NCBI GenBank assembly: GCA_027019085.1
Contig: JALUXG010000010.1
Span: 1-64,000 of the forward strand
Source of the DNA: Rhodanobacteraceae bacterium
GTDB lineage: Bacteria > Pseudomonadota > Gammaproteobacteria > Xanthomonadales > Rhodanobacteraceae
Length of the DNA stretch: 64,000 bases
Reading direction: 5' to 3'
The notes under the pieces: generated by a model
Seen by the model: the letters and a program-made list of their open reading frames with translations, nothing else
What the model was told of the DNA's origin: nothing
The model's database searches: none
Position numbers and translations under genes: made by a program
Shown: in pieces, positions 1 to 64,000 of the stretch
Numbering within the stretch: the stretch's first letter is position 1
Layout of the letters: each line of letters begins with the position of its first letter

Positions 1-177
1 CCCTCCCAGTCATTCATCGCTGAATCACTTAGGTCAAAGGTTTGGACGCTTGCATTGCTTGGACTCGATTCCAACATGCAAGACGCCCACACAAGTCACC
101 TGCGCACACTGTCAAAGATCTGCTCGTCGCAGGGCCTTTCGCCCTGCTTCCCCGTCCGGGCCTTTCGCCCGAGGGAG
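1..177 (-). other. 5' leader of an rRNA operon (16S lies off the left edge)
   Basis: The reverse strand from about 177 down to 1 reads as a transcribed rRNA leader. It follows a strong promoter (184-211) and contains, in order, two hairpins, a boxA-like GATCTTTGACA and a boxC-like TTGTGTGGGCG. That is the order found in gammaproteobacterial rrn leaders. The 16S gene should begin a little beyond base 1; no 16S sequence is visible here. The rest of 1-84 has no other recognisable element. Confidence 0.8.
85..171 (-). promoter_or_regulatory. rrn antitermination (nut-like) site: two hairpins, boxA, boxC
   Basis: Reading on the reverse strand, a 5-bp hairpin (171-157) is followed by a perfect 7-bp hairpin (147-129, arms GCAGGGC/GCCCTGC). 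Both loops are GAAAG. boxA-like GATCTTTGACA follows at 120-110 and boxC-like CTTGTGTGGGC at 95-85. In E. coli rrn leaders the same boxB-boxA-boxC order recruits the NusB/NusE antitermination complex. The role here is inferred from motif order and position. Confidence 0.65.
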
Positions 178-183
178 CCGCTC

Positions 184-211
184 ATTCTACATCGCTTTCG
201 ATGTCCGTCAA
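184..211 (-). promoter_or_regulatory. Sigma-70 promoter of the rRNA operon
   Basis: On the reverse strand, -35 TTGACG (211-206) and -10 TAGAAT (189-184) are separated by 16 bases. A T-rich run lies upstream at about 225-232, and a GC-rich segment follows the -10, as expected at growth-regulated rRNA promoters. The start site should be near 177. It lies downstream of tyrS on the same strand, so tyrS readthrough could also reach the rRNA operon. Confidence 0.75.
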
Positions 212-332
212 CACCTCGCAGTGCAAAAAAATCCACCGCGCCGCGCCTGTTCCCGCCACCGAACGACCCAGCGGCGGGGCGCGAATCATAGGCACTTGCC
301 GGGCAAAGCACAAGCCCGGGCTGCCACGCGAA

Positions 333-1544
333 TCAGGTCGCCTTGAGAAGCACGCGCGCGAAGTTGCGCTTGCCGATCTGCAGCACGCCTTCAAAACCGG
401 GCTGGAAGCTGCGCTGGGCATCCTCGACGACGTCCCCGTCGATACGCACGGCTCGCTCCCTGAGTTTGCGGTTGGCTTCCGAATTGGACCGGGTCAAACC
501 GGCGGCGGTAAGCAACGCAGGCAGGCGAAGGCCCTCGGCGGGCACCACGATCTCGTCCAGCGGCAGCAGGGAGGTGTCACCCTGGCCACGCACCACGGCA
601 TGCCAGCCGGCGATCGCCTGCTCGGCCGCCTGCGCATCATGGAAACGCGCGGCCAGTTCGCGCGCCAGCCGAAGCTTGGCATCGCGCGGATTGAGCTGGC
701 CGGCATCCACCTCGCGCCTCATGCGCGCAAGCTCGTCCAGCGACACCTCGAAACTGAGCAGCTCGAACCACCGCCACATCAATGCGTCATCGATCTTCAT
801 GGTCTTGGTGACCATGTCGATGGCCGGCTCGTCGATGCCGATGTAATTGTCCAGCGACTTGGACATCTTGTTGACGCCGTCGATGCCTTCCAGCAGCGGC
901 ATGGTCAGCACGATCTGTGGCAACTGGCCTTCGTGCTCCTGCAGCGCCCGCCCCATGAGCAGGTTGAACTTCTGGTCGGTACCGCCCAGCTCGACGTCCG
1001 TCTTGAGCGCCACCGAGTCGTAGCCTTGCACCAGTGGATAGAGAAATTCGTGGATGGCGATGGGCTGCTGCGCCTTGTAGCGCTTGTCGAAATCGTCCCT
1101 TTCGAGCATGCGTGCGACCGTATGCTGTGACGCCAGCCGCACCATGTCGGCAGCCTGCATCGCACCGAACCATTCACTGTTGAAGCGCACCTCGGTCTTC
1201 TCGCGGTCGAGCACCTTGAACACCTGGGCGGCGTAGGTTTCGGCATTGGCCTGGACCTGTTCGGGCGTCAGGGGCTTGCGGGTGACATTCTTGCCCGACG
1301 GGTCGCCGATCATGCCGGTGAAATCGCCGATCAGGAAGATCACCGAATGCCCCAGGTCCTGGAACTGGCGCATCTTGTTGAGCAATACCGTGTGTCCCAG
1401 GTGCAGGTCGGGGGCTGTCGGATCGAATCCGGCCTTGACGCGCAGGGGCCGGCCCGCGGCCAGGCGCTTTTCCAGTTCCTCGACCTTGATGATTTCATCG
1501 GCGCCACGGCCGATCAGCGCCATGGCGCTTTCGATGTCACTCAT
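333..1544 (-). CDS. tyrS: Tyrosine--tRNA ligase
   Basis: Charges tRNA-Tyr with tyrosine in the cytoplasm. The 403-residue protein has the class I signature HLGH near residue 47, the KMSKS loop ([13 protein letters not shown]) in the middle, and a C-terminal S4 RNA-binding domain (roughly the last 65 residues, including [19 protein letters not shown]). It is the compact KMSKS-type bacterial form. I chose the ATG at 1544 ([14 protein letters not shown]), which lies just after GAGGTG and aligns with Xanthomonas-type starts as I recall them. A GTG at 1580 would add 12 residues but has no ribosome-binding site. It is divergent from the M23 peptidase and lies upstream of the rRNA operon on the same strand. 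Confidence 0.95.
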
Positions 1545-1656
1545 GCCCACCTCGGGTGTCCTGCTGGAGAAGTCCGCCACCGCAAGATGACGAAGACTGT
1601 TCGGTTAATTGTGCGTTAATCGAAGTGACTGGCGCAACGCTTTGAATGAAAAGGCG

Positions 1657-1686
1657 TTGACGGGCTTTCGCGGCGCTCGCTATCGT
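1657..1686 (+). promoter_or_regulatory. Candidate sigma-70 promoter for the M23 peptidase
   Basis: TTGACG (1657-1662) and TATCGT (1681-1686) are separated by 18 bases and lie about 50 bases before the peptidase start. It is a motif match only, with a weak -10. Confidence 0.4.
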
Positions 1687-1734
1687 AGCGTCCGAAACTT
1701 TCCAAACCCCTTGAACCAACGACGGTAACGCAGC

Positions 1735-3171
1735 ATGGCCCGGGATACGAATCCGCCACACACCCACCCCCGTGCCACCGAGCCGAACCGTCGTGGCCGT
1801 ATCCTCGACCGCCTGCGTGCCCGTATCCCGGGCCAGTCGCCATCCTCACCGGACGCTGCGCCGTCTCCACACTGGACGCGTGAACGCCGGATCCTGACGG
1901 TTGCCGTCGGCCTGGTTGCGGTGCTTTCGATCCTGGTCATGCCAACCTGGGCCAACGTGATGAAGCACGTGCCCACCGGATCGAGCTACACGGAGATCCC
2001 GCTCGCCCTGCCCACCCTGCCACCGCAACCGGCACCTAGACCGCAGGTGGACTGGCAGGTGGTTCGGGTCGAGTCCGGACAGACACTCTCCGGGCTGTTC
2101 CAGGCGCACGGTTTCGATTACGCCGACCTCAAGCTGGCGCTCGATGCAACCCGCAAGACTGGCGCATTGCACGACCTGCACCCGGGCGATGCCATCGGCT
2201 TCCTGACCGACGATCACGGCACCCTGCTCGGCATGCGCTACGACCGCGACGCCGAACACCGGGTCACCCTGCGCTTTGCCGACGGCACCGTGACGCGGCA
2301 GGTGACCACGCGCGACATCGAACGCCGCGAGCACATTGCTCACGGGGTGATCGAATCCTCGCTGTTCGATGCCGCAAGCCGCGCCGGGCTGAGCGATGCG
2401 ATGGTGGTGAAGCTGGCCGACGTGTTCAAGTACGACATCGACCTGGCTCGTGAAGTCCGTACCGGCGACCGCTTCACCGTGGTCTACGACGACGTGTGGC
2501 GCGACGGCGCCTATCTGCAGGCCGGCCACATCATCGCCGCCGAGTTCTACAACCGCGGCAAGCGCTTCACCGCCTTCCGTTTCACCAAGCCGGATGGCAG
2601 CATCGGCTACTACAGCGAGGACGGGCGCCCGCTGCAACGCGCCCTGTTGCGTACGCCATTGTCGTTCACCCGCATCTCCTCGCGTTTCGGCATGCGCATG
2701 GACCCGATCCTGCACAGCCGCCATCTGCACGCCGGCATCGATCTGGCAGCGCCCATGGGGACCCCCATCCATGCCGCCGGCAATGGTGTCATCACCATCC
2801 GCGGCTGGGTGCGTGGATACGGGCGCTATGTCCGCATCCGCAACACGCCCGCCTACAGTACCGGTTACGGCCACATGTCGCGGTTCGCACCGGGCCTGCA
2901 TGTCGGCTCGCATGTCCGCCAGGGCCAGGTCATCGGTTACGTCGGCGAGTCGGGCTGGGCCACTGGACCGCACCTGCATTACGAGGTGCGCATCCACGGC
3001 CGTCCGGTCAACCCACTCACGGTGACGATGCCCAAGCCCAAGCCCTTGCCCACCCACCTGCTGGCGCTGTTCAGGCAGCGCATGCAACCGCTCATGGCAC
3101 GCATCACCGCCTACGATGCAAATGTGCGCCTGGCCAGCCGCACGACCGATTCCCCGCCCCGCGCGGATTGA
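1735..3171 (+). CDS. Membrane-anchored M23 (LytM) metallopeptidase with OapA/LysM-like region
   Basis: Probable peptidoglycan D,D-endopeptidase of the MepM type, acting in the periplasm. The N-terminus (1-50) is basic and proline-rich, followed by one membrane segment (about 52-70), which gives a type II topology. Residues about 106-160 (VVRVESGQTLSGLFQAHG) resemble the OapA/LysM-like fold of MepM proteins. The C-terminal M23 domain has the zinc ligands in place: H332 and D336 (LHAGIDLAAPMG) and H413/H415 (GPHLHYEVR). It is therefore likely active rather than an EnvC-like degenerate. The length, 478 residues, is normal. anmK begins 8 bases after the stop, so the two cell-wall genes probably form an operon. 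Confidence 0.9.
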   Translation: MARDTNPPHTHPRATEPNRRGRILDRLRARIPGQSPSSPDAAPSPHWTRERRILTVAVGLVAVLSILVMPTWANVMKHVPTGSSYTEIPLALPTLPPQPAPRPQVDWQVVRVESGQTLSGLFQAHGFDYADLKLALDATRKTGALHDLHPGDAIGFLTDDHGTLLGMRYDRDAEHRVTLRFADGTVTRQVTTRDIERREHIAHGVIESSLFDAASRAGLSDAMVVKLADVFKYDIDLAREVRTGDRFTVVYDDVWRDGAYLQAGHIIAAEFYNRGKRFTAFRFTKPDGSIGYYSEDGRPLQRALLRTPLSFTRISSRFGMRMDPILHSRHLHAGIDLAAPMGTPIHAAGNGVITIRGWVRGYGRYVRIRNTPAYSTGYGHMSRFAPGLHVGSHVRQGQVIGYVGESGWATGPHLHYEVRIHGRPVNPLTVTMPKPKPLPTHLLALFRQRMQPLMARITAYDANVRLASRTTDSPPRAD

Positions 3172-3178
3172 CCCCGGC

Positions 3179-4333
3179 ATGAGCGATTCCGCCCCCGGCC
3201 TGTATGTCGGCCTGATATCCGGCACCAGCGCGGACGGGATCGATGCCGCCCTGTGCAGCTTCGAACCATCACCCACGCTGCTGCACGCGCACACCCGGCC
3301 CTGGCCGGAAACACTGCGCAGGCAGATTCTCGATATCGCGCAATCCACCGGACCGATCGACCTCGACGTCCTGGGTCGCCTCGACGTGGCGGTGGGACGT
3401 TGTTTCGCCGATGCGGTACATGCCCTGCTGAAGGAAGCAGGCACGGCCCCGGAAGCGGTTCGCGCCATTGGCTCGCATGGGCAGACCCTGCGTCACCGCG
3501 TCGATGGGCCAGAACCCTTTACCCTGCAGGTCGGCGATCCGAGCGTCATTGCGGAAAACACGGGCATCGATACCGTGGCCGATTTCCGCCGCGCCGATGT
3601 CGCTGCCGGTGGGCAGGGCGCACCGCTGATGCCGGCCTTTCACGCGGCCGTGATGGCCAGCCCGCAAGTGGTTCGCGGGGTGCTCAACCTGGGCGGGATC
3701 GCCAACCTCAGTGTCCTGCATGCCGACGGCACGGTCACGGGCTTTGACACCGGGCCGGCAAACGGTCTGATGGATGCCTGGAGCATGCACGTACAGAACG
3801 AACCCTGTGACCGCGACGGCGAAATGGCCGCACGCGGACGCGTGAACACCGACCTGCTTAAACGCCTGCTCGACGACCCCTATTTCACGCTGGCCGCACC
3901 CAAGAGCACCGGACGTGAATACTTCCACCTCGACTGGCTGCGTCAACGCGTGGACGTGACCGCGATGGCCGCCGAGGACGTGCAGGCCACCCTGCTGGCC
4001 TTGACTGTGCGCACCATTGCCGATGCGGTGGAGCGTGAGGGTCACGCAATCGGCGAAGTCGTGGCGTGCGGCGGTGGCGTCCACAACCGCATCCTGATGG
4101 ATGCCCTGGCCCGGGCACTGGCCCCGCGCAAGCTGTCAAGCAGCGCCGAGCTGGGCGTGGACCCGGATCACGTCGAGGCGATGGGCTTTGCCTGGCTGGC
4201 ATGGCGCAGGTTGCGCGGCGAACCCGGCAACCTGCCGTCGGTGACCGGAGCCTCCGGACCGCGGCTTCTTGGCGCCGTGCATGCCGCCCCGCGCGCGCTT
4301 CATGTGTCTTCGGAGGGCTTGCGCGCCAGCTGA
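3179..4333 (+). CDS. anmK: Anhydro-N-acetylmuramic acid kinase
   Basis: Cytoplasmic ATP-dependent kinase and hydrolase that converts 1,6-anhydro-MurNAc to MurNAc-6-phosphate in cell-wall recycling. The 384-residue protein opens with the family signature GLISGTSADGIDAAL (residues 11-25) and carries LNLGGIANLSVL and CGGGVHNRILM, typical of the ASKHA-fold AnmK family. The ATG at 3179 follows the upstream M23 gene closely. ampG, the anhydromuropeptide importer that would supply its substrate pathway, lies 0.3 kb away on the other strand. The 3' end overlaps an opposite-strand RHH gene by 34 bases. Confidence 0.95.
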   Translation: MSDSAPGLYVGLISGTSADGIDAALCSFEPSPTLLHAHTRPWPETLRRQILDIAQSTGPIDLDVLGRLDVAVGRCFADAVHALLKEAGTAPEAVRAIGSHGQTLRHRVDGPEPFTLQVGDPSVIAENTGIDTVADFRRADVAAGGQGAPLMPAFHAAVMASPQVVRGVLNLGGIANLSVLHADGTVTGFDTGPANGLMDAWSMHVQNEPCDRDGEMAARGRVNTDLLKRLLDDPYFTLAAPKSTGREYFHLDWLRQRVDVTAMAAEDVQATLLALTVRTIADAVEREGHAIGEVVACGGGVHNRILMDALARALAPRKLSSSAELGVDPDHVEAMGFAWLAWRRLRGEPGNLPSVTGASGPRLLGAVHAAPRALHVSSEGLRAS

Positions 4334-4590
4334 CCGTCGGGGACCGTGGCCAGCGCGTCGAGCGCTTCCTCGAAGGCCGCCGTTTCGTCGGCTTTCCATG
4401 TGCCGGCCAGATTGGCAATGCTGCGAAATTCGCGTTCCGTGCCGAGCTGCTCGCCGCCCAGGCCCAGTCCGCTGCGCATCGCATGCAGAATCACGTCGTT
4501 GATCGACCACTTGCGTTCGCGCGCGACCTGCTTGATACGCTCGACCATGGCCTCTTCGATGTGGCGTACGACGATGTCCGGCACGTGCAT
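4300..4590 (-). CDS. Orphan ribbon-helix-helix (Arc-type) DNA-binding protein
   Basis: A 96-residue protein. Its N-terminal half (MHVPDIVVRHIEEAMVERI, then ARERKWSINDVILHAMRSGL) fits a strand-helix-helix RHH fold, as in FitA/Arc-type repressors and antitoxins. The C-terminal half is acidic (WKADETAAFEEALDALATVP). No toxin-like ORF is adjacent: upstream is ampG's 3' end and downstream it overlaps anmK by 34 bases, tail to tail. It could be a solitary regulator or an antitoxin-like remnant. The fold call is by pattern; the function is unknown. Confidence 0.65.
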   Translation of the reverse strand: MHVPDIVVRHIEEAMVERIKQVARERKWSINDVILHAMRSGLGLGGEQLGTEREFRSIANLAGTWKADETAAFEEALDALATVPDGQLARKPSEDT

Positions 4591-4630
4591 GACCTCTGCG
4601 TGTCACATGCCCCTGTTCGATCACATTGTG

Positions 4631-5947
4631 TCAGGTTTGATCGGCCTTGGCAGCACCCGGTTCATGCATGCCAAGGTGCGCCGAAGGCTCCAGCACGCCC
4701 TGTCGCGACAACCAGCGCAGCACCAGCAAGGTAGGCACTACCGATACCGCGCTGAAAATGAAAAAGCCCGAATAGGTCCAGCTTTCGACCAGGAATCCGG
4801 ACATGCCGCCGATCAGCTTGCCCGGCAGATTGGCCAGCGAACTGAGCAATGCATACTGGGTGGCGGTGAACTCCAGACTGGTCAGCGACGAAAGGAAGGC
4901 CACCAGCACCACACCGGCATAGCCCAATGTGGAATTGTCGCCCGAAATGGCAGCGATGAAGGCCCAGGTCTGGCCGGGATGCTGCGCCATCAGCAGATAC
5001 AGAAGGTTTGACAACGCCACACCCAGCGCGGCGATGTACAGCGAGCGCTTCATCCCCAGCGCCGCCACCGAGACCCCGCCGAGAAAGGCGCCGGCAATGC
5101 CGATCCAGACCCCGTAGATCTTGGACACCGTGGCGATCTGGTCCTTGGTATACCCGGTATCGATGTAGAACGGTCCGTTGATGACACCCAGCATCTGATC
5201 GGGCAACTTGAACAGGCCGATGAACACCAGCAGGCCCACTGCGATGACGGTGCCGTGACGCTGGAAAAAATCACGGAACGGCTCGACGAAGGACGCCTGG
5301 AACCTGATCTTCTTGCGCACCCGGATGGTTTCCGGCTCACGCATCAGCAGCGTGGTCAACAGCGGCAGCAACAGCGAGCCCGCCATCGCCAGGTAGGCAG
5401 CGTGCCAGCTGCTGTAGGCCGCGATGTACAGAGCACCCGCACCGGAAACGATCAGGCCGAAGCGATACCCCAGGGTGTAGGTTGCGGCCAGCGCGGCCTG
5501 CGCCTCCGGCGGTGCGATCTCGATGCGATAGGCATCGATCATGGTGTCCTGGGTGGCGCCGGAGAAACCGGCCAGCGCCGCCAGTGCCACGAACAGTTCC
5601 AGTTGCGCGGGCCCGGTTGCCGCCATGCCGACGAGCGCCGCTATCAACATCAACTGCGACAAGGCCAGCCAACCTCGACGGCGACCCAGCAGGCCCAGAA
5701 TCGGCGCCTTCCAGCGATCGAGCAACGGCGCCCAGATGAACTTGAACACGTAGAAGAAGCTGACATAACTGAACAGGCCAATCGCGCCCAGGCCGAGGCC
5801 GAACTCGCGCAGCCAGATCGACAGCGTGTAACCGATCAGCAGGAATGGCAGTCCGGAGCCGAAGCCAAGCACACACAGGGTGCCGGCCGAGGGCGTGGCG
5901 AAAGCCTGGACGATACTGCGCCAGCCACGCACCTTGCTGGCGCTCAT
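4631..5947 (-). CDS. ampG: AmpG-family muropeptide MFS permease
   Basis: Inner-membrane major-facilitator protein of 438 residues with about 12-14 hydrophobic segments. It likely imports GlcNAc-anhydroMurNAc peptides for cell-wall recycling. The N-terminus GFGSGLPFLLIGYTLSIWL and the segment SGATQDTMIDAYRIE are typical of AmpG. The start codon overlaps the xthA stop (ATGA, 5947-5944), so the two are translationally coupled. Its nearness to anmK fits a recycling role. AmpG-like transporters for other solutes exist, so the substrate is inferred. Confidence 0.85.
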   Translation of the reverse strand: MSASKVRGWRSIVQAFATPSAGTLCVLGFGSGLPFLLIGYTLSIWLREFGLGLGAIGLFSYVSFFYVFKFIWAPLLDRWKAPILGLLGRRRGWLALSQLMLIAALVGMAATGPAQLELFVALAALAGFSGATQDTMIDAYRIEIAPPEAQAALAATYTLGYRFGLIVSGAGALYIAAYSSWHAAYLAMAGSLLLPLLTTLLMREPETIRVRKKIRFQASFVEPFRDFFQRHGTVIAVGLLVFIGLFKLPDQMLGVINGPFYIDTGYTKDQIATVSKIYGVWIGIAGAFLGGVSVAALGMKRSLYIAALGVALSNLLYLLMAQHPGQTWAFIAAISGDNSTLGYAGVVLVAFLSSLTSLEFTATQYALLSSLANLPGKLIGGMSGFLVESWTYSGFFIFSAVSVVPTLLVLRWLSRQGVLEPSAHLGMHEPGAAKADQT

Positions 5948-6714
5948 GCGTCATAGTCCACGGTGTACGGCGCGTGGTCTGAGAACGGCTCGTCACGGTA
6001 GATCGAACACCCCCTCAGGCGATCGCGCAGCGACGGCGTGGCCAGCTGGTAATCGATGCGCCAACCGACGTTGTTCTGTCGCGCCCGGCCGCGATTGGAC
6101 CACCAGGTGTATTCGACGGCATCGGGTTTCAGGCTACGGAAGGTATCCACCCAGCCGTGCGCTTCGACCAGGTCGTTCATCCAGGCACGCTCCTCCGGCA
6201 GGCAGCCCGAATTCTTCTGGTTGGATTTCCAGTTCTTGATGTCCAGCTCACCGCGTACGATGTTCCAGTCACCGCAAACCACGTAGTCGCGGCCGCTGGC
6301 CAGCCAGCTGGCCAGTACCGGCGCGAACCAGTCCATGATGCGGAACTTGTACTGCTGGCGCTCCTCGCCGGACGAACCGGATGGGAAATACAGCGACACG
6401 ATGCTCAGCCGGCCAAACCGCGCCTCGATATAACGGCCTTCGCAGTCGAAGTCCTCGCGGCCCAGTTCGGTCAGCACTGCATCCGGCTTGCGCCGCGAGT
6501 AGATCGCCACGCCGCTGTAGCCCTTCTTGCTGCGAGCGTCATGGAAGCAGTCGTGATAGCCCTCGCGGGTGAACACCGGGTCGTCCAGCTGATGCGTGCG
6601 GGCCTTGGTCTCCTGCAGGCACAGCAGATCGGCATCCTGGCGGTCGAACCAGTCGAAAAACCCCTTGCGCGCTGCCGATCGGATGCCGTTGGCATTGAGG
6701 CTGACGATGCGCAT
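5944..6714 (-). CDS. xthA: Exodeoxyribonuclease III
   Basis: Mg-dependent AP endonuclease and 3'-5' exonuclease of base-excision repair, 256 residues. Family features are [12 protein letters not shown] at the N-terminus, the metal-binding glutamate in CLQETKA (E35), the YSGVAIYSR segment, WNIVRGELD in the middle and the terminal [11 protein letters not shown] with the catalytic Asp-His pair. I took the ATG at 6714 (MRIVSLN) rather than one 7 codons upstream because homologues start there. It is divergent from pyrE, as in several gammaproteobacteria. Confidence 0.92.
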
Positions 6715-6788
6715 GCATGACCTTCCCGGGAACAATGCGGCATCATAGCAAGCGCGCCGGCAGCCTTCGCCACTCCAGGGAGCAACGC

Positions 6789-7430
6789 GTGCAAACGCAT
6801 CAACGCCAATTTCTCGAACTAGCCCTCGCCCGCGGCGTGCTGCGCTTTGGCGAATTCACGCTCAAGTCGGGCCGCATCAGCCCGTACTTCTTCAACCTCG
6901 GCCATATTGCATCCGGTGCTGCCTTGGGACAGCTGGGGCGGGCCTATGCAATTGCGGCGCAGCAATCGGGTGTCGCTTTCGACATGCTCTTCGGCCCGGC
7001 CTACAAGGGCATCGTGCTGGCTGCGGCTACCGCGATTGGCCTGGCCGAGGCGGTCGGCAGGGACGTACCGTTCGCCTACAACCGCAAGGAGGCCAAGGAT
7101 CACGGCGAGGGCGGAACACTGGTGGGAGCACCGCTCGCCGGACGGGTGCTGATCGTCGACGACGTCATGACGGCCGGTACCGCGGTGCGCGAATCGCTGG
7201 CACTGATTCGTGCCCAGGGCGCCACGCCGGCCGGTGTGCTGATTGCCCTGGATCGCCAGGAACGCGGCGAGAGCGGGGTGTCGGCGGCGCGGCAGCTGAC
7301 GGCCGACACCGGCGTTCCGGTAACGGCCATTGCCAGCTTCAGCGATGTGCTGCAGTTCGCGGGCGAGAACCCGCAACTTCGCGCCGAACAGGCGCGACTG
7401 CAAGCCTACCGCGCACGCTACGGATCCTGA
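6789..7430 (+). CDS. pyrE: Orotate phosphoribosyltransferase
   Basis: Converts orotate and PRPP to OMP in pyrimidine synthesis. The PRPP motif is clear ([18 protein letters not shown]), and [17 protein letters not shown] matches the family N-terminus. I chose the GTG at 6789 ([13 protein letters not shown]): it has AGGGAG 6 bases upstream and gives 213 residues, the E. coli length. An in-frame ATG at 6717 would add 24 implausible residues overlapping the xthA promoter side. Confidence 0.93.
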
Positions 7431-7506
7431 ACACCGGCCCATGCTGTGTCCTGGTACCGGTTACCGTGCAGCCCAGCCTCGTTATACTCGGGGCCGGAGG
7501 TATCCC

Positions 7507-8163
7507 ATGCCCGTTCGATTCACATCCCGCATCCTGTGCGCTGTCCTGCTCTCGGCCAGCTTCGCCGTGCTTGCGCAAGGCGTCAAACAATCCGAAAGCT
7601 ACCGCTACCGCTGGCTGGACAATCACGGCCAGATCCATTTCAGCGACAGCCTCACCGCCGACGCCATCAAGAACGGGTACGACGTACTCAACAACAACGG
7701 TCTGGTCATCCGTCACGTGCAACGGCAGCTGACGCCACAGGAACGCAAGCTCGCCGATGCCAGAAAGGCACGCGAGGCCGCCGCCCGGGCCACGGCCGAA
7801 CGCGAGCATGCCGAAGACATGCAGATGCTCGAGGCCTATCCCAATGAACGCGTGTTTCGCGACGCCCAGCAGGCCAGCATCGACGAAATCGACCAGACGC
7901 TGCACACGACGAAGATCAATCTGCATGCCCAGGAACAGAATCTGGCCGATCTGCTGGCACATGCCGCCCAGATCAGGCAGTCCGGCAAACCGGTGCCATC
8001 TTTCCTGAGCAAGCGCATCGACACCCAGCGTGCCGCCGTCAAACAGCAACGGGCAACCCTTGTGCAACAGCAGCAGGCCCGCGAGGCCGCCGTCAAACGC
8101 GTGGCCGAGCGCATCGCCCGCTACCGCAAGCTGCGTACCGAACTGGACGAAGGCAAACTGTGA
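7507..8163 (+). CDS. Periplasmic DUF4124-type coiled-coil protein
   Basis: A 218-residue protein with a signal peptide (about 1-23, ending AVLAQG). A short DUF4124-like motif follows (YRYRWLDNHGQIHFSDSL), then a long charged, alanine- and glutamine-rich helical region (about 75-218) that looks like a coiled coil. DUF4124 proteins are common in Lysobacterales and have no established biochemical role. The spacing after pyrE (76 bases, no terminator) allows cotranscription. The family call is by motif recognition. Confidence 0.7.
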   Translation: MPVRFTSRILCAVLLSASFAVLAQGVKQSESYRYRWLDNHGQIHFSDSLTADAIKNGYDVLNNNGLVIRHVQRQLTPQERKLADARKAREAAARATAEREHAEDMQMLEAYPNERVFRDAQQASIDEIDQTLHTTKINLHAQEQNLADLLAHAAQIRQSGKPVPSFLSKRIDTQRAAVKQQRATLVQQQQAREAAVKRVAERIARYRKLRTELDEGKL

Positions 8164-8214
8164 GTGGGTGACCGGAGCATTCCGGGTTCGCCCCTGAAAT
8201 GCACCGGAAGTAGT

Positions 8215-10569
8215 TCAGAAAGGCAGCTTCAGGTCCGGTTTGACCGCCAGCAACTGCTCCCTGAATGCCTGCTGGATACGCTTGAGCGCCGCTTCGTCGT
8301 CGGCATCGAAGCGCAGCACGAGTACCGGCGTGGTATTGGATGCACGCACCAGGCCCCAGCCGTCCTTCCAGTCCGCGCGCACGCCGTCGAGAGTGGTCAC
8401 CCGTGTGCCTTCGAACGAAGCTTTCTCGCGGAAGCGCTCGATGAATGCGTAGTGCTCGCCTTCCTTCATGGGGATCTTCAGTTCCGGCGTGGACACGCCA
8501 TGCGGCAATGCTTCGAAAATCTCATCGAGGGTGCGCTCCTCCGGATCCCCCGCCACGATCTCGAGCAAGCGGGCAGCCGCGTACACCCCGTCATCGAAGC
8601 CGTACCAGCGTTCACGGAAAAAGAAATGCCCGCTCATTTCTCCCGCCAGCAGGGCCTCGGTCTCGCGCATCTTGGCCTTGATCAGGGAGTGCCCGGTTCG
8701 CCACATCAGCGGACTGCCCCCGGCATTGAGAATTTCACTCTGCAGGTGCCCGGTGCACTTGACGTCGTAAATGATGGTCGCGCCGGGATTGCGGATCAAC
8801 ACATCCTGGGCGAAGAGCATCAGCAGGCGGTCGGAAGCAATGATCTCGCCTTTGCCCGTCACCAGTCCGAGACGATCCCCATCCCCGTCGAAAGCCAGAC
8901 CCAGATCTGCGCCCGTGCTCTGCACGGAAAGGATCAGGTCCTGCAGGTTTTCGGGGTCAGCCGGATCGGGATGATGATTGGGGAAATCGCCATCCACATC
9001 GCAATACAGGGGGATCACCTGGCACCCGACAGCCTGCAGGACCTGAGGTCCGATTGCGCCGGCGATGCCGTTGCCGGCGTCCACCACGACCTTCAACGGC
9101 CTTTCGATCTGGATGTCGTCGGCGATGCGGTCGATGTATTCACCCGCCACGTCCTCGCGTCGCAGGCCGGCCTTGCTGCCGACATGCAGCCGGTTTTCCG
9201 CTATTCGCGCGTACAGGTCCTGGATGGCCCCCTCGGACAGGGTTTCGCCACCCACCACGATCTTGAATCCGTTGTAGTCGGGAGGGTTGTGGCTGCCGGT
9301 CACGGCCACGCCGGACCCCGTGTTGAAGTGGTAGGTCGCGAAGTACACCAGCGGTGTTGGCACCGCACCGATGTCGATCACTTCGATCCCGGCTTCCCGC
9401 AAGCCTTCCGCAAGTGCCTCCGACAACTCCGGTCCGGATTTGCGCCCATCGCGTCCGATCACGACCTCGGACAGGCCCTTTTCGTGCATCAGCGAACCGA
9501 CAGCTTGTCCGATCAGCCGCGCCACACCCGCATCGAGCGTATCCCCCACCACCCCCCGGATGTCGTAGGCGCGGAAAATGCCGCGGTCCACGGCACGCGG
9601 CACGGCCTGCGGTGACCGGGCCGGCTCGGGTGCGGATTCGGACGCCACCGCTCGTCCGGTTGCCTTGGCCTTGAGTTCCCTCACGACGTCGAAGAGCAAT
9701 TCGCCCTCATCGAGCTCGGCACCCGCCTGTTTGAGGGAACGTCGACGCAACCAGAACAGGGCAAGTGCAGCCAGCAGTGCCAGTACAGTCAGTGCAATGC
9801 CCAGCGGCAGCGACCGTGGCAGGACGATCCATGTCTTGGGCAGGGCGCTGAACACGATCAGGCGGGTACCGGCGATTTTGAGCCCTCGGGGTGATTCGGG
9901 CAGTTGCGCGGCGGAGTTGCCTTGCCGATACAGCAGCAGACCCTCGACATCGTCGCCCAGGACAAGATCCAGCCGCCCGTTGTCGACCCGGGCCTGTTCG
10001 AAAACGGGTTTCGCGGAGGCAAACGGCAACTCGAACCACGCATAGGCCAGCGGCTTGTTGCCTGCGCCGACCGGCAAGGCCAGCGTCCAGCGTACCTTGC
10101 CCTGCTTGAACGTGGCCTGGAAACGTGGCGCGGTATCCGTGCTCTGGGCCGCAAGCAGTTGCGCGGCCCGCGAATAGCCGAAGCGGTCGTAGTTTGCATG
10201 CACCACTTCTTCCAGCGTGGGGCTGAAAAACACGATATCGGCCGCAGTGGGCAGAAGCTTACGGGCTAGCCGGGCAGCCGCCTCCCGGCCTTCGACGTCG
10301 TTGCGGGCGAGGTCGGCGCGCAACGCACTGTTGTCGAGCATGGCCTGGAGCTGTTGTCGTTGCTGCCGGAACAGTTTGGTCAAGCCAGCGGCAACCTGGT
10401 CCTGGGCCTGGAGCACCTGATGCCTGACATGACTGCGCGTCGCGATCAGCCAGGTCTGCCATCCGCAGAACAAGGCCGCCGCCAGGAGCAAGGTCCCGGC
10501 GGCCAGTCGCCACAGGCGCAATACCAGCGCCCGGATGGCTTCACGTCGCAACTTTCCCGCAATCTTCAT
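8215..10569 (-). CDS. algC: Membrane-anchored phosphomannomutase/phosphoglucomutase with N-terminal extracytoplasmic domain
   Basis: Interconverts hexose-6- and hexose-1-phosphates for sugar nucleotide and polysaccharide synthesis. The 784-residue protein is far longer than the usual AlgC of about 460. Residues 1-300 hold a basic N-terminus, TM1 (about 20-42), a roughly 210-residue extracytoplasmic segment and TM2 (about 254-275). The catalytic enzyme follows: phosphoserine S426 in TGSHNPPDYNGFK, metal loop DGDGDR (561-566), sugar-binding GEMSGHFFF (643-651) and phosphate-binding RASNTTPV (742-). The start at 10569 has GGGAGGG upstream. It is last in the coaBC-dut-algC operon, an order also seen in Pseudomonas (where algC is the short form). 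Confidence 0.88.
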   Translation of the reverse strand: MKIAGKLRREAIRALVLRLWRLAAGTLLLAAALFCGWQTWLIATRSHVRHQVLQAQDQVAAGLTKLFRQQRQQLQAMLDNSALRADLARNDVEGREAAARLARKLLPTAADIVFFSPTLEEVVHANYDRFGYSRAAQLLAAQSTDTAPRFQATFKQGKVRWTLALPVGAGNKPLAYAWFELPFASAKPVFEQARVDNGRLDLVLGDDVEGLLLYRQGNSAAQLPESPRGLKIAGTRLIVFSALPKTWIVLPRSLPLGIALTVLALLAALALFWLRRRSLKQAGAELDEGELLFDVVRELKAKATGRAVASESAPEPARSPQAVPRAVDRGIFRAYDIRGVVGDTLDAGVARLIGQAVGSLMHEKGLSEVVIGRDGRKSGPELSEALAEGLREAGIEVIDIGAVPTPLVYFATYHFNTGSGVAVTGSHNPPDYNGFKIVVGGETLSEGAIQDLYARIAENRLHVGSKAGLRREDVAGEYIDRIADDIQIERPLKVVVDAGNGIAGAIGPQVLQAVGCQVIPLYCDVDGDFPNHHPDPADPENLQDLILSVQSTGADLGLAFDGDGDRLGLVTGKGEIIASDRLLMLFAQDVLIRNPGATIIYDVKCTGHLQSEILNAGGSPLMWRTGHSLIKAKMRETEALLAGEMSGHFFFRERWYGFDDGVYAAARLLEIVAGDPEERTLDEIFEALPHGVSTPELKIPMKEGEHYAFIERFREKASFEGTRVTTLDGVRADWKDGWGLVRASNTTPVLVLRFDADDEAALKRIQQAFREQLLAVKPDLKLPF

Positions 10570-10589
10570 CCGATCCCTCCCGATCCGAT

Positions 10590-11045
10590 TCACGTCACCC
10601 CGGTGGAGCCGAACCCGCCTTCCCCACGACGGCTCGGAGCGAACGATTCCACCACGTTGAGGCGTGCCTGCGCCAGCGGCAGGAAGACCAGCTGCGCAAT
10701 GCGGTCGCCGGGCTGGATGGTGAAGGCCTGTCGGCCCCGATTCCAGCACGAAACCATCAGCGGCCCCTGGTAATCGGCATCGATCAGGCCGACCAGGTTC
10801 CCCAGCACCAGCCCGTGCTTGTGCCCCAGCCCCGAGCGCGGAAGGATCACGGCGCACCAGCCCGGATCCCCGATATGGATCGCGATGCCGCTGGGCACCA
10901 GTTCGCTTTCACCGGCAGCCAGCGTCAGCGGCTGTTCCAGCGCAGCCCGCAGATCCATGCCGGCACTGCCCCGGGTTGCGTACGTGGGCAGGGGGATGTC
11001 GTCACCCAGGCGCCGGTCGAGGATCTTCACTTCGACATCGATCAT
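10590..11045 (-). CDS. dut: dUTP diphosphatase
   Basis: Hydrolyses dUTP to dUMP and pyrophosphate, keeping uracil out of DNA and feeding dTMP synthesis. The 151-residue trimeric-type dUTPase shows all five motifs in order: [43 protein letters not shown] and the C-terminal [10 protein letters not shown]. Its ATG overlaps the coaBC stop (ATGA at 11045-11042), and algC follows after 20 bases, so the three are one operon. Confidence 0.96.
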
Positions 11046-12259
11046 GCGGACCTCTTCGGATGGCCTGCGTGATACCGGGTCGCAATGCGTGCGATCAGCG
11101 CCTGCGCCAGGTCGCGTTTGCTGCTGCGTGGCATGTCGTGCACGCCGTCGCGGTCGATCACGGTCAACGCATTGTCCTCGACCTCGAAGCCCTGTTCAGG
11201 TCCGACCCGGTTGGCGGCAATCATGTCCAGATGCTTGCGTTCCAATTTTTCAGATGCGTACTGTTCCACCTGTTCGGTCTCCGCTGCGAATCCGACCAGG
11301 AACGGGCGTTGCTGCAATCGCGCCACAGCCTCGAGAATGTCCGGGTTTTCCATCAACCTGAGGGTCAGCGCTTCGCCACCACGCTTTTTCAGCTTGTGTG
11401 CGGCAACCGATTGCGGCCGGTAATCGCCTACTGCGGCGGCGCCGATGTAGATGTCGCTGTCGGAGGCATGGGCCAGCACCGCGTCATGCATCTGTCGCGC
11501 ACTGCGCACGTCGATGCGCTGCGCGACCCCTGCGGGCGTGTCCAGACACACCGGTCCGGCGACCAGGCACACCCGCGCGCCTGCCGCCGCGGCCGCCGCC
11601 GCCACGGCAAACCCCATGCGCCCGGAACTGCGGTTGCCCAGATAGCGCACCGGGTCGATGTCCTCGTAGGTCGGGCCGGCGCTGACCAGGACCCTGAGAC
11701 CTTGCATGGGTCCGTCCCGGAAACTGGCCGCGATCACGTCGCGCAAATCCGCCGGTTCGAGCATGCGCCCCGGGCCGGTTTCCCCGCAGGCCTGGTCACC
11801 GCTGTCCGGTCCATGGACCCCCACACCCCGCCCCTGCAGTATCTGCACGTTCGCCTGCACGGCCGGATGCGCCCACATCCGGTGATTCATCGCCGGCGCG
11901 ACATGCAGCGGCGCATCGCTGGCCAGGCACACGGTGGTCAGAAGGTCATCGGCCATGCCGTGCGCCAGCCGGGCAATCACATCGGCGGACGCCGGCGCAA
12001 CGAGTATGCGATCGGCCCAGCGCGCCAGCTCGATGTGCCCCATGGCGGCTTCGGCCTGCTCGTCCCACAGACTGCTGCGTACCGGCTGGCCTGACAATGC
12101 CTGGAACGTGGTGGCCGTGACGAATCGCGCAGCCCCTTCGGTCAGCACCACGCGCACTTCGGCCCCTGCATCGCGCAATCGCCGCACCAGTTCGCACGCC
12201 TTGTAGGCGGCGATGCCTCCGGACACGCCTAGCAGGATATGGCGACGGGCCAGACTCAT
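11042..12259 (-). CDS. coaBC: Bifunctional phosphopantothenoylcysteine decarboxylase / phosphopantothenate--cysteine ligase
   Basis: Two consecutive steps of coenzyme A synthesis, 405 residues. The N-terminal CoaC flavoprotein half has [11 protein letters not shown], the histidine in [11 protein letters not shown], the PAMNHRMW loop and [10 protein letters not shown] (the redox-active cysteine). The C-terminal CoaB half has the NRSSGRMG segment and KLKK. The usual AAVADYRP reads AAAVGDYRP here, a small deviation. The start at 12259 ([15 protein letters not shown]) is a family-typical start. It is first gene of coaBC-dut-algC and divergent from radC. Confidence 0.95.
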
Positions 12260-12377
12260 GTGGGCACTCACTGACAATCGGGCGAGACCGTAGCTTACCG
12301 GAATCAGGGCGTCACGCCGTTGCCCGGATGCAAGACTGCGCACACCATGACTATCGAGTGCAACCCGGACCCGTGAG

Positions 12378-13046
12378 ATGTCCATCCGCCATTGGCCCCG
12401 AGAAGATCGCCCACGCGAACGCCTGTTGCGACAGGGTGCACGCGCCCTGGGCGACGCCGAGTTGCTCGCCGTGCTGATCGGCCACGGTGTCACGGGCAAG
12501 GATGCCGTGGCGCTGGGTCGCGATCTGCTGGCGTCCACGGGCGGTTTGTCTGCCCTGCTTGGTGGCATCGACCCACCGCGCATGCCGGGCCTGGGTCCGG
12601 CCAAGCGGGCGCGCCTGGCTGCGGCCATGGAACTGGCGCGTCGCGCGCTGGGAGAGGAGCTCGAACGTGGCGAACCGCTGCGCGACCCGGCCTCGAGCGC
12701 GACCTTCCTCAAGGCCCGGTTGCGCCATCTTCCGCACGAAGTGTTTGCCTGCCTGTATCTGGACAACCGGCATCGCGTGCTGGCATTCGAGGAGCTGTTC
12801 CGGGGCACCATCGACGGCGCCAGTGTGCATGCACGTGAGGTCGTCCGCGCCTGCATGCGCCACAATGCCGCTGCCGTGATCTTCGCCCACAACCATCCGT
12901 CCGGCGTGGCCGAACCCAGCCGCGCCGACCGCGACCTGACCCTGCATCTGCGCGACGCCCTGCGCATGATCGACGTGCGGGTGCTCGATCACATCGTGGT
13001 CGGCAGCGGACAACCGGTGTCCCTGGCCTCGCGCGGCCTGCTCTGA
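12378..13046 (+). CDS. radC: RadC family JAB/MPN protein
   Basis: A 222-residue protein with an N-terminal helix-hairpin-helix-like half (RPRERLLRQGARALGDAELLAVLI) and a C-terminal JAB/MPN metal-binding domain with HNHPSGVAEPSRADRDLT, which holds the H-x-H and Asp ligands. The cellular role of RadC is unsettled; the old repair assignment is weak. It is divergent from coaBC, an arrangement common in Proteobacteria. No good terminator for its own strand follows; the hairpin at 13060-13084 is oriented for the other strand. Confidence 0.93.
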   Translation: MSIRHWPREDRPRERLLRQGARALGDAELLAVLIGHGVTGKDAVALGRDLLASTGGLSALLGGIDPPRMPGLGPAKRARLAAAMELARRALGEELERGEPLRDPASSATFLKARLRHLPHEVFACLYLDNRHRVLAFEELFRGTIDGASVHAREVVRACMRHNAAAVIFAHNHPSGVAEPSRADRDLTLHLRDALRMIDVRVLDHIVVGSGQPVSLASRGLL

Positions 13047-13050
13047 TCGA

Positions 13051-13084
13051 TAAAAAAATAGCGCGGTTCGCAATGAACCGCGCT
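13051..13084 (-). terminator. Rho-independent terminator oriented for the reverse strand
   Basis: A perfect 10-bp stem (AGCGCGGTTC 13060-13069 / GAACCGCGCT 13075-13084) with a 5-base loop is followed, on the reverse strand, by ATTTTTTTA (13059-13051). On the forward strand no T-run follows, so it is not a good radC terminator. A second short hairpin (CTGGT/ACCAG, about 13087-13104) precedes it on the reverse strand. No annotated reverse-strand gene lies upstream. Confidence 0.6.
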
Positions 13085-13592
13085 GACTGGTGTGCGTGTA
13101 CCAGGACGATGATCGGCAACATGCGGGTAGCGGGGGAGCGCACTTCCACAGGCATTGCCGTGCCCCAGGGGCGGTCACGCAACACCATGCATTTTCACCT
13201 CCGACCGTTACCGTACCGTGACAGGTGAAAGCGGGCGCCAGCCTCGGGGTGCGTACGGCTTGACTTATGCACAAACCGGCAAAACCGCAACTTACATGGC
13301 GTTAATGCATGTCGATTCAAGAATAATCATGCATGCTATTGATTATATGTAATATTATAAGGAAGAGCGGTGTTGCCACGCCCAGCATGCATCCCCCACG
13401 CCCAGGACCTGCGTTCTTGCCCACAGACTTATCCACAGCCTCCGGGTTGCAACAGATTCTGTTGCTGGCCGGGCATGCCGTTACCTCCGGACACGCATGG
13501 CATGACCTACATGAAATCCTGCATTGTCGCTTGATGTTCGCGCACGGGCGAGACTGCTAGCATGGACGTTTCCGAAACCACCGAATACCAAC
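13085..13592. other. Gene-free gap radC-argS with AT-rich core and DnaA-box-like motifs
   Basis: This is one of the largest non-repeat gaps. Bases 13291-13360 are about 29% G+C (20 of 70 by hand count) in an otherwise GC-rich window. TTATGCACA (13265-13273), TTGCCCACA (13417-13425) and TTATCCACA (13429-13437) match or nearly match the DnaA box TTATNCACA. ATGCAT occurs at 13187, 13305, 13329 and 13387. The argS promoter must lie here as well. No tRNA or convincing protein gene was seen. Confidence 0.45.
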
Positions 13593-15281
13593 GTGAAAGA
13601 GCAGCTTCATGACTTGGTGCTGCGGGCACTTGTCGCCCTGCAGCGCGACCAGAACCTGCCTGCCGACCTGGCCGTTCCCGAATTCGTGATCGAGCGCACG
13701 CGCAGCCGCCAGCACGGAGATTTTGCCTGCAACGCGGCCATGCTGCTGGCGCGACCGGCCCGTCGCAGCCCGCGCGAACTGGCGCAGGCCATGGTCGCGG
13801 CCCTGCCTTCCAGCGCGATGGTCGAACGGGTCGAGATCGCCGGTCCCGGGTTCATCAATTTCTTCCTGGCCCCGGCGGCCTACCACGCCGAAATCGGACG
13901 GGTACTCGATCGCGGCGCCCATTACGGCCGCAATGGCAGCGGCAACGGGCGCGTGGTCGGCGTCGAATTCGTTTCTGCCAACCCGACCGGCCCGCTGCAT
14001 GTCGGCCACGGCCGCAATGCAGCCCTGGGCGACAGCATTTCACGCCTGCTCGATGCCTGCGGCTGGGACGTTCGCCGCGAGTTCTACTACAACGATGCCG
14101 GCGTACAGATCCACAACCTGGCTGTTTCCGTGCAGGCGCGTGCGCGTGGCCTTGCACCTGGCATGGACGGCTGGCCCGAGGACGGGTATCGCGGCGAGTA
14201 CATTGCCGAGGTCGCCCGCGCCTACCTTGCGGGCGAGTCCGTCACGGCCGACGACCGCACCGTCACGGCCGCCGCCGAGCCGGACAACCTCGACGCCATC
14301 CGCAATTTCGCCGTGGCCTGGCTGCGCCACGAGCAGGACCGGGACCTGAAAGCCTTCGGTATCCGTTTCGACGTCTATTTCCTCGAATCCTCGCTGTACG
14401 AGGGCGGACAGGTCGAGGACACCGTGCGCGAACTGCAGGCCCACGGCCATGCCTACGAAAAAGACGGCGCCCTGTGGTTGCGGACCACGGATTTTGGCGA
14501 CGACAAGGACCGCGTGATGCGCAAGTCCGACGGCACCTACACGTATTTCGTGCCGGATGTGGCCTACCACCGCAGCAAGTGGCAACGCGGTTACGCACGC
14601 GCCATCACCGTACTCGGCGCCGACCACCACGGATCGCTGGCGCGCGTGAAGGCCGGCCTGCAGGCGCTCGATGCCGGTATCCCGGCCGGCTACCCGGACT
14701 ACATGCTGTACCAGATGGTCACCGTGATGCGCGGCGGCGAGGAGGTGAAGATCTCCAAGCGTGCCGGCAGTTACGTGACCCTGCGCGACCTGATCGACGA
14801 GGTCGGCAAGGACGCCACGCGCTACTTCCTGATCGCGCGCAAGGGCGATTCGCAACTGGTGTTCGACATCGACCTGGCACGCTCGCAGACCAACGACAAT
14901 CCGGTGTACTACATCCAGTACGCGCACGCCCGCGTGTGCAGCGTGCTGGCACAATGCCGGCAAAAGGGCCTGGCCTTCGACCCCGGAGCCGGCCGCATGC
15001 ACCTGGACCGCCTGGACAGCGAGCACGAACAGGCGTTGATGACCGAGATCTCCCGCTACCCGGAGATCGTCGAATCGGCAGCCACCAGCCTGGAACCGCA
15101 CCTGCTGGCCAACTGGCTGCGCGAGCTGGCGCAGGCCTTCCACACCTACTACAACTCGTACCAGTTCCTGGTCGACGATGATGCACTGCGGCAGGCCCGG
15201 CTGACCCTGGTCATCGCCACCCGCCAGGTGCTGGCAAACGGACTGGAACTTTTGGGCCTGTCGGCCCCGGAGAGCATGTAA
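13593..15281 (+). CDS. argS: Arginine--tRNA ligase
   Basis: Charges tRNA-Arg, 562 residues. It contains the N-terminal Add-1 domain, the HIGH-type motif HVGH (136-139, in [18 protein letters not shown]), a KISK loop ([13 protein letters not shown]) in place of KMSKS, and a C-terminal DALR anticodon-binding domain. The start is uncertain: GTG at 13593 ([10 protein letters not shown]) gives the length usual for the family but has no clear ribosome-binding site. A TTG at 13524 would add 23 residues of unlikely composition. The stop overlaps the next gene by one base. Confidence 0.95.
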
Positions 15282-15862
15282 TGGCTGCACGCAAGAACAA
15301 ACAGGCCGTCCGCAACGGCGGCTTCCCGGCCTGGGGATGGGTTCTGATCGGACTGGTTGCCGGTGGTTTGCTCATGGCCATGGCCATCCGCGGCGGGTGG
15401 TTCCCCATGGGCCGCGTGTACCAGAATCCCGGGCCCCGTCCGGACACCACGCAGGCGCGCGGCAGCGAAAGGGGCCTGGCTGACCATCCCGCCAGCACGG
15501 CACGCCCGGACAAGCCCAGTTACGACTTCTACAAGGTGCTGCCGGAAAAGGAGGTGGTGATCCCGGACGCCGAGATCAGCCGCCGCGCCAAGGCCGAGGA
15601 GCAACCGGGTGCGCACAAGATCACCGACAGTGGTGGCTATCTGCTGCAGGTCGGCTCGTTCCCCAATGCCGCCGATGCCGAGGCCATGAAGGCCCGGCTT
15701 GCCCTGCAGGGGTTCGTGGCCAGGGTGCAGCCGGTAACGATCAACGGCCAGACCTGGAACCGCGTACGCCTGGGGCCGTATTCCACCGCAGCCAAGCTGG
15801 AAACCGACAAGCAGCGTCTGGCGTCGGCGGGCATCAAGGCCATCGCACTGAAGGAGCATTGA
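15281..15862 (+). CDS. SPOR-domain inner-membrane protein (FtsN-like)
   Basis: A 193-residue protein with a basic N-terminus, one membrane segment (about 18-37, WGWVLIGLVAGGLLMAMAI), a proline-rich linker and a C-terminal SPOR domain (about 118-193, GGYLLQVGSFPNAADAEAMK, then VRLGPYSTAAKLE). SPOR domains bind denuded septal peptidoglycan, so a division or septum role is likely. It overlaps argS by one base (TAATG), as in many gammaproteobacteria where argS precedes ftsN or an FtsN-like gene. Confidence 0.85.
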   Translation: MAARKNKQAVRNGGFPAWGWVLIGLVAGGLLMAMAIRGGWFPMGRVYQNPGPRPDTTQARGSERGLADHPASTARPDKPSYDFYKVLPEKEVVIPDAEISRRAKAEEQPGAHKITDSGGYLLQVGSFPNAADAEAMKARLALQGFVARVQPVTINGQTWNRVRLGPYSTAAKLETDKQRLASAGIKAIALKEH

Positions 15863-15883
15863 TGCCAGCGTTGCATGTCGTGC

Positions 15884-16447
15884 CTACAGCGGCACCAGGC
15901 CCAGCAGGACGGCCAGCAATGCCAACAGCGAGAGGCTGCCGCCGATCACCAGCACGACCAGCAGGCTGCCCGACATGCCACCGGACGCATTCCCTGCCGA
16001 TGCCGGACGATCCGGCGGTTTTGACGTGATCGACGCATCTGCGGGAGGCTTGCGCCCAAGCAGGGTCTGCAGCGGTTGCCACCGGGTGGATCCGTGCAGG
16101 CAGGCCAGCATGTCGCCCGGCACGTCACCGGCATGCATGGCAAAGCGCGCATAGGCCTGGGTCAGCGGTCCGCACGTGCGGCCAGCGCGCCGCATCCACA
16201 CCCGTGGCTCCGGCTCGTCGGCAAGCATCCGCGCATCGGCACCGGCGGCTGTCAGCGCCTCGAGCTGACGCATCGCCGAGGCGTAATCCACGGCCTTGAG
16301 CGTAACCGGCACGCGTGCCAACACCCGTTCGCGAAACGCCGTGTCCCCGAGCCTGAGCAGAAGGGCCACCCGCGCCCACACTGCCGGGGCATCCCGTCCG
16401 CTCCGGATCTTTCCGGTCAGCGTTACCGAATACTTCGAACCGGCCAT
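15884..16447 (-). CDS. Membrane-tail protein with GYF_2-like segment, function unknown
   Basis: A 187-residue protein. Residues about 1-75 (YSVTLTGKIRSGRDAPAVWARV) look like a small conserved domain I do not recognise by name. Residues about 82-128 (VWMRRAGRTCGPLTQ, then DMLACLHGSTRWQPL) resemble a divergent GYF_2 domain, with the G-P and terminal W in the expected places. A Pro/Ser/Gly linker precedes a C-terminal membrane helix (about 163-187). It is convergent with the SPOR gene (21 bases apart) and divergent from the SDR. The fold assignment is tentative and no partner is evident. Confidence 0.6.
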   Translation of the reverse strand: MAGSKYSVTLTGKIRSGRDAPAVWARVALLLRLGDTAFRERVLARVPVTLKAVDYASAMRQLEALTAAGADARMLADEPEPRVWMRRAGRTCGPLTQAYARFAMHAGDVPGDMLACLHGSTRWQPLQTLLGRKPPADASITSKPPDRPASAGNASGGMSGSLLVVLVIGGSLSLLALLAVLLGLVPL

Positions 16448-16550
16448 GCCGCTCGTGCCTCGTGATCGCGTGTCCCGATTCTAGTCGACCTGTGCCCTTG
16501 CAGTACGAACCGCCCTTCTCGCACGCTGAAAATCGCCCTACACTTCACCG

Positions 16551-17327
16551 ATGCCTGCACGAACCGCCTTCATTACCGGTGCCACTTCGGGATTTGGCGC
16601 CGCCATCGCCCATCGCCTGCTCGATGACGGCTGGCACGTGGTCGCCTGTGGACGCCGGGCCGACCGGCTGCAGGACCTGGTCCGCACCCACGATACCGGA
16701 CGCGTCCACCTTGCCGCCTTCGACGTGCGCGACCCGGACGCCATGCGCAAGGCGATCGACGGCCTGCCCCCGGCCTTCGCCGGGATCGACCTGCTGGTGA
16801 ACAATGCCGGCCTCGCGCTGGGGACTGCCCCGGCCCAGGATGCGGACCTGGAACAGTGGCGGCAAATGATCGACACCAATATCACCGCGCTGGTAACGCT
16901 TACGCGGCGGCTGCTGCCAACACTGATCGAGCGGCGCGGAGCGATCATCAACATCAGTTCGATTTCCGCCAGCTATCCGTACCGCGGCGGCAACGTGTAC
17001 GGCGGGACCAAGGCCTTTGTGACCCAGTTTTCACTGGGCCTGCGCACCGACCTGCACGGCACCGGCGTGCGCGTGACCTCGGTGGAACCGGGCATGGCGC
17101 AGACCGAGTTCACCCTGGTTCGCACCGGTGGCGACCAGGACGCCTCCGACCGCCTGTATGCCGGCACGCACCCCATCACCGCCGCCGACATCGCCGAGAC
17201 GGTGTCATGGATCGCGCATCTGCCGGCGCATCTGAACGTCAACCGCATCGAGGTCATGCCGGTCAGCCAGTCAGCCGCCGGCCTGCAGGTACACCGCACC
17301 CGAGCCACGCACGGCGCCCACTCGTAG
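16551..17327 (+). CDS. SDR family NADP-dependent dehydrogenase (YdfG-like)
   Basis: A classical short-chain dehydrogenase of 258 residues: TGATSGFG cofactor loop at the N-terminus, NNAGLALG, catalytic Ser in NISSISASYP and YGGTK with Tyr/Lys. The downstream SVEPGMAQTEFTLVR and LNVNRIEVMPVSQSAAGLQV closely follow YdfG/serine-3-dehydrogenase proteins, which oxidise 3-hydroxy acids. The last dozen residues (from VHRTRATHGAHS) are encoded inside the first unit of the tandem repeat, and the TAG stop lies in a repeat arm, so the natural C-terminus has probably been replaced. The exact substrate is not deducible. Confidence 0.88.
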   Translation: MPARTAFITGATSGFGAAIAHRLLDDGWHVVACGRRADRLQDLVRTHDTGRVHLAAFDVRDPDAMRKAIDGLPPAFAGIDLLVNNAGLALGTAPAQDADLEQWRQMIDTNITALVTLTRRLLPTLIERRGAIINISSISASYPYRGGNVYGGTKAFVTQFSLGLRTDLHGTGVRVTSVEPGMAQTEFTLVRTGGDQDASDRLYAGTHPITAADIAETVSWIAHLPAHLNVNRIEVMPVSQSAAGLQVHRTRATHGAHS

Positions 17328-18004
17328 GGCGGGCACCGTCCGCCACCCGCAACAGCAGGAGCGCACGATGCATGGCGGGCAGTGCCCGCCCTACGCCTCA
17401 GGGCGAATCTGCAGCTGGGATGCCGGTCATCCCATTGTCCGCAGGTACACCGCACCCGAGCCACGCACCACACCCGCTCGCAGGGCGGGCACCGTCCGCC
17501 ACCCGCAACAACTGGACCGCACGATGCATGGCGGGCAGTGCCCGCCCTACGACTCAACGCGAATCTGCAGCTGGGATGCCGGTCACACCATTGTCCGCAG
17601 GTGCGCCGCACCCGAGCCACGCACCGCACCCACTCGTAGGGCGGGCACCGTCCGCCACCCGCGACTGACAGTAGGACCGCACGATGCATGGCGGACAGTG
17701 TCCGCCCTACGCCTCAACGCGTATCTGCAGCTGGGATGCCGGTCATCCCATTGTCCGCAGGTGCGCCGCACGCGAGCCACGCACCGCACCCACTCGTAGG
17801 GCGGGCACCGTCCGCCACCCGCAACAACTGGACCGCACGATGCATGGCGGGCAGTGCCCGCCCTACGCCTCAGGGGGAATCTGCAGGTGGGGTGCCGGTC
17901 ACCCCGTCGTCCGCAGGTACACCACACCCGAGCCACGCACGCACCCACTCGTAGGGCGGGCACCGTCCGCCATCCGCAACAGCAGGAGCGGACGATGTCC
18001 GCCG
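17285..18004. repeat. Tandem array of about 4.5 units of 156 bases with REP-like inverted arms
   Basis: Units begin with GCAGGT(A/G)C at 17285, 17441, 17597, 17757 and 17913; their lengths are 156, 156, 160, 156 and about 90 (truncated). Each full unit holds an inverted pair: GTAGGGCGGGCAC in one arm and GTGCCCGCCCTAC in the other, 17324-17336 and 17382-17394 in unit 1, extendable to about 21 bases with two mismatches. The arms resemble REP/BIME palindromes mobilised by RAYT transposases. The array fills the gap between the SDR stop (17327) and the speA stop (18005) exactly. Open frames across it are repeats, not genes. Confidence 0.9.
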
Positions 18005-19891
18005 TCAGGGAGATTCCTGCAGGTAGGTATAGCCGGTCAGGCCCGCCTCAAGCGAGGCGCGCAACGCCTGTGCTTCCTGGCCTGCAATGCCGGCTTCGGC
18101 CAGACGCCCGTCATAGGTCGCACGCAGGTCGTCCAGCGCATAGCCGACGTAGTCAAGCATCAGGTCCGCGCTGTCGCCGCGTCGCACATGGTCGAAGCGG
18201 AATCCGCCTTCGGCACATCGCACGTTCACCGCATCGGTGTCACCGAACAGGTTGTGGATATCGCCCAGCGTCTCCTGGTAGGCGCCCACCAGGAAGAGGC
18301 CCAGGCAGTAGGACTCCCCCTTGCGTGGCGCGTGCAGCGGCAGGCTGACATCCACCCCTTCGGCGTCGACATAGGCATCGATGCGACCGTCCGAATCGCA
18401 GGTCATGTCCACCAGCACGCCGCGGCGCGTCGGCGCTTCATCGAGACGGCCGATGGGGGCGATCGGGAACACCTGGTCGATCGCCCACACGTCCGGCACC
18501 GATTCGAACACCGAGAAATTGCCGAAGTACTTGTCGACCAGCTTCTCGTCCAGTTCGTCCAGGGCCTGGCGATGCGCACGCTCACCGGGCAGCAGGCGGC
18601 TGCGCACGGCACCGGCGATGGCGTAATACAGGTCGTCCAGGCGGGCACGGTCGTCCAGCGCCAGCTGTCCCAGAGCGAACAGGGTCTGGCCTTCGACCAG
18701 ATGGTGCTGGGCCTCATGGTAGAGCTCCAGCGGCGGACGCTCGTCCAGCGCCGCATGCACGTCGCGCAGATGCGCCAGCACCGCCGGCTCGTCCTCGCGA
18801 AGCGGCGGAACCCGCCCCTCGGGCACCGGCTCGACCTCGCTGATGTTGACCACCAGCACCGCATGATGCGCGGTCATCGCCCGACCGGCCTCGGTGACCA
18901 GGCGCGGCTGCGGCAGATCGGCGGCTGCACAGGCTTCGGCCAGCGGCTGCACCAGGCTGGCGGCATACTGCTGCAGGGAATAGTTGATCGAATTGAAGCT
19001 GCGCGAGCGGGTGCCCTCGTAATCCACGCCCAGGCCGCCGCCGGCATCGAGTATCGCAATCGGCACGCCGCGGCGTCGAAGCTCGACGTAGTAGCGCACC
19101 GCCTCGCGCATGCCGGTGGCGATGTCGCGCACATTGGATATCTGCGACCCCATGTGGAAATGCAGCAGCCGCAGGCTGTGCTTGAGGCCCGCCTCGTCCA
19201 GGCGATCGACCAGCGCCAGCAACTGGCGCGGGCTGAGGCCGAACTTGCCCTTGTCACCGCCGGTGTTCTGCCACTTGCCGGCACCGATCGAGGCCAGGCG
19301 CACACGCACGCCGAGCCGTGGCGTGACGCCCAGGGCCTTCGACTCGATGATCACGTGTTCGAGTTCGGACGGCTTTTCCACCACGATGTGCACGTCCAGA
19401 CCCATCTTCAGGCCGATCAGGGCCAGGCGCACGTATTCGCGGTCCTTGTAGCCGTTGCACACCACCAGGCTGCCGCGCCGTGCCAGGCCCAGCACCGCCA
19501 TCAGCTCCGGCTTGGAGCCGGCCTCCAGACCGAAGCCATCCGTGCCGGCGCGTGCCAGTTCACCCGCCACCCCGCGTTGCTGGTTCACCTTGATCGGGTA
19601 TACCGCGGTGTATCCGCCTTGATAGTCGCGGGCCTCCATCGCCTGCGCGAAGGCCTGCTGCAGGCGGGCCAGGCGATCGGCGAGGATATCCGGGAACCGG
19701 ATCCACAACGGCAGGCGCAGCCCCTGTGCACGCGCATGCGCGACGACCTCGGGAAGCGCCAGCGAGGGCCCGCCTGCACCCTGCGGAAGCACCTGCATCG
19801 CGCCATCGGTGCCGACATCGAAATATCCCGCGCTCCAGTTCGGTATCGACCAGGCGCGTCGCGCCCGCTCGGGGTTCCATTCCTGGCTCAT
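18005..19891 (-). CDS. speA: Biosynthetic arginine decarboxylase
   Basis: PLP-dependent conversion of arginine to agmatine, the first step of one putrescine/spermidine route. The 628-residue fold-III decarboxylase has the PLP lysine in YTAVYPIKVNQQRG near residue 100, DAGGGLGVDYEGTRS in the barrel, and the C-terminal NLFGDTDAVNV segment. It is a little shorter than E. coli SpeA (658). It is divergent from speE. The stop codon directly abuts the tandem repeat array. No agmatinase or SAM decarboxylase is in the window. Confidence 0.94.
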   Translation of the reverse strand: MSQEWNPERARRAWSIPNWSAGYFDVGTDGAMQVLPQGAGGPSLALPEVVAHARAQGLRLPLWIRFPDILADRLARLQQAFAQAMEARDYQGGYTAVYPIKVNQQRGVAGELARAGTDGFGLEAGSKPELMAVLGLARRGSLVVCNGYKDREYVRLALIGLKMGLDVHIVVEKPSELEHVIIESKALGVTPRLGVRVRLASIGAGKWQNTGGDKGKFGLSPRQLLALVDRLDEAGLKHSLRLLHFHMGSQISNVRDIATGMREAVRYYVELRRRGVPIAILDAGGGLGVDYEGTRSRSFNSINYSLQQYAASLVQPLAEACAAADLPQPRLVTEAGRAMTAHHAVLVVNISEVEPVPEGRVPPLREDEPAVLAHLRDVHAALDERPPLELYHEAQHHLVEGQTLFALGQLALDDRARLDDLYYAIAGAVRSRLLPGERAHRQALDELDEKLVDKYFGNFSVFESVPDVWAIDQVFPIAPIGRLDEAPTRRGVLVDMTCDSDGRIDAYVDAEGVDVSLPLHAPRKGESYCLGLFLVGAYQETLGDIHNLFGDTDAVNVRCAEGGFRFDHVRRGDSADLMLDYVGYALDDLRATYDGRLAEAGIAGQEAQALRASLEAGLTGYTYLQESP

Positions 19892-20012
19892 GCTGGGCGT
19901 GCTCCCGTGGTGCGTGCCTGGGCATGTGAGTGTAATCGAGCATGTGCGCTCTGGGACATGCCGCTACAATAGTCGGCCCTCCTCCGTCCCACCATGACCT
20001 CAAGGATCCGTC

Positions 20013-20864
20013 ATGTCGTCATCGAACTGGTTCACCGAAGCGCACGAGGCCTCCGGTTCGTCCATAGGTTTTCGCACCCGCGCGCTGCTGCACAGCGAGC
20101 AGACCCCGTTCCAGCACATCGAGATCCACGACACCACCGACTGGGGGCGACTGATGGTGATCGACGGCTGCGTGATGCTGACCGGGCGCGACAATTTCCT
20201 GTATCACGAGATGATGACCCACCCGGCGCTGTTCACCCATGCCCGGGTCAAGCGCGCGGTGATCATCGGCGGCGGCGACTGCGGCACCCTGCGCGAAGTA
20301 CTCAGGCACGGCGAGGTCGAGCAGGTGACCCAGGTGGATATCGACGAACGTGTCACCCGTCTGTCCGAGCAATACTTCCCCGAGCTGTGCGAGTCCAACG
20401 ATGACCCCCGGGCCGAGCTGCGCTTCGAGGACGGCGTCCGCTACATGGCCGAATGCGCCGCCGACAGCGTGGACCTGATCATCGTCGATTCGACCGACCC
20501 GGTGGGACCGGCCGAGGGCCTGTTCAATGCCGACTTCTATGCCAGCTGTCACAAGGCCCTGCGGCACGGTGGGCTGCTGGTGCAACAGTCCGAATCGCCG
20601 CTGGCGCACCTGGACCTGATCAAGTCCATGCGCGGCGCCATGCGCACCGCCGGCTTCGATGCCCTGCGCACCCTGCCGTTCCCGCAGCCGTGCTATCCCA
20701 CCGGCTGGTGGAGCTGCACCATGGCACGCAAGGGCGGCGACCTGTCGGGCTTTCGTGAGCGCGGCGCCGCCACCAAGGGGTTTGCCACGCGCTACTACAA
20801 CGCCGATATCCATCGCGCCGCGCTGGCACTGCCCGAATTCATGCGCCAGGCGCTGGGGGAGTAA
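20013..20864 (+). CDS. speE: Spermidine synthase (polyamine aminopropyltransferase)
   Basis: Transfers aminopropyl from decarboxylated SAM to putrescine, 283 residues. It has the N-terminal beta region ending YHEMMTHPALF, the SAM-binding GGGDCGTLREVLRH, and the catalytic-loop region IVDSTDPVGPAEGLF. The family often has Gly where this has Cys in GGGDCG. AAGGAT (20002-20007) precedes the ATG. Divergence from speA suggests joint control of polyamine synthesis across the 121-base gap. Confidence 0.94.
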   Translation: MSSSNWFTEAHEASGSSIGFRTRALLHSEQTPFQHIEIHDTTDWGRLMVIDGCVMLTGRDNFLYHEMMTHPALFTHARVKRAVIIGGGDCGTLREVLRHGEVEQVTQVDIDERVTRLSEQYFPELCESNDDPRAELRFEDGVRYMAECAADSVDLIIVDSTDPVGPAEGLFNADFYASCHKALRHGGLLVQQSESPLAHLDLIKSMRGAMRTAGFDALRTLPFPQPCYPTGWWSCTMARKGGDLSGFRERGAATKGFATRYYNADIHRAALALPEFMRQALGE

Positions 20865-20872
20865 GCTGCCGG

Positions 20873-21070
20873 CTAGAAAAGACTCTGCCGCAGCTTGGGC
20901 AGGAGCACCAGCACCAGGGTCGCGACTGGCCCCAGCAGCAGGGAAAGCAGGAACCAGCCCAGGCCGCTACGGTTCTTCCCCTGGGCGATGCCCGCATTGA
21001 GCAGGGCCAGGGTGCCCCAGCCCACGAAATAGGGCGCGCCCTGGGTAGCAAACGTGGCGACTTGATCCAT
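20873..21070 (-). CDS. Small two-helix membrane protein, function unknown
   Basis: A 65-residue protein with two predicted membrane helices (about 14-27 and 38-60; LGWFLLSLLLGPVATLVLVLL) joined by GIAQGKNRSG. GGAG lies 7 bases before the ATG. It is convergent with speE (8 bases apart). I do not recognise a named family, although similar short helix-GKNRS-helix proteins occur in bacterial genomes. Confidence 0.65.
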   Translation of the reverse strand: MDQVATFATQGAPYFVGWGTLALLNAGIAQGKNRSGLGWFLLSLLLGPVATLVLVLLPKLRQSLF

Positions 21071-21246
21071 GATGCACTCCGGGATCGGTTGCGGCTTGAA
21101 ACCTCTTCACTGTAACAACGATTGCCCGGTTCGTGCAGGCTGCAGGCGCACAACTTGCGCTTGTGCGTGCACCGTGTACGCTAGTCGCCGGTGAGCGGCC
21201 GTCCAGCACAGGCCGGGATCCTTCCAGGCTACGGGAGCAGTCGGCG

Positions 21247-21885
21247 ATGCAGACGATACTTGTGGCAAGCAGCAAGGGCGGCTGCGGCAAGACCACCCTG
21301 ACCACCAACCTGGCGGCAGCCCGGGCCCAGAAGGGGCGGCGCGTGGTCATCATCGACGCCGACCGCCAGCATTCGAGCTACCGCTGGTGCGCGCGCCGCG
21401 CCGAGCATGAAAACCTGCCGGGCGTGCTGGGCATGGACGGCCCACCCAGCCAGTGTTTCGACCGCCTGCCCGAGGGCACCGAGCTGGTCATCATCGACAC
21501 CCCGGCCGGTATCACCGAATACCAGCTCTCGCCATGGCTGGAACGCGCCGACGTGGTGCTCGTGCCGACACTGCCCTCGCAGATCGATTTCGATGCCACC
21601 GCCGAGTTCCTCGACATGCTTTGCGGCAACGCCCGCATACGCCGCGGCAAGCTGCCCACGGGCATCGTCTGCAACCGGCTCAAGCCCTGGACGTACGCCA
21701 GCCAGGAAGCCATGGAGAATCTGCGCGAGCTGTCATTCCCGATCATCGGGGGCTTGCGCGACAGCCAGGCCTACGTGCTGCTGACCGGTCTGGGCAAGAG
21801 CATCTTCGACTACGGCTCCGAACTGGTGCGTCGCCATCAGGATGACTGGCGCAAACCCTTGCGCTGGATTGCACGGCAGTCCTGA
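21247..21885 (+). CDS. Orphan ParA/MinD-family ATPase
   Basis: A 212-residue Walker-type ATPase with the deviant Walker A KGGCGKTTL (residues 10-18), Walker A' IIDADRQHSS and a Walker B-like LVIIDTPAG. ParA-family ATPases position DNA, proteins or protein assemblies. No ParB, centromere-like repeat or plasmid gene is adjacent, and the gene sits in core chromosome next to sixA. It therefore resembles solitary ParA-like ATPases that place chemosensory or other cargo. The partner is unknown. Confidence 0.85.
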   Translation: MQTILVASSKGGCGKTTLTTNLAAARAQKGRRVVIIDADRQHSSYRWCARRAEHENLPGVLGMDGPPSQCFDRLPEGTELVIIDTPAGITEYQLSPWLERADVVLVPTLPSQIDFDATAEFLDMLCGNARIRRGKLPTGIVCNRLKPWTYASQEAMENLRELSFPIIGGLRDSQAYVLLTGLGKSIFDYGSELVRRHQDDWRKPLRWIARQS

Positions 21886-21906
21886 AACGCCGGAAAAATT
21901 CCCGAT

Positions 21907-22395
21907 ATGACCGACATCCTGCTTCTGCGCCATGCCTCGGCCATGTCCGAATCCCCGGATGGCCGCGACGCCAGCCGGCCCCTGCGCCCCAAAGGCATGC
22001 GTGACGCGCAGCAGGTTGGCCAGTGGCTGACGGCGCATGCATGTCGGCCAGGCCGCGTACTGTGTTCCCCGGCCCGGCGCGCCGTGATGACTGCCGAGAT
22101 CGTGCTCAAGTCGCTGCGCGACACGCGTGAGCCGGTTCTGGAACCGGATATCTACGATGCAGTCCCCGGCACCCTGATCGACGTGCTGGATCGCCACGCC
22201 CCGGAAGCTCCCTTGCTGCTGATCGGACACAACCCCGGCCTGGAACAGCTGGTGGGCCTGATGGCCCAGGGTGATTCCGCTGCGGCCCGCGGTATGCCGC
22301 CCGCGGGCCTGGTCTGGCTGCAGGCCGAGTTTCCACTGCAGCCGGGATCGGCGCGCGTCCAGGCGTTCTGGTCGCCGCCGGGTCACTGCGATTGA
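21907..22395 (+). CDS. sixA: Histidine phosphatase family protein, SixA-like
   Basis: A 162-residue protein with the branch-1 histidine phosphatase signature LLRHASA (residues 6-12) and a second catalytic region LLLIGHNPGLEQLV. The length and the LRPKGMRDAQQVGQWL and CSPARRAVMTAEIV segments match SixA, which dephosphorylates phosphohistidine on PTS or phosphorelay proteins. It starts 21 bases after the ParA-like gene and is probably cotranscribed. The true substrate cannot be told from sequence. Confidence 0.85.
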   Translation: MTDILLLRHASAMSESPDGRDASRPLRPKGMRDAQQVGQWLTAHACRPGRVLCSPARRAVMTAEIVLKSLRDTREPVLEPDIYDAVPGTLIDVLDRHAPEAPLLLIGHNPGLEQLVGLMAQGDSAAARGMPPAGLVWLQAEFPLQPGSARVQAFWSPPGHCD

Positions 22396-22430
22396 ATGCC
22401 CACAGGCAACACGTGAGCCGGTAACCGGGC

Positions 22431-23183
22431 ATGCCTGCCCAGATCCCCATCGCCCCGCGATGCCCCGCCTACCCATGCCGGCGCCATTGTGAACACGGAA
22501 AACGCATCCTGCGCTGCGCAAGCAGCCTGCGGTCGGGTGGTACCGCCGCGCTTGTGCTGTGCCTGTTGCTGGCGAGCGTGCATGCGACCGGTAGCACCGG
22601 CCAGGCAAACCGGCTCGGGATCGATCCCGCAAGTTCGCGTGCCTTGTTCAGCGTGAAGGTGATGGGGTTCATGTCCGTATCCGGCCGCTTTCATGGTTTG
22701 CAGGGCCAGGTTCGAATCGATCCGCGCGATGGCCTCGCACGTGTGGATGCAACGATTCCGGTGAACAGCGTCGTGGTCGACCCTTCCCGCTACCGTGCAC
22801 GCCTGCTGAGTCCGCGGTTTTTCGATGCCGTACGCTTCCCGGACATCCGTTTCGTTTCACGACCCATGCCCCAGGCGGCGCTGCTCGGGGGCCTGCCCCT
22901 GTCCGGGCGCCTGACCCTGCACGGCGTGACCCGCCCCATCGTCCTGCGACAGGTCCCCGCGCGTTGTCCCGGGCCCGGTCTGGCCGGCTGCATCCTGCGC
23001 CTCGAAGGCTGGATCGACCGCACCCGTTTTGGCATGCATGCCTACCGCGCCCTGGTGTCCAGGCGCGTGCAACTGGCGCTGGCCATCCGGCTGATCGTCA
23101 TCGCTGCGCCCCCGGCGAGCGCGGGCAGCCGGGCGCATCCCGCACGGCCGGCCACGTCACCACGAGCCCGCGAATCGGATTGA
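22431..23183 (+). CDS. YceI-family periplasmic protein
   Basis: A 250-residue protein. After an unusual Cys/Pro-rich N-terminus comes a hydrophobic export segment (about 38-52, AALVLCLLLASVHATGS), then a YceI domain (about 60-200): SRALFSVKVMGFMSVSGRFHG, then FFDAVRFPDIRFVS and LPLSGRLTLHGVTRPI. YceI proteins are lipocalin-like and bind polyisoprenoids in some cases. The start is uncertain, since the ATG at 22431 has no strong ribosome-binding site. The C-terminal 30 residues are Pro/Ala/Arg-rich and may be disordered. Confidence 0.8.
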   Translation: MPAQIPIAPRCPAYPCRRHCEHGKRILRCASSLRSGGTAALVLCLLLASVHATGSTGQANRLGIDPASSRALFSVKVMGFMSVSGRFHGLQGQVRIDPRDGLARVDATIPVNSVVVDPSRYRARLLSPRFFDAVRFPDIRFVSRPMPQAALLGGLPLSGRLTLHGVTRPIVLRQVPARCPGPGLAGCILRLEGWIDRTRFGMHAYRALVSRRVQLALAIRLIVIAAPPASAGSRAHPARPATSPRARESD

Positions 23184-23190
23184 TGTCGAA

Positions 23191-23682
23191 TCAGGAACCG
23201 GAGCGCCCCCGGGCCTGGTTCGTCGTCCGGGGCCGGTCGATGCGGAAACGGATCGGTATCACCAACGTTCGCCTGGACCCGGAATCCATCCGGAACACCC
23301 AGTGCCTGACCGCCGCCTGCGCCGCACGATCCAGCGACGGATCGCCGCTCGATGCCGCCACTGCGGTGGCAATGACCTGGCCGTTTCCGCCCAGTCGGGC
23401 ACGCACGAGCACCTTGCCGCCGCGACCGGCGCGCAGCGCCTCGATCGGATAACGCGGTGCCGGCGTCTGCAGCACCCGGGGAGCGTGCGTCGCGATGACA
23501 CCTGCGCTGGGCTTCACCCTTGCCGTTGCGAGGCGATGCGCCGCTGCGCGCGCCATGCCCCCCCTTGCGTCCAGGCTGGCGGCACCCTCCAGTCGCTGTA
23601 CGGAACTGAGCAAGGCGGTTGCCGCGACCGAAAACAGCAACACCGTGGTGCCTGCCGCAAGCATGGTGCGAAGCCGCAGCAC
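23191..23682 (-). CDS. TonB C-terminal domain protein (energy transducer-like)
   Basis: A 163-residue protein with an N-terminal membrane or signal segment (about 8-26). Its C-terminal TonB-like domain (about 68-150) has RVLQTPAPRYPIEALRAGRGG, KVLVRARLGGNGQV and LDRAAQAAVRHWVFR. It lacks the long Pro-rich spacer of the main TonB at 55.8-56.5 kb. It is convergent with YceI (8 bases apart). The start lies near the thiolase stop (10 bases), so readthrough from the thiolase is likely. It could be an accessory transducer or an unrelated user of the TonB fold. Confidence 0.75.
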   Translation of the reverse strand: MLRLRTMLAAGTTVLLFSVAATALLSSVQRLEGAASLDARGGMARAAAHRLATARVKPSAGVIATHAPRVLQTPAPRYPIEALRAGRGGKVLVRARLGGNGQVIATAVAASSGDPSLDRAAQAAVRHWVFRMDSGSRRTLVIPIRFRIDRPRTTNQARGRSGS

Positions 23683-23691
23683 GGTAAGGGT

Positions 23692-24978
23692 TCAGGGCCG
23701 CTCGAGAATGGCCGTCACGCCCATGCCGCCGGCGGTGCAGATCGAGATCAGCCCGCGCCCCTGGCCCTTCTGTTCGAGCAGGCGCGCCAGGGTGGCAACG
23801 ATGCGTGCGCCGGTCGCCGCAAAGGGGTGACCGACGGCCAGCGATGAGCCGTTCACGTTGAGCCTGGCCGGGTCAATGGACCCGAGCGGCTTGTCCAGGC
23901 CCAGCCGCTGACGACAATAGTCCTCCGACTCCCAGGCCCGCAGCGTGCACAGCACCTGCGCGGCGAAAGCCTCGTGGATCTCGTAGAAATCGAAATCCTG
24001 CAGCGTGAGCCCGGCCTCGGCCAGCATCCGCGGCACCGCGATGGTGGGCGCCATCAGCAGGCCTTCGCCATGCACGAAATCGACCGCCGCCACGCGGGCA
24101 TGGGTGAGGTAGGCCTGCACCTTCATGTCATGCGCCTTCGCCCAGTCGTCGCTGGCCAGCAGCACCGCCGCCGCGCCGTCGGACAGGCCGGTCGAGTTGC
24201 CTGCGGTCAGGGTGCCGTGGCCGGACGTGCGGTCGAAGGCGGGCTTGAGCGCGGCCAGTTTTTCCAGGGTGGTGTCCGGACGCAGGAATCCGTCGCGCTT
24301 GAGGCCGCGGAAGGGCACCACCAGGTCATCGAAGAAGCCTGCTTCGTATGCCGCGGCGAGCTTGCGATGGCTGTCCAGCGCCAGCCGGTCCTGCGCCTCG
24401 CGCTCGATCTTCCACTCGCGCGCCATCAGCTCGCAGTGATCGCCCATCGACTTGCCGGTGCGCGGTTCGGCGACCCCGGGAAAGGCCGGCTTGAGTTCCC
24501 CCAGGGAAAACCCGCGCAGCGCGGTCTTGAGCTTGTCCATCGGCGAGCGGGCGCGATTGATGCGCAGCAAACGCTTGCGCAGGCGCGTGCTGAGCGTGAT
24601 CGGCACGTCGCTGGTGGTATCGCTGCCACCGGCGATGCCGGCCTGGATCTGACCGGTGGCAATCTTGTTGGCAATGGCAATGGCATTGTCCAGGGACGTA
24701 CCGCATGCCCTGGCCGTGGTGATGCCGGGCGTGGTCGGGGCCAGACCGGAACTGAGCACCGCCTCACGGGCCAGGTTCCAGTCCGACGGCTGCTTGATGA
24801 CCGCACCCATGGCCACTTCGCCCAGTTCCTGCCCATGCAGGCCGAAACGTTCGACCAGTGCGCCGAGCACCTTCACCGACATGCCGAAATTGCCCACCTC
24901 GGCATAGGCCGTGTTGTTGCGGCAGAAGGGGATGCGCACGCCGCCGATGACGCCCACCGGCTGTTGCAGGGTCTGCAT
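23692..24978 (-). CDS. Acetyl-CoA C-acyltransferase (thiolase, FadI-like)
   Basis: Thiolysis of 3-ketoacyl-CoA in fatty-acid oxidation, or acetoacetyl-CoA synthesis. The 428-residue thiolase has the nucleophilic cysteine in TTARACGTSLDNAIA, the catalytic HEAFAAQ and GHPFAATGARI segments, and the second catalytic cysteine in CTAGGMGV. The start ATG at 24978 (MQTLQQPVGVIGGVRIPF) is family-like. No FadJ/FadB partner is adjacent. The length is closer to FadI-type than to the short (390) acetyltransferases. Confidence 0.9.
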   Translation of the reverse strand: MQTLQQPVGVIGGVRIPFCRNNTAYAEVGNFGMSVKVLGALVERFGLHGQELGEVAMGAVIKQPSDWNLAREAVLSSGLAPTTPGITTARACGTSLDNAIAIANKIATGQIQAGIAGGSDTTSDVPITLSTRLRKRLLRINRARSPMDKLKTALRGFSLGELKPAFPGVAEPRTGKSMGDHCELMAREWKIEREAQDRLALDSHRKLAAAYEAGFFDDLVVPFRGLKRDGFLRPDTTLEKLAALKPAFDRTSGHGTLTAGNSTGLSDGAAAVLLASDDWAKAHDMKVQAYLTHARVAAVDFVHGEGLLMAPTIAVPRMLAEAGLTLQDFDFYEIHEAFAAQVLCTLRAWESEDYCRQRLGLDKPLGSIDPARLNVNGSSLAVGHPFAATGARIVATLARLLEQKGQGRGLISICTAGGMGVTAILERP

Positions 24979-25099
24979 GGTCGTTTCCGTCCCGATCACG
25001 AGGGTCTCCAAAGGTAACGCGCCCGCGCCATCGGCGGAACCCTGCGCGGTATGTTCCGTTGGCCGCGGTACACTTTCGGTTTTGCCGGAAAGCATCTTC

Positions 25100-26227
25100 G
25101 TGATCCTTCCAGACCTCATCAGCTTCCCTGCGGTACTGGCGCTGGAACAGGCCGAGGGCTGCATGCCGCAGCGCCTTGTGCTTGAACGCAACGAGGCCGA
25201 GACGCTGGCCAACCTGGTGGCCGACGACCTTTCCGCCCTGTTGCCCGACCTGGACAACACGCGCCTGGCCCTGGCCGCCGGGCTGTTCGATGCAGCGCAA
25301 TTGCTGCGCCCCGGCTTCCCCGCCTGGACCACGCTGGACGAGCTGGCGGCCCGGCTGCCCCGCGATGCCGGCGGTGTGGTCGCCTTCGGTGCACGCGAGG
25401 GCCGCATGCCGGCCCAGGCACTGATGCCCGAAACACAGCTTGCCAGTGGCGCGATGCTGCATCTGCCCTGGACCCTGCAGACCGAGGCACGGCATGCCCA
25501 GCCGCTCGGGCAGGCCATGGAAACCCGCTTGCTGGGCAGCGGCGAAGCCGGCGCGCGTACCGCGGATTTCCTGATGCGAACCCTGGGCATGCGCCTCGCG
25601 CATGCGCGCTATTTCAGCCGGCATGACCTGCTGGCCCTGACCTGCGTGCACTACGAACACGCCGGTCTGGCGCCCCTGTGGACGGGCCTCGAAGCCGCCC
25701 TGCTCAGTCCGCACGGCACCGAGAACACGGTCAGTGCGCGTGGCCTGCCCCTGCGCTACGAATCCGGCACCATCCACGTCGCCTCGCCACTGGAGCGGCT
25801 CGGCAAGGAGCCGCATGAAAATCCCGCAGCCGCCGCCCACACCCTGGCCGGCTGGATCTTCGAACTGCGCCAGTACGCCGCCGTGCTCGCCGCCCACCGC
25901 GTGCCGCTGCGCATCGACGGCGATGCCGACGACCGCGCAGACCTGTACCTTCATCAAGTCGCCGATGCCGACCCGTCGCTGCCGTCACCAACGCTCTACA
26001 CACATTCCGCACCCGGCCTGGGCACCGTCGCCATCACCATCGCCCAGGTCGACGGCCCCCGCGTGCACACGCTGGCCCACGCCCTGGTACTGGGCGGTGC
26101 GCTGGACGATCACCTGGCCCATCTGGCCCAACGCTACGCCACCCCTGCCACCGCACACCCACTCGGCCGGCTTGTCCTCGACCCCCAGTACGCCCTCACC
26201 GTTCCCCCGCCGCAAGCCCTGCACTGA
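25100..26227 (+). CDS. Hypothetical protein, unknown function
   Basis: A 375-residue protein from a GTG start (VILPDLISFPAVLALEQAEGC). The start is inferred from where the composition becomes protein-like. It is Ala/Leu-rich with no signal peptide or membrane segment. Visible segments include FAAREGRMPAQAL-like and MRLAHARYFSRHDLLALTCVHYEHAGL. I do not recognise a domain or catalytic motif. It is divergent from the thiolase, and the 121-base gap must hold both promoters. GC usage is like its neighbours, so transfer is not suggested. Confidence 0.7.
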   Translation: MILPDLISFPAVLALEQAEGCMPQRLVLERNEAETLANLVADDLSALLPDLDNTRLALAAGLFDAAQLLRPGFPAWTTLDELAARLPRDAGGVVAFGAREGRMPAQALMPETQLASGAMLHLPWTLQTEARHAQPLGQAMETRLLGSGEAGARTADFLMRTLGMRLAHARYFSRHDLLALTCVHYEHAGLAPLWTGLEAALLSPHGTENTVSARGLPLRYESGTIHVASPLERLGKEPHENPAAAAHTLAGWIFELRQYAAVLAAHRVPLRIDGDADDRADLYLHQVADADPSLPSPTLYTHSAPGLGTVAITIAQVDGPRVHTLAHALVLGGALDDHLAHLAQRYATPATAHPLGRLVLDPQYALTVPPPQALH

Positions 26228-26338
26228 CAACCCGCACGCCACTGCTGCGGAGTGGTGCTCACTTGGGGAAAAAGACTGAACCGCCACGGGGTTCGATGAG
26301 GCCCAACGCCAGAGAAGATGGATCGATTCGTCGGGCGA

Positions 26339-26680
26339 TCACGGCAACGCAAGTACAAGACGCAAGCCTTCGTCCACCTGCAACATGGTTTTTGCCGGAA
26401 GGGACTTGAGCCTGGAGGTCAGCAACGAACGATCCAGCGTGATGAGTTGAGAAACGTTGACGACCGACGCTTTCGGCAAGCCCGCCTCGGATTTCACCAA
26501 GCGTACGTTTCCTGGTGCATCAGCCAGGGCCAGGTTCGATGACACAACAGCCACAATCACGGTGGCGATGCGGCTATCGTTGAATGGCTTGGATTGGACA
26601 ACAAGTACCGGCCGTCGGAAACCTGGACCGGATCCTGTAGGCGTCGGTAGTGAAGCCCACCACAACTCACCACGCTTCAT
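26339..26680 (-). CDS. PemK/MazF-family toxin (probable mRNA interferase)
   Basis: A 113-residue protein with the PemK/MazF core: KRGELWWASLPTP at the N-terminus, FRRPVLVVQSKPFND, IATVIVAVVSSNL and VVNVSQLITLDRS. These toxins cleave RNA at short sequences. It overlaps the antitoxin gene by 14 bases. The ATG at 26680 (MKRGEL) is used, with a tandem ATG one codon upstream. It is probably a functional chromosomal toxin-antitoxin module, since both genes are intact. Confidence 0.88.
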   Translation of the reverse strand: MKRGELWWASLPTPTGSGPGFRRPVLVVQSKPFNDSRIATVIVAVVSSNLALADAPGNVRLVKSEAGLPKASVVNVSQLITLDRSLLTSRLKSLPAKTMLQVDEGLRLVLALP

Positions 26681-26903
26681 CATCTACCAATTCGAGTTGT
26701 GCATGCATCACTGCCTGCTCCACGTCCGAATGCTCTTCGGCATAGACCGCGTTCAACTGCTCCGTAACGGCCTTGCCACCGTGTCTTGCTACATACTCTT
26801 GCAAAGCTTCGGTAAACAGCCGACTTCGCGGAATCGACCGCTGCCTGGCCAGACGCTCAGCAGCGTCAAAGACTGGATCCGGGACTGAGATTGCCACTTT
26901 CAT
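26667..26903 (-). CDS. Ribbon-helix-helix antitoxin of the PemK/MazF pair
   Basis: A 78-residue protein beginning MKVAISVPDPVFDAAERLA, a typical RHH beta-strand/helix, followed by RQRSIPRSRLFTEALQEYVARHG. The acidic C-terminal tail (VEQAVMHAQLELVDDEAW) would bind and inhibit the toxin. It overlaps the toxin start, which is the usual coupling. An ATG two codons upstream (26909) is possible. A direct-repeat operator lies just upstream at 26912-26930. Confidence 0.85.
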   Translation of the reverse strand: MKVAISVPDPVFDAAERLARQRSIPRSRLFTEALQEYVARHGGKAVTEQLNAVYAEEHSDVEQAVMHAQLELVDDEAW

Positions 26904-26911
26904 GCCCATAC

Positions 26912-26930
26912 GGTATTACTTTGGTATAAC
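26912..26930 (-). promoter_or_regulatory. Candidate autoregulatory operator of the toxin-antitoxin pair
   Basis: GGTATTAC (26912-26919) and GGTATAAC (26923-26930) are 7/8 identical direct repeats 11 bases apart, about one helical turn, immediately before the antitoxin start. RHH antitoxins commonly bind such tandem half-sites to repress their own promoter. Confidence 0.45.
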
Positions 26931-27194
26931 AGCTGCAACATCAGACCGGTGGCCTGGTAATCCCCTCCGTTCCCATTCCCCGCCCCTATTCCCCGTTATG
27001 GACGCTGAGGGCATGACTGCCCGAACGCGACACCTGTCATGACAAGGGCTCAATCGGTTCGCCGATTGCCTTGACACGCAGCGCCAATGCGAGGAGGGTC
27101 CGGGGCCACTGTCTTCGCGAACCCGCATGTCGTGGCCGAGGCCGGGTGCAGGGTTGCGGAACGAATCCTGTCTTGCTGCTCGCGGGGTATGGCC

Positions 27195-28223
27195 ATGACT
27201 GCACTGTCTCCGGCACGGATCATGGAAACCGGGATGGCATTCTGGCCATCGAAGGTCTTGCTCTCGGCCGTGGAACTGGATCTGTTCTCGGTGCTTGGCG
27301 ACAAGGCGATGGATGGCAGCGCCCTGCAACGGGCCGTGCGGCTGCATGCGCGGGCCAATCCGGATTTCTTCGACGCCCTGGTTGCGCTCGGCTTTCTTGA
27401 TCGCGAAGGCGACGGTGCCGGTGCGTCGTACCGCAATACCGCGGAAACGGCGTTATTCCTCGATCGCAGCAGCCCGCAGTACATGGGCGGCTTCCTGACC
27501 ATGGTCAATGCGCGCCTGTACCGATTCTGGGGCGACCTCACCGAAGCCTTGCGCACCGGCCGGCCGCAGAACGAGATCAAGGCCACCGGAAAATCCATGT
27601 TCGAGGAGCTGTACAGCCAGCCGGAACGTCTGGATCAGTTTCTCAAGGCCATGAGCGGAATTTCAGCCGGCAACTTTCAGGCGCTGGCCGACACGTTCGA
27701 TTTTTCCGGGTACCGCACCGTGTGCGATGCCGGGGGCGCCACCGGACTGCTGTCGACCACCCTGGCCGCCAAGCATCCCCATCTGCACTGCATCAGCGCC
27801 GATCTGCCGGCGGTGCTGCCCATCGCGCAAAGGCACATCGAGGCCTGCGGACTGAGTGACCGGGTAACGGCGCAGGCGCTGGACTTTTTCACCGACCCGC
27901 TGCCCCGCGCCGATGTCATCACCATGGGCATGATTCTCCACGACTGGAGCCTGGAGAAGAAGAAACAGTTGATCCGGGCCGCCTACGATGCCCTGCCCGA
28001 GGGCGGCGCGTTCATCGTCATCGAGAACCTGATCGACGATGCGCGACGCGAAAACGCCTTCGGTCTCATGATGTCGCTCAACATGCTGATCGAGTTCGGG
28101 GATGCCTTCGATTACACCGGCGCCGATTTCTCGCGCTGGTGCGGGGAGGCCGGGTTTGCCTCGACTCGGGTCCTGCCGCTCGGCGGACCGGCCAGCGCGG
28201 CCGTGGCCTTCAAACAGGCTTAG
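27195..28223 (+). CDS. SAM-dependent O-methyltransferase (family 2, acetylserotonin MT-like)
   Basis: A 342-residue protein. An N-terminal winged-helix dimerisation domain (PARIMETGMAFWPSKVLLSAVELDLF) is followed by a class I methyltransferase domain with motif I VCDAGGATGLLSTTLA and the typical MGMILHDWSLEKKKQLI. Related enzymes methylate hydroxyl groups of small aromatic compounds. I chose the ATG at 27195, which has GGGGT 6 bases before it; longer in-frame starts add Cys-rich residues unlike the family. The substrate cannot be inferred, and there are no pathway genes beside it. Confidence 0.85.
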   Translation: MTALSPARIMETGMAFWPSKVLLSAVELDLFSVLGDKAMDGSALQRAVRLHARANPDFFDALVALGFLDREGDGAGASYRNTAETALFLDRSSPQYMGGFLTMVNARLYRFWGDLTEALRTGRPQNEIKATGKSMFEELYSQPERLDQFLKAMSGISAGNFQALADTFDFSGYRTVCDAGGATGLLSTTLAAKHPHLHCISADLPAVLPIAQRHIEACGLSDRVTAQALDFFTDPLPRADVITMGMILHDWSLEKKKQLIRAAYDALPEGGAFIVIENLIDDARRENAFGLMMSLNMLIEFGDAFDYTGADFSRWCGEAGFASTRVLPLGGPASAAVAFKQA

Positions 28224-28256
28224 GCTGGCTGGGCTCATGCGGCAGCTGGGCTTGGC

Positions 28257-28712
28257 TCAGGCGAACTCGACTTCGTACATGTGGTAGTGACAGCGGCGCA
28301 TGCCCAGGCCTTCGTAGGTCTGCTGGGCACGGCGGTTTTCGTGTTCGACGTACAGGCGCAGGCCGACCGCGCCGGCTTCGCGCGCACGCTGCTCGACCGC
28401 GGCGTACAGGGCGCGGAAGACCCCGCTGCGCCGCGCTTTGGGGGCCACGTACACGCTCTGGATCCAGAAGAAGTCGCCGTTGCGCCAGTCGCTCCATTCG
28501 TAGGTGACCAGCAGGCTGCCCACCGCGCGCCCATCGCGTTCGGCGATCAGATAGAAGCCGCGCTGCGGCTCGTCCAATACAGCGCGTACGCCGGCGGCGA
28601 GCACCGCGCGGTCCAGCGCCTTGTCCTCAGTTTCGATGGCCATGGCGGCATTCCACGCCACCAGGTCATCGAGATCCTCGTGGCTCGCGGGTCGGATGCG
28701 TGGTGCGCTCAC
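28257..28712 (-). CDS. GNAT family N-acetyltransferase
   Basis: A 151-residue protein. The acetyl-CoA-binding motif A is visible as IQSVYVAPKARRSGVFRALY, with LRLYVEHENRRAQQTYEGLGM near the C-terminus, the usual GNAT layout. The substrate is unknown. It is convergent with the O-methyltransferase (33 bases apart) and upstream of nothing obvious. It could share a transcript with phhA, whose stop lies 75 bases before its start. Confidence 0.85.
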   Translation of the reverse strand: MSAPRIRPASHEDLDDLVAWNAAMAIETEDKALDRAVLAAGVRAVLDEPQRGFYLIAERDGRAVGSLLVTYEWSDWRNGDFFWIQSVYVAPKARRSGVFRALYAAVEQRAREAGAVGLRLYVEHENRRAQQTYEGLGMRRCHYHMYEVEFA

Positions 28713-28787
28713 GGCAGGTTCTCGCTCGGTCGGGGAGCGGACAGCCTAGTACGCCCCGCGCACGAGGAAAACCTGCGGCCGATGCCC

Positions 28788-29675
28788 TCAGGCGTCGGCG
28801 TCGGTGGCAAAGCCCTCGCGGGTGCCGCGGTGGAACACCTTGTCGGTCTCCAGCACGTCGCGCGCACGGATGTCGTCCATGGCCTTCACCTGGCGGTAGA
28901 TCGGCGTGAAGTCCGGACGCGTGGCCTCGAACAGCTGCTCGAAGTCGTCGATCACGAAGTAGGTCTGCTGGTAGGTGTCGATGCGGTAGCGCGTGCGCAT
29001 GATGCGCTCGAGGTCGAAGCCGATCCGGTTGGGGGCGTCCGATTCCAGGCAGTAGATCGACTCGCCCTTGGAACTGACGATGCCGGCGCCGTAGATGCGC
29101 AGGCCCTCGGGCGTGGCGATCAGGCCGAACTCGACGGTGTACCAGTACAAGCGCGTGAGGTTGAGCAGGGCGTGTTCACCGATACCGTGGGCCTTGAGCG
29201 CGCCGCGGCCGTAGGCCTGCATGTAATCGGCGAACACCGGGTTCATCAGCAGCGGCACGTGGCCGAACAGGTCGTGGAACAGGTCCGGTTCGGAGATGTA
29301 GTCGATCTGCTCGGGCTTGCGGATCCACCAGGTCACCGGGAAGCGGCGGTTGGCCAGGTGCTCGAAGAAGGTGTACTCGGGCAGAAGGCCTTCCACGCCG
29401 ACCAGCTCCCAGCCGGTGGCCGCGCGCAGGATGGGGTTGAGTTCGTCGAAGCGTGGAATGGCGTCCGCGCTCATCTTCAATGTGTTCTGGCTTTCCAGAA
29501 ACTCGCGGCAGGCACGGCCGGGAAGGATCGCGCGCTGCCGCTCGAACAGCTCGCCCCACACGTGATGGTCCACGGCGCTGTAGTCCTGCCACGGCTGCTC
29601 GACCACACCGGTGGCATAGACCGGTATGGTCCCGCGGTCGGTCTGCTGGTGTTCGACCCTTTGTGGCGTGTTCAT
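28788..29675 (-). CDS. phhA: Phenylalanine 4-monooxygenase
   Basis: Pterin- and iron-dependent hydroxylation of phenylalanine to tyrosine. The 295-residue bacterial form has the iron ligands in LFHDLFGHVPLL (two His) and the Glu in YWYTVEFGLIATPEG. I used the ATG at 29675 (MNTPQRVEHQQT); an earlier frame start adds 19 unlikely residues. It is divergent from an Lrp-type regulator across a 132-base AT-rich gap, which suggests amino-acid-responsive control. No phhB (pterin dehydratase) is in the window. Confidence 0.93.
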   Translation of the reverse strand: MNTPQRVEHQQTDRGTIPVYATGVVEQPWQDYSAVDHHVWGELFERQRAILPGRACREFLESQNTLKMSADAIPRFDELNPILRAATGWELVGVEGLLPEYTFFEHLANRRFPVTWWIRKPEQIDYISEPDLFHDLFGHVPLLMNPVFADYMQAYGRGALKAHGIGEHALLNLTRLYWYTVEFGLIATPEGLRIYGAGIVSSKGESIYCLESDAPNRIGFDLERIMRTRYRIDTYQQTYFVIDDFEQLFEATRPDFTPIYRQVKAMDDIRARDVLETDKVFHRGTREGFATDADA

Positions 29676-29759
29676 GGCCCGGCCCTCGCATGCATGGCTT
29701 CGTGCTACCAGCATAGACAACGCGGTGCACAAGATGGTTGCGATCTTGTTCCATTTGGC

Positions 29760-29787
29760 TGCATATTGGCAATAATATTGTGCATAT
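29760..29787. promoter_or_regulatory. Candidate operator between phhA and the Lrp-type gene
   Basis: TGCATAT occurs at 29760-29766 and again at 29781-29787, exactly 21 bases (two helical turns) apart, flanking the near-palindrome CAATAATATTG. The position between two divergent genes suits binding by the adjacent Lrp/AsnC protein. Confidence 0.4.
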
Positions 29788-29807
29788 CAATCTAATTGTC
29801 GAAGATC

Positions 29808-30296
29808 ATGCAGATTCCACGAATCGACCGCACGGACCGCCGCATTCTCGACGTGCTCCAGCACCAGGGGCGCATCACCAATGCCGAACTTGCCGAGCGG
29901 GTGCAATTGTCGGCCTCGGCCTGCCTGCGGCGGGTGCAGCGGCTGGAGGAGGCCGGCGTGATTGCCGGCTACGCCGCACGCATCGAGCCGCAGGCGGTCG
30001 GGCTGGGCCTGCAGGCCTTCGTGCGGGTGCAGCTCAAGCAGCACGATGGCGCGACCATCGAACGCTTTGTCCGGCTGGTCAACGACTGGGACGAGGTGGC
30101 CGCATGCCATGCCCTGACCGGCGACATGGATTACCTGCTGCATATCCATGTCGAGGACCTGGATCACTTCTCGCGGTTCCTGCTCGACCAGTTGCTCAAT
30201 ACGGCCGGCGTGGCCGACGTCAATTCCAGTTTCGTGCTGCGTACCGTCAAGCAAGCAGCGGCCCTGCCGCTGGGACGGCGCGACGCGTCGGCATGA
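29808..30296 (+). CDS. Lrp/AsnC family transcriptional regulator
   Basis: A 162-residue protein. The N-terminal winged HTH (IDRTDRRILDVLQHQGRITNAELAERVQLSAS, residues about 5-36) and the C-terminal RAM/AsnC ligand-binding domain (CHALTGDMDYLLHIHVEDLDHF) are both plain. Given its divergence from phhA it probably responds to phenylalanine or tyrosine and regulates phhA and itself. That link is inferred from position. The ATG at 29808 is taken; a TTG 4 codons upstream is in frame. Confidence 0.9.
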   Translation: MQIPRIDRTDRRILDVLQHQGRITNAELAERVQLSASACLRRVQRLEEAGVIAGYAARIEPQAVGLGLQAFVRVQLKQHDGATIERFVRLVNDWDEVAACHALTGDMDYLLHIHVEDLDHFSRFLLDQLLNTAGVADVNSSFVLRTVKQAAALPLGRRDASA

Positions 30297-30341
30297 GCCG
30301 GTGGATGTTTGCGTATCGCCTCGCGTATCCTTTCAGGATCG

Positions 30342-31154
30342 ATGGATACCCCGTACCGGCCCCTGGACACGATGCGCGACCCCTGGCGCACCCTGCGTTA
30401 CCTGTATCGCGTGCCGCTGCTGCTGCTGCATGTACTGCTGGCCATCATGCTTGCGCTGCTCGTGTTCACCTGGCGACGCGAGGCCGTCGCGCGCCACGGT
30501 CGTGAACCGGTTTCCCATCGCCTGATCCGCTGGTGGTCGCGGCTCCTGCTGCGCATCTTCGGTTTTCGCGTGCAACGCTACGGTACGCCCCTGCCCGATC
30601 CGGTGCTTTTCGTGTGCAACCATTCCTCGTGGCTGGACATCGTGCTGATCCACAGCCAGCGCGCGGCCTGTTTCGTGGCCAAGGCCGAGATCGCCCGCTG
30701 GCCCCTGGTCGGCTGGTTGGCGGCCTGCGGCGGCACCATTTTCCATCGCCGAGGGAGCAACCATTCGCTGTCCCTGGTGATGAAGGAGATGACCCGCCGT
30801 CTGCGCAAGGGCCGGTCGGTGGCGGTATTCCCGGAAGGGGGCACCAATGACGGGCATACCCTGAAGGTTTTCCACGCGCGCATCTTCCAGGCGGCGCTGG
30901 ATGCGGATGTCGCGGTGCAGCCGGCCGCGCTGCGTTTCAGCCGCGAAGGCGTGCGCTGTTACGACGCGGGCTTCCTGCCTGAAGAAAGCTTTCTGGCCTG
31001 CTTCGTGCGCTTGCTGGGTGCACCGCCCCTGGACGTGGAGGTGCATTTCCTGCCCACCGTGCCGCGTTCGGATGCCGGACGCCGCCGCATGGCGGATGCC
31101 GCGCGCCAGTCCATTGCCGACGTCCTCGATGCCCCGAGCGGAGCGCAATCTTGA
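30342..31154 (+). CDS. Lysophospholipid acyltransferase (PlsC-type 1-acylglycerol-3-phosphate acyltransferase)
   Basis: A 270-residue membrane-associated protein with an N-terminal hydrophobic helix (about 23-43). The acyltransferase motif I NHSSWLD and motif III FPEGGTNDG are in the right order and spacing. Such enzymes place an acyl chain on lysophosphatidate or on ornithine lipids and other acceptors. AGGATCG precedes the ATG at 30342. The stop overlaps the next gene's TTG start (TTGA), so an acyltransferase-hydrolase operon is likely. Confidence 0.85.
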   Translation: MDTPYRPLDTMRDPWRTLRYLYRVPLLLLHVLLAIMLALLVFTWRREAVARHGREPVSHRLIRWWSRLLLRIFGFRVQRYGTPLPDPVLFVCNHSSWLDIVLIHSQRAACFVAKAEIARWPLVGWLAACGGTIFHRRGSNHSLSLVMKEMTRRLRKGRSVAVFPEGGTNDGHTLKVFHARIFQAALDADVAVQPAALRFSREGVRCYDAGFLPEESFLACFVRLLGAPPLDVEVHFLPTVPRSDAGRRRMADAARQSIADVLDAPSGAQS

Positions 31155-32170
31155 GTCTGCCGCGCGGTTCCGATTTCACCCCACCCGCCCTGCTGCGCAA
31201 CGCGCACGTGCAGACCATGCTGTCTTCCAGCAGCCTGCGCCGGCTGTTTCTGCGCAAGCGCATGGCCTTGGTGCGCAAGACTGCCGAACCGGTACATTTC
31301 ACCCTGACCGACGGTGTGCGTCTGGAAGGTGCAGTAACCCGGCAAAGGGTCCGCGAGATGCCGCGCGGTCTGGCCGTGGTCTACCACGGCTGGGAAGGCA
31401 GCATCGATTCTTCCTATGTCCTGCAGACCGGGGCCAGCCTGCTGGAAGCGGGTTGGGACGTGTTCCGGCTCAATTTTCGCGACCACGGCGATACGCATCA
31501 TCTCAATGCCGGACTGTTCCATTCCTGCCTGATCGACGAGGTGGTCGAAGCGACCACCGAGGCTGTGGCACGTCTGCGCCCCGGCCAGGCACCGGTCGCG
31601 CTGGCCGGATTTTCCCTGGGTGGCAATTTCGCCCTGCGGGTTGCGTTGCGCGCACCACGCATCGGTCTGCCGCTGGCCTGCACCGTGGCGGTGTGCCCCG
31701 TGATCGACCCGCACGCGGGTCTGCACGCCCTGGAAACCGCACCGTGGATCTACGAATGGTATTTCATGCACAAGTGGCGCGGATCGCTCAAGCGCAAGCA
31801 ACGACTGTTTCCTGCCCATGATTATTTTGGGCGCGAAGACCTGGGGCAGGGCCTGCGCGGAATGACCCGCAGCCTGGTCGAGCGGCACACCGATTTCGGC
31901 ACGCTCGATGCCTATCTGGACGGCTATGCGGTGAGCGGCGCGCGACTTTCCGCACTGGCCGTGCCGACTACCATCCTCACTTCCGAAGACGATCCGGTCA
32001 TTCCTGTACGTGAATTTCGTGAGCTGGATCTGCCCGATTGCGTCGAGCTCGATATCGCGCCCCGCGGCGGCCATTGCAGCTTCATCGACAACTGGTGGCT
32101 ACGCAGCTTTACCGACGACTACATCACCGCACGCTTCAATGCCGCGGTCGAACCTCGTGCCGGCAACTGA
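31151..32170 (+). CDS. YheT-family alpha/beta hydrolase
   Basis: A 339-residue protein. YheT signatures: FTPPALLRNAHVQTML near the N-terminus, an oxyanion-hole HGWEGSIDS, the nucleophile elbow GFSLGGNFALR, then SEDDPVIPV (acid) and GGHCSFID (catalytic His). The reading frame starts with TTG at 31151 inside the preceding stop (TTGA overlap). The substrate is unknown; the E. coli relative is an uncharacterised esterase-like protein. Confidence 0.85.
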   Translation: MSLPRGSDFTPPALLRNAHVQTMLSSSSLRRLFLRKRMALVRKTAEPVHFTLTDGVRLEGAVTRQRVREMPRGLAVVYHGWEGSIDSSYVLQTGASLLEAGWDVFRLNFRDHGDTHHLNAGLFHSCLIDEVVEATTEAVARLRPGQAPVALAGFSLGGNFALRVALRAPRIGLPLACTVAVCPVIDPHAGLHALETAPWIYEWYFMHKWRGSLKRKQRLFPAHDYFGREDLGQGLRGMTRSLVERHTDFGTLDAYLDGYAVSGARLSALAVPTTILTSEDDPVIPVREFRELDLPDCVELDIAPRGGHCSFIDNWWLRSFTDDYITARFNAAVEPRAGN

Positions 32171-32212
32171 TGGTGTAATCTGTACGACCGACCGTCCCGG
32201 AGGAAGCCTCCG

Positions 32213-33310
32213 ATGCGCTACGTGTCCGTCCTGATGCTGTGCATGCTCGCCGCCCCTGTCCTTGCGGCACCGCCCATCCAGCGCCTGACGATGCCGCCCG
32301 GCTTCCATGTCTCGATCTTCAGCGACCAGGTGCCTTCTGCACGGGAAATGGCGCTGGGCGATGACGGCACGATCTATGTCGGCTCGATGGGCGCAGGCAA
32401 GGTCTATGCCCTGGCCGACCGCAACCATGACGGGCGTGCCGAGCGCGTGCGGGTCATCGCCGACGGACTGCGCATGCCCGTCGGCGTGGCCTTCAAGGAC
32501 GGCAACCTGTACGTTTCGGCCGTCAGTCGTATCCTCGAACTGCCGGATATCGGCAAGCATCTCGATGCTCCACCACACCCGCGCGTGGTGGTCGACGACC
32601 TGCCCACCGACCGCCACCACGGCTGGAAATTCATCGCTTTCGGCCCGGATGGCAAGCTTTACGTGCCGATCGGTGCGCCCTGCAACATCTGCGACCCACC
32701 GTTGCCGTATGCCGCCCTGTGGCGCATGAACCCCGACGGCAGCGACCGCCAGCTGGTCGCTCGCGGGATCCGCAACAGCGTGGGTTTTGCCTGGCAGCCG
32801 GGCAGCGGCAAGCTGTGGTTCACCGACAACGGCCGCGACTGGATGGGCGATGACCAGCCCAGCGACGAGCTGAACCGCATCGACCGCATCGGCGAGCATT
32901 TCGGCTACCCCTACTGCCATCAGGGCGACCTGCCCGATCCCGAATTCGGCAAGGGGCATCCTTGCCACGACTACACACCCCCCGCACTGAAACTGGGCGC
33001 GCACGTCGCGCCACTGGGCATGCGCTTCTACACCGGGAAGATGTTCCCCAGGGCATACCACGGCGCCATCCTGGTCGCCGAACACGGCTCGTGGAACCGC
33101 TCCACCAAGAGTGGCTATCGCGTGATGGTGGTGGCCGTGAAAGGGAATCGCGTCGTTCGCCAGTGGCCCTTGCTGGATGGCTTCGAAAAAAACCAGAAGG
33201 CCTGGGGGCGGCCCGCCGATGTGCTGGTGCTGCCCGACGGCAGCGTGCTGGTCAGCGATGATCTGGCCGGTGCGATTTACCGCATCACCTGGCGCAAACC
33301 GCAAGCTTGA
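32213..33310 (+). CDS. Periplasmic PQQ-type sugar/sorbosone dehydrogenase-like beta-propeller
   Basis: A 365-residue exported protein: signal peptide about 1-18 (LMLCMLAAPVLAAP), then a six-bladed propeller of the soluble glucose/L-sorbosone dehydrogenase family (GDDGTIYVGSMGAGKVYAL, HHGWKFIAFGPDGKLYVPIGAPCNICD, IRNSVGFAWQPGSGKLWFTDNG). Family members are PQQ-dependent oxidoreductases, but many are uncharacterised. The paired Cys residues near NICD suggest a disulfide. No PQQ synthesis gene is present here. Confidence 0.82.
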   Translation: MRYVSVLMLCMLAAPVLAAPPIQRLTMPPGFHVSIFSDQVPSAREMALGDDGTIYVGSMGAGKVYALADRNHDGRAERVRVIADGLRMPVGVAFKDGNLYVSAVSRILELPDIGKHLDAPPHPRVVVDDLPTDRHHGWKFIAFGPDGKLYVPIGAPCNICDPPLPYAALWRMNPDGSDRQLVARGIRNSVGFAWQPGSGKLWFTDNGRDWMGDDQPSDELNRIDRIGEHFGYPYCHQGDLPDPEFGKGHPCHDYTPPALKLGAHVAPLGMRFYTGKMFPRAYHGAILVAEHGSWNRSTKSGYRVMVVAVKGNRVVRQWPLLDGFEKNQKAWGRPADVLVLPDGSVLVSDDLAGAIYRITWRKPQA

Positions 33311-33341
33311 GCGGATACGCCAAGAGACCCAAGGAGAGCTC

Positions 33342-33968
33342 ATGAAGCTTCGCAGTGACAGTTTCGATGATGGCAGCCCGATCCCCCCTGAATATGCCTT
33401 TTGCAAGCGCGACGCACCGGTGGCCCTGTCGGGCAACCGCAACCCGCACCTGGCCTGGTCCGACGTCCCTGCCGGCACGCGTTCGCTTGCCCTGATCTGC
33501 ATCGATCCGGATGTGCCGAGCAAGCCCGACGACGTCAACCAGGATGGGCGTGAGATCCCGGCCAACCTGCCGCGCGTGGAATTCGTGCACTGGCTGATGG
33601 CCGACATGCCAGCCGACTGCCGCGAACTGGCAGCCGGCAGCTGCAGCCAGGGCATCACGCCGCATGGCAAGTCCAGCCCCCCAGGCCCGACGGGCGCTGT
33701 CCAGGGGCGCAACGACTACACCAGCTGGTTCGAGGGCGACCCCGACATGAGCGGGCTTTACCTCGGCTACGATGGGCCGTGCCCGCCCTGGAACGACAGC
33801 CTCCTGCATCACTACCACTTGCGCCTGGTGGCCCTGGATGTTCCCTCGCTCGGACTGGATCAGGGTTTCGATCTCGCCGCGCTGCGAAGTGCCATGAAAG
33901 GGCACGTGCTGGCCGAGGCCGGCTGGATGGGCACCTACACCCTCAACCCGCGGTTGCTGGAGGACTGA
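33342..33968 (+). CDS. YbhB/YbcL-type PEBP family protein
   Basis: A 208-residue protein of the phosphatidylethanolamine-binding/Raf-kinase-inhibitor-like family. The core DPDVPSKPD, VHWLMADMP and the ligand-pocket segment GPCPPWNDSLLHHYHLRLVALD are all visible. AAGGAG (33331-33336) precedes the ATG at 33342. It probably shares a transcript with the dehydrogenase-like gene 31 bases upstream. The function in bacteria is not established. Confidence 0.88.
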   Translation: MKLRSDSFDDGSPIPPEYAFCKRDAPVALSGNRNPHLAWSDVPAGTRSLALICIDPDVPSKPDDVNQDGREIPANLPRVEFVHWLMADMPADCRELAAGSCSQGITPHGKSSPPGPTGAVQGRNDYTSWFEGDPDMSGLYLGYDGPCPPWNDSLLHHYHLRLVALDVPSLGLDQGFDLAALRSAMKGHVLAEAGWMGTYTLNPRLLED

Positions 33969-33995
33969 TTCCGCAGCCTCACGCCGTCGGCATGC

Positions 33996-34790
33996 TCAGC
34001 TGCCGATCGGCAGCCACAGCAGCAGCGCCACGCCGAGCGCGATGCGGTAGATCGCGAACGGCGTGAAGCGGTTCGTACGGATATAGCCAAGCAGCCACTT
34101 CACGGCAATGAAGGCGACGATCGCCGAGACCACGAAACCCACACCCAGCGCACTCCAGTCGGTGTGCACGGCGGCGCCATCGCGCCATACCTTGAGCAGT
34201 TCGTAACCGGTCGCCGCATACATGGTCGGGATGCCGACCAGGAACGCGAACTCGGTGGCCGATTCACGGTTGCTGGTGCCAAACAGCATGGCCGCGAAGA
34301 TGGTCGACGCCGAACGCGAGGTGCCGGGGAAGATGCCGGCCACCATCTGCGCGATGCCGACCAGAATGGCCACCCGCCAGGTGATCTCGCGGGTGTCCGG
34401 CTTGCGCGCGGCCACCTGTTCGGCGGCCAGCATCCACACCCCGCCGATAATCAGCGCCCAGGCAATCGGCGTCACCGTTTCGGGCAACTTGAAGCCGAAC
34501 TTCACCGCCACCAGTCCGATCACCGCCGTGATCAGGAAGGCCACGGTCAGTTTGAGGAGGTAATCACGGTTGGCCCGGTCGTGCCACTTCGTCAGCAGCT
34601 GCCAGATGCGGCGCCAGTAGATCAACGTGACCGCCAGGATGGCACCGGCCTGGATGCCGATGTTGAACAGGTCCGAACGCGCGCCCAGCCAGCGCTCGGC
34701 AATCAGCAGATGGCCGGTGGAGGAGATGGGCAGGAATTCGGTAATGCCCTCGATGATGCCGAGAAGGATGACGCGCAGCAGGTCGTGCAT
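33996..34790 (-). CDS. uppP: Undecaprenyl-diphosphatase (BacA/UppP)
   Basis: Integral membrane phosphatase that recycles undecaprenyl pyrophosphate for cell-wall synthesis and confers bacitracin tolerance. The 264-residue protein has the two family signatures GIIEGITEFLPISSTGHLLI (residues about 11-30) and PGTSRSASTIFAAML, with about 7-8 membrane helices. It is divergent from torF and convergent with the PEBP gene. Confidence 0.95.
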   Translation of the reverse strand: MHDLLRVILLGIIEGITEFLPISSTGHLLIAERWLGARSDLFNIGIQAGAILAVTLIYWRRIWQLLTKWHDRANRDYLLKLTVAFLITAVIGLVAVKFGFKLPETVTPIAWALIIGGVWMLAAEQVAARKPDTREITWRVAILVGIAQMVAGIFPGTSRSASTIFAAMLFGTSNRESATEFAFLVGIPTMYAATGYELLKVWRDGAAVHTDWSALGVGFVVSAIVAFIAVKWLLGYIRTNRFTPFAIYRIALGVALLLWLPIGS

Positions 34791-34872
34791 GGTGGTTCCG
34801 CGAATGGCCAGGCGTAGCGGGCAAGTGTAGCCGTGGTTTCCGTGGAAGGGTCACTACGGCGGCCATTCAAAT

Positions 34873-34922
34873 TGCACCATAATGGTTCTTTCTTGCAACC
34901 GTTTTTGCACCACAATTGCTTA
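34873..34922 (+). promoter_or_regulatory. Two NtrC-like binding sites upstream of torF-glnK-amtB
   Basis: TGCACCATAATGGTTCT (34873-34889) and TGCACCACAATTGCTTA (34906-34922) resemble the NtrC dyad TGCACC-N5-GGTGCA. The left half-site is perfect in both. Their starts are 33 bases apart, three helical turns, which favours cooperative dimer binding. They lie about 98 and 131 bases upstream of the predicted sigma-54 start. TATAAT at 34921-34926 abuts the second site and may be part of an alternative sigma-70 promoter. Confidence 0.65.
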
Positions 34923-34985
34923 TAATCCCTTCCCTATTTCTCCAGAATATGTATAACTCGTTAAATTAATTGCATATTTATGCAT

Positions 34986-35001
34986 TGGCATGGCTCCTGC
35001 T
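34986..35001 (+). promoter_or_regulatory. Sigma-54 promoter of torF-glnK-amtB
   Basis: TGGCATGGCTCCTGCT matches the -24/-12 consensus TGGCAC-N5-TTGCW, with GG and GC at the required 10-base spacing and two mismatches outside the invariant dinucleotides. The transcript should start near 35012, leaving about 65 bases of leader before torF. Confidence 0.7.
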
Positions 35002-35076
35002 AAGGGTGCTTATCAACAGGATGAGACCGCATGCCTGCGGGACCGATCCGTTGCCAGCCACCCGAGGGAGACCACC

Positions 35077-36206
<1,130 letters not shown>

Positions 36207-36251
36207 GCGCATGCGGCGCCCCGTCTTTGCATGAACCCAAAGAGGTCTCTC

Positions 36252-37583
36252 ATGAATCACGTTGCTCACGCTCCCAAACGCGGCCTGCGCACAGCCATCA
36301 CCCTGGCGGGACTGGCCTGCTTTGCCCCGGTACTGCACGCCGCCCCCACCGCGACCGTCAGCAAGGGCGATGTCGCCTGGATGCTCACCTCCACCTTGCT
36401 GGTGCTGATGATGACCGTGCCCGGACTTGCGCTGTTCTACGGCGGCCTGGTGCGCGCCAAGAACGTGCTCTCGGTGCTGATGCAGGTGTTGACGGTGTTT
36501 TCGCTGATCGTGGTGCTGTGGATGCTGTACGGCTACACCTTCGCCTTCGGCACCGGCAACGCCTTCATCGGCAACGCAAGCAACCTGTTCCTGCGCGGCG
36601 TCACGCCGTCCTCTCTGGCCGATACCTTCACCGCCGGAGTGAAACTTCCCGAATACGTTTTCATCGTCTTCCAGGCGACCTTCGCCGGCATTACCGGTGC
36701 GCTGATCGTCGGATCGTTCGCTGAACGCATGAAATTCAGTGCTGTACTCCTTTTTTCCGCGCTGTGGTTCACGTTTGCCTACATCCCGATTGCGCACATG
36801 GTCTGGGGACCGGGCGGCTTCATGCTGACACGCGGCGCGCTGGACTTTGCCGGCGGCACGGTGGTGCACATCAATGCCGGTATCGCGGGCCTGGTCGGCG
36901 CCTACCTGCTTGGACCGCGCATCGGCATTGGCAGCGATTCGATGCGCCCGCACAACCTGACCCACACCATGGTTGGCGCTGCGCTGCTGTGGGTCGGCTG
37001 GTTCGGCTTCAACGCCGGCTCCAATCTGGAAGCCAATGCCGGCGCCGCCCTGGCCTTTATCAACACCATGATCGCCACCGCTGCCGCGGTGCTGGCCTGG
37101 CTGGCCGTGGAGCGTGTCATCCGGGGCAAACCCTCCATGCTCGGCGGCGCTTCCGGCGCCGTGGCCGGTCTGGTGGCGATCACCCCCGCCTGCGGCACCG
37201 TCGGCCCGATGGGCTCGATCGCCATCGGCGCCGCCGCCAGCCTGGCCTGCGTATGGGGCGTCACCGGCCTCAAGCGCCTGCTGGGCGCCGACGATGCGCT
37301 GGACGTGTTCGGCGTGCATGGCGTGGGCGGCATCGTCGGCGCACTGCTCACGGGCGTATTCACCGCCCCGGTGCTCGGTGGCACTGGCGCGGCCGATTTC
37401 TCCATCGTCCACCAGGTGATGATCCAGGCCCTGGGCGTACTGGTCACCCTGGTCTGGAGTGGCGTAGTCGCGCTGGTTTCCTACCTCATCGTCAAGGCCG
37501 TGCTGGGCCTGCGCGTGGAGGAAGAACAGGAGCGCGAAGGTCTGGACACCACCACGCATGGCGAAACGGCGTACGAAACCTGA
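36252..37583 (+). CDS. amtB: Ammonium transporter
   Basis: Ammonium channel of the inner membrane, 443 residues. A cleaved signal peptide (ending VLHAAPTA) is followed by about 11 membrane helices. Pore histidines occur in GGTVVHINAG and FGVHGVGG, and the GlnK-binding cytoplasmic tail includes GLDTTTHGE. The ATG at 36252 has AGAGGT 5 bases upstream and is preferred over the ATG at 36231. It is last gene of torF-glnK-amtB; a strong terminator follows at 37604. Confidence 0.95.
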   Translation: MNHVAHAPKRGLRTAITLAGLACFAPVLHAAPTATVSKGDVAWMLTSTLLVLMMTVPGLALFYGGLVRAKNVLSVLMQVLTVFSLIVVLWMLYGYTFAFGTGNAFIGNASNLFLRGVTPSSLADTFTAGVKLPEYVFIVFQATFAGITGALIVGSFAERMKFSAVLLFSALWFTFAYIPIAHMVWGPGGFMLTRGALDFAGGTVVHINAGIAGLVGAYLLGPRIGIGSDSMRPHNLTHTMVGAALLWVGWFGFNAGSNLEANAGAALAFINTMIATAAAVLAWLAVERVIRGKPSMLGGASGAVAGLVAITPACGTVGPMGSIAIGAAASLACVWGVTGLKRLLGADDALDVFGVHGVGGIVGALLTGVFTAPVLGGTGAADFSIVHQVMIQALGVLVTLVWSGVVALVSYLIVKAVLGLRVEEEQEREGLDTTTHGETAYET

Positions 37584-37603
37584 AAAAACCGGTTGCCTCC
37601 TCT

Positions 37604-37634
37604 GCCCCGCCCGGTAAGGGCGGGGCCTTTTTTT
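37604..37634 (+). terminator. Rho-independent terminator after amtB
   Basis: A perfect 9-bp GC stem (GCCCCGCCC 37604-37612 / GGGCGGGGC 37618-37626) with loop GGTAA is followed by CTTTTTTT. The T-run ends where the first NtrC-like site of glnA begins. Confidence 0.88.
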
Positions 37635-37681
37635 GCACCGCGTTAGAACATGATTTCCGCTTGTTGCATCATAGTGGTGCT
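37634..37681 (+). promoter_or_regulatory. NtrC-like binding sites upstream of glnA
   Basis: TGCATCATAGTGGTGCT (37665-37681) matches the NtrC dyad closely: both half-sites are recognisable, with 12 of 14 arm positions. A weaker half-dyad TGCACCGCGTTAGAACA lies at 37634-37650, 31 bases away. The sites fall about 87 and 118 bases upstream of the predicted start, like the enhancer of enteric glnA. Confidence 0.65.
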
Positions 37682-37733
37682 GCAAGTGTGCCGCATCCAG
37701 CCTGTCATGCCCGGTTTGCATGGTTTCGCACTC

Positions 37734-37749
37734 TGGCACAATGCTTGCT
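37734..37749 (+). promoter_or_regulatory. Sigma-54 promoter of glnA
   Basis: TGGCACAATGCTTGCT is a near-perfect -24/-12 element (GG at 37735-37736, GC at 37747-37748). The start should be near 37760, about 22 bases before the glnA ATG. Confidence 0.8.
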
Positions 37750-37781
37750 GGTCCCAGGCTGTCATTCACGAGAGGTAGCTC

Positions 37782-39197
37782 ATGTCCACTTCCCCCGCAG
37801 ACGTACTGAAAAAAATCAAGGACGAACAGATCGAATTTGTCGACTTCCGGTTCACGGACATGCTCGGCAAGCAGCACCATGTCACCTTCCCCGCGCACAC
37901 CATCGACGCCTCGACCTTCGAGGACGGCAAGATGTTCGACGGCTCGTCCATTTCCGGATGGAAGGGCATCAACGAGTCGGACATGATCCTGATGCCCGAT
38001 CCGGACACGGCGCTGGTCGACCCTTTCAGCGCGCATCCCCAGTTGATGATCAACTGTGACGTGCTCGAACCCTCGACCATGCAGGCCTACAGCCGCGACC
38101 CGCGTTCGATCGCACGCCGCGCCGAGGCCTACCTGAAATCCACCGGCGTCGCCGATGCCGCCTTCTTCGGACCGGAGCCGGAGTTCTTCGTGTTCGATTC
38201 GGTGCGCTGGCAGAACGACATGGGACGGGTCTTCTACGAGATCGAATCGGAAGAAGCTCACTGGAGCTCCCGATACAAGTACGAGGACGGCAATTCCGGC
38301 CACCGCCCGGGCGTGAAGGGTGGCTACTTCCCCGTCAGCCCGGTCGATTCGCTGGCCGACCTGCGCGCCGACATGTGCAAGGTGATGGAATCGCTGGGGC
38401 TGACCGTGGAAGTGCACCACCACGAGGTGGCCAATGGCGGGCAGTGCGAGATCGGCACGCTCTTCAACAGCCTGGTGAAGAAGGCCGACGAACTGCTGCT
38501 GCTCAAATACGTGGTCAAGAACGTGGCGCACCAGAATGGCAAGACCGCGACCTTCATGCCCAAGCCTCTGGTGGGCGACAACGGGTCGGGCATGCACGTG
38601 CACCAGTCGCTGAGCAAGAAAGGCGAGAACCTTTTCTCCGGCGATCTCTACGGCGGCCTGTCGCAAACCGCGCTGTGGTACATCGGCGGCATCTTCAAGC
38701 ACGCACGCGCCATCAACGCTTTCTCCAACTCCACCACCAACAGCTACAAGCGCCTGGTCCCTGGCTTCGAGGCACCAGTGATGCTGGCGTACTCGGCACG
38801 CAACCGCTCGGCAAGCTGCCGTATTCCCTATGTCGGCAACCCCAAGGGACGGCGCATCGAGGTGCGATTCCCCGACCCCATGCAGTCCGGTTACCTGACC
38901 TTCACGGCGTTGATGATGGCGGGCCTGGACGGCATCCTGAACAAGATCGATCCGGGTGCACCAGCCGACAAGGACCTGTACGACCTGCCGCCGGAAGAGG
39001 AAAAGAACATCCCGCAAGTGTGTTCCAGCCTCGATGCCGCCCTTGAGGCACTGGACAAGGATCGTGATTTCCTGAAGGCCGGCGACGTGTTCACCGACGA
39101 CTTCATCGACGGCTACATCGCGCTGAAGATGCAGGAGGTGACCCGCTACCGCGCCTCGACCCATCCGCTGGAATTCTCGATGTACTACTCGTTCTGA
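37782..39197 (+). CDS. glnA: Glutamine synthetase, type I
   Basis: Ammonium assimilation: glutamate + NH3 + ATP to glutamine. The 471-residue dodecameric GS-I-beta form shows [36 protein letters not shown] (metal/ATP) and the adenylylation-site tyrosine in [10 protein letters not shown]. That predicts control by GlnE elsewhere in the genome. It has its own sigma-54 promoter and is bounded by terminators on both sides, so it is monocistronic. Confidence 0.97.
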
Positions 39198-39223
39198 TAC
39201 CGGCAGGACACACGCTCAAGCCA

Positions 39224-39253
39224 CGGGGCGCCTTCGGGCGCCCCGTTTTGTTT
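39224..39253 (+). terminator. Rho-independent terminator after glnA
   Basis: A 9-bp stem (CGGGGCGCC 39224-39232 / GGCGCCCCG 39237-39245) closed by a TTCG tetraloop is followed by TTTTGTTTT. Confidence 0.9.
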
Positions 39254-39310
39254 TGCGTACATCATCACGGATCGATTGCGGCTTGCGCCGCTCCGCACTA
39301 GATTGGTGCA

Positions 39311-40357
39311 ATGCCACCGTCACCGCCACTTGAACCCTGTGCCCGCCTTCTGACCGGCATTGCCGTGCTGGATCCTCAGCTGTGCGTGACCTGGCTCAAT
39401 GACGCGCTTGCCGAAGCCCTGCAGGTGGGGATCCGCCCCTTGCAGGGGCAGCCTATCGCGACCCTGTTCGAGGGCCCGTCCTTTGCCGGGCAGGCCGAAC
39501 GGGTGCTGCGCGGTGAACCACCGGTATGCATGCGTGACATCATCATGCACACCCTGCATGGCCAGATGCACCGGGTGGACGTATCGCTGCAGGCCATCGC
39601 CGAAGGGCTGTTGCTGGAAATCCACGTCCTGGCCGAACCCGTGCATCAGCAAACGCCCTTGTCGGCCACCCTGCGCGGCTTTGCGCATGAAGTGAAAAAC
39701 CCGCTGGCGGGGCTGCGCGGGGCAGCGCAACTGCTGCAGCGGCGTGTTGCGGATGCGGAACTGGAAACCCTGGCAAGCATGGTGATCCACGAGGCCGACC
39801 GTCTGGTCAATCTTGCAGACCGGCTGTTGCGGCATGGCGGTCGGCCACACGTGGGCGTGGTCGACCTGCATGCGGTACTGGACCGGGTCGCGGCCATCGT
39901 GCAAAGCGAACCGCGCGCGCCGCAGATCGTGTACGACTGCGACCCCAGCCTGCCTGCCTGCACCGGTGATGCCGACCGCCTGCAGCAACTGCTGCTCAAC
40001 CTCGCGCGCAACGCCGTGGAGGCTGGTGCACGTACGCTTACCGTGCGCACGCGGGTCGAGTACGCGCTGCGCCTGAACGACCGCATCGAACGCACCGCGC
40101 TTCGCATCGACGTGATCGACGACGGACCGGGCGTACCCGAAGCGCTGCGCGACACCCTGTTCCACCCGCTGGTGTCCGGACGCGCCGATGGCACCGGCCT
40201 GGGTCTTGCGCTGGCCCGCGAAACCGCCATCGAGCACGGCGGTGACCTGCGACACACCGCATTGCCGCAAGGCGCCATGTTCTCCCTGTTCCTGCCTGCA
40301 CGCAGCGGGCAGGCCCACGCCCCGAGCGACAGCCCTGATACGGACCGCAAGCCATGA
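39311..40357 (+). CDS. glnL: Nitrogen regulation sensor histidine kinase NtrB
   Basis: Cytosolic kinase/phosphatase of NtrC, controlled by PII. The 348-residue protein has an N-terminal PAS domain (about 5-110, LDPQLCVTWLNDALAEAL), the dimerisation/phosphoacceptor helix with the H-box histidine in GFAHEVKNPLAGLRGAAQLL, and the HATPase core (LLNLARNAVEAGA, DDGPGVPEALRDTLF, GTGLGLALARE). Its stop overlaps the ntrC start (ATGA). Confidence 0.93.
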   Translation: MPPSPPLEPCARLLTGIAVLDPQLCVTWLNDALAEALQVGIRPLQGQPIATLFEGPSFAGQAERVLRGEPPVCMRDIIMHTLHGQMHRVDVSLQAIAEGLLLEIHVLAEPVHQQTPLSATLRGFAHEVKNPLAGLRGAAQLLQRRVADAELETLASMVIHEADRLVNLADRLLRHGGRPHVGVVDLHAVLDRVAAIVQSEPRAPQIVYDCDPSLPACTGDADRLQQLLLNLARNAVEAGARTLTVRTRVEYALRLNDRIERTALRIDVIDDGPGVPEALRDTLFHPLVSGRADGTGLGLALARETAIEHGGDLRHTALPQGAMFSLFLPARSGQAHAPSDSPDTDRKP

Positions 40358-41775
40358 CACGGGAAATCTGGATCGCCGATGACGATCGCAATGTGCGTTT
40401 CGTGCTGGCCGCCGCGCTGCGCGATGCCGGACATGAGGTGCGCGAATTCGATCAGGGAAACGCCGTGCGCACGGCGTTGCGCGATGACACCCCGGCCCTG
40501 CTGGTCACCGATGTGCGCATGCCCGGCGAGGATGGCCTGGCTTTGTTGCAGGCCGTGCATGTGCACAAGCCGCATCTGCCGGTCATCGTGATGAGCGCCT
40601 TTACCGACGTATCCACCACCGCTGCCGCCTATCGCGAAGGGGCCATCGACTACCTGGCCAAGCCCTTCGACCTGGACCAGGCGGTCGAGGCTGTCGAGCG
40701 GGCACTGGCCGATGCGCCAGACGAGGACACCATCGAGCAACCGCAAACCGACGCCCTGCTTGGCGAAAGTCCTGCCATGCGCGAGGTCTTCAGACTGATC
40801 GGTCGGATCGCCGCCAGCGACCTCAACGTCCTGGTGACCGGCGAAACCGGAACCGGCAAGGAACTGGTGGCTCGCGCCCTGCACGCCGAAAGCGCGCGGC
40901 GCGCAAGACCCTTCGTTGCCCTGAACACCGCAGCCATTCCTGCCGAGCTGCTGGAAAGCGAGCTGTTCGGTCACGAGGCCGGCGCTTTCACAGGGGCCCA
41001 TCGCCGCCATGCCGGGCGTTTCGAGCAGGCCGAAGGCGGCACCCTGTTCCTGGATGAGATCGGGGACATGCCGGCGCTGTTGCAAACGCGCCTGCTGCGC
41101 GTGCTGGCCGAAGGCGAGTTTTACCGCGTGGGCGGGCGCGAGCTTTTGCGCTGCGACGTGCGCATCATCGCCGCGACGCACCAGGATCTGGACGCGCGCA
41201 TCGCCGAAGGCCGCTTCCGCGCCGATCTCAAGCATCGGCTCGACGTGGTGCGCATCGCCCTGCCCGCACTGCGCGAACGCCGCGTCGACATCCCGCTGCT
41301 GGCACGCCATCTGCTGGCTGACGCCGCGCGCCAATTGCACGTCGCGCCGAAGCGGTTCTCGCGCTCGGCACTGCGGGTGCTGTCGAGCATGGATTTCCCC
41401 GGCAATGTGCGCGAACTGGAAAACCTCTGCCGTCGCCTGGCCGTGATCGCCCCGGGCAGGGAAATCGTGCCCACCGACCTCGACCGCGACCGGGTCCAGG
41501 CGGGCATCGACGCCGATGCCACCTGGGCCGACGCACTGCGCGCCTGGGCCGACCAGGCATTGGCCCAGGGTCAGACCGACATCCACGCCCAGGCCCGCGA
41601 CACCCTGGACAGGGTGCTGTTCGAACGCGCGCTTGCCGCCCATGACGGCCACCGTGGACAAGCCGCGCAGGCACTCGGCGTGGGCCGCAACACCCTGACC
41701 CGCAAGCTCGGCTCTTCACGCAGCCGCCGACGCAATACCGCCGAAGGCGCGCCTTCCAGGAACGGATCGGCATGA
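40354..41775 (+). CDS. glnG: Nitrogen regulation response regulator NtrC
   Basis: Sigma-54 activator of 473 residues. The receiver domain (about 1-120) has the acidic pocket IADDDRN and the phosphoacceptor in [12 protein letters not shown]. The AAA+ domain has Walker [16 protein letters not shown], the sigma-54-contacting GAFTGA loop and FLDEIGDMP. The C-terminal Fis-type HTH is [19 protein letters not shown]. Predicted targets in this window are the dyads before torF and glnA. Overlaps (ATGA) on both sides show a tight ntrB-ntrC-guaD operon. Confidence 0.95.
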
Positions 41776-43118
41776 CCCTTACCGACATCGGCATGCCTCC
41801 CGTCCAGGCCCTGCGCGGCGATATCCTCTCGTTCCATGACGATCCGTTTGTGCACGGCATCGATGCCAGCATGCGCTTGCAGCGCGATGCCGTGGTGGCC
41901 ATGCGCGGAGGCCTCATTGAGGCGGTCGGTCCCGCTCGTGAGGTCCTGCCTGCACTGCCTGCGGGAACCGGTGTCGAACGATGCGACGATGCGCTGATCT
42001 GTGCCGGTTTCGTCGATGCGCACGTGCATTACCCGCAACTGCCGATCATCGGCGCGCGCGGACTGCCCCTGCTGGAGTGGCTTGAACGCTATACTTTCCC
42101 TGCCGAACAGGCCTATGCCGATCGCGCCCATGCCGAGGCCATGGCGCGGCTGTATCTGCGTGAAAACCTGCGCAACGGCATCACCAGCGCCGCGGTGTTC
42201 TGCACCGTGCACCCGGTATCCGTCGATGCCCTGTTCGAGGCCGCGCTGGAGCTGAACCTGCGGCTGATCGCCGGCAAGGTACTGATGGATCGCAACGCCC
42301 CGGCTGCACTGTGCGACAGCGCGCAATCGGGCTACGACGATTCGGCAGCGCTGATCGCGCGCTGGCACGGCCGGGGGCGACTGGGTTATGCGATCACGCC
42401 GCGCTTTGCCGCTACCAGCTCACCGGCGCAACTGGATGCCGCCGGCGCGCTGTGGCAAGCCCATCCGGACTGCCACGTGCATACCCACCTGGCCGAAAAC
42501 AGCGCCGAGCTGGCCTGGACGCGCGAACTGTTCCCCGAAGCGCTCGACTACCTGGACGTCTACGACCGCCACGGGCTGCTCGGCCCACGCGCACTGTTTG
42601 CCCATGGCATCCATCTGCACGAACGCGAATACGCCCGCTGCCACGAAGCGGACGGCGCACTGGTGCACTGCCCGACCTCCAACCTGTTCCTCGGCAGCGG
42701 ACTGTTCGATCTTGCCGCCGCGCGCCGCGCCGACCGGCCGCTGCGCGTCGGCATGGGCACGGACCTTGGCGCAGGCACCAGCTTTTCGATGCTCAGGACT
42801 CTCGACGAAGCCGGCAAGGTGGCGCAGATGCGCGGGGCGCCCCTGCCCGCAAGCCATGCGTTCTACCTGGCCACCCGTGGTGGCGCACACGCCCTGCACC
42901 TGGAACATCGCATCGGCTCGATTGCACCGGGCATGGAAGCGGACCTGGTGGTGCTCGACCTGAAAGCCACGCCGCTGATGCAGGCACGCATGGCCCACGT
43001 GGACAGCCTCGAGGAAGCGCTCGCCGTGCTGATGACCCTGGGCGACGACCGTGCCGTGCGCGCCACCTGGGTGGCGGGCCGGAAACGTCACCAGCGCGAG
43101 GCTTCAGCTGCCGGCTGA
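41772..43118 (+). CDS. guaD: Guanine deaminase
   Basis: Zinc-dependent deamination of guanine to xanthine and ammonia, 448 residues. The amidohydrolase metal ligands are present: FVDAHVHYPQLP, HTHLAEN, HGIHL and MGTDLGAGTSFSM, matching GuaD-type rather than general deaminases. Its start overlaps the ntrC stop, so a purine-nitrogen scavenging enzyme is cotranscribed with the nitrogen regulators. The 3' end overlaps the opposite-strand clcA by 15 bases. Confidence 0.9.
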   Translation: MTLTDIGMPPVQALRGDILSFHDDPFVHGIDASMRLQRDAVVAMRGGLIEAVGPAREVLPALPAGTGVERCDDALICAGFVDAHVHYPQLPIIGARGLPLLEWLERYTFPAEQAYADRAHAEAMARLYLRENLRNGITSAAVFCTVHPVSVDALFEAALELNLRLIAGKVLMDRNAPAALCDSAQSGYDDSAALIARWHGRGRLGYAITPRFAATSSPAQLDAAGALWQAHPDCHVHTHLAENSAELAWTRELFPEALDYLDVYDRHGLLGPRALFAHGIHLHEREYARCHEADGALVHCPTSNLFLGSGLFDLAAARRADRPLRVGMGTDLGAGTSFSMLRTLDEAGKVAQMRGAPLPASHAFYLATRGGAHALHLEHRIGSIAPGMEADLVVLDLKATPLMQARMAHVDSLEEALAVLMTLGDDRAVRATWVAGRKRHQREASAAG

Positions 43119-44960
43119 TTCATTCGCGGGCGCCTTCCGGCCTGGCTCGCCTCCGGCACCATCATCCTGGTCATAGCTGTCGGTAACGTTGGCATATTCG
43201 ACCAGGTCCTCCCAGGTGACCACGCCGGCCACGCTGTCCGCACCCTGCATGGTGCCATCGCGCGCCATGACGGCGTTGCGGCATGTCCTGCTGCGCAACA
43301 GGGCCACCAGGTCGAACAGGCGAATCGTGCTCGCCACCACGACCACATGCGGGTCGGCCAGTGCGCTCAGGGGTGTGGAGGGATCGCTTTTCTTCCAGGC
43401 GCTGCGCAAGACCCGCGCCGGCACCACGCCGCTGGCCTGCCCGTCCCTGACCAGCACCACCCGCGGCACCCTGCCTCCGCCGTGTCGATGATGCATGGTA
43501 TCGGCCAGGTGTGCTTCGGCGTCCATGCAGATGAAGGGCGCCTGGATGAATTCCAGCGCGCGACGTGAAAGGTAGAGCTGACTCTGGATGGCCGTGGAAA
43601 CACGCTGTCCGCGACGGGTGAGTTTCAGGGTGTAGATGGTGTCGGTGAGCAGCAGGCGCCGCACGGAATAGGCCACGGACACGCTGATGATCAGGGGAAT
43701 GATGACGTGATAGTCGCGCGTCATCTCGAAGATCATTACCACCGCCGTGACCGCCGCGCCGGTGCTTGCGCCGACCATGCATGCCATGCCGACCACCGCG
43801 GCATTGGCGGGGTTGATGTCGATCCCGGGGAACAGCGCCTGCACTCCGGCTGCAAACCCGGCGCCCAGAGTGGCGCCCATGAACAGGGCCGGGGAGAACA
43901 CCCCGCCCGATGCCCCGGAGCCCAGGGTCAGCGACGTCACCAGAAGCTTGAGGAAGGCCAGCAGGAACAGCAGGCCCACCACCATGCCGCTGCCGTTCAT
44001 GATGTCCTGGATGGTGGCGTAGCCCACGCCCTCGACGTAATAGTGGCCGGTGTAGTGCAGCAGCAGGAACATCGTCACGCCGACCAGTGCCATGCCGGTG
44101 ACATGGCGCAGGTAGTCATTGCCTGGCATGCGCGCGAACAGGTCCTCGAAGGCATAGATCGAGCGGGTGAAGATCATCGCCGCCACGCCGGTCAGCAACC
44201 CCAGGGCAATCAGCGCCAATGTCGTCCCGCCCCAGCCCAGTGCCGGTCGATCCAGGGTCAGCGGTGGCAGGATGAACGAGGAATGGTTGCCGAAGAACAT
44301 GCGCCCGACGAGGCTGGCGGTACCGGTCGAAATCATCACCGGGATCATGGTGCGCGCGCTGATCTCCACCAGCAGGATCTCCACCGCGAACAGCACGCCG
44401 CCGACCGGGGTGTTGAACGTGGCCGCGATACCACCCCCGCCGCCACAGGCAATCAGCACCAGCCGCTGCCATTCGGGAATCCGCGCCCACTGGCCGAGTA
44501 CCGAGCCGAAGGTGGCGCCAATCTGGATGATCGGCCCTTCACGACCCACCGCGCCGCCCGAGCCGATCGAGATCGACGAGGCCACCGCCTTGATCAGCGC
44601 CACCGGCGCACGGATGACGCCGCGCTTGAAGTGCACCGCATCGATCACCTCGGGTACGCCGTGTCCCTTGGCCTCGGGCGCGAAGTGCTTGATGAGGAAG
44701 GTCACGATCAACGCACCGATGATCGGTACCGCGATGATCCATGCGCCCCACGGGCTGGCCGCGGTATGTTCCAGGGCGTTGTATTCGGCACTGAACCGGC
44801 CGAAGAAAAAGCCGTTGTGGAACAGCGCGATCAGCTTGCGAAAGGCCACAGCTCCCAAGCCCGCGACAAGACCCACCGCAACCGCCATTACGATCATTCC
44901 CGCTTCGCTGCGTACCGCCTGCACGAGATCCCGTTGGCCCATCACGATGTTCTTGCGCAC
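43104..44960 (-). CDS. clcA: ClC-family chloride/proton antiporter with C-terminal CBS-like region
   Basis: A 618-residue membrane protein. ClC motifs: GSGGAVGREGPIIQ, where the Glu of GREGP is the gating glutamate of H+/Cl- exchangers, and GGVFSPALFMGATLGAGF. The C-terminal 150 residues look like a CBS pair (FICMDAEAHLADTMH, then VVTWEDLVEYANVTD), often a nucleotide-sensing module. I prefer the GTG at 44960, which has GGGAGA 6 bases upstream; an ATG at 44942 and one at 45020 are alternatives. It is convergent and overlapping with guaD. Confidence 0.9.
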   Translation of the reverse strand: MRKNIVMGQRDLVQAVRSEAGMIVMAVAVGLVAGLGAVAFRKLIALFHNGFFFGRFSAEYNALEHTAASPWGAWIIAVPIIGALIVTFLIKHFAPEAKGHGVPEVIDAVHFKRGVIRAPVALIKAVASSISIGSGGAVGREGPIIQIGATFGSVLGQWARIPEWQRLVLIACGGGGGIAATFNTPVGGVLFAVEILLVEISARTMIPVMISTGTASLVGRMFFGNHSSFILPPLTLDRPALGWGGTTLALIALGLLTGVAAMIFTRSIYAFEDLFARMPGNDYLRHVTGMALVGVTMFLLLHYTGHYYVEGVGYATIQDIMNGSGMVVGLLFLLAFLKLLVTSLTLGSGASGGVFSPALFMGATLGAGFAAGVQALFPGIDINPANAAVVGMACMVGASTGAAVTAVVMIFEMTRDYHVIIPLIISVSVAYSVRRLLLTDTIYTLKLTRRGQRVSTAIQSQLYLSRRALEFIQAPFICMDAEAHLADTMHHRHGGGRVPRVVLVRDGQASGVVPARVLRSAWKKSDPSTPLSALADPHVVVVASTIRLFDLVALLRSRTCRNAVMARDGTMQGADSVAGVVTWEDLVEYANVTDSYDQDDGAGGEPGRKAPANESAGS

Positions 44961-45086
44961 ACTGGCTCTCCCAGAGATGTTCTCCCATCCTGCGACGACC
45001 GTAGCGCTATTGCAATGCATGCGCTGGCCTTGCCCCGGCCGTCGACCAGATACTGTCCGGACATCCTGAACACCAGGCGCGCTACG

Positions 45087-46865
45087 CTACGGCGCCTTGC
45101 GCGCGCACCTACAGCCCCAATCCGGCTCCGGGCCACCCTCGGCAATGAAGTGATCGATGCGCCGTGCCAGCACCGGCAGCGGTACCGACCCGGTGGACAG
45201 CACCGTGTCGTTGAAAGCGCGAACATCGAATGCCGGGCCCAGGGCTTTTTCCGCCTTCGCGCGCAGACGGCGGATCTCGAGATAACCGATCTCGTAGCTC
45301 AGTGCCTGTCCCGGCCAGCTGATGTAACGGTCGACCTCGTTGTCGATCTCGCGCCGGCTGAGCGCGGTGTTGGCAAGCATGTAGTGCACGGCCTGCTTGC
45401 GGCTCCATCCCAGATGATGGATACCGGTGTCGACCACCAACCGGCAGGCCCGCCACATCTGGTAGGCGAGGTAGCCAAAGCGCTGGTAGGGCGTCTTGTA
45501 GATGCCCATGGCCTGACCCAGGTATTCGGCATACAGTGCCCAGCCCTCACCATAGGCGGAAATGTAGCCATCGCGCCGGAAGGCAGGCTGGTCGCGCGCT
45601 TCTTCGGCCAGTTCCAGTTGCAGGGCATGGCCGGGGTAGGATTCGTGCAGGGTCAGCGCGGGCATGCTGTATAACGGGCGCGATTTCAGGTCATAGGTGT
45701 TGACCAGGTACACCTTCGGACCGCCGCGCCCGGAGGTGTAGTAGGGCGCGATGGCCGCCGGAACCGGCCGGATCGTGAAACGCTCGCGCGGCAGGTGGGC
45801 GAACATGTGCGACAATTGCCCATCCACCTCCTTGGTCACCCATGCGGTCTTGTCCAGCAGTTCCTGGGGCGTGCGCGCGTAGAAACGCGGGTCCGTGCGC
45901 AGGAAATGCAGGAACTGGGCGAAGCTGCCCTTGAAGCCGGTCGCGCGCATCGTGGCCAGCATCCTTGCGTGGATCTTCGCCACCTGCGCAAGACCCATGG
46001 CGTGAATCGTGTCCGGATCCAGATCGAGCGTGGTGTAACGCCGGATCTGCTGGCGGTAGTAGGCCTTGCCATCGGGCAGGGCTTCGGCAGAAAGAGTGCT
46101 GCGTGCGCGGGGCACGTACACCGTGTCGAAGAAGGTGAGCAGTTTCGCGTAGGCCGGGACCACCTGCGTGCGCACGATGGCCCTCGCCTTTGCGCGCAGC
46201 GCATGCCGTTCGGCCACGGGCATGGCGTCGGGCATGTGCCGGAACGGTCGGTAATAGGGGCTTTGCGCCGGATCGGTCAGCCTGGCCATGGCGGCGATGG
46301 AACGGTCGCGACCGGCCAGCACGGCACGCGGCACGCTGAAACCGCGCGCCAGGCCCAGGCGCATGTTGGCTTCCTCCTGCGCGAAGTAATGCCGGATCTG
46401 GCGCAGCCTGTCCAGATAGGCCCGGTATTGAGCCGCATCATGCAGGCGCTTCCCGCCCATCTCGTATTCAAGGTCGGACCAGAAAGCCGAGTCGCTGTTG
46501 AACGGCATCTGCCAGGTCTTGAAGCGCCCTTCGGCCACGCGATCGGCAATCTGCCGACGGTACACCGCGTAGTTGATCCGCTCGCCCGGGGACAGGCGCG
46601 AGGGGTCGATGGCATCAAGTTCGGACAGCACCTGCTTCCAGTACGCCAGCCGGCGTGCCTGGTCCACGGCGCCTGCGGTATCCAGGCGGCTGTTGTCGGG
46701 CAGGTCCATGGACGCCGGTCCCGGCGAGACGCCGCTGCGCCAGGCCCATTCCCGGGTGTAGATGGCAACAAAGCGTGCGTCTTGCGAAACATGCGATTGC
46801 GCATGCGCGACGGAAACCGTCATGCCGACGGCAACAAGCACAATGATCCTGGTGAACCACCTCAT
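45087..46865 (-). CDS. DUF885-type putative metallopeptidase, exported
   Basis: A 592-residue protein with a signal peptide (about 1-22, ending SVAHAQS). The diagnostic motif is [14 protein letters not shown] near residue 400, an HExxPGH zinc-site variant, with [17 protein letters not shown] following, the putative third ligand. Such proteins are common exported peptidase-like enzymes in Lysobacterales with no settled substrate. It is divergent from fbp. Confidence 0.85.
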
Positions 46866-47013
46866 GCTGCATCCTCGACCCCGTAACGGACCTGCATCAT
46901 CGCAAACCCGCTGCGTGGCCGCACGTGACGCAGTACCCGATCCTGCCTGCGCACTACCCTTGCGCCGTCGTCTTCGCGACAATGCCTGTTTTGGCGCAAA
47001 GGAACGCAAGCCC

Positions 47014-48021
47014 ATGCATTCGATCACGCTGACCCAGTTTCTCACCGAAGAGCGTCGAGCCGGTTTCGGCAATACCGACCTTATCCAGCTCATGGAGGTA
47101 GTGGCGCGCGCCTGCAAACGCATCAGCGTGGCCACCGGCAAGGGTGCGCTCGGCGGCGTGCTGGGCGAGGCCGGCACCGACAACGTGCAGGGCGAGGCGC
47201 AGAAAAAGCTCGACGTGCTGTCCAACGAGATCCTGCTTGATGCCAACGCCTGGGGCGGGCATCTGGCCGCCTGCGCCTCGGAAGAAATGGAAGACCCGCA
47301 GCCGATCCCCGACGCCTATCCCAAGGGTGGGTATCTGTTGCTGTTCGATCCGCTGGACGGCAGTTCCAACATCGACGTGAACATTTCCGTGGGCACCATC
47401 TTCTCGGTGCTGCGCCGTCCCGAGAATGCGGGCGTCGAGCCCGGTGTCGGGGAATTCTTGCAGCCGGGCAGTGCCCAGGTCGCGGCCGGCTACGTGGTGT
47501 ATGGCCCCAGCACGATGCTGGTGCTGACCCTGGGCCACGGCACGCACGTGTTCACGCTGGACCGCGAGGTGGGCAGTTTCCTGCTCACCCGGCGCAACGT
47601 GCGCATTCCCGAACAGACCTCGGAGTTTGCCGTCAACATGTCCAACCGTCGCTTCTGGGAACCACCCATGCAGCGCTACGTCGATGACCTGCTGGCCGGT
47701 AAGGACGGTCCGCGCGGGCGCGACTTCAACATGCGCTGGGTGGCCTCGATGGTCGCCGACGTGCACCGCATCCTCACCCGCGGCGGCATCTTCAGCTATC
47801 CGCTGGACCGCAGGAACGCGGACAAGGGCGGCAAACTGCGCCTGATGTACGAAGCCAACCCCATGGCCTTCATCGTCGAGCAGGCCGGCGGCGCGGCCAG
47901 CACCGGGCGCGGGCGCATCCTGGACATCCGGCCCGAAGCCCTGCACCAGCGCGTGCCGGTGTTCCTGGGATCGCGCGAGGAAATCGCCGTGGCCGAACGC
48001 TACCACCGCCCCACCACCTGA
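47014..48021 (+). CDS. fbp: Fructose-1,6-bisphosphatase class 1
   Basis: Gluconeogenic hydrolysis of fructose-1,6-bisphosphate, 335 residues. Metal and phosphate motifs: [11 protein letters not shown] and [21 protein letters not shown], then GGIFSYPLD and [26 protein letters not shown] (46999-47004) precedes the ATG at 47014. A hairpin lies downstream at 48104-48146 between fbp and the convergent aldehyde dehydrogenase. Confidence 0.96.
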
Positions 48022-48103
48022 CCGATTGCCTGGCGGCAAGAGCTGCCGTACGGGATGCATTCTTCGCGCATGTCGCATACCGGAATAGCATGCGGCTTAG
48101 TTC

Positions 48104-48146
48104 GTGAAGTGTATGTATTACTGCAGATGAATACATCCACATTCAC
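48104..48146. other. Long imperfect hairpin between convergent genes
   Basis: GTGAA plus TGTATGTATT (48104-48119) can pair with AATACATCCA plus TTCAC (48130-48146) with one mismatch and small bulges around a 10-base loop (ACTGCAGATG). It lies in the 144-base gap between fbp and the aldehyde dehydrogenase. No clear T-run follows in either direction, so it may be an mRNA 3'-end stabiliser or a weak bidirectional terminator. Confidence 0.4.
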
Positions 48147-48165
48147 CTTTGGCGGGTCTGCACAA

Positions 48166-49587
48166 CTAGCGGCGAAGCAACAGTCGCATCATGCGTTCAA
48201 AGCGCGGTCCGTAGGGTGGATTGAGCAGCGACACTGCATTCCAGCGTGCCTGACGGAACACCGGCTTCATCTTGGAGAAGGTCCGGAATCCCGCCTCGCC
48301 GTGGTACGCACCCATGCCGGATGCACCGATGCCGCCGAAGGGCAGGCGATGCTGGGCGATGTGGTAGAGAACATCGTTGATGCTGACGCCACCGGCACGA
48401 TGCCGGCGCAACACCTCGCGTTGCCGGGTGCGATCGTCGTCGAACAGGTACAGCGCCAGCGGGTGCGGGTACGTGTCGATGAAATCGAGTGCCTGCTCGA
48501 AGCTGTCGTAGGCCACCAGTGGCAGCAGCGGTCCGAAGATCTCCTCGCGCATCACGGTGCAGCCCGGGTCCACATCGGTCAGCACCGTAAGCGGCATGAT
48601 CCGCGCGCTGGCATCCACGTCTGCCATTTCGTGCATCTGCGCGCCCAGCTGTACGGCTTCGTCGCGCCACGTCTTCAGTCGTTGCCAATGTCGATCGCTG
48701 GCCACGCTGGCGTACTGGCGCGTGCCGGCCGGGTCAGGGTACATGCGCGCAAACTGCCGCCTTGCCGTGGCAATGAACGCGTCCACGCGGGTACGTGGAA
48801 GCAGTACGTAATCGGGCGCGATGCAGGTCTGGCCGGCGTTGACGCACTTGCCATACACGATGCGTTCCACGGCATGCTCGAAGCGTGCGTCCGGGCCAAT
48901 GATCGCGGGCGACTTGCCGCCCAGTTCCAGCGTTACCGGCGTGAGATTCTCCGCTGCTGCACGCATCACGTGGCGACCTACCGCCGTGGAGCCGGTGAAC
49001 AGCAGATGATCGAACGGCAGGGCGGCGAAGGCACGCCCCACCTCGGCATCGCCGGTCACCACGCTGACCTCGCCGTCGGGAAAGGCCTGTGCGACAAGTT
49101 GCGCGAACAGTGCCGAAAAGTTCGGCGTGTATTCGCTCATCTTGACCATCACGCGATTGCCCGCGGCCAGCGCATCGGCGATCGGCCCGATGGCCAGGTA
49201 CAGGGGATAGTTCCAGGGCACGATGATCCCCACCACGCCCAGTGGCTGCGGCAGCAGTTCGGTGCGTGCCGGCAGGAACCAGCGGCTGGCCCAGTGCCGT
49301 TGCGGATGCATCCAGCGCTGCGCATGGCGCAGGGCATGTGTGATGGCTTCACGGGATGGAAACAGCTCAAGCAGCTGCGTTTCCTGCTCGGGCCGGCAGC
49401 CGAAATCGGCATGGATGGCTGCGCAGATGGCCAGCTCGCCGTCCTCCAGCATGCGCCCGAGTTGCTGCAACCATCGCCGACGCTGTGCCCACGCGGGAAA
49501 GGGATTGGCGGCGAACGCGGCACGCTGGGCGTCCAGGCTGGCACGCCATGTCGGGTGTGTGTCAGGGCGAGAGACGGTTTCGAGCAT
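48166..49587 (-). CDS. NAD(P)-dependent aldehyde dehydrogenase (coniferyl aldehyde dehydrogenase-like)
   Basis: A 473-residue protein of the class that includes coniferyl-aldehyde and long-chain aldehyde dehydrogenases. Catalytic Glu in TLELGGKSPAII, catalytic Cys in KCVNAGQTCIAPDYVLL, and EEIFGPLLPLV near the end are all present. GGAGGG lies before the ATG at 49587 (MLETVSRPD). The substrate is not determined by the sequence. Confidence 0.88.
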   Translation of the reverse strand: MLETVSRPDTHPTWRASLDAQRAAFAANPFPAWAQRRRWLQQLGRMLEDGELAICAAIHADFGCRPEQETQLLELFPSREAITHALRHAQRWMHPQRHWASRWFLPARTELLPQPLGVVGIIVPWNYPLYLAIGPIADALAAGNRVMVKMSEYTPNFSALFAQLVAQAFPDGEVSVVTGDAEVGRAFAALPFDHLLFTGSTAVGRHVMRAAAENLTPVTLELGGKSPAIIGPDARFEHAVERIVYGKCVNAGQTCIAPDYVLLPRTRVDAFIATARRQFARMYPDPAGTRQYASVASDRHWQRLKTWRDEAVQLGAQMHEMADVDASARIMPLTVLTDVDPGCTVMREEIFGPLLPLVAYDSFEQALDFIDTYPHPLALYLFDDDRTRQREVLRRHRAGGVSINDVLYHIAQHRLPFGGIGASGMGAYHGEAGFRTFSKMKPVFRQARWNAVSLLNPPYGPRFERMMRLLLRR

Positions 49588-49728
49588 GACAGCCCTCCAG
49601 TGATCGGGCGGTGCATGCCAGTATTCCACAATGATCGTACTTCCTGTGTTAGCGGAACGTACGCCAACCCTCTCTTGCCGCCTGCGCGTTATTATCGGGA
49701 CATCGTTCTCGATCACCGGAGCGTGTGC

Positions 49729-49983
49729 ATGGGTCGCTGGTTGTTGTTGCTTCTCAGTCTGGCTGGTCTGGCGCTGATGTTTTTCGGTCCCTCTGCGGCC
49801 TGGGTCGGCATTGGCGTCGCAGCGTTTTTAATCGGCAGCATCGCCACCACCCTGGCCTTTGCCCATGCACGCATTGCTTCCGATGCCCGGATGGAAGATC
49901 AGGCCTTGCTGCATCCTGGCCATCGCCCTTCGCCTTCGTCCGGCGCGCAGCCGGAGCCGTCCCGCGACAGGGACAGGGACTGA
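49729..49983 (+). CDS. Small membrane protein, function unknown
   Basis: An 84-residue protein with two membrane helices (about 3-21 LLLLLSLAGLALMFFGPSA and 25-45 VGIGVAAFLIGSIATTLAF), then a charged Pro/Ser/Arg/Asp-rich tail ending PSRDRDRD. No family recognised. It lies 141 bases from the divergent aldehyde dehydrogenase start and 99 bases before acs. Confidence 0.6.
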   Translation: MGRWLLLLLSLAGLALMFFGPSAAWVGIGVAAFLIGSIATTLAFAHARIASDARMEDQALLHPGHRPSPSSGAQPEPSRDRDRD

Positions 49984-50082
49984 TGCCCATCACCAAACGC
50001 GTTTACACTGATGCAGTTCGACGACACGCCGTGCGTGTATGCCGGGCCGGATCCGTCTTGCCATGCCTCCAGGAGTCGAATC

Positions 50083-52023
<1,941 letters not shown>

Positions 52024-52028
52024 GCGCA

Positions 52029-52682
52029 GTGTCCGATTTCCTGCATGCCGACCCGCAACGTGTCGGCGCTTCGCTGACCGGCGACCAGGTGCATGTCTGG
52101 CGCCTGCCCTATGCACGCCACCAGGGACATGCTCCATTTCGTGCGCTGCTGAGCGCCTATCTCGGTATGGCTCCCGATGACGTGCAGCTTGCCCGGGGTC
52201 CGCATGGCCGGCCGTATCTTGCCGCGCCCCAGGACGACTTTCGCTTCAACTGGTCGCACAGCGGCGAATGCGCTGTTATGGTTTTGTCCCGATCGCTTGC
52301 CTGCCTGGGAGTCGACTACGAGGCGGTCCGTCCCCGTCCCAGGGCACTGGCGCTGGCCCGGCGTTTCTTCCGACACGACGAGGCCGATGCCTTGGCCGCT
52401 CTGGCACCCGATCTGCAAACGTCGGCTTTCCTGCGCCTTTGGACGGCCAAGGAAGCAGTTCTCAAGGGCCTGGGCGTTGGTCTTCATTACGGCCTTGATC
52501 GTGTGCCCTTCGCCCTCAACGACACGGCAATAGAGGCCCTGGAATTCGATGGTCCCGTGGGCGAAGCCTCCCGCTGGCAAATCCACTCACGAACCGACGC
52601 AAGTGGCTACCTCGGTCTTGCCTGGCGTGGACCGGCCCGGCATGTGGCCTGTTTCCTTCCCGATGCGGAACTTTGCCCTTGA
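52029..52682 (+). CDS. 4'-phosphopantetheinyl transferase, Sfp/Gsp type
   Basis: Transfers phosphopantetheine from CoA to carrier proteins. The 217-residue protein has the Sfp-type signatures FNWSHSGECAVM, LGVDYEAVRP (Mg-binding Asp/Glu) and LWTAKEAVLKGLGVG. A GTG start at 52029 lies 6 bases after the acs stop. No polyketide or nonribosomal peptide carrier gene is in the window, so its target may be a primary-metabolism carrier or a cluster elsewhere. Confidence 0.85.
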   Translation: MSDFLHADPQRVGASLTGDQVHVWRLPYARHQGHAPFRALLSAYLGMAPDDVQLARGPHGRPYLAAPQDDFRFNWSHSGECAVMVLSRSLACLGVDYEAVRPRPRALALARRFFRHDEADALAALAPDLQTSAFLRLWTAKEAVLKGLGVGLHYGLDRVPFALNDTAIEALEFDGPVGEASRWQIHSRTDASGYLGLAWRGPARHVACFLPDAELCP

Positions 52683-52782
52683 GTGTGTGTCTTATGTTCT
52701 GCAAGAACGTGATCGTGCTTGCAACGCGATGCATGGTGGTTTGATGCTTCACGTTTTCTCTCTCTGGTTTCCCCTGCTTCAC

Positions 52783-52809
52783 GCGCACGCCTCGGCGTGC
52801 GCTTTTTTT
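52783..52809 (+). terminator. Rho-independent terminator after the phosphopantetheinyl transferase
   Basis: An 8-bp stem (GCGCACGC 52783-52790 / GCGTGCGC 52795-52802) with loop CTCG is followed by TTTTTTT. It separates the acs operon from pdxJ. The rest of the 308-base gap 52683-52990 holds no gene; the pdxJ promoter should be there. Confidence 0.85.
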
Positions 52810-52990
52810 CTGCCTGCCGTACCTGCCGGCCTTTCCCGGCCCCGCATGCCATCTGCGCATGGTCCAGCATCCCTGTCATACCATTCAAGATGGCATTTGT
52901 TCTGGCGTTCATTGACCACCTGGATGCCTGCGGCATCGCCCGGGACGATTTTTGCCGTACAGTTGTCTGCCTGCCATGACGGAAAGAGCC

Positions 52991-53743
52991 ATGACCGTCC
53001 TCAGTGTCAATCTCAACAAGATCGCCGTGCTTCGCAATGCCCGCGGCCACGAGCCGCCGGATCTGCCCACCGCTGCCCGTGTGTGCATGGACGCCGGTTG
53101 TGGCGGTATCACCGTGCATCCGCGTCCCGACATGCGCCACATCCGTCCGGACGATGTCATGCAGCTTGCTGCGCAGACGCGCGGTCGCGTCGAATTCAAT
53201 ATCGAGGGCAACCCTTTTGCCGGTCCCCGTGGCGCATTTCCGGGTTTCCTCAACCTGGTGCGAGCCGCCCGTCCCGACCAGGTCACACTCGTACCGGACA
53301 GTGATGATCAGATCACGTCCGATCATGGATTCGACCTCGCACATGATCTTGAGCGGCTTGCACCGGCCATTGAAGCCATCCGGCAGACAGGCGCCCGTTG
53401 CAGCGTATTCGTGGATCCCGGCCATGATTCCGCCCCGGCTTTGCAATATGCAGCTCAAGCCGGTATCTCCCGGGTGGAAATCTATACCGGCCCCTATGCA
53501 AAGGCGTTTGCCGCCGGCAAGCCCCAGGACGAACTCGAGCGCTGCGCGTCGACCGCCCGTCGCGCCCATGCCGCCGGACTGGCTGTCAACGCCGGCCACG
53601 ACCTGAGCCAGGAAAATCTCGGTGCCTTCAAACAGGCCCTACCCGAGCTCGCCGAGGTTTCCATCGGGCACGCGCTGATCTGCGAAGCCCTGTATGCCGG
53701 ACTTGATACGACGGTACGGGCTTATCTCGATATCCTGCGCTGA
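52991..53743 (+). CDS. pdxJ: Pyridoxine 5'-phosphate synthase
   Basis: Condenses 1-deoxyxylulose-5-phosphate with 3-amino-2-oxopropyl phosphate to give PNP (DXP-dependent B6 synthesis). The 250-residue TIM barrel has [59 protein letters not shown] and [20 protein letters not shown] precedes the ATG at 52991. Its position beside exbD is the Xanthomonas-type order, but it is on the opposite strand and convergent with the Ton operon. Confidence 0.95.
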
Positions 53744-53925
53744 ATTTTCGACCCACGGCCAGGGAATGGATGCAAGGCTGATCGGTGATCTTGCATCATC
53801 TGTCACGTCCGGGCTTCTCCTTATGGGCGTCGCCCAGCATGGCACAACCACCCGCAAGCAACGATACACATCGTACGCATTGCCATGCTGTACATAACGC
53901 AAGCCATGGAACGAAATTTTTTCCA

Positions 53926-53962
53926 CGCAAAAAACAAAACGGGCGCCGTTTTCGGCGCCCGT
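53926..53962 (-). terminator. Rho-independent terminator of the tonB-exbB-exbD-exbD operon
   Basis: A 10-bp stem (ACGGGCGCCG/CGGCGCCCGT, 53939-53962) with a 4-base loop is followed on the reverse strand by TTTGTTTTTTG (53938-53928). It lies 25 bases past the last exbD stop. Confidence 0.9.
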
Positions 53963-53987
53963 GGTCTCGATTCGCAAAAATCGGCGT

Positions 53988-54413
53988 TTATTGCATCTGG
54001 TCCATGTCGCGGAATCCGATCTTCTGCATACCGACGCTCTTGGCATCGGCCAGCACGTGGGCCAGCACATTGTACTGCGCGTTGTTGTTGGCCGAGATCT
54101 GCAATTCCGGCTGCTTGTCCAGCGGCTTGCTGCCATAGACGCCAAGCTGCAGCTTGAGGCCCTGCTCGCTGATCGGTACCTCGTTCAGATACAGCGAACC
54201 GTCCGCCTGGATCGTCAGGCGCAAGGGCTCCGGTGGATTCTCCGGCGGCTTGATCGTGTCGTTGGGCTGCGGCAGGTCGATGTTAATGCGATGTGTCAGC
54301 ATCGGTGCGGTGATCATGAAGATGATCAGCAGCACCAACATCACGTCCACAAGCGGCGTGACGTTGATTTCCGACATCGCACCGCTGCTGCCCGAATTGG
54401 AACTGAATGCCAT
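53988..54413 (-). CDS. exbD: ExbD-family biopolymer transport protein (second copy)
   Basis: A 141-residue subunit of the TonB proton-driven motor. A short cytoplasmic N-terminus is followed by one helix (about 19-38) carrying the essential proton-path aspartate (NVTPLVDVMLVLLIIFMITA), then a periplasmic domain. It lies 149 bases after the first exbD; this gap contains an 8-bp hairpin (54502-54535). The two ExbD proteins share the helix but diverge in the periplasmic part. Confidence 0.93.
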   Translation of the reverse strand: MAFSSNSGSSGAMSEINVTPLVDVMLVLLIIFMITAPMLTHRINIDLPQPNDTIKPPENPPEPLRLTIQADGSLYLNEVPISEQGLKLQLGVYGSKPLDKQPELQISANNNAQYNVLAHVLADAKSVGMQKIGFRDMDQMQ

Positions 54414-54562
54414 GTTGCGATCCTCCGACGCGGTGGGCGTTCGACCCGTCTTTTCCGGCTGATCTAGCCGGTCCGCATCCGTGGTGAATTGAATCTGGTG
54501 CGGCGGTCACGATGCCTGGATGCATCCTGACCGCCTTGTCCATGAACTGAACGTCTTAGCGA

Positions 54563-54976
54563 TCAGTGCTTGCCTGTGGTGATGAAGGCGATATGCACCA
54601 TCCCGCTTGCCTTGGCCGCCTTCAGCACGTCCTTGATGTCACCCACCTTCAGGCTCTTGTATGCCCGGATCTGCAGTTCCGGTTGCGGGTTCTGCGAAGC
54701 CACCTGCTTGAGGTTGGCCACCAGCAAGGCGTGACTGACCTGACGGTCGTTCCAGTACATGGTGCCGTCTTCCTTGATCGCCAGGTCGATCGGCTTGACC
54801 ACCTTCTGTTTGGCGGCCTTCGGATTGGCATCCGGGACCGCCACCTTGATCTTGTGATTGAGAAGTGGCGCCGTGATCATGAAGATGATCAGCAGAACCA
54901 GCATCACGTCCACGAGTGGCGTGACGTTGATCTCCGACATCACGCCGCCATCATTGCCTCCGGCGCTCATCGCCAT
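54563..54976 (-). CDS. exbD: ExbD-family biopolymer transport protein (first copy)
   Basis: A 137-residue protein with the same helix as the other copy (INVTPLVDVMLVLLIIFMITAPL) and a lysine-rich periplasmic part (ANPKAAKQKVVKPIDLAIKEDG). It sits directly after exbB (19 bases) and likely completes the ExbB5D2 motor. In Xanthomonas the corresponding exbD1 is needed for iron uptake while exbD2 has an additional role in interactions with plants; whether that applies here is not known. Confidence 0.93.
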   Translation of the reverse strand: MAMSAGGNDGGVMSEINVTPLVDVMLVLLIIFMITAPLLNHKIKVAVPDANPKAAKQKVVKPIDLAIKEDGTMYWNDRQVSHALLVANLKQVASQNPQPELQIRAYKSLKVGDIKDVLKAAKASGMVHIAFITTGKH

Positions 54977-54995
54977 GATTCAGGTCCTCCCCCGC

Positions 54996-55775
54996 TTACT
55001 TCTTGGACTGCGCCGGCGCGTCAACGCGGGCACCGGTGGCGAAGAAGTCGTGCAGGTCATGCGCGAACTCGTCGAACTGCGCATAGGTCAAGCGGTTCGA
55101 GCGGGTGAAGAAGTTGTAGGCGAGCACGGCCGGGATGGCGGTGAACAGACCGATGGCCGTCATGATCAACGCTTCGCCCACTGGACCGGCAACTGCGGTG
55201 ATCGATGCCTCGCCCGTGGCGCCAATGCCGATCAGGGCGTGGTAGATGCCCCACACGGTACCGAGCAGACCGACGAACGGTGCGGACGAGCCAACCGTGG
55301 CCAGCAAGGTCATGCCGCCTTCCAGGCGCAGGCTTTCACGTGCCACGGCCTGGCGCAGGGCGCGGTCGATGAACTCGGACCGGTTCAGCGACTCGGCCAG
55401 ACGACCACCGTCGGAACGCTGGTGATGAGCCGCCGCCGATGCGCAGTCCAGTGCGATCTTGGAAAACGGTTCGGACTTGGGCTGCGCTTCCATCTCGCGA
55501 ATGGATTCCTGCGCGGACGGGTTGTTCCAGAATGCCGCCATGACCTTTTCGGCACGTGCGCGGATCATCGAATTGCGAATGAAGTTCGCGACGATGAAGT
55601 ACCAGGAGAGCAGTGACATCACCAGCAGGGTGATGAACACGATCCAGCCCAGCGCATCGAAATGCTGGATCAGGTTGTCAAAACCCATCTGCGAGATGGC
55701 CTGGGCGTTGGCGTCGCCTCCAAGCGTCGGCTGCGGAGCGCCTGCCGGGGGAGTCGGAGTGGTCTGTAGAAACAT
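54996..55775 (-). CDS. exbB: ExbB/MotA-TolQ family proton channel protein
   Basis: A 259-residue inner-membrane protein with three membrane helices (about 42-65, 150-175, 185-210). Channel-lining segments include SSAPFVGLLGTVWGIYHALIGI and VAGPVGEALIMTAIGLFTAIPAVLAYNFF. Partner of ExbD and TonB in energising outer-membrane receptors. The N-terminal extension is Pro/Gly/Gln-rich. It is second gene in tonB-exbB-exbD-exbD. Confidence 0.95.
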   Translation of the reverse strand: MFLQTTPTPPAGAPQPTLGGDANAQAISQMGFDNLIQHFDALGWIVFITLLVMSLLSWYFIVANFIRNSMIRARAEKVMAAFWNNPSAQESIREMEAQPKSEPFSKIALDCASAAAHHQRSDGGRLAESLNRSEFIDRALRQAVARESLRLEGGMTLLATVGSSAPFVGLLGTVWGIYHALIGIGATGEASITAVAGPVGEALIMTAIGLFTAIPAVLAYNFFTRSNRLTYAQFDEFAHDLHDFFATGARVDAPAQSKK

Positions 55776-55834
55776 AACGCTACCTTTGGAAAATCAAGCG
55801 AGGAACATGCTGTGGAAAAGGGAAAACACCGGGC

Positions 55835-56491
55835 TCAGTAGCCCCCGAGTTTGAACTGGACCGGGATCTTGCCCCAAGTCTCGTACGGTACACCATTGCG
55901 CGTGCCTGGATTGAACTTCCAGCGCCTCGCTGCCTGCACGGCCGCACGGTCCAATTCCCTGTAGCCACTGGACTGGTCGACCTTCACTTCCTTCGGCGTG
56001 CCGTCGACACCCACCAGTACCAGCAGGATCACGGTGCCTTCATGGTGCATGCGCCGTGCCTGTGGCGGATAGCGCGGCGGGATGCGCTGACGATACGACA
56101 GATCCGCACTGGGTGCGACATCGCGCGGCGGCGGCGGCGGCGACGGCGGTGCCGGCGGCGTGGCCACGGCCATCGGCGATGGCACGTTGACCGGCGGCGG
56201 CGGAGTCGGCGGCGGCGGGGTCGGCGGCGGCTTTTGCTGCACGATCACCTTCGGCGGCGGAATCTTCGGCGGCTTCGGTGGCGGCGGCGGTGGCGGTGGC
56301 GGTGGCGGCGGCGGCTCGATGAAGGTCACCTGCACCACGTCCTGCTTCTTGGTCTCCTTCTTGCCCGGTGGGGAAGCCGGGGATGCCAGCAGCAGCAGGG
56401 CAAAGCCATGCAGTGCGATGGTCACCGCGATCGCCCACGTACGTCGCCAGTTGAACGCCGTGCGGCCGGAGTTGTCAGTCTGTGAGGCCAT
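55835..56491 (-). CDS. tonB: TonB energy transducer
   Basis: A 218-residue protein: N-terminal membrane anchor (about 16-34), a periplasm-spanning Pro-rich region (about 50-110; poly-Pro runs, PPKPPKIPPPK and PPPTPPPPTPPPP), and a C-terminal TonB box-binding domain (YRQRIPPRYPPQARRMHHEGTV, then LDRAAVQAARRWKFNP). First gene of the Ton operon. The poly-Pro stretch is long even for TonB. The ATG at 56491 has no obvious ribosome-binding site. Confidence 0.93.
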   Translation of the reverse strand: MASQTDNSGRTAFNWRRTWAIAVTIALHGFALLLLASPASPPGKKETKKQDVVQVTFIEPPPPPPPPPPPPPKPPKIPPPKVIVQQKPPPTPPPPTPPPPVNVPSPMAVATPPAPPSPPPPPRDVAPSADLSYRQRIPPRYPPQARRMHHEGTVILLVLVGVDGTPKEVKVDQSSGYRELDRAAVQAARRWKFNPGTRNGVPYETWGKIPVQFKLGGY

Positions 56492-56670
56492 CAGTCAGTT
56501 GCTAAGTCCAACAAAATGTTGTTGTCCACCCGAACCAGGCGATGCCAGCGTGGTCGCTGCATCACCCCATCCGTGGAGCGTAAGTCCTTCAAGGTACACC
56601 AGCGAGACGCTTTTGTACAGCCTTGGTTCAGGTACGAAAATATCAATTCAAATCAATCGCTTGTGTCGCT

Positions 56671-57966
56671 TCAGCGGCCTGCTTTCTTGAGCCAGGCATG
56701 CGCCTTCGCGCGGGTTGTCGGATCCTGCTCGGCCTTGCGCATGGCGGCGATGGCCGCACCCTTGTTGCCCAGTGCGCGCTCGGCCTCGGCCAGGACCATA
56801 TAAGCCTTGCCTGGATGGTCCAGCCCGCGCTTGATCGCCGATTTCGCGTAGCGGCGCGCTTCCGCAGCGTGCCTGTGTCCTTCGCTCAGCAACAGGCTGG
56901 CCACCTGCAGATCCATCTGGCCGTTCGGCGCCGTCTTGGCCGCAAGCTTGTATTCGCGGATGGCGCCCTTGATGTCGTCATCCAGATAGCTGGCGTCGCC
57001 CCGGATGCGGTAGGTGTCGTAGCCCGGTTTGACCAGGCCCTTGGTCTCGCCTTCCTTGAGTACCGCGAGTGCGGCCTCGGCCTCGGGTTTGGGCTTGCTC
57101 ATGTTCTGCGCCTGCATCATGTGCAGCTTGGCCAGAAGGATGTAGTCCTTGCCTTCCTTCAACAGGCCCTTGGCCCGCGCGTTTTCCATCAGCTTCAGGG
57201 CGTCATCGTACTTGCCGGCGCCCACCATGACCGCCACTGCGTTGTGCAAGGTAGTCATGTCATCGGGATTCTTGGCCAGCTGCGACTTGGCGGCGGCAAT
57301 GGCCTGTCCGGTGTCGCCCAGTTCCGAATAACTGGCTGCCAGCACCTGGTTCCAGGACGAGTTCGGCTTGTTGGTCATCGACATCGCCTGCTTGATCGCC
57401 GCCACCGCGTTCTTGTACTGGCCGAGGCGGTAATAGGCGATGCCCTGAAGACCATACGAGTCGGCTGTCTGGCGCTTGCCGTCCTTTCTCCAGGTATTGA
57501 TGAGGTCGATCGACTTCTGGTACTTGCCGTCCGCCATGTAGAACTGTGCCAACTGGTACTCCATGTCGAAGTACGTGTCGTTCGGCATCACGTTCAGTTT
57601 CAGCGCCTTTTCCAGATCGGTCACGGCCTGGTCCACATGTCCCTGCTTGTAGGCGATGTTGGCGAGGATCTGGTTGGCCACCACCTGCGCATATTTGGAC
57701 TTGGTGTCCTTGCCATCGGCCAGCGGCTTGAGCAATTCGGTGGCCTTGGCGTAGTCGCCGGCATTGTAGGCCTTGGCACCCTTGTTCACGGCGTCGGCAT
57801 CGGATTGCTTGACCAGGTCCAGCTTTGGCGCCTTGCGTGTGGCATTGGGGTATTTGGTCTCGCTCTTCTGGCTATCGGCTCTTCCGCCGGCCACGGCCAC
57901 GCCGGTGACCATCACCAGCGCCAGCGCACCGGCCAGAAGCATTCTTGAGATCGATACCACCTTCAT
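56671..57966 (-). CDS. Exported tetratricopeptide-repeat protein
   Basis: A 431-residue protein with a signal peptide (about 1-26, ending GVAVAGG) and about 8 TPR-like helix pairs (GAKAYNAGDYAKATELL, GIAYYRLGQYKNAVAAIKQA, AASYSELGDTGQAIAAAKSQL). It lies between gyrB and tonB in the same orientation. Its gap to tonB is 179 bases, so separate transcription is possible. TPR proteins of this position are conserved in Lysobacterales, and a role in envelope or Ton-linked uptake is a positional guess. Confidence 0.8.
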   Translation of the reverse strand: MKVVSISRMLLAGALALVMVTGVAVAGGRADSQKSETKYPNATRKAPKLDLVKQSDADAVNKGAKAYNAGDYAKATELLKPLADGKDTKSKYAQVVANQILANIAYKQGHVDQAVTDLEKALKLNVMPNDTYFDMEYQLAQFYMADGKYQKSIDLINTWRKDGKRQTADSYGLQGIAYYRLGQYKNAVAAIKQAMSMTNKPNSSWNQVLAASYSELGDTGQAIAAAKSQLAKNPDDMTTLHNAVAVMVGAGKYDDALKLMENARAKGLLKEGKDYILLAKLHMMQAQNMSKPKPEAEAALAVLKEGETKGLVKPGYDTYRIRGDASYLDDDIKGAIREYKLAAKTAPNGQMDLQVASLLLSEGHRHAAEARRYAKSAIKRGLDHPGKAYMVLAEAERALGNKGAAIAAMRKAEQDPTTRAKAHAWLKKAGR

Positions 57967-58149
57967 CGTGCACCTCTTGGTTGCAGGGCTATGCGCGTTG
58001 GCCGCGCGGTCAAGACGACAAGAGTACCCGTTTCTCCCTTGCGGACTCAAGTCGCATGCCGCGGTATCAGCATACCCCAGCGTATTGATTTTACTAAATA
58101 TTTACATTTTCGCGCGTGCTGCGGCTTGGCTGCTCCGCGCGTGCGGTGA

Positions 58150-61756
<3,607 letters not shown>

Positions 61757-61840
61757 ACGCGCACTCCGTCATGCTGACCGGCGAGACACGAAAACCGTGC
61801 CAGGCCGATGCGCTACGCAGGCCTCGAAAGCCCAGTGAAC

Positions 61841-62941
61841 CTACAGCCGCAACGGCATGATCACGTGGCGGATCCGCTCATCGTCACTTGCCTGCAGCAG
61901 ACAGCTCGATTGCGCATCACGCAACTTGACCGTGACCGTGTCGCCGGATAATGCACCCAGAGCATCCATCAGATAGCCAACATTGAAGCCCACCGCAATA
62001 TCGTCCACCTGGGTATCGGCTTCCAACTCCTCGACCGCCTCTTCCTGTTCGGGGTTATGCGCCTTGATGCACAGTTTTCCGGGGCTGACCTCCAGCTTCA
62101 CGCCACGGTATTTCTCGTTGGAGAGAATGGCTGCGCGTTGCAATGCCGCTCGCAGCAAGTCGCGCGGCAACATCACTTCCTTGTCCGCTCCGATGGGGAT
62201 CACGGCCTCGTAATCGGGGAAGCGCCCGTCAATCAGCTTGGACGTGAATGTCACCGCGCCTCGGCGCACGCGCAGGTGATTGCGTCCAAATTCGAGTTCG
62301 ACCTCGCCTTCCCCGGCTTCGAACAAGCCGATCAGTTCGATCACACCCTTGCGCGGAATGATGATCTGCCGCCGTGCGCCAACATCCGACGCCAGCGCCG
62401 TTTCGGCCAGGGCAAGGCGATGGCCGTCGGTGGCCACGCAGCGCAGGCTGTCCTCGTTGAGATCCAGAAGCATGCCATTGAGGTAATAACGCACGTCCTG
62501 ATTGGCCATGGCGAACGCGGTATGGTCCATCAGCTTCTTCAGCACGGCCTCGGGCAGGCTGACCTGTTCGACCAGGTCGATGTTGTCGATAGTCGGAAAT
62601 TCGCTGGCGGGGAGCGTGGCCAGAGTAAACCGGCTGCGCCCGGCCTTGAGTGCCATCCGTTCGCCCTGCAGGCTCAGGTCGATCGCCACGCCATCCGGCA
62701 AGGCACGCACGATGTCGAACAGCTTGCGTGCCGGCAGGGTGATTTCACCATCCTGCGCCTGTCCGACCTCGATGCTGGCGAGCATTTCCACTTCCAGATC
62801 GGTCCCGGTGAAAGCCACCTTGCCGTCCTGAACCTGCACCAGAAGGTTGGCCAGTACAGGCAGTGTCTGCCGGCGCTCGACCACGCCCACGACCTGTTGC
62901 AAGGGTTTGAGCAGCGCTTCTCGTTGAATCCCGAATTGCAT
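61841..62941 (-). CDS. dnaN: DNA polymerase III subunit beta (sliding clamp)
   Basis: Ring-shaped processivity clamp of the replicase, 366 residues. Three-fold repeated clamp domains are evident. The N-terminus QFGIQREALLKPLQQVVGVV and C-terminus RIRHVIMPLRL are typical. It lies between recF and dnaA in the conserved block. Confidence 0.97.
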   Translation of the reverse strand: MQFGIQREALLKPLQQVVGVVERRQTLPVLANLLVQVQDGKVAFTGTDLEVEMLASIEVGQAQDGEITLPARKLFDIVRALPDGVAIDLSLQGERMALKAGRSRFTLATLPASEFPTIDNIDLVEQVSLPEAVLKKLMDHTAFAMANQDVRYYLNGMLLDLNEDSLRCVATDGHRLALAETALASDVGARRQIIIPRKGVIELIGLFEAGEGEVELEFGRNHLRVRRGAVTFTSKLIDGRFPDYEAVIPIGADKEVMLPRDLLRAALQRAAILSNEKYRGVKLEVSPGKLCIKAHNPEQEEAVEELEADTQVDDIAVGFNVGYLMDALGALSGDTVTVKLRDAQSSCLLQASDDERIRHVIMPLRL

Positions 62942-63103
62942 GTGTGTGCCCCTTGTCCCCTATCCAAAAGATTGTAGTGATAAATGAAAAAGCGGTGGTA
63001 GCTGGCTCTGTGTGTATCGGGGTAAGCCAAATTTTTGCATGTTTTCCAGTAACTTGCGTGCATCGTTGCTGCATGCAAGGTGTTTGGAAGCCTGTGCATG
63101 CGC

Positions 63104-63147
63104 TGTGGACAAGTCGCCATGTGGGCGTACTTCACAACTTGTCCACA
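63104..63147. promoter_or_regulatory. Inverted pair of DnaA-box-like 9-mers in the dnaA-dnaN gap
   Basis: TGTGGACAA (63104-63112) and TTGTCCACA (63139-63147) are exact reverse complements, 35 bases apart, just downstream of dnaA. They resemble the DnaA box TTATCCACA (TTGTCCACA is a common variant). The gap 62942-63152 is also AT-richer near dnaN. They may mediate DnaA control of dnaN or belong to an origin region. Confidence 0.5.
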
Positions 63148-63152
63148 ACTAT

Positions 63153-64000
63153 TCAACCGGTGAGTATACGGATCAATTGCTCCCAGTCCTGTTTCAGGCG
63201 TGCGTCCTTGTCCATCAAGGTGCGGATCGTGCGGCAGGCGTGCAGCACTGTGGTGTGGTCGCGTCCGCCAAACGCCTCGCCGATCTCGGGAAGGCTGTGT
63301 TCGGTCAGTTCCTTGGACAATGTCATGGCCAGCTGGCGGGGGCGCGCCAGCGAGCGAACGCGGCGCTTGGACAACAGGTCCGAAAGACGGATCTGGTAGT
63401 AGTCCGCCACCGTTTTCTGGATGTTGGGCACCGTGACGGCCAGGGCGTGCGTACTGAGCAGGTCGCGCAGGGTTTCCTGGGCAAAATCGGCGCTGATGGC
63501 GCGACCAAAGAAGTGCGCGCGTGCGGCGAGTGTATTGAGTGCACCTTCCAGGTCGCGCACGTTGGAGCGGATGCGTCGCGCCAGCAACATGGCTACGTCG
63601 TGGGGCACGTCGACACCTTTTTCCTGGGCCTTGGAGAGCAGGATGGCGGCACGGGTCTCGAAATCCGGCGGCTCGATGGCCACCGACAGTCCCCAGCCCA
63701 GGCGCGATTTAAGACGCGGCTCGAGCTTGTCGACTTCCTTGGGGTAACGGTCGCAGGTCAGGATGATCTGTTGCTTGCCCTCGAACAGGGCGTTGAAGGT
63801 GTGGAAGAACTCTTCCTGCGTGGTGTCCTTGCCGGCGAAGAACTGGATGTCGTCGATCAGCAGCGCATCAACCGAACGGAAACGGCGTTTGAAGGCATCC
63901 ATGTTCTTGGCGCGCAGGGCCTCGATCATGGCGCTGACGAACTGTTCCGAGCGCAGGTACAGCACCTTGGTGCCCGGTTTGTGGTGGCACATCAGGTTGC
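63153..64000 (-). CDS. dnaA: Chromosomal replication initiator DnaA (3' part, cut by window edge)
   Basis: The last 282 codons of dnaA; the 5' part lies beyond base 64000. It contains the AAA+ core ([19 protein letters not shown] Walker [22 protein letters not shown], then [21 protein letters not shown]) and domain IV with the DNA-binding signature [15 protein letters not shown]. The stop is TGA at 63153-63155. It is followed by the dnaA-dnaN gap with two DnaA-box-like motifs. Confidence 0.97.

Follow-up and report, generated by a model that had tools for sequence, protein, structure and literature searches.

Very probable NtrC/sigma-54 control of a torF-glnK-amtB operon in a Rhodanobacteraceae bacterium, and TorF as a plausible outer-membrane channel for nitrogen compounds

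Results

A candidate nitrogen-controlled operon that begins with a putative outer-membrane protein gene

In the window, that is, the whole stretch of 64,000 nucleotides analyzed here, two NtrC-like dyads and a -24/-12 element of the sigma-54 type precede torF, glnK, and amtB (Table 1). As judged from the DNA, NtrC/sigma-54 control of torF-glnK-amtB is very probable. That TorF provides the outer-membrane step for the substrate of AmtB is an evenly balanced proposition, and the full explanation, which combines this control with a role of TorF as an ammonium channel, is the one that we favor with moderate confidence.

In the proposed mechanism, NtrB would phosphorylate NtrC under nitrogen limitation, and phosphorylated NtrC would bind both dyads (34873 and 34906) and loop the DNA to activate the sigma-54 polymerase at 34986-35001. 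This would yield a single torF-glnK-amtB transcript, ending at the terminator after amtB. TorF would form a small 12-stranded channel in the outer membrane, open to what the induced importer transports (ammonium and possibly small amines); AmtB would carry this substrate across the inner membrane, and GlnK would gate AmtB. We infer NtrC binding, co-transcription, the barrel (from a model), and, above all, the substrate. If TorF feeds AmtB, ammonium uptake, usually discussed at the inner membrane, would have a regulated step at the outer membrane.

Table 1. Positions of promoter sites, genes, and the candidate terminator in the torF-ntrC region of the window
Feature	Position	Strand	Description
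NtrC-like dyad 1	34873..34889	+	TGCACCATAATGGTTCT; 12/14 scored positions
NtrC-like dyad 2	34906..34922	+	TGCACCACAATTGCTTA; 10/14; mainly left half-site
Sigma-54 -24/-12 element	34986..35001	+	TGGCATGGCTCCTGCT; 10/12 consensus positions
torF	35077..35841	+	254 aa, TorF/Gcw_chp; TIGR02001 166.7 bits (cut-off 47.15), PF09694 181.6 bits (cut-off 24)
glnK (PII)	35868..36206	+	112 aa; PF00543 above cut-off
amtB, ammonium channel	36231..37583	+	TIGR00836 451.8 bits (cut-off 343.3)
Intrinsic-terminator-like hairpin 3' of amtB	37604..37626	+	9 G-C pairs, T tail
glnA promoter (internal control)	37634..37749	+	Dyads at 37634 and 37665, 31 apart; sigma-54 TGGCACAATGCTTGCT at 37734-37749
glnA, glutamine synthetase type I	37782..39197	+	TIGR00653 649.1 bits (cut-off 429.15)
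ntrB (NR-II), sensor kinase	39311..40357	+	NF008293 best match, 214.6 bits, below cut-off 240
ntrC (NR-I), activator	40354..41775	+	GAFTGA motif; TIGR01818 628.2 bits (cut-off 558.6)

Promoter sites upstream of torF

The earlier note had described two NtrC-like dyads 33 bases apart, a sigma-54 promoter about 70 bases after them, and torF-glnK-amtB behind these sites. Scoring against the NtrC and sigma-54 consensus strings confirmed both dyads and their spacing of exactly 33 bases, or about three helical turns, to the letter; the left half of dyad 2 is good and its right half poor. The sigma-54 element was recovered 63 bases after the end of dyad 2, and the gene calls placed the three genes behind it. 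In this element, GG-N10-GC is exact, T replaces C in TGGCAC, and C replaces T in TTGC. From its position, the torF transcript would start near 35012. The NtrC/sigma-54 promoters of glnK-amtB and glnA in Escherichia coli carry paired dyads upstream of a -24/-12 element, and the torF promoter shares this layout with them. The E. coli glnK-amtB operon is not known to hold a porin gene.

When the 286-base intergenic region before torF was shuffled 2000 times with dinucleotides preserved, no shuffle reached the dyad-pair score and 35 reached the sigma-54 score. Within the window, dyad pairs scoring at least 21 at spacings of 29-35 occurred only at the torF promoter and at the glnA promoter (37634), and the minus-strand scan gave pairs at the same two places. 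A composite pattern of dyads and sigma-54 element had two matches in the 2.8 Mb genome, namely these two promoters, and none in the reversed control; the pattern was written from the sites of the two promoters and is thus partly circular, yet it is genuinely specific. The torF site also fits a 16-base sigma-54 pattern that matched the genome 18 times and the control 8 times. A loose NtrC pattern allowing two mismatches was discarded as evidence, with 1451 and 1484 matches on the two strands compared with 1357 and 1277 in the control (2935 and 2634 in sum). Taken alone, single motifs are uninformative.

Dyad 2, mostly a half-site, and the CTGC of the -12 box could also mean that the promoter is decayed or weak in this genome and that another promoter drives torF-glnK-amtB, which would agree with the lack of a sigma-54 element in 12 torF-first relatives (see below). 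We regard this as very improbable. The CTGC is present as well in the better-scoring promoter of a genome of the same genus (L041), no sigma-70-type match was found within 34780-37800, and the composite pattern has only one other match in the genome.

The operon and the neighboring nitrogen genes

The genes torF, glnK, amtB, glnA, ntrB, and ntrC all lie on the plus strand. The gap between torF and glnK is 26 bases and that between glnK and amtB 24 or 45 bases; for amtB, a start at 36252, with AGAGG just upstream, seems likelier than that at 36231. The best NCBIfam matches of GlnK (NF008111 and NF007946) fell below their cut-offs. On the plus strand, our scan gave no terminator inside torF-glnK-amtB before the hairpin at 37604-37626. 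The scan yielded 2 terminator-like sites in all compared with 2.5 expected, so their number is not above chance. The T tail of the amtB terminator runs directly into the first dyad of the glnA promoter (37604-37650), which is located 2.8 kb downstream of the torF promoter.

The genome encodes both RpoN and NtrC: the RpoN DNA-binding domain had one match in the genome, and NtrC passed its equivalog cut-off. The best single NtrC-like site of the window (13/14) is at 39294-39310, directly before the ntrB start at 39311, and suggests NtrC autoregulation. A sigma-54-like match of 11/12 at 41300-41315 lies within the ntrC coding region and is probably due to chance.

Conservation of the promoter in relatives

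By TorF, two Oleiagrimonas genomes are the nearest named relatives, at 68 and 67% identity, and their torF places coincide with those of the same-genus genomes G004 and G003; the same-genus genomes G001 and G002 gave no torF match. From a genome scan of relatives, we kept 80 of 194 related loci, comprising 74 torF-glnK-amtB, 5 torF-glnA, and 1 with neither partner. The 300 bases upstream of torF were scored; start codons were picked by script, so that distances are approximate, and one locus (L109) had none. A sigma-54 element was found in 19 of the 33 torF-first loci, as against 0.8 expected from shuffles, and a strict dyad pair in 8 of the 33, as against 0.1; these 33 include L079 and L101, which begin near a contig end. 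All five torF-glnA loci and the single locus with neither partner carried a sigma-54 element, and the strict dyad pair was seen in none of them (0/5 and 0/1).

In loci with the order glnA-torF-glnK-amtB, both the sigma-54 element and the strict dyad pair were absent at torF (0/41 each), and the promoter of glnA (e.g., in L063, L076, and L112) had a sigma-54 element in 39 of 41. Our guess is that torF is transcribed there by read-through from glnA, a possible switch of control. Twelve torF-first relatives had no sigma-54 element of 10/12 within 1500 bases. Within the genus, L041 keeps two dyads 33 apart and the sigma-54 element TGGCACGTCTCCTGCT, and L042, one of these twelve, has neither the dyad pair nor the sigma-54 element. 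The sigma-54 element of torF is common to many relatives but not universal.

A second sample came from the order of Azospira oryzae, Burkholderiales in GTDB, where TorF had a match at E 1e-20 or better in 226 of 399 genomes. The sample comprised 70 regions with 71 torF among the matches listed. Among these, a sigma-54 element preceded 56 of 57 torF with adjacent glnK, 1 of 11 without adjacent glnK (a class that includes the torF-amtB-glnK locus L217 and the second torF of L204), and 2 of 3 truncated ones; the best dyad spacing was most often 31.

A known counterpart is nlmA(orf1)-glnK-amtB of Herbaspirillum seropedicae. According to PMC3023670, this operon is NtrC-dependent and induced by nitrogen limitation, amtB::lacZ being 21 times higher under that condition, and NlmA is most probably periplasmic. 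Both systems share the order membrane protein-glnK-amtB, with the NtrC-type promoter of the window known from its sites. Because the arrangement matches this NtrC-dependent one, nitrogen control of the operon is probably not new. By gene order and position, NlmA may be TorF; if so, NlmA is more likely an outer-membrane barrel than a periplasmic protein. A probe built from two published Herbaspirillum glnK primers matched none of 399 genomes, and the best locus among the related loci had 3 mismatches. The sites, gene order, regulators, and conservation can be read directly from the DNA. Together, the glnA control, RpoN and NtrC, the sites conserved in many relatives, the terminator, and the H. 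seropedicae operon support NtrC/sigma-54 control of torF-glnK-amtB well, as the earlier note had proposed.

Predicted structure of TorF

TorF is the only PF09694 match in the genome. Its match to TIGR02001/PF09694 spans nearly the whole length, and a Pfam scan of the protein reports PF09694 alone. Pfam labels the family "unknown function," and NCBIfam calls it "putative porin." By eye, TorF seems to begin with a signal peptide, and its last residue is Phe. An AlphaFold2 model (mean pLDDT 90.5) has 12 strands, and TorF is modeled as a 12-stranded barrel, putatively of the outer membrane. The first Foldseek matches of the model were an OmpC model and the porin VhGalP, with TM-scores near 0.5. 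VIA-align ranked KdgM first (Z 17.1, 2.2 A, 165 residues), followed by NanC (16.8) and VhGalP (16.1), with FapF, a COG4313 channel, and Tsx scoring only slightly lower, near 15. The fold class of the model is therefore clear, whereas the exact family is not. Searching by sequence for relatives with solved structures yielded no credible match (2c9k, E 0.075).

The 12-stranded monomeric porins KdgM and NanC thus resemble the modeled fold of TorF (Z 16-17), although they share only 9-12% identity with it. They pass acidic sugars, as PDB titles indicate, whereas the pore lining of TorF is acidic, with a net charge of -6 at the pore-facing positions as assigned by strand parity and hydropathy. In the nitrogen-linked sequences, E97, D99, and E138 are conserved in 113 of 113, D204 in 111, and D115 in 106; by strand parity, all five face the pore.

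TorF partners across the phylum

In a phylum-wide draw, PF09694 was found in 215 of 398 genomes, and we took 80 places, roughly every second among the matches listed; some of these regions are the same places as in the sample from the order of Azospira, under two handles. For the 80 torF, a distance of 3.5 kb took in glnK/amtB in 22 cases, kdp in 3, a sulfate importer in 1, and no tested partner in 54. Among the matches listed, a sigma-54 element was present in 10 of 13 torF before glnK and in 1 of 9 torF after amtB, and a sigma-54-like element in 7 of 54 torF without a tested partner; in five of these 54 (L244, L252, L279, L285, and L308), torF could not be placed. In one place (L226, the same as L204), two torF flank one glnK-amtB pair, in the order torF-glnK-amtB-torF. 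On a tree of 122 TorF rows, nitrogen linkage needs 10 changes, whereas shuffles needed 27.8 and none of 500 was as low; the linkage is thus passed on within clades, which have gained or lost it repeatedly. The tree was made by a quick method and has long branches; truncated contexts, redundant nitrogen-linked rows, and frames outside 150-330 aa were excluded.

TorF paralogues in potassium and sulfate operons are new here. In 8 genomes in or near the family of the window, torF directly follows kdpB (L020, L021/L228, L022/L229, L026, L027, L037/L230, L038/L231, and L238, the last being Dyella lutea), and kdpC comes next in 7 of them, L026 being the one in which it was not seen. Further kdp placements are L185, L219, L223, L224, L274, L275, and L304. 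HMMs confirmed KdpA, KdpB, and KdpC of L228 and some of those of L185, L219, and L224. Another paralogue stands after cysA, at the end of the sulfate ABC importer operon, in L233, L234, and L305; CysA was identified by HMM in L233 and by similarity to L233 in the other two.

We had considered that pore charge might track the substrate of the partner, acidic for cations and basic for sulfate. This failed: in the pooled Azospira-order and phylum-wide sets, which partly overlap, the mean net inward charge was -5.1 for nitrogen-linked (n=113), -3.5 for kdp-linked (n=11), -6.0 for sulfate-linked (n=3), and -6.4 for other TorF (n=54).

The similarly acidic pores of the kdp and sulfate paralogues would fit a TorF with no role in nitrogen substrates, a small porin or envelope factor of generic function that several limitation-induced promoters have captured. 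The 54 of 80 torF without any tested partner among the matches listed would fit this as well, as would the neighbors of such torF: among 10 proteins, only 3 were transporters (a Na/H exchanger, an amino-acid permease, and EamA), the others being two aminotransferases, two chemotaxis receptors, an HI0933-like protein, an inositol phosphatase, and one without a family. This explanation is nevertheless distinctly unlikely, as the glnK/amtB linkage is seen repeatedly in both orders, with torF upstream in 13 cases and downstream in 9 among the matches listed, and torF stays with glnA at the 5 loci where glnK-amtB is not adjacent.

Somewhat less unlikely, though still improbable, is that TorF passes organic nitrogen (amines, agmatine, TMAO, or amino acids) rather than ammonium, as part of general NtrC scavenging, and lies beside glnK-amtB because the promoter is strong. 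An agmatine cluster (L119, sigma-54-torF-aguB-antiporter-aguA) begins with a related torF that has a sigma-54 element, a TMAO permease adjoins torF in L200/L237, and L227 has the order TMAO demethylase-torF-amtB-glnK, its demethylase scoring 1091 bits, just below the cut-off of 1100. The L227 cluster unites methylamine use with ammonium transport. According to PMC5955497, Shewanella torF (SO4694) is annotated as TMAO reductase system outer membrane porin, whereas torF of the window is tied to glnK-amtB. Against organic nitrogen, the ammonium channel AmtB is the partner in most of the 80 kept loci, and the operon of the window contains no organic-nitrogen gene.

TorF as a porin for nitrogen compounds, as the earlier note had suggested, is plausible from its linkage, the modeled 12-stranded barrel, the acidic pore, and the TMAO and agmatine neighbors. 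Ammonium would be the simplest substrate, because AmtB is the commonest partner of TorF. General porins already let small ions through, which leaves no evident need for a dedicated ammonium pore. Arguments against a nitrogen porin as a trait of the whole family are the paralogues in potassium and sulfate operons, the mismatch between charge and substrate, and the partnerless majority among the matches listed; family-wide, TorF is not nitrogen-specific.

The kdp and sulfate-operon paralogues suggest that importers of scarce nutrients have a family of partners in the outer membrane. We tentatively raise the possibility, which we hold slightly more doubtful than not, that TorF/Gcw_chp proteins are nutrient-matched outer-membrane channels, each encoded with one high-affinity importer (AmtB for NH4+, KdpABC for K+, CysTWA for sulfate, and the TMAO and agmatine systems), that H. 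seropedicae NlmA is the nitrogen member, and that TorF raises outer-membrane permeability under the starvation control of the importer itself. Neighbors elsewhere that do not fit this idea include genes for dapA-like, methyltransferase, transhydrogenase, quinone reductase, cytochrome bd, kinase, threonine dehydrogenase, and heptosyltransferase proteins. In the open-access literature, we found no paper on "gcw_chp" and one that names PF09694, TIGR02001, or a TorF family; among the matches listed, no paper joins kdp with torF, and none was seen to hold the nutrient-matched idea. The kdp and sulfate paralogues make it testable family-wide, with a starvation phenotype predicted for each.

A tandem element in the torF leader

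A tandem GACGTC element (GGACGTCCAGACGTCC / AGACGTCTAGACGTCT) occurs in the torF leader of some relatives (e.g., L055 and L072), at approximately -55 from the torF start. It resembles paired met boxes. In 8 genomes, exact 14-base matches ranged from 1 to 16 per genome; the genome of the window had 0. No methionine gene was among 10 proteins near such exact matches; six of these had no match, and the rest were a TonB, a TonB-dependent receptor, a helicase, and a PII frame. The element was present in 16 of 33 torF-first, 2 of 5 torF-glnA, and 0 of 41 glnA-first loci, and in 11 of the 12 torF-first loci without a sigma-54 element.
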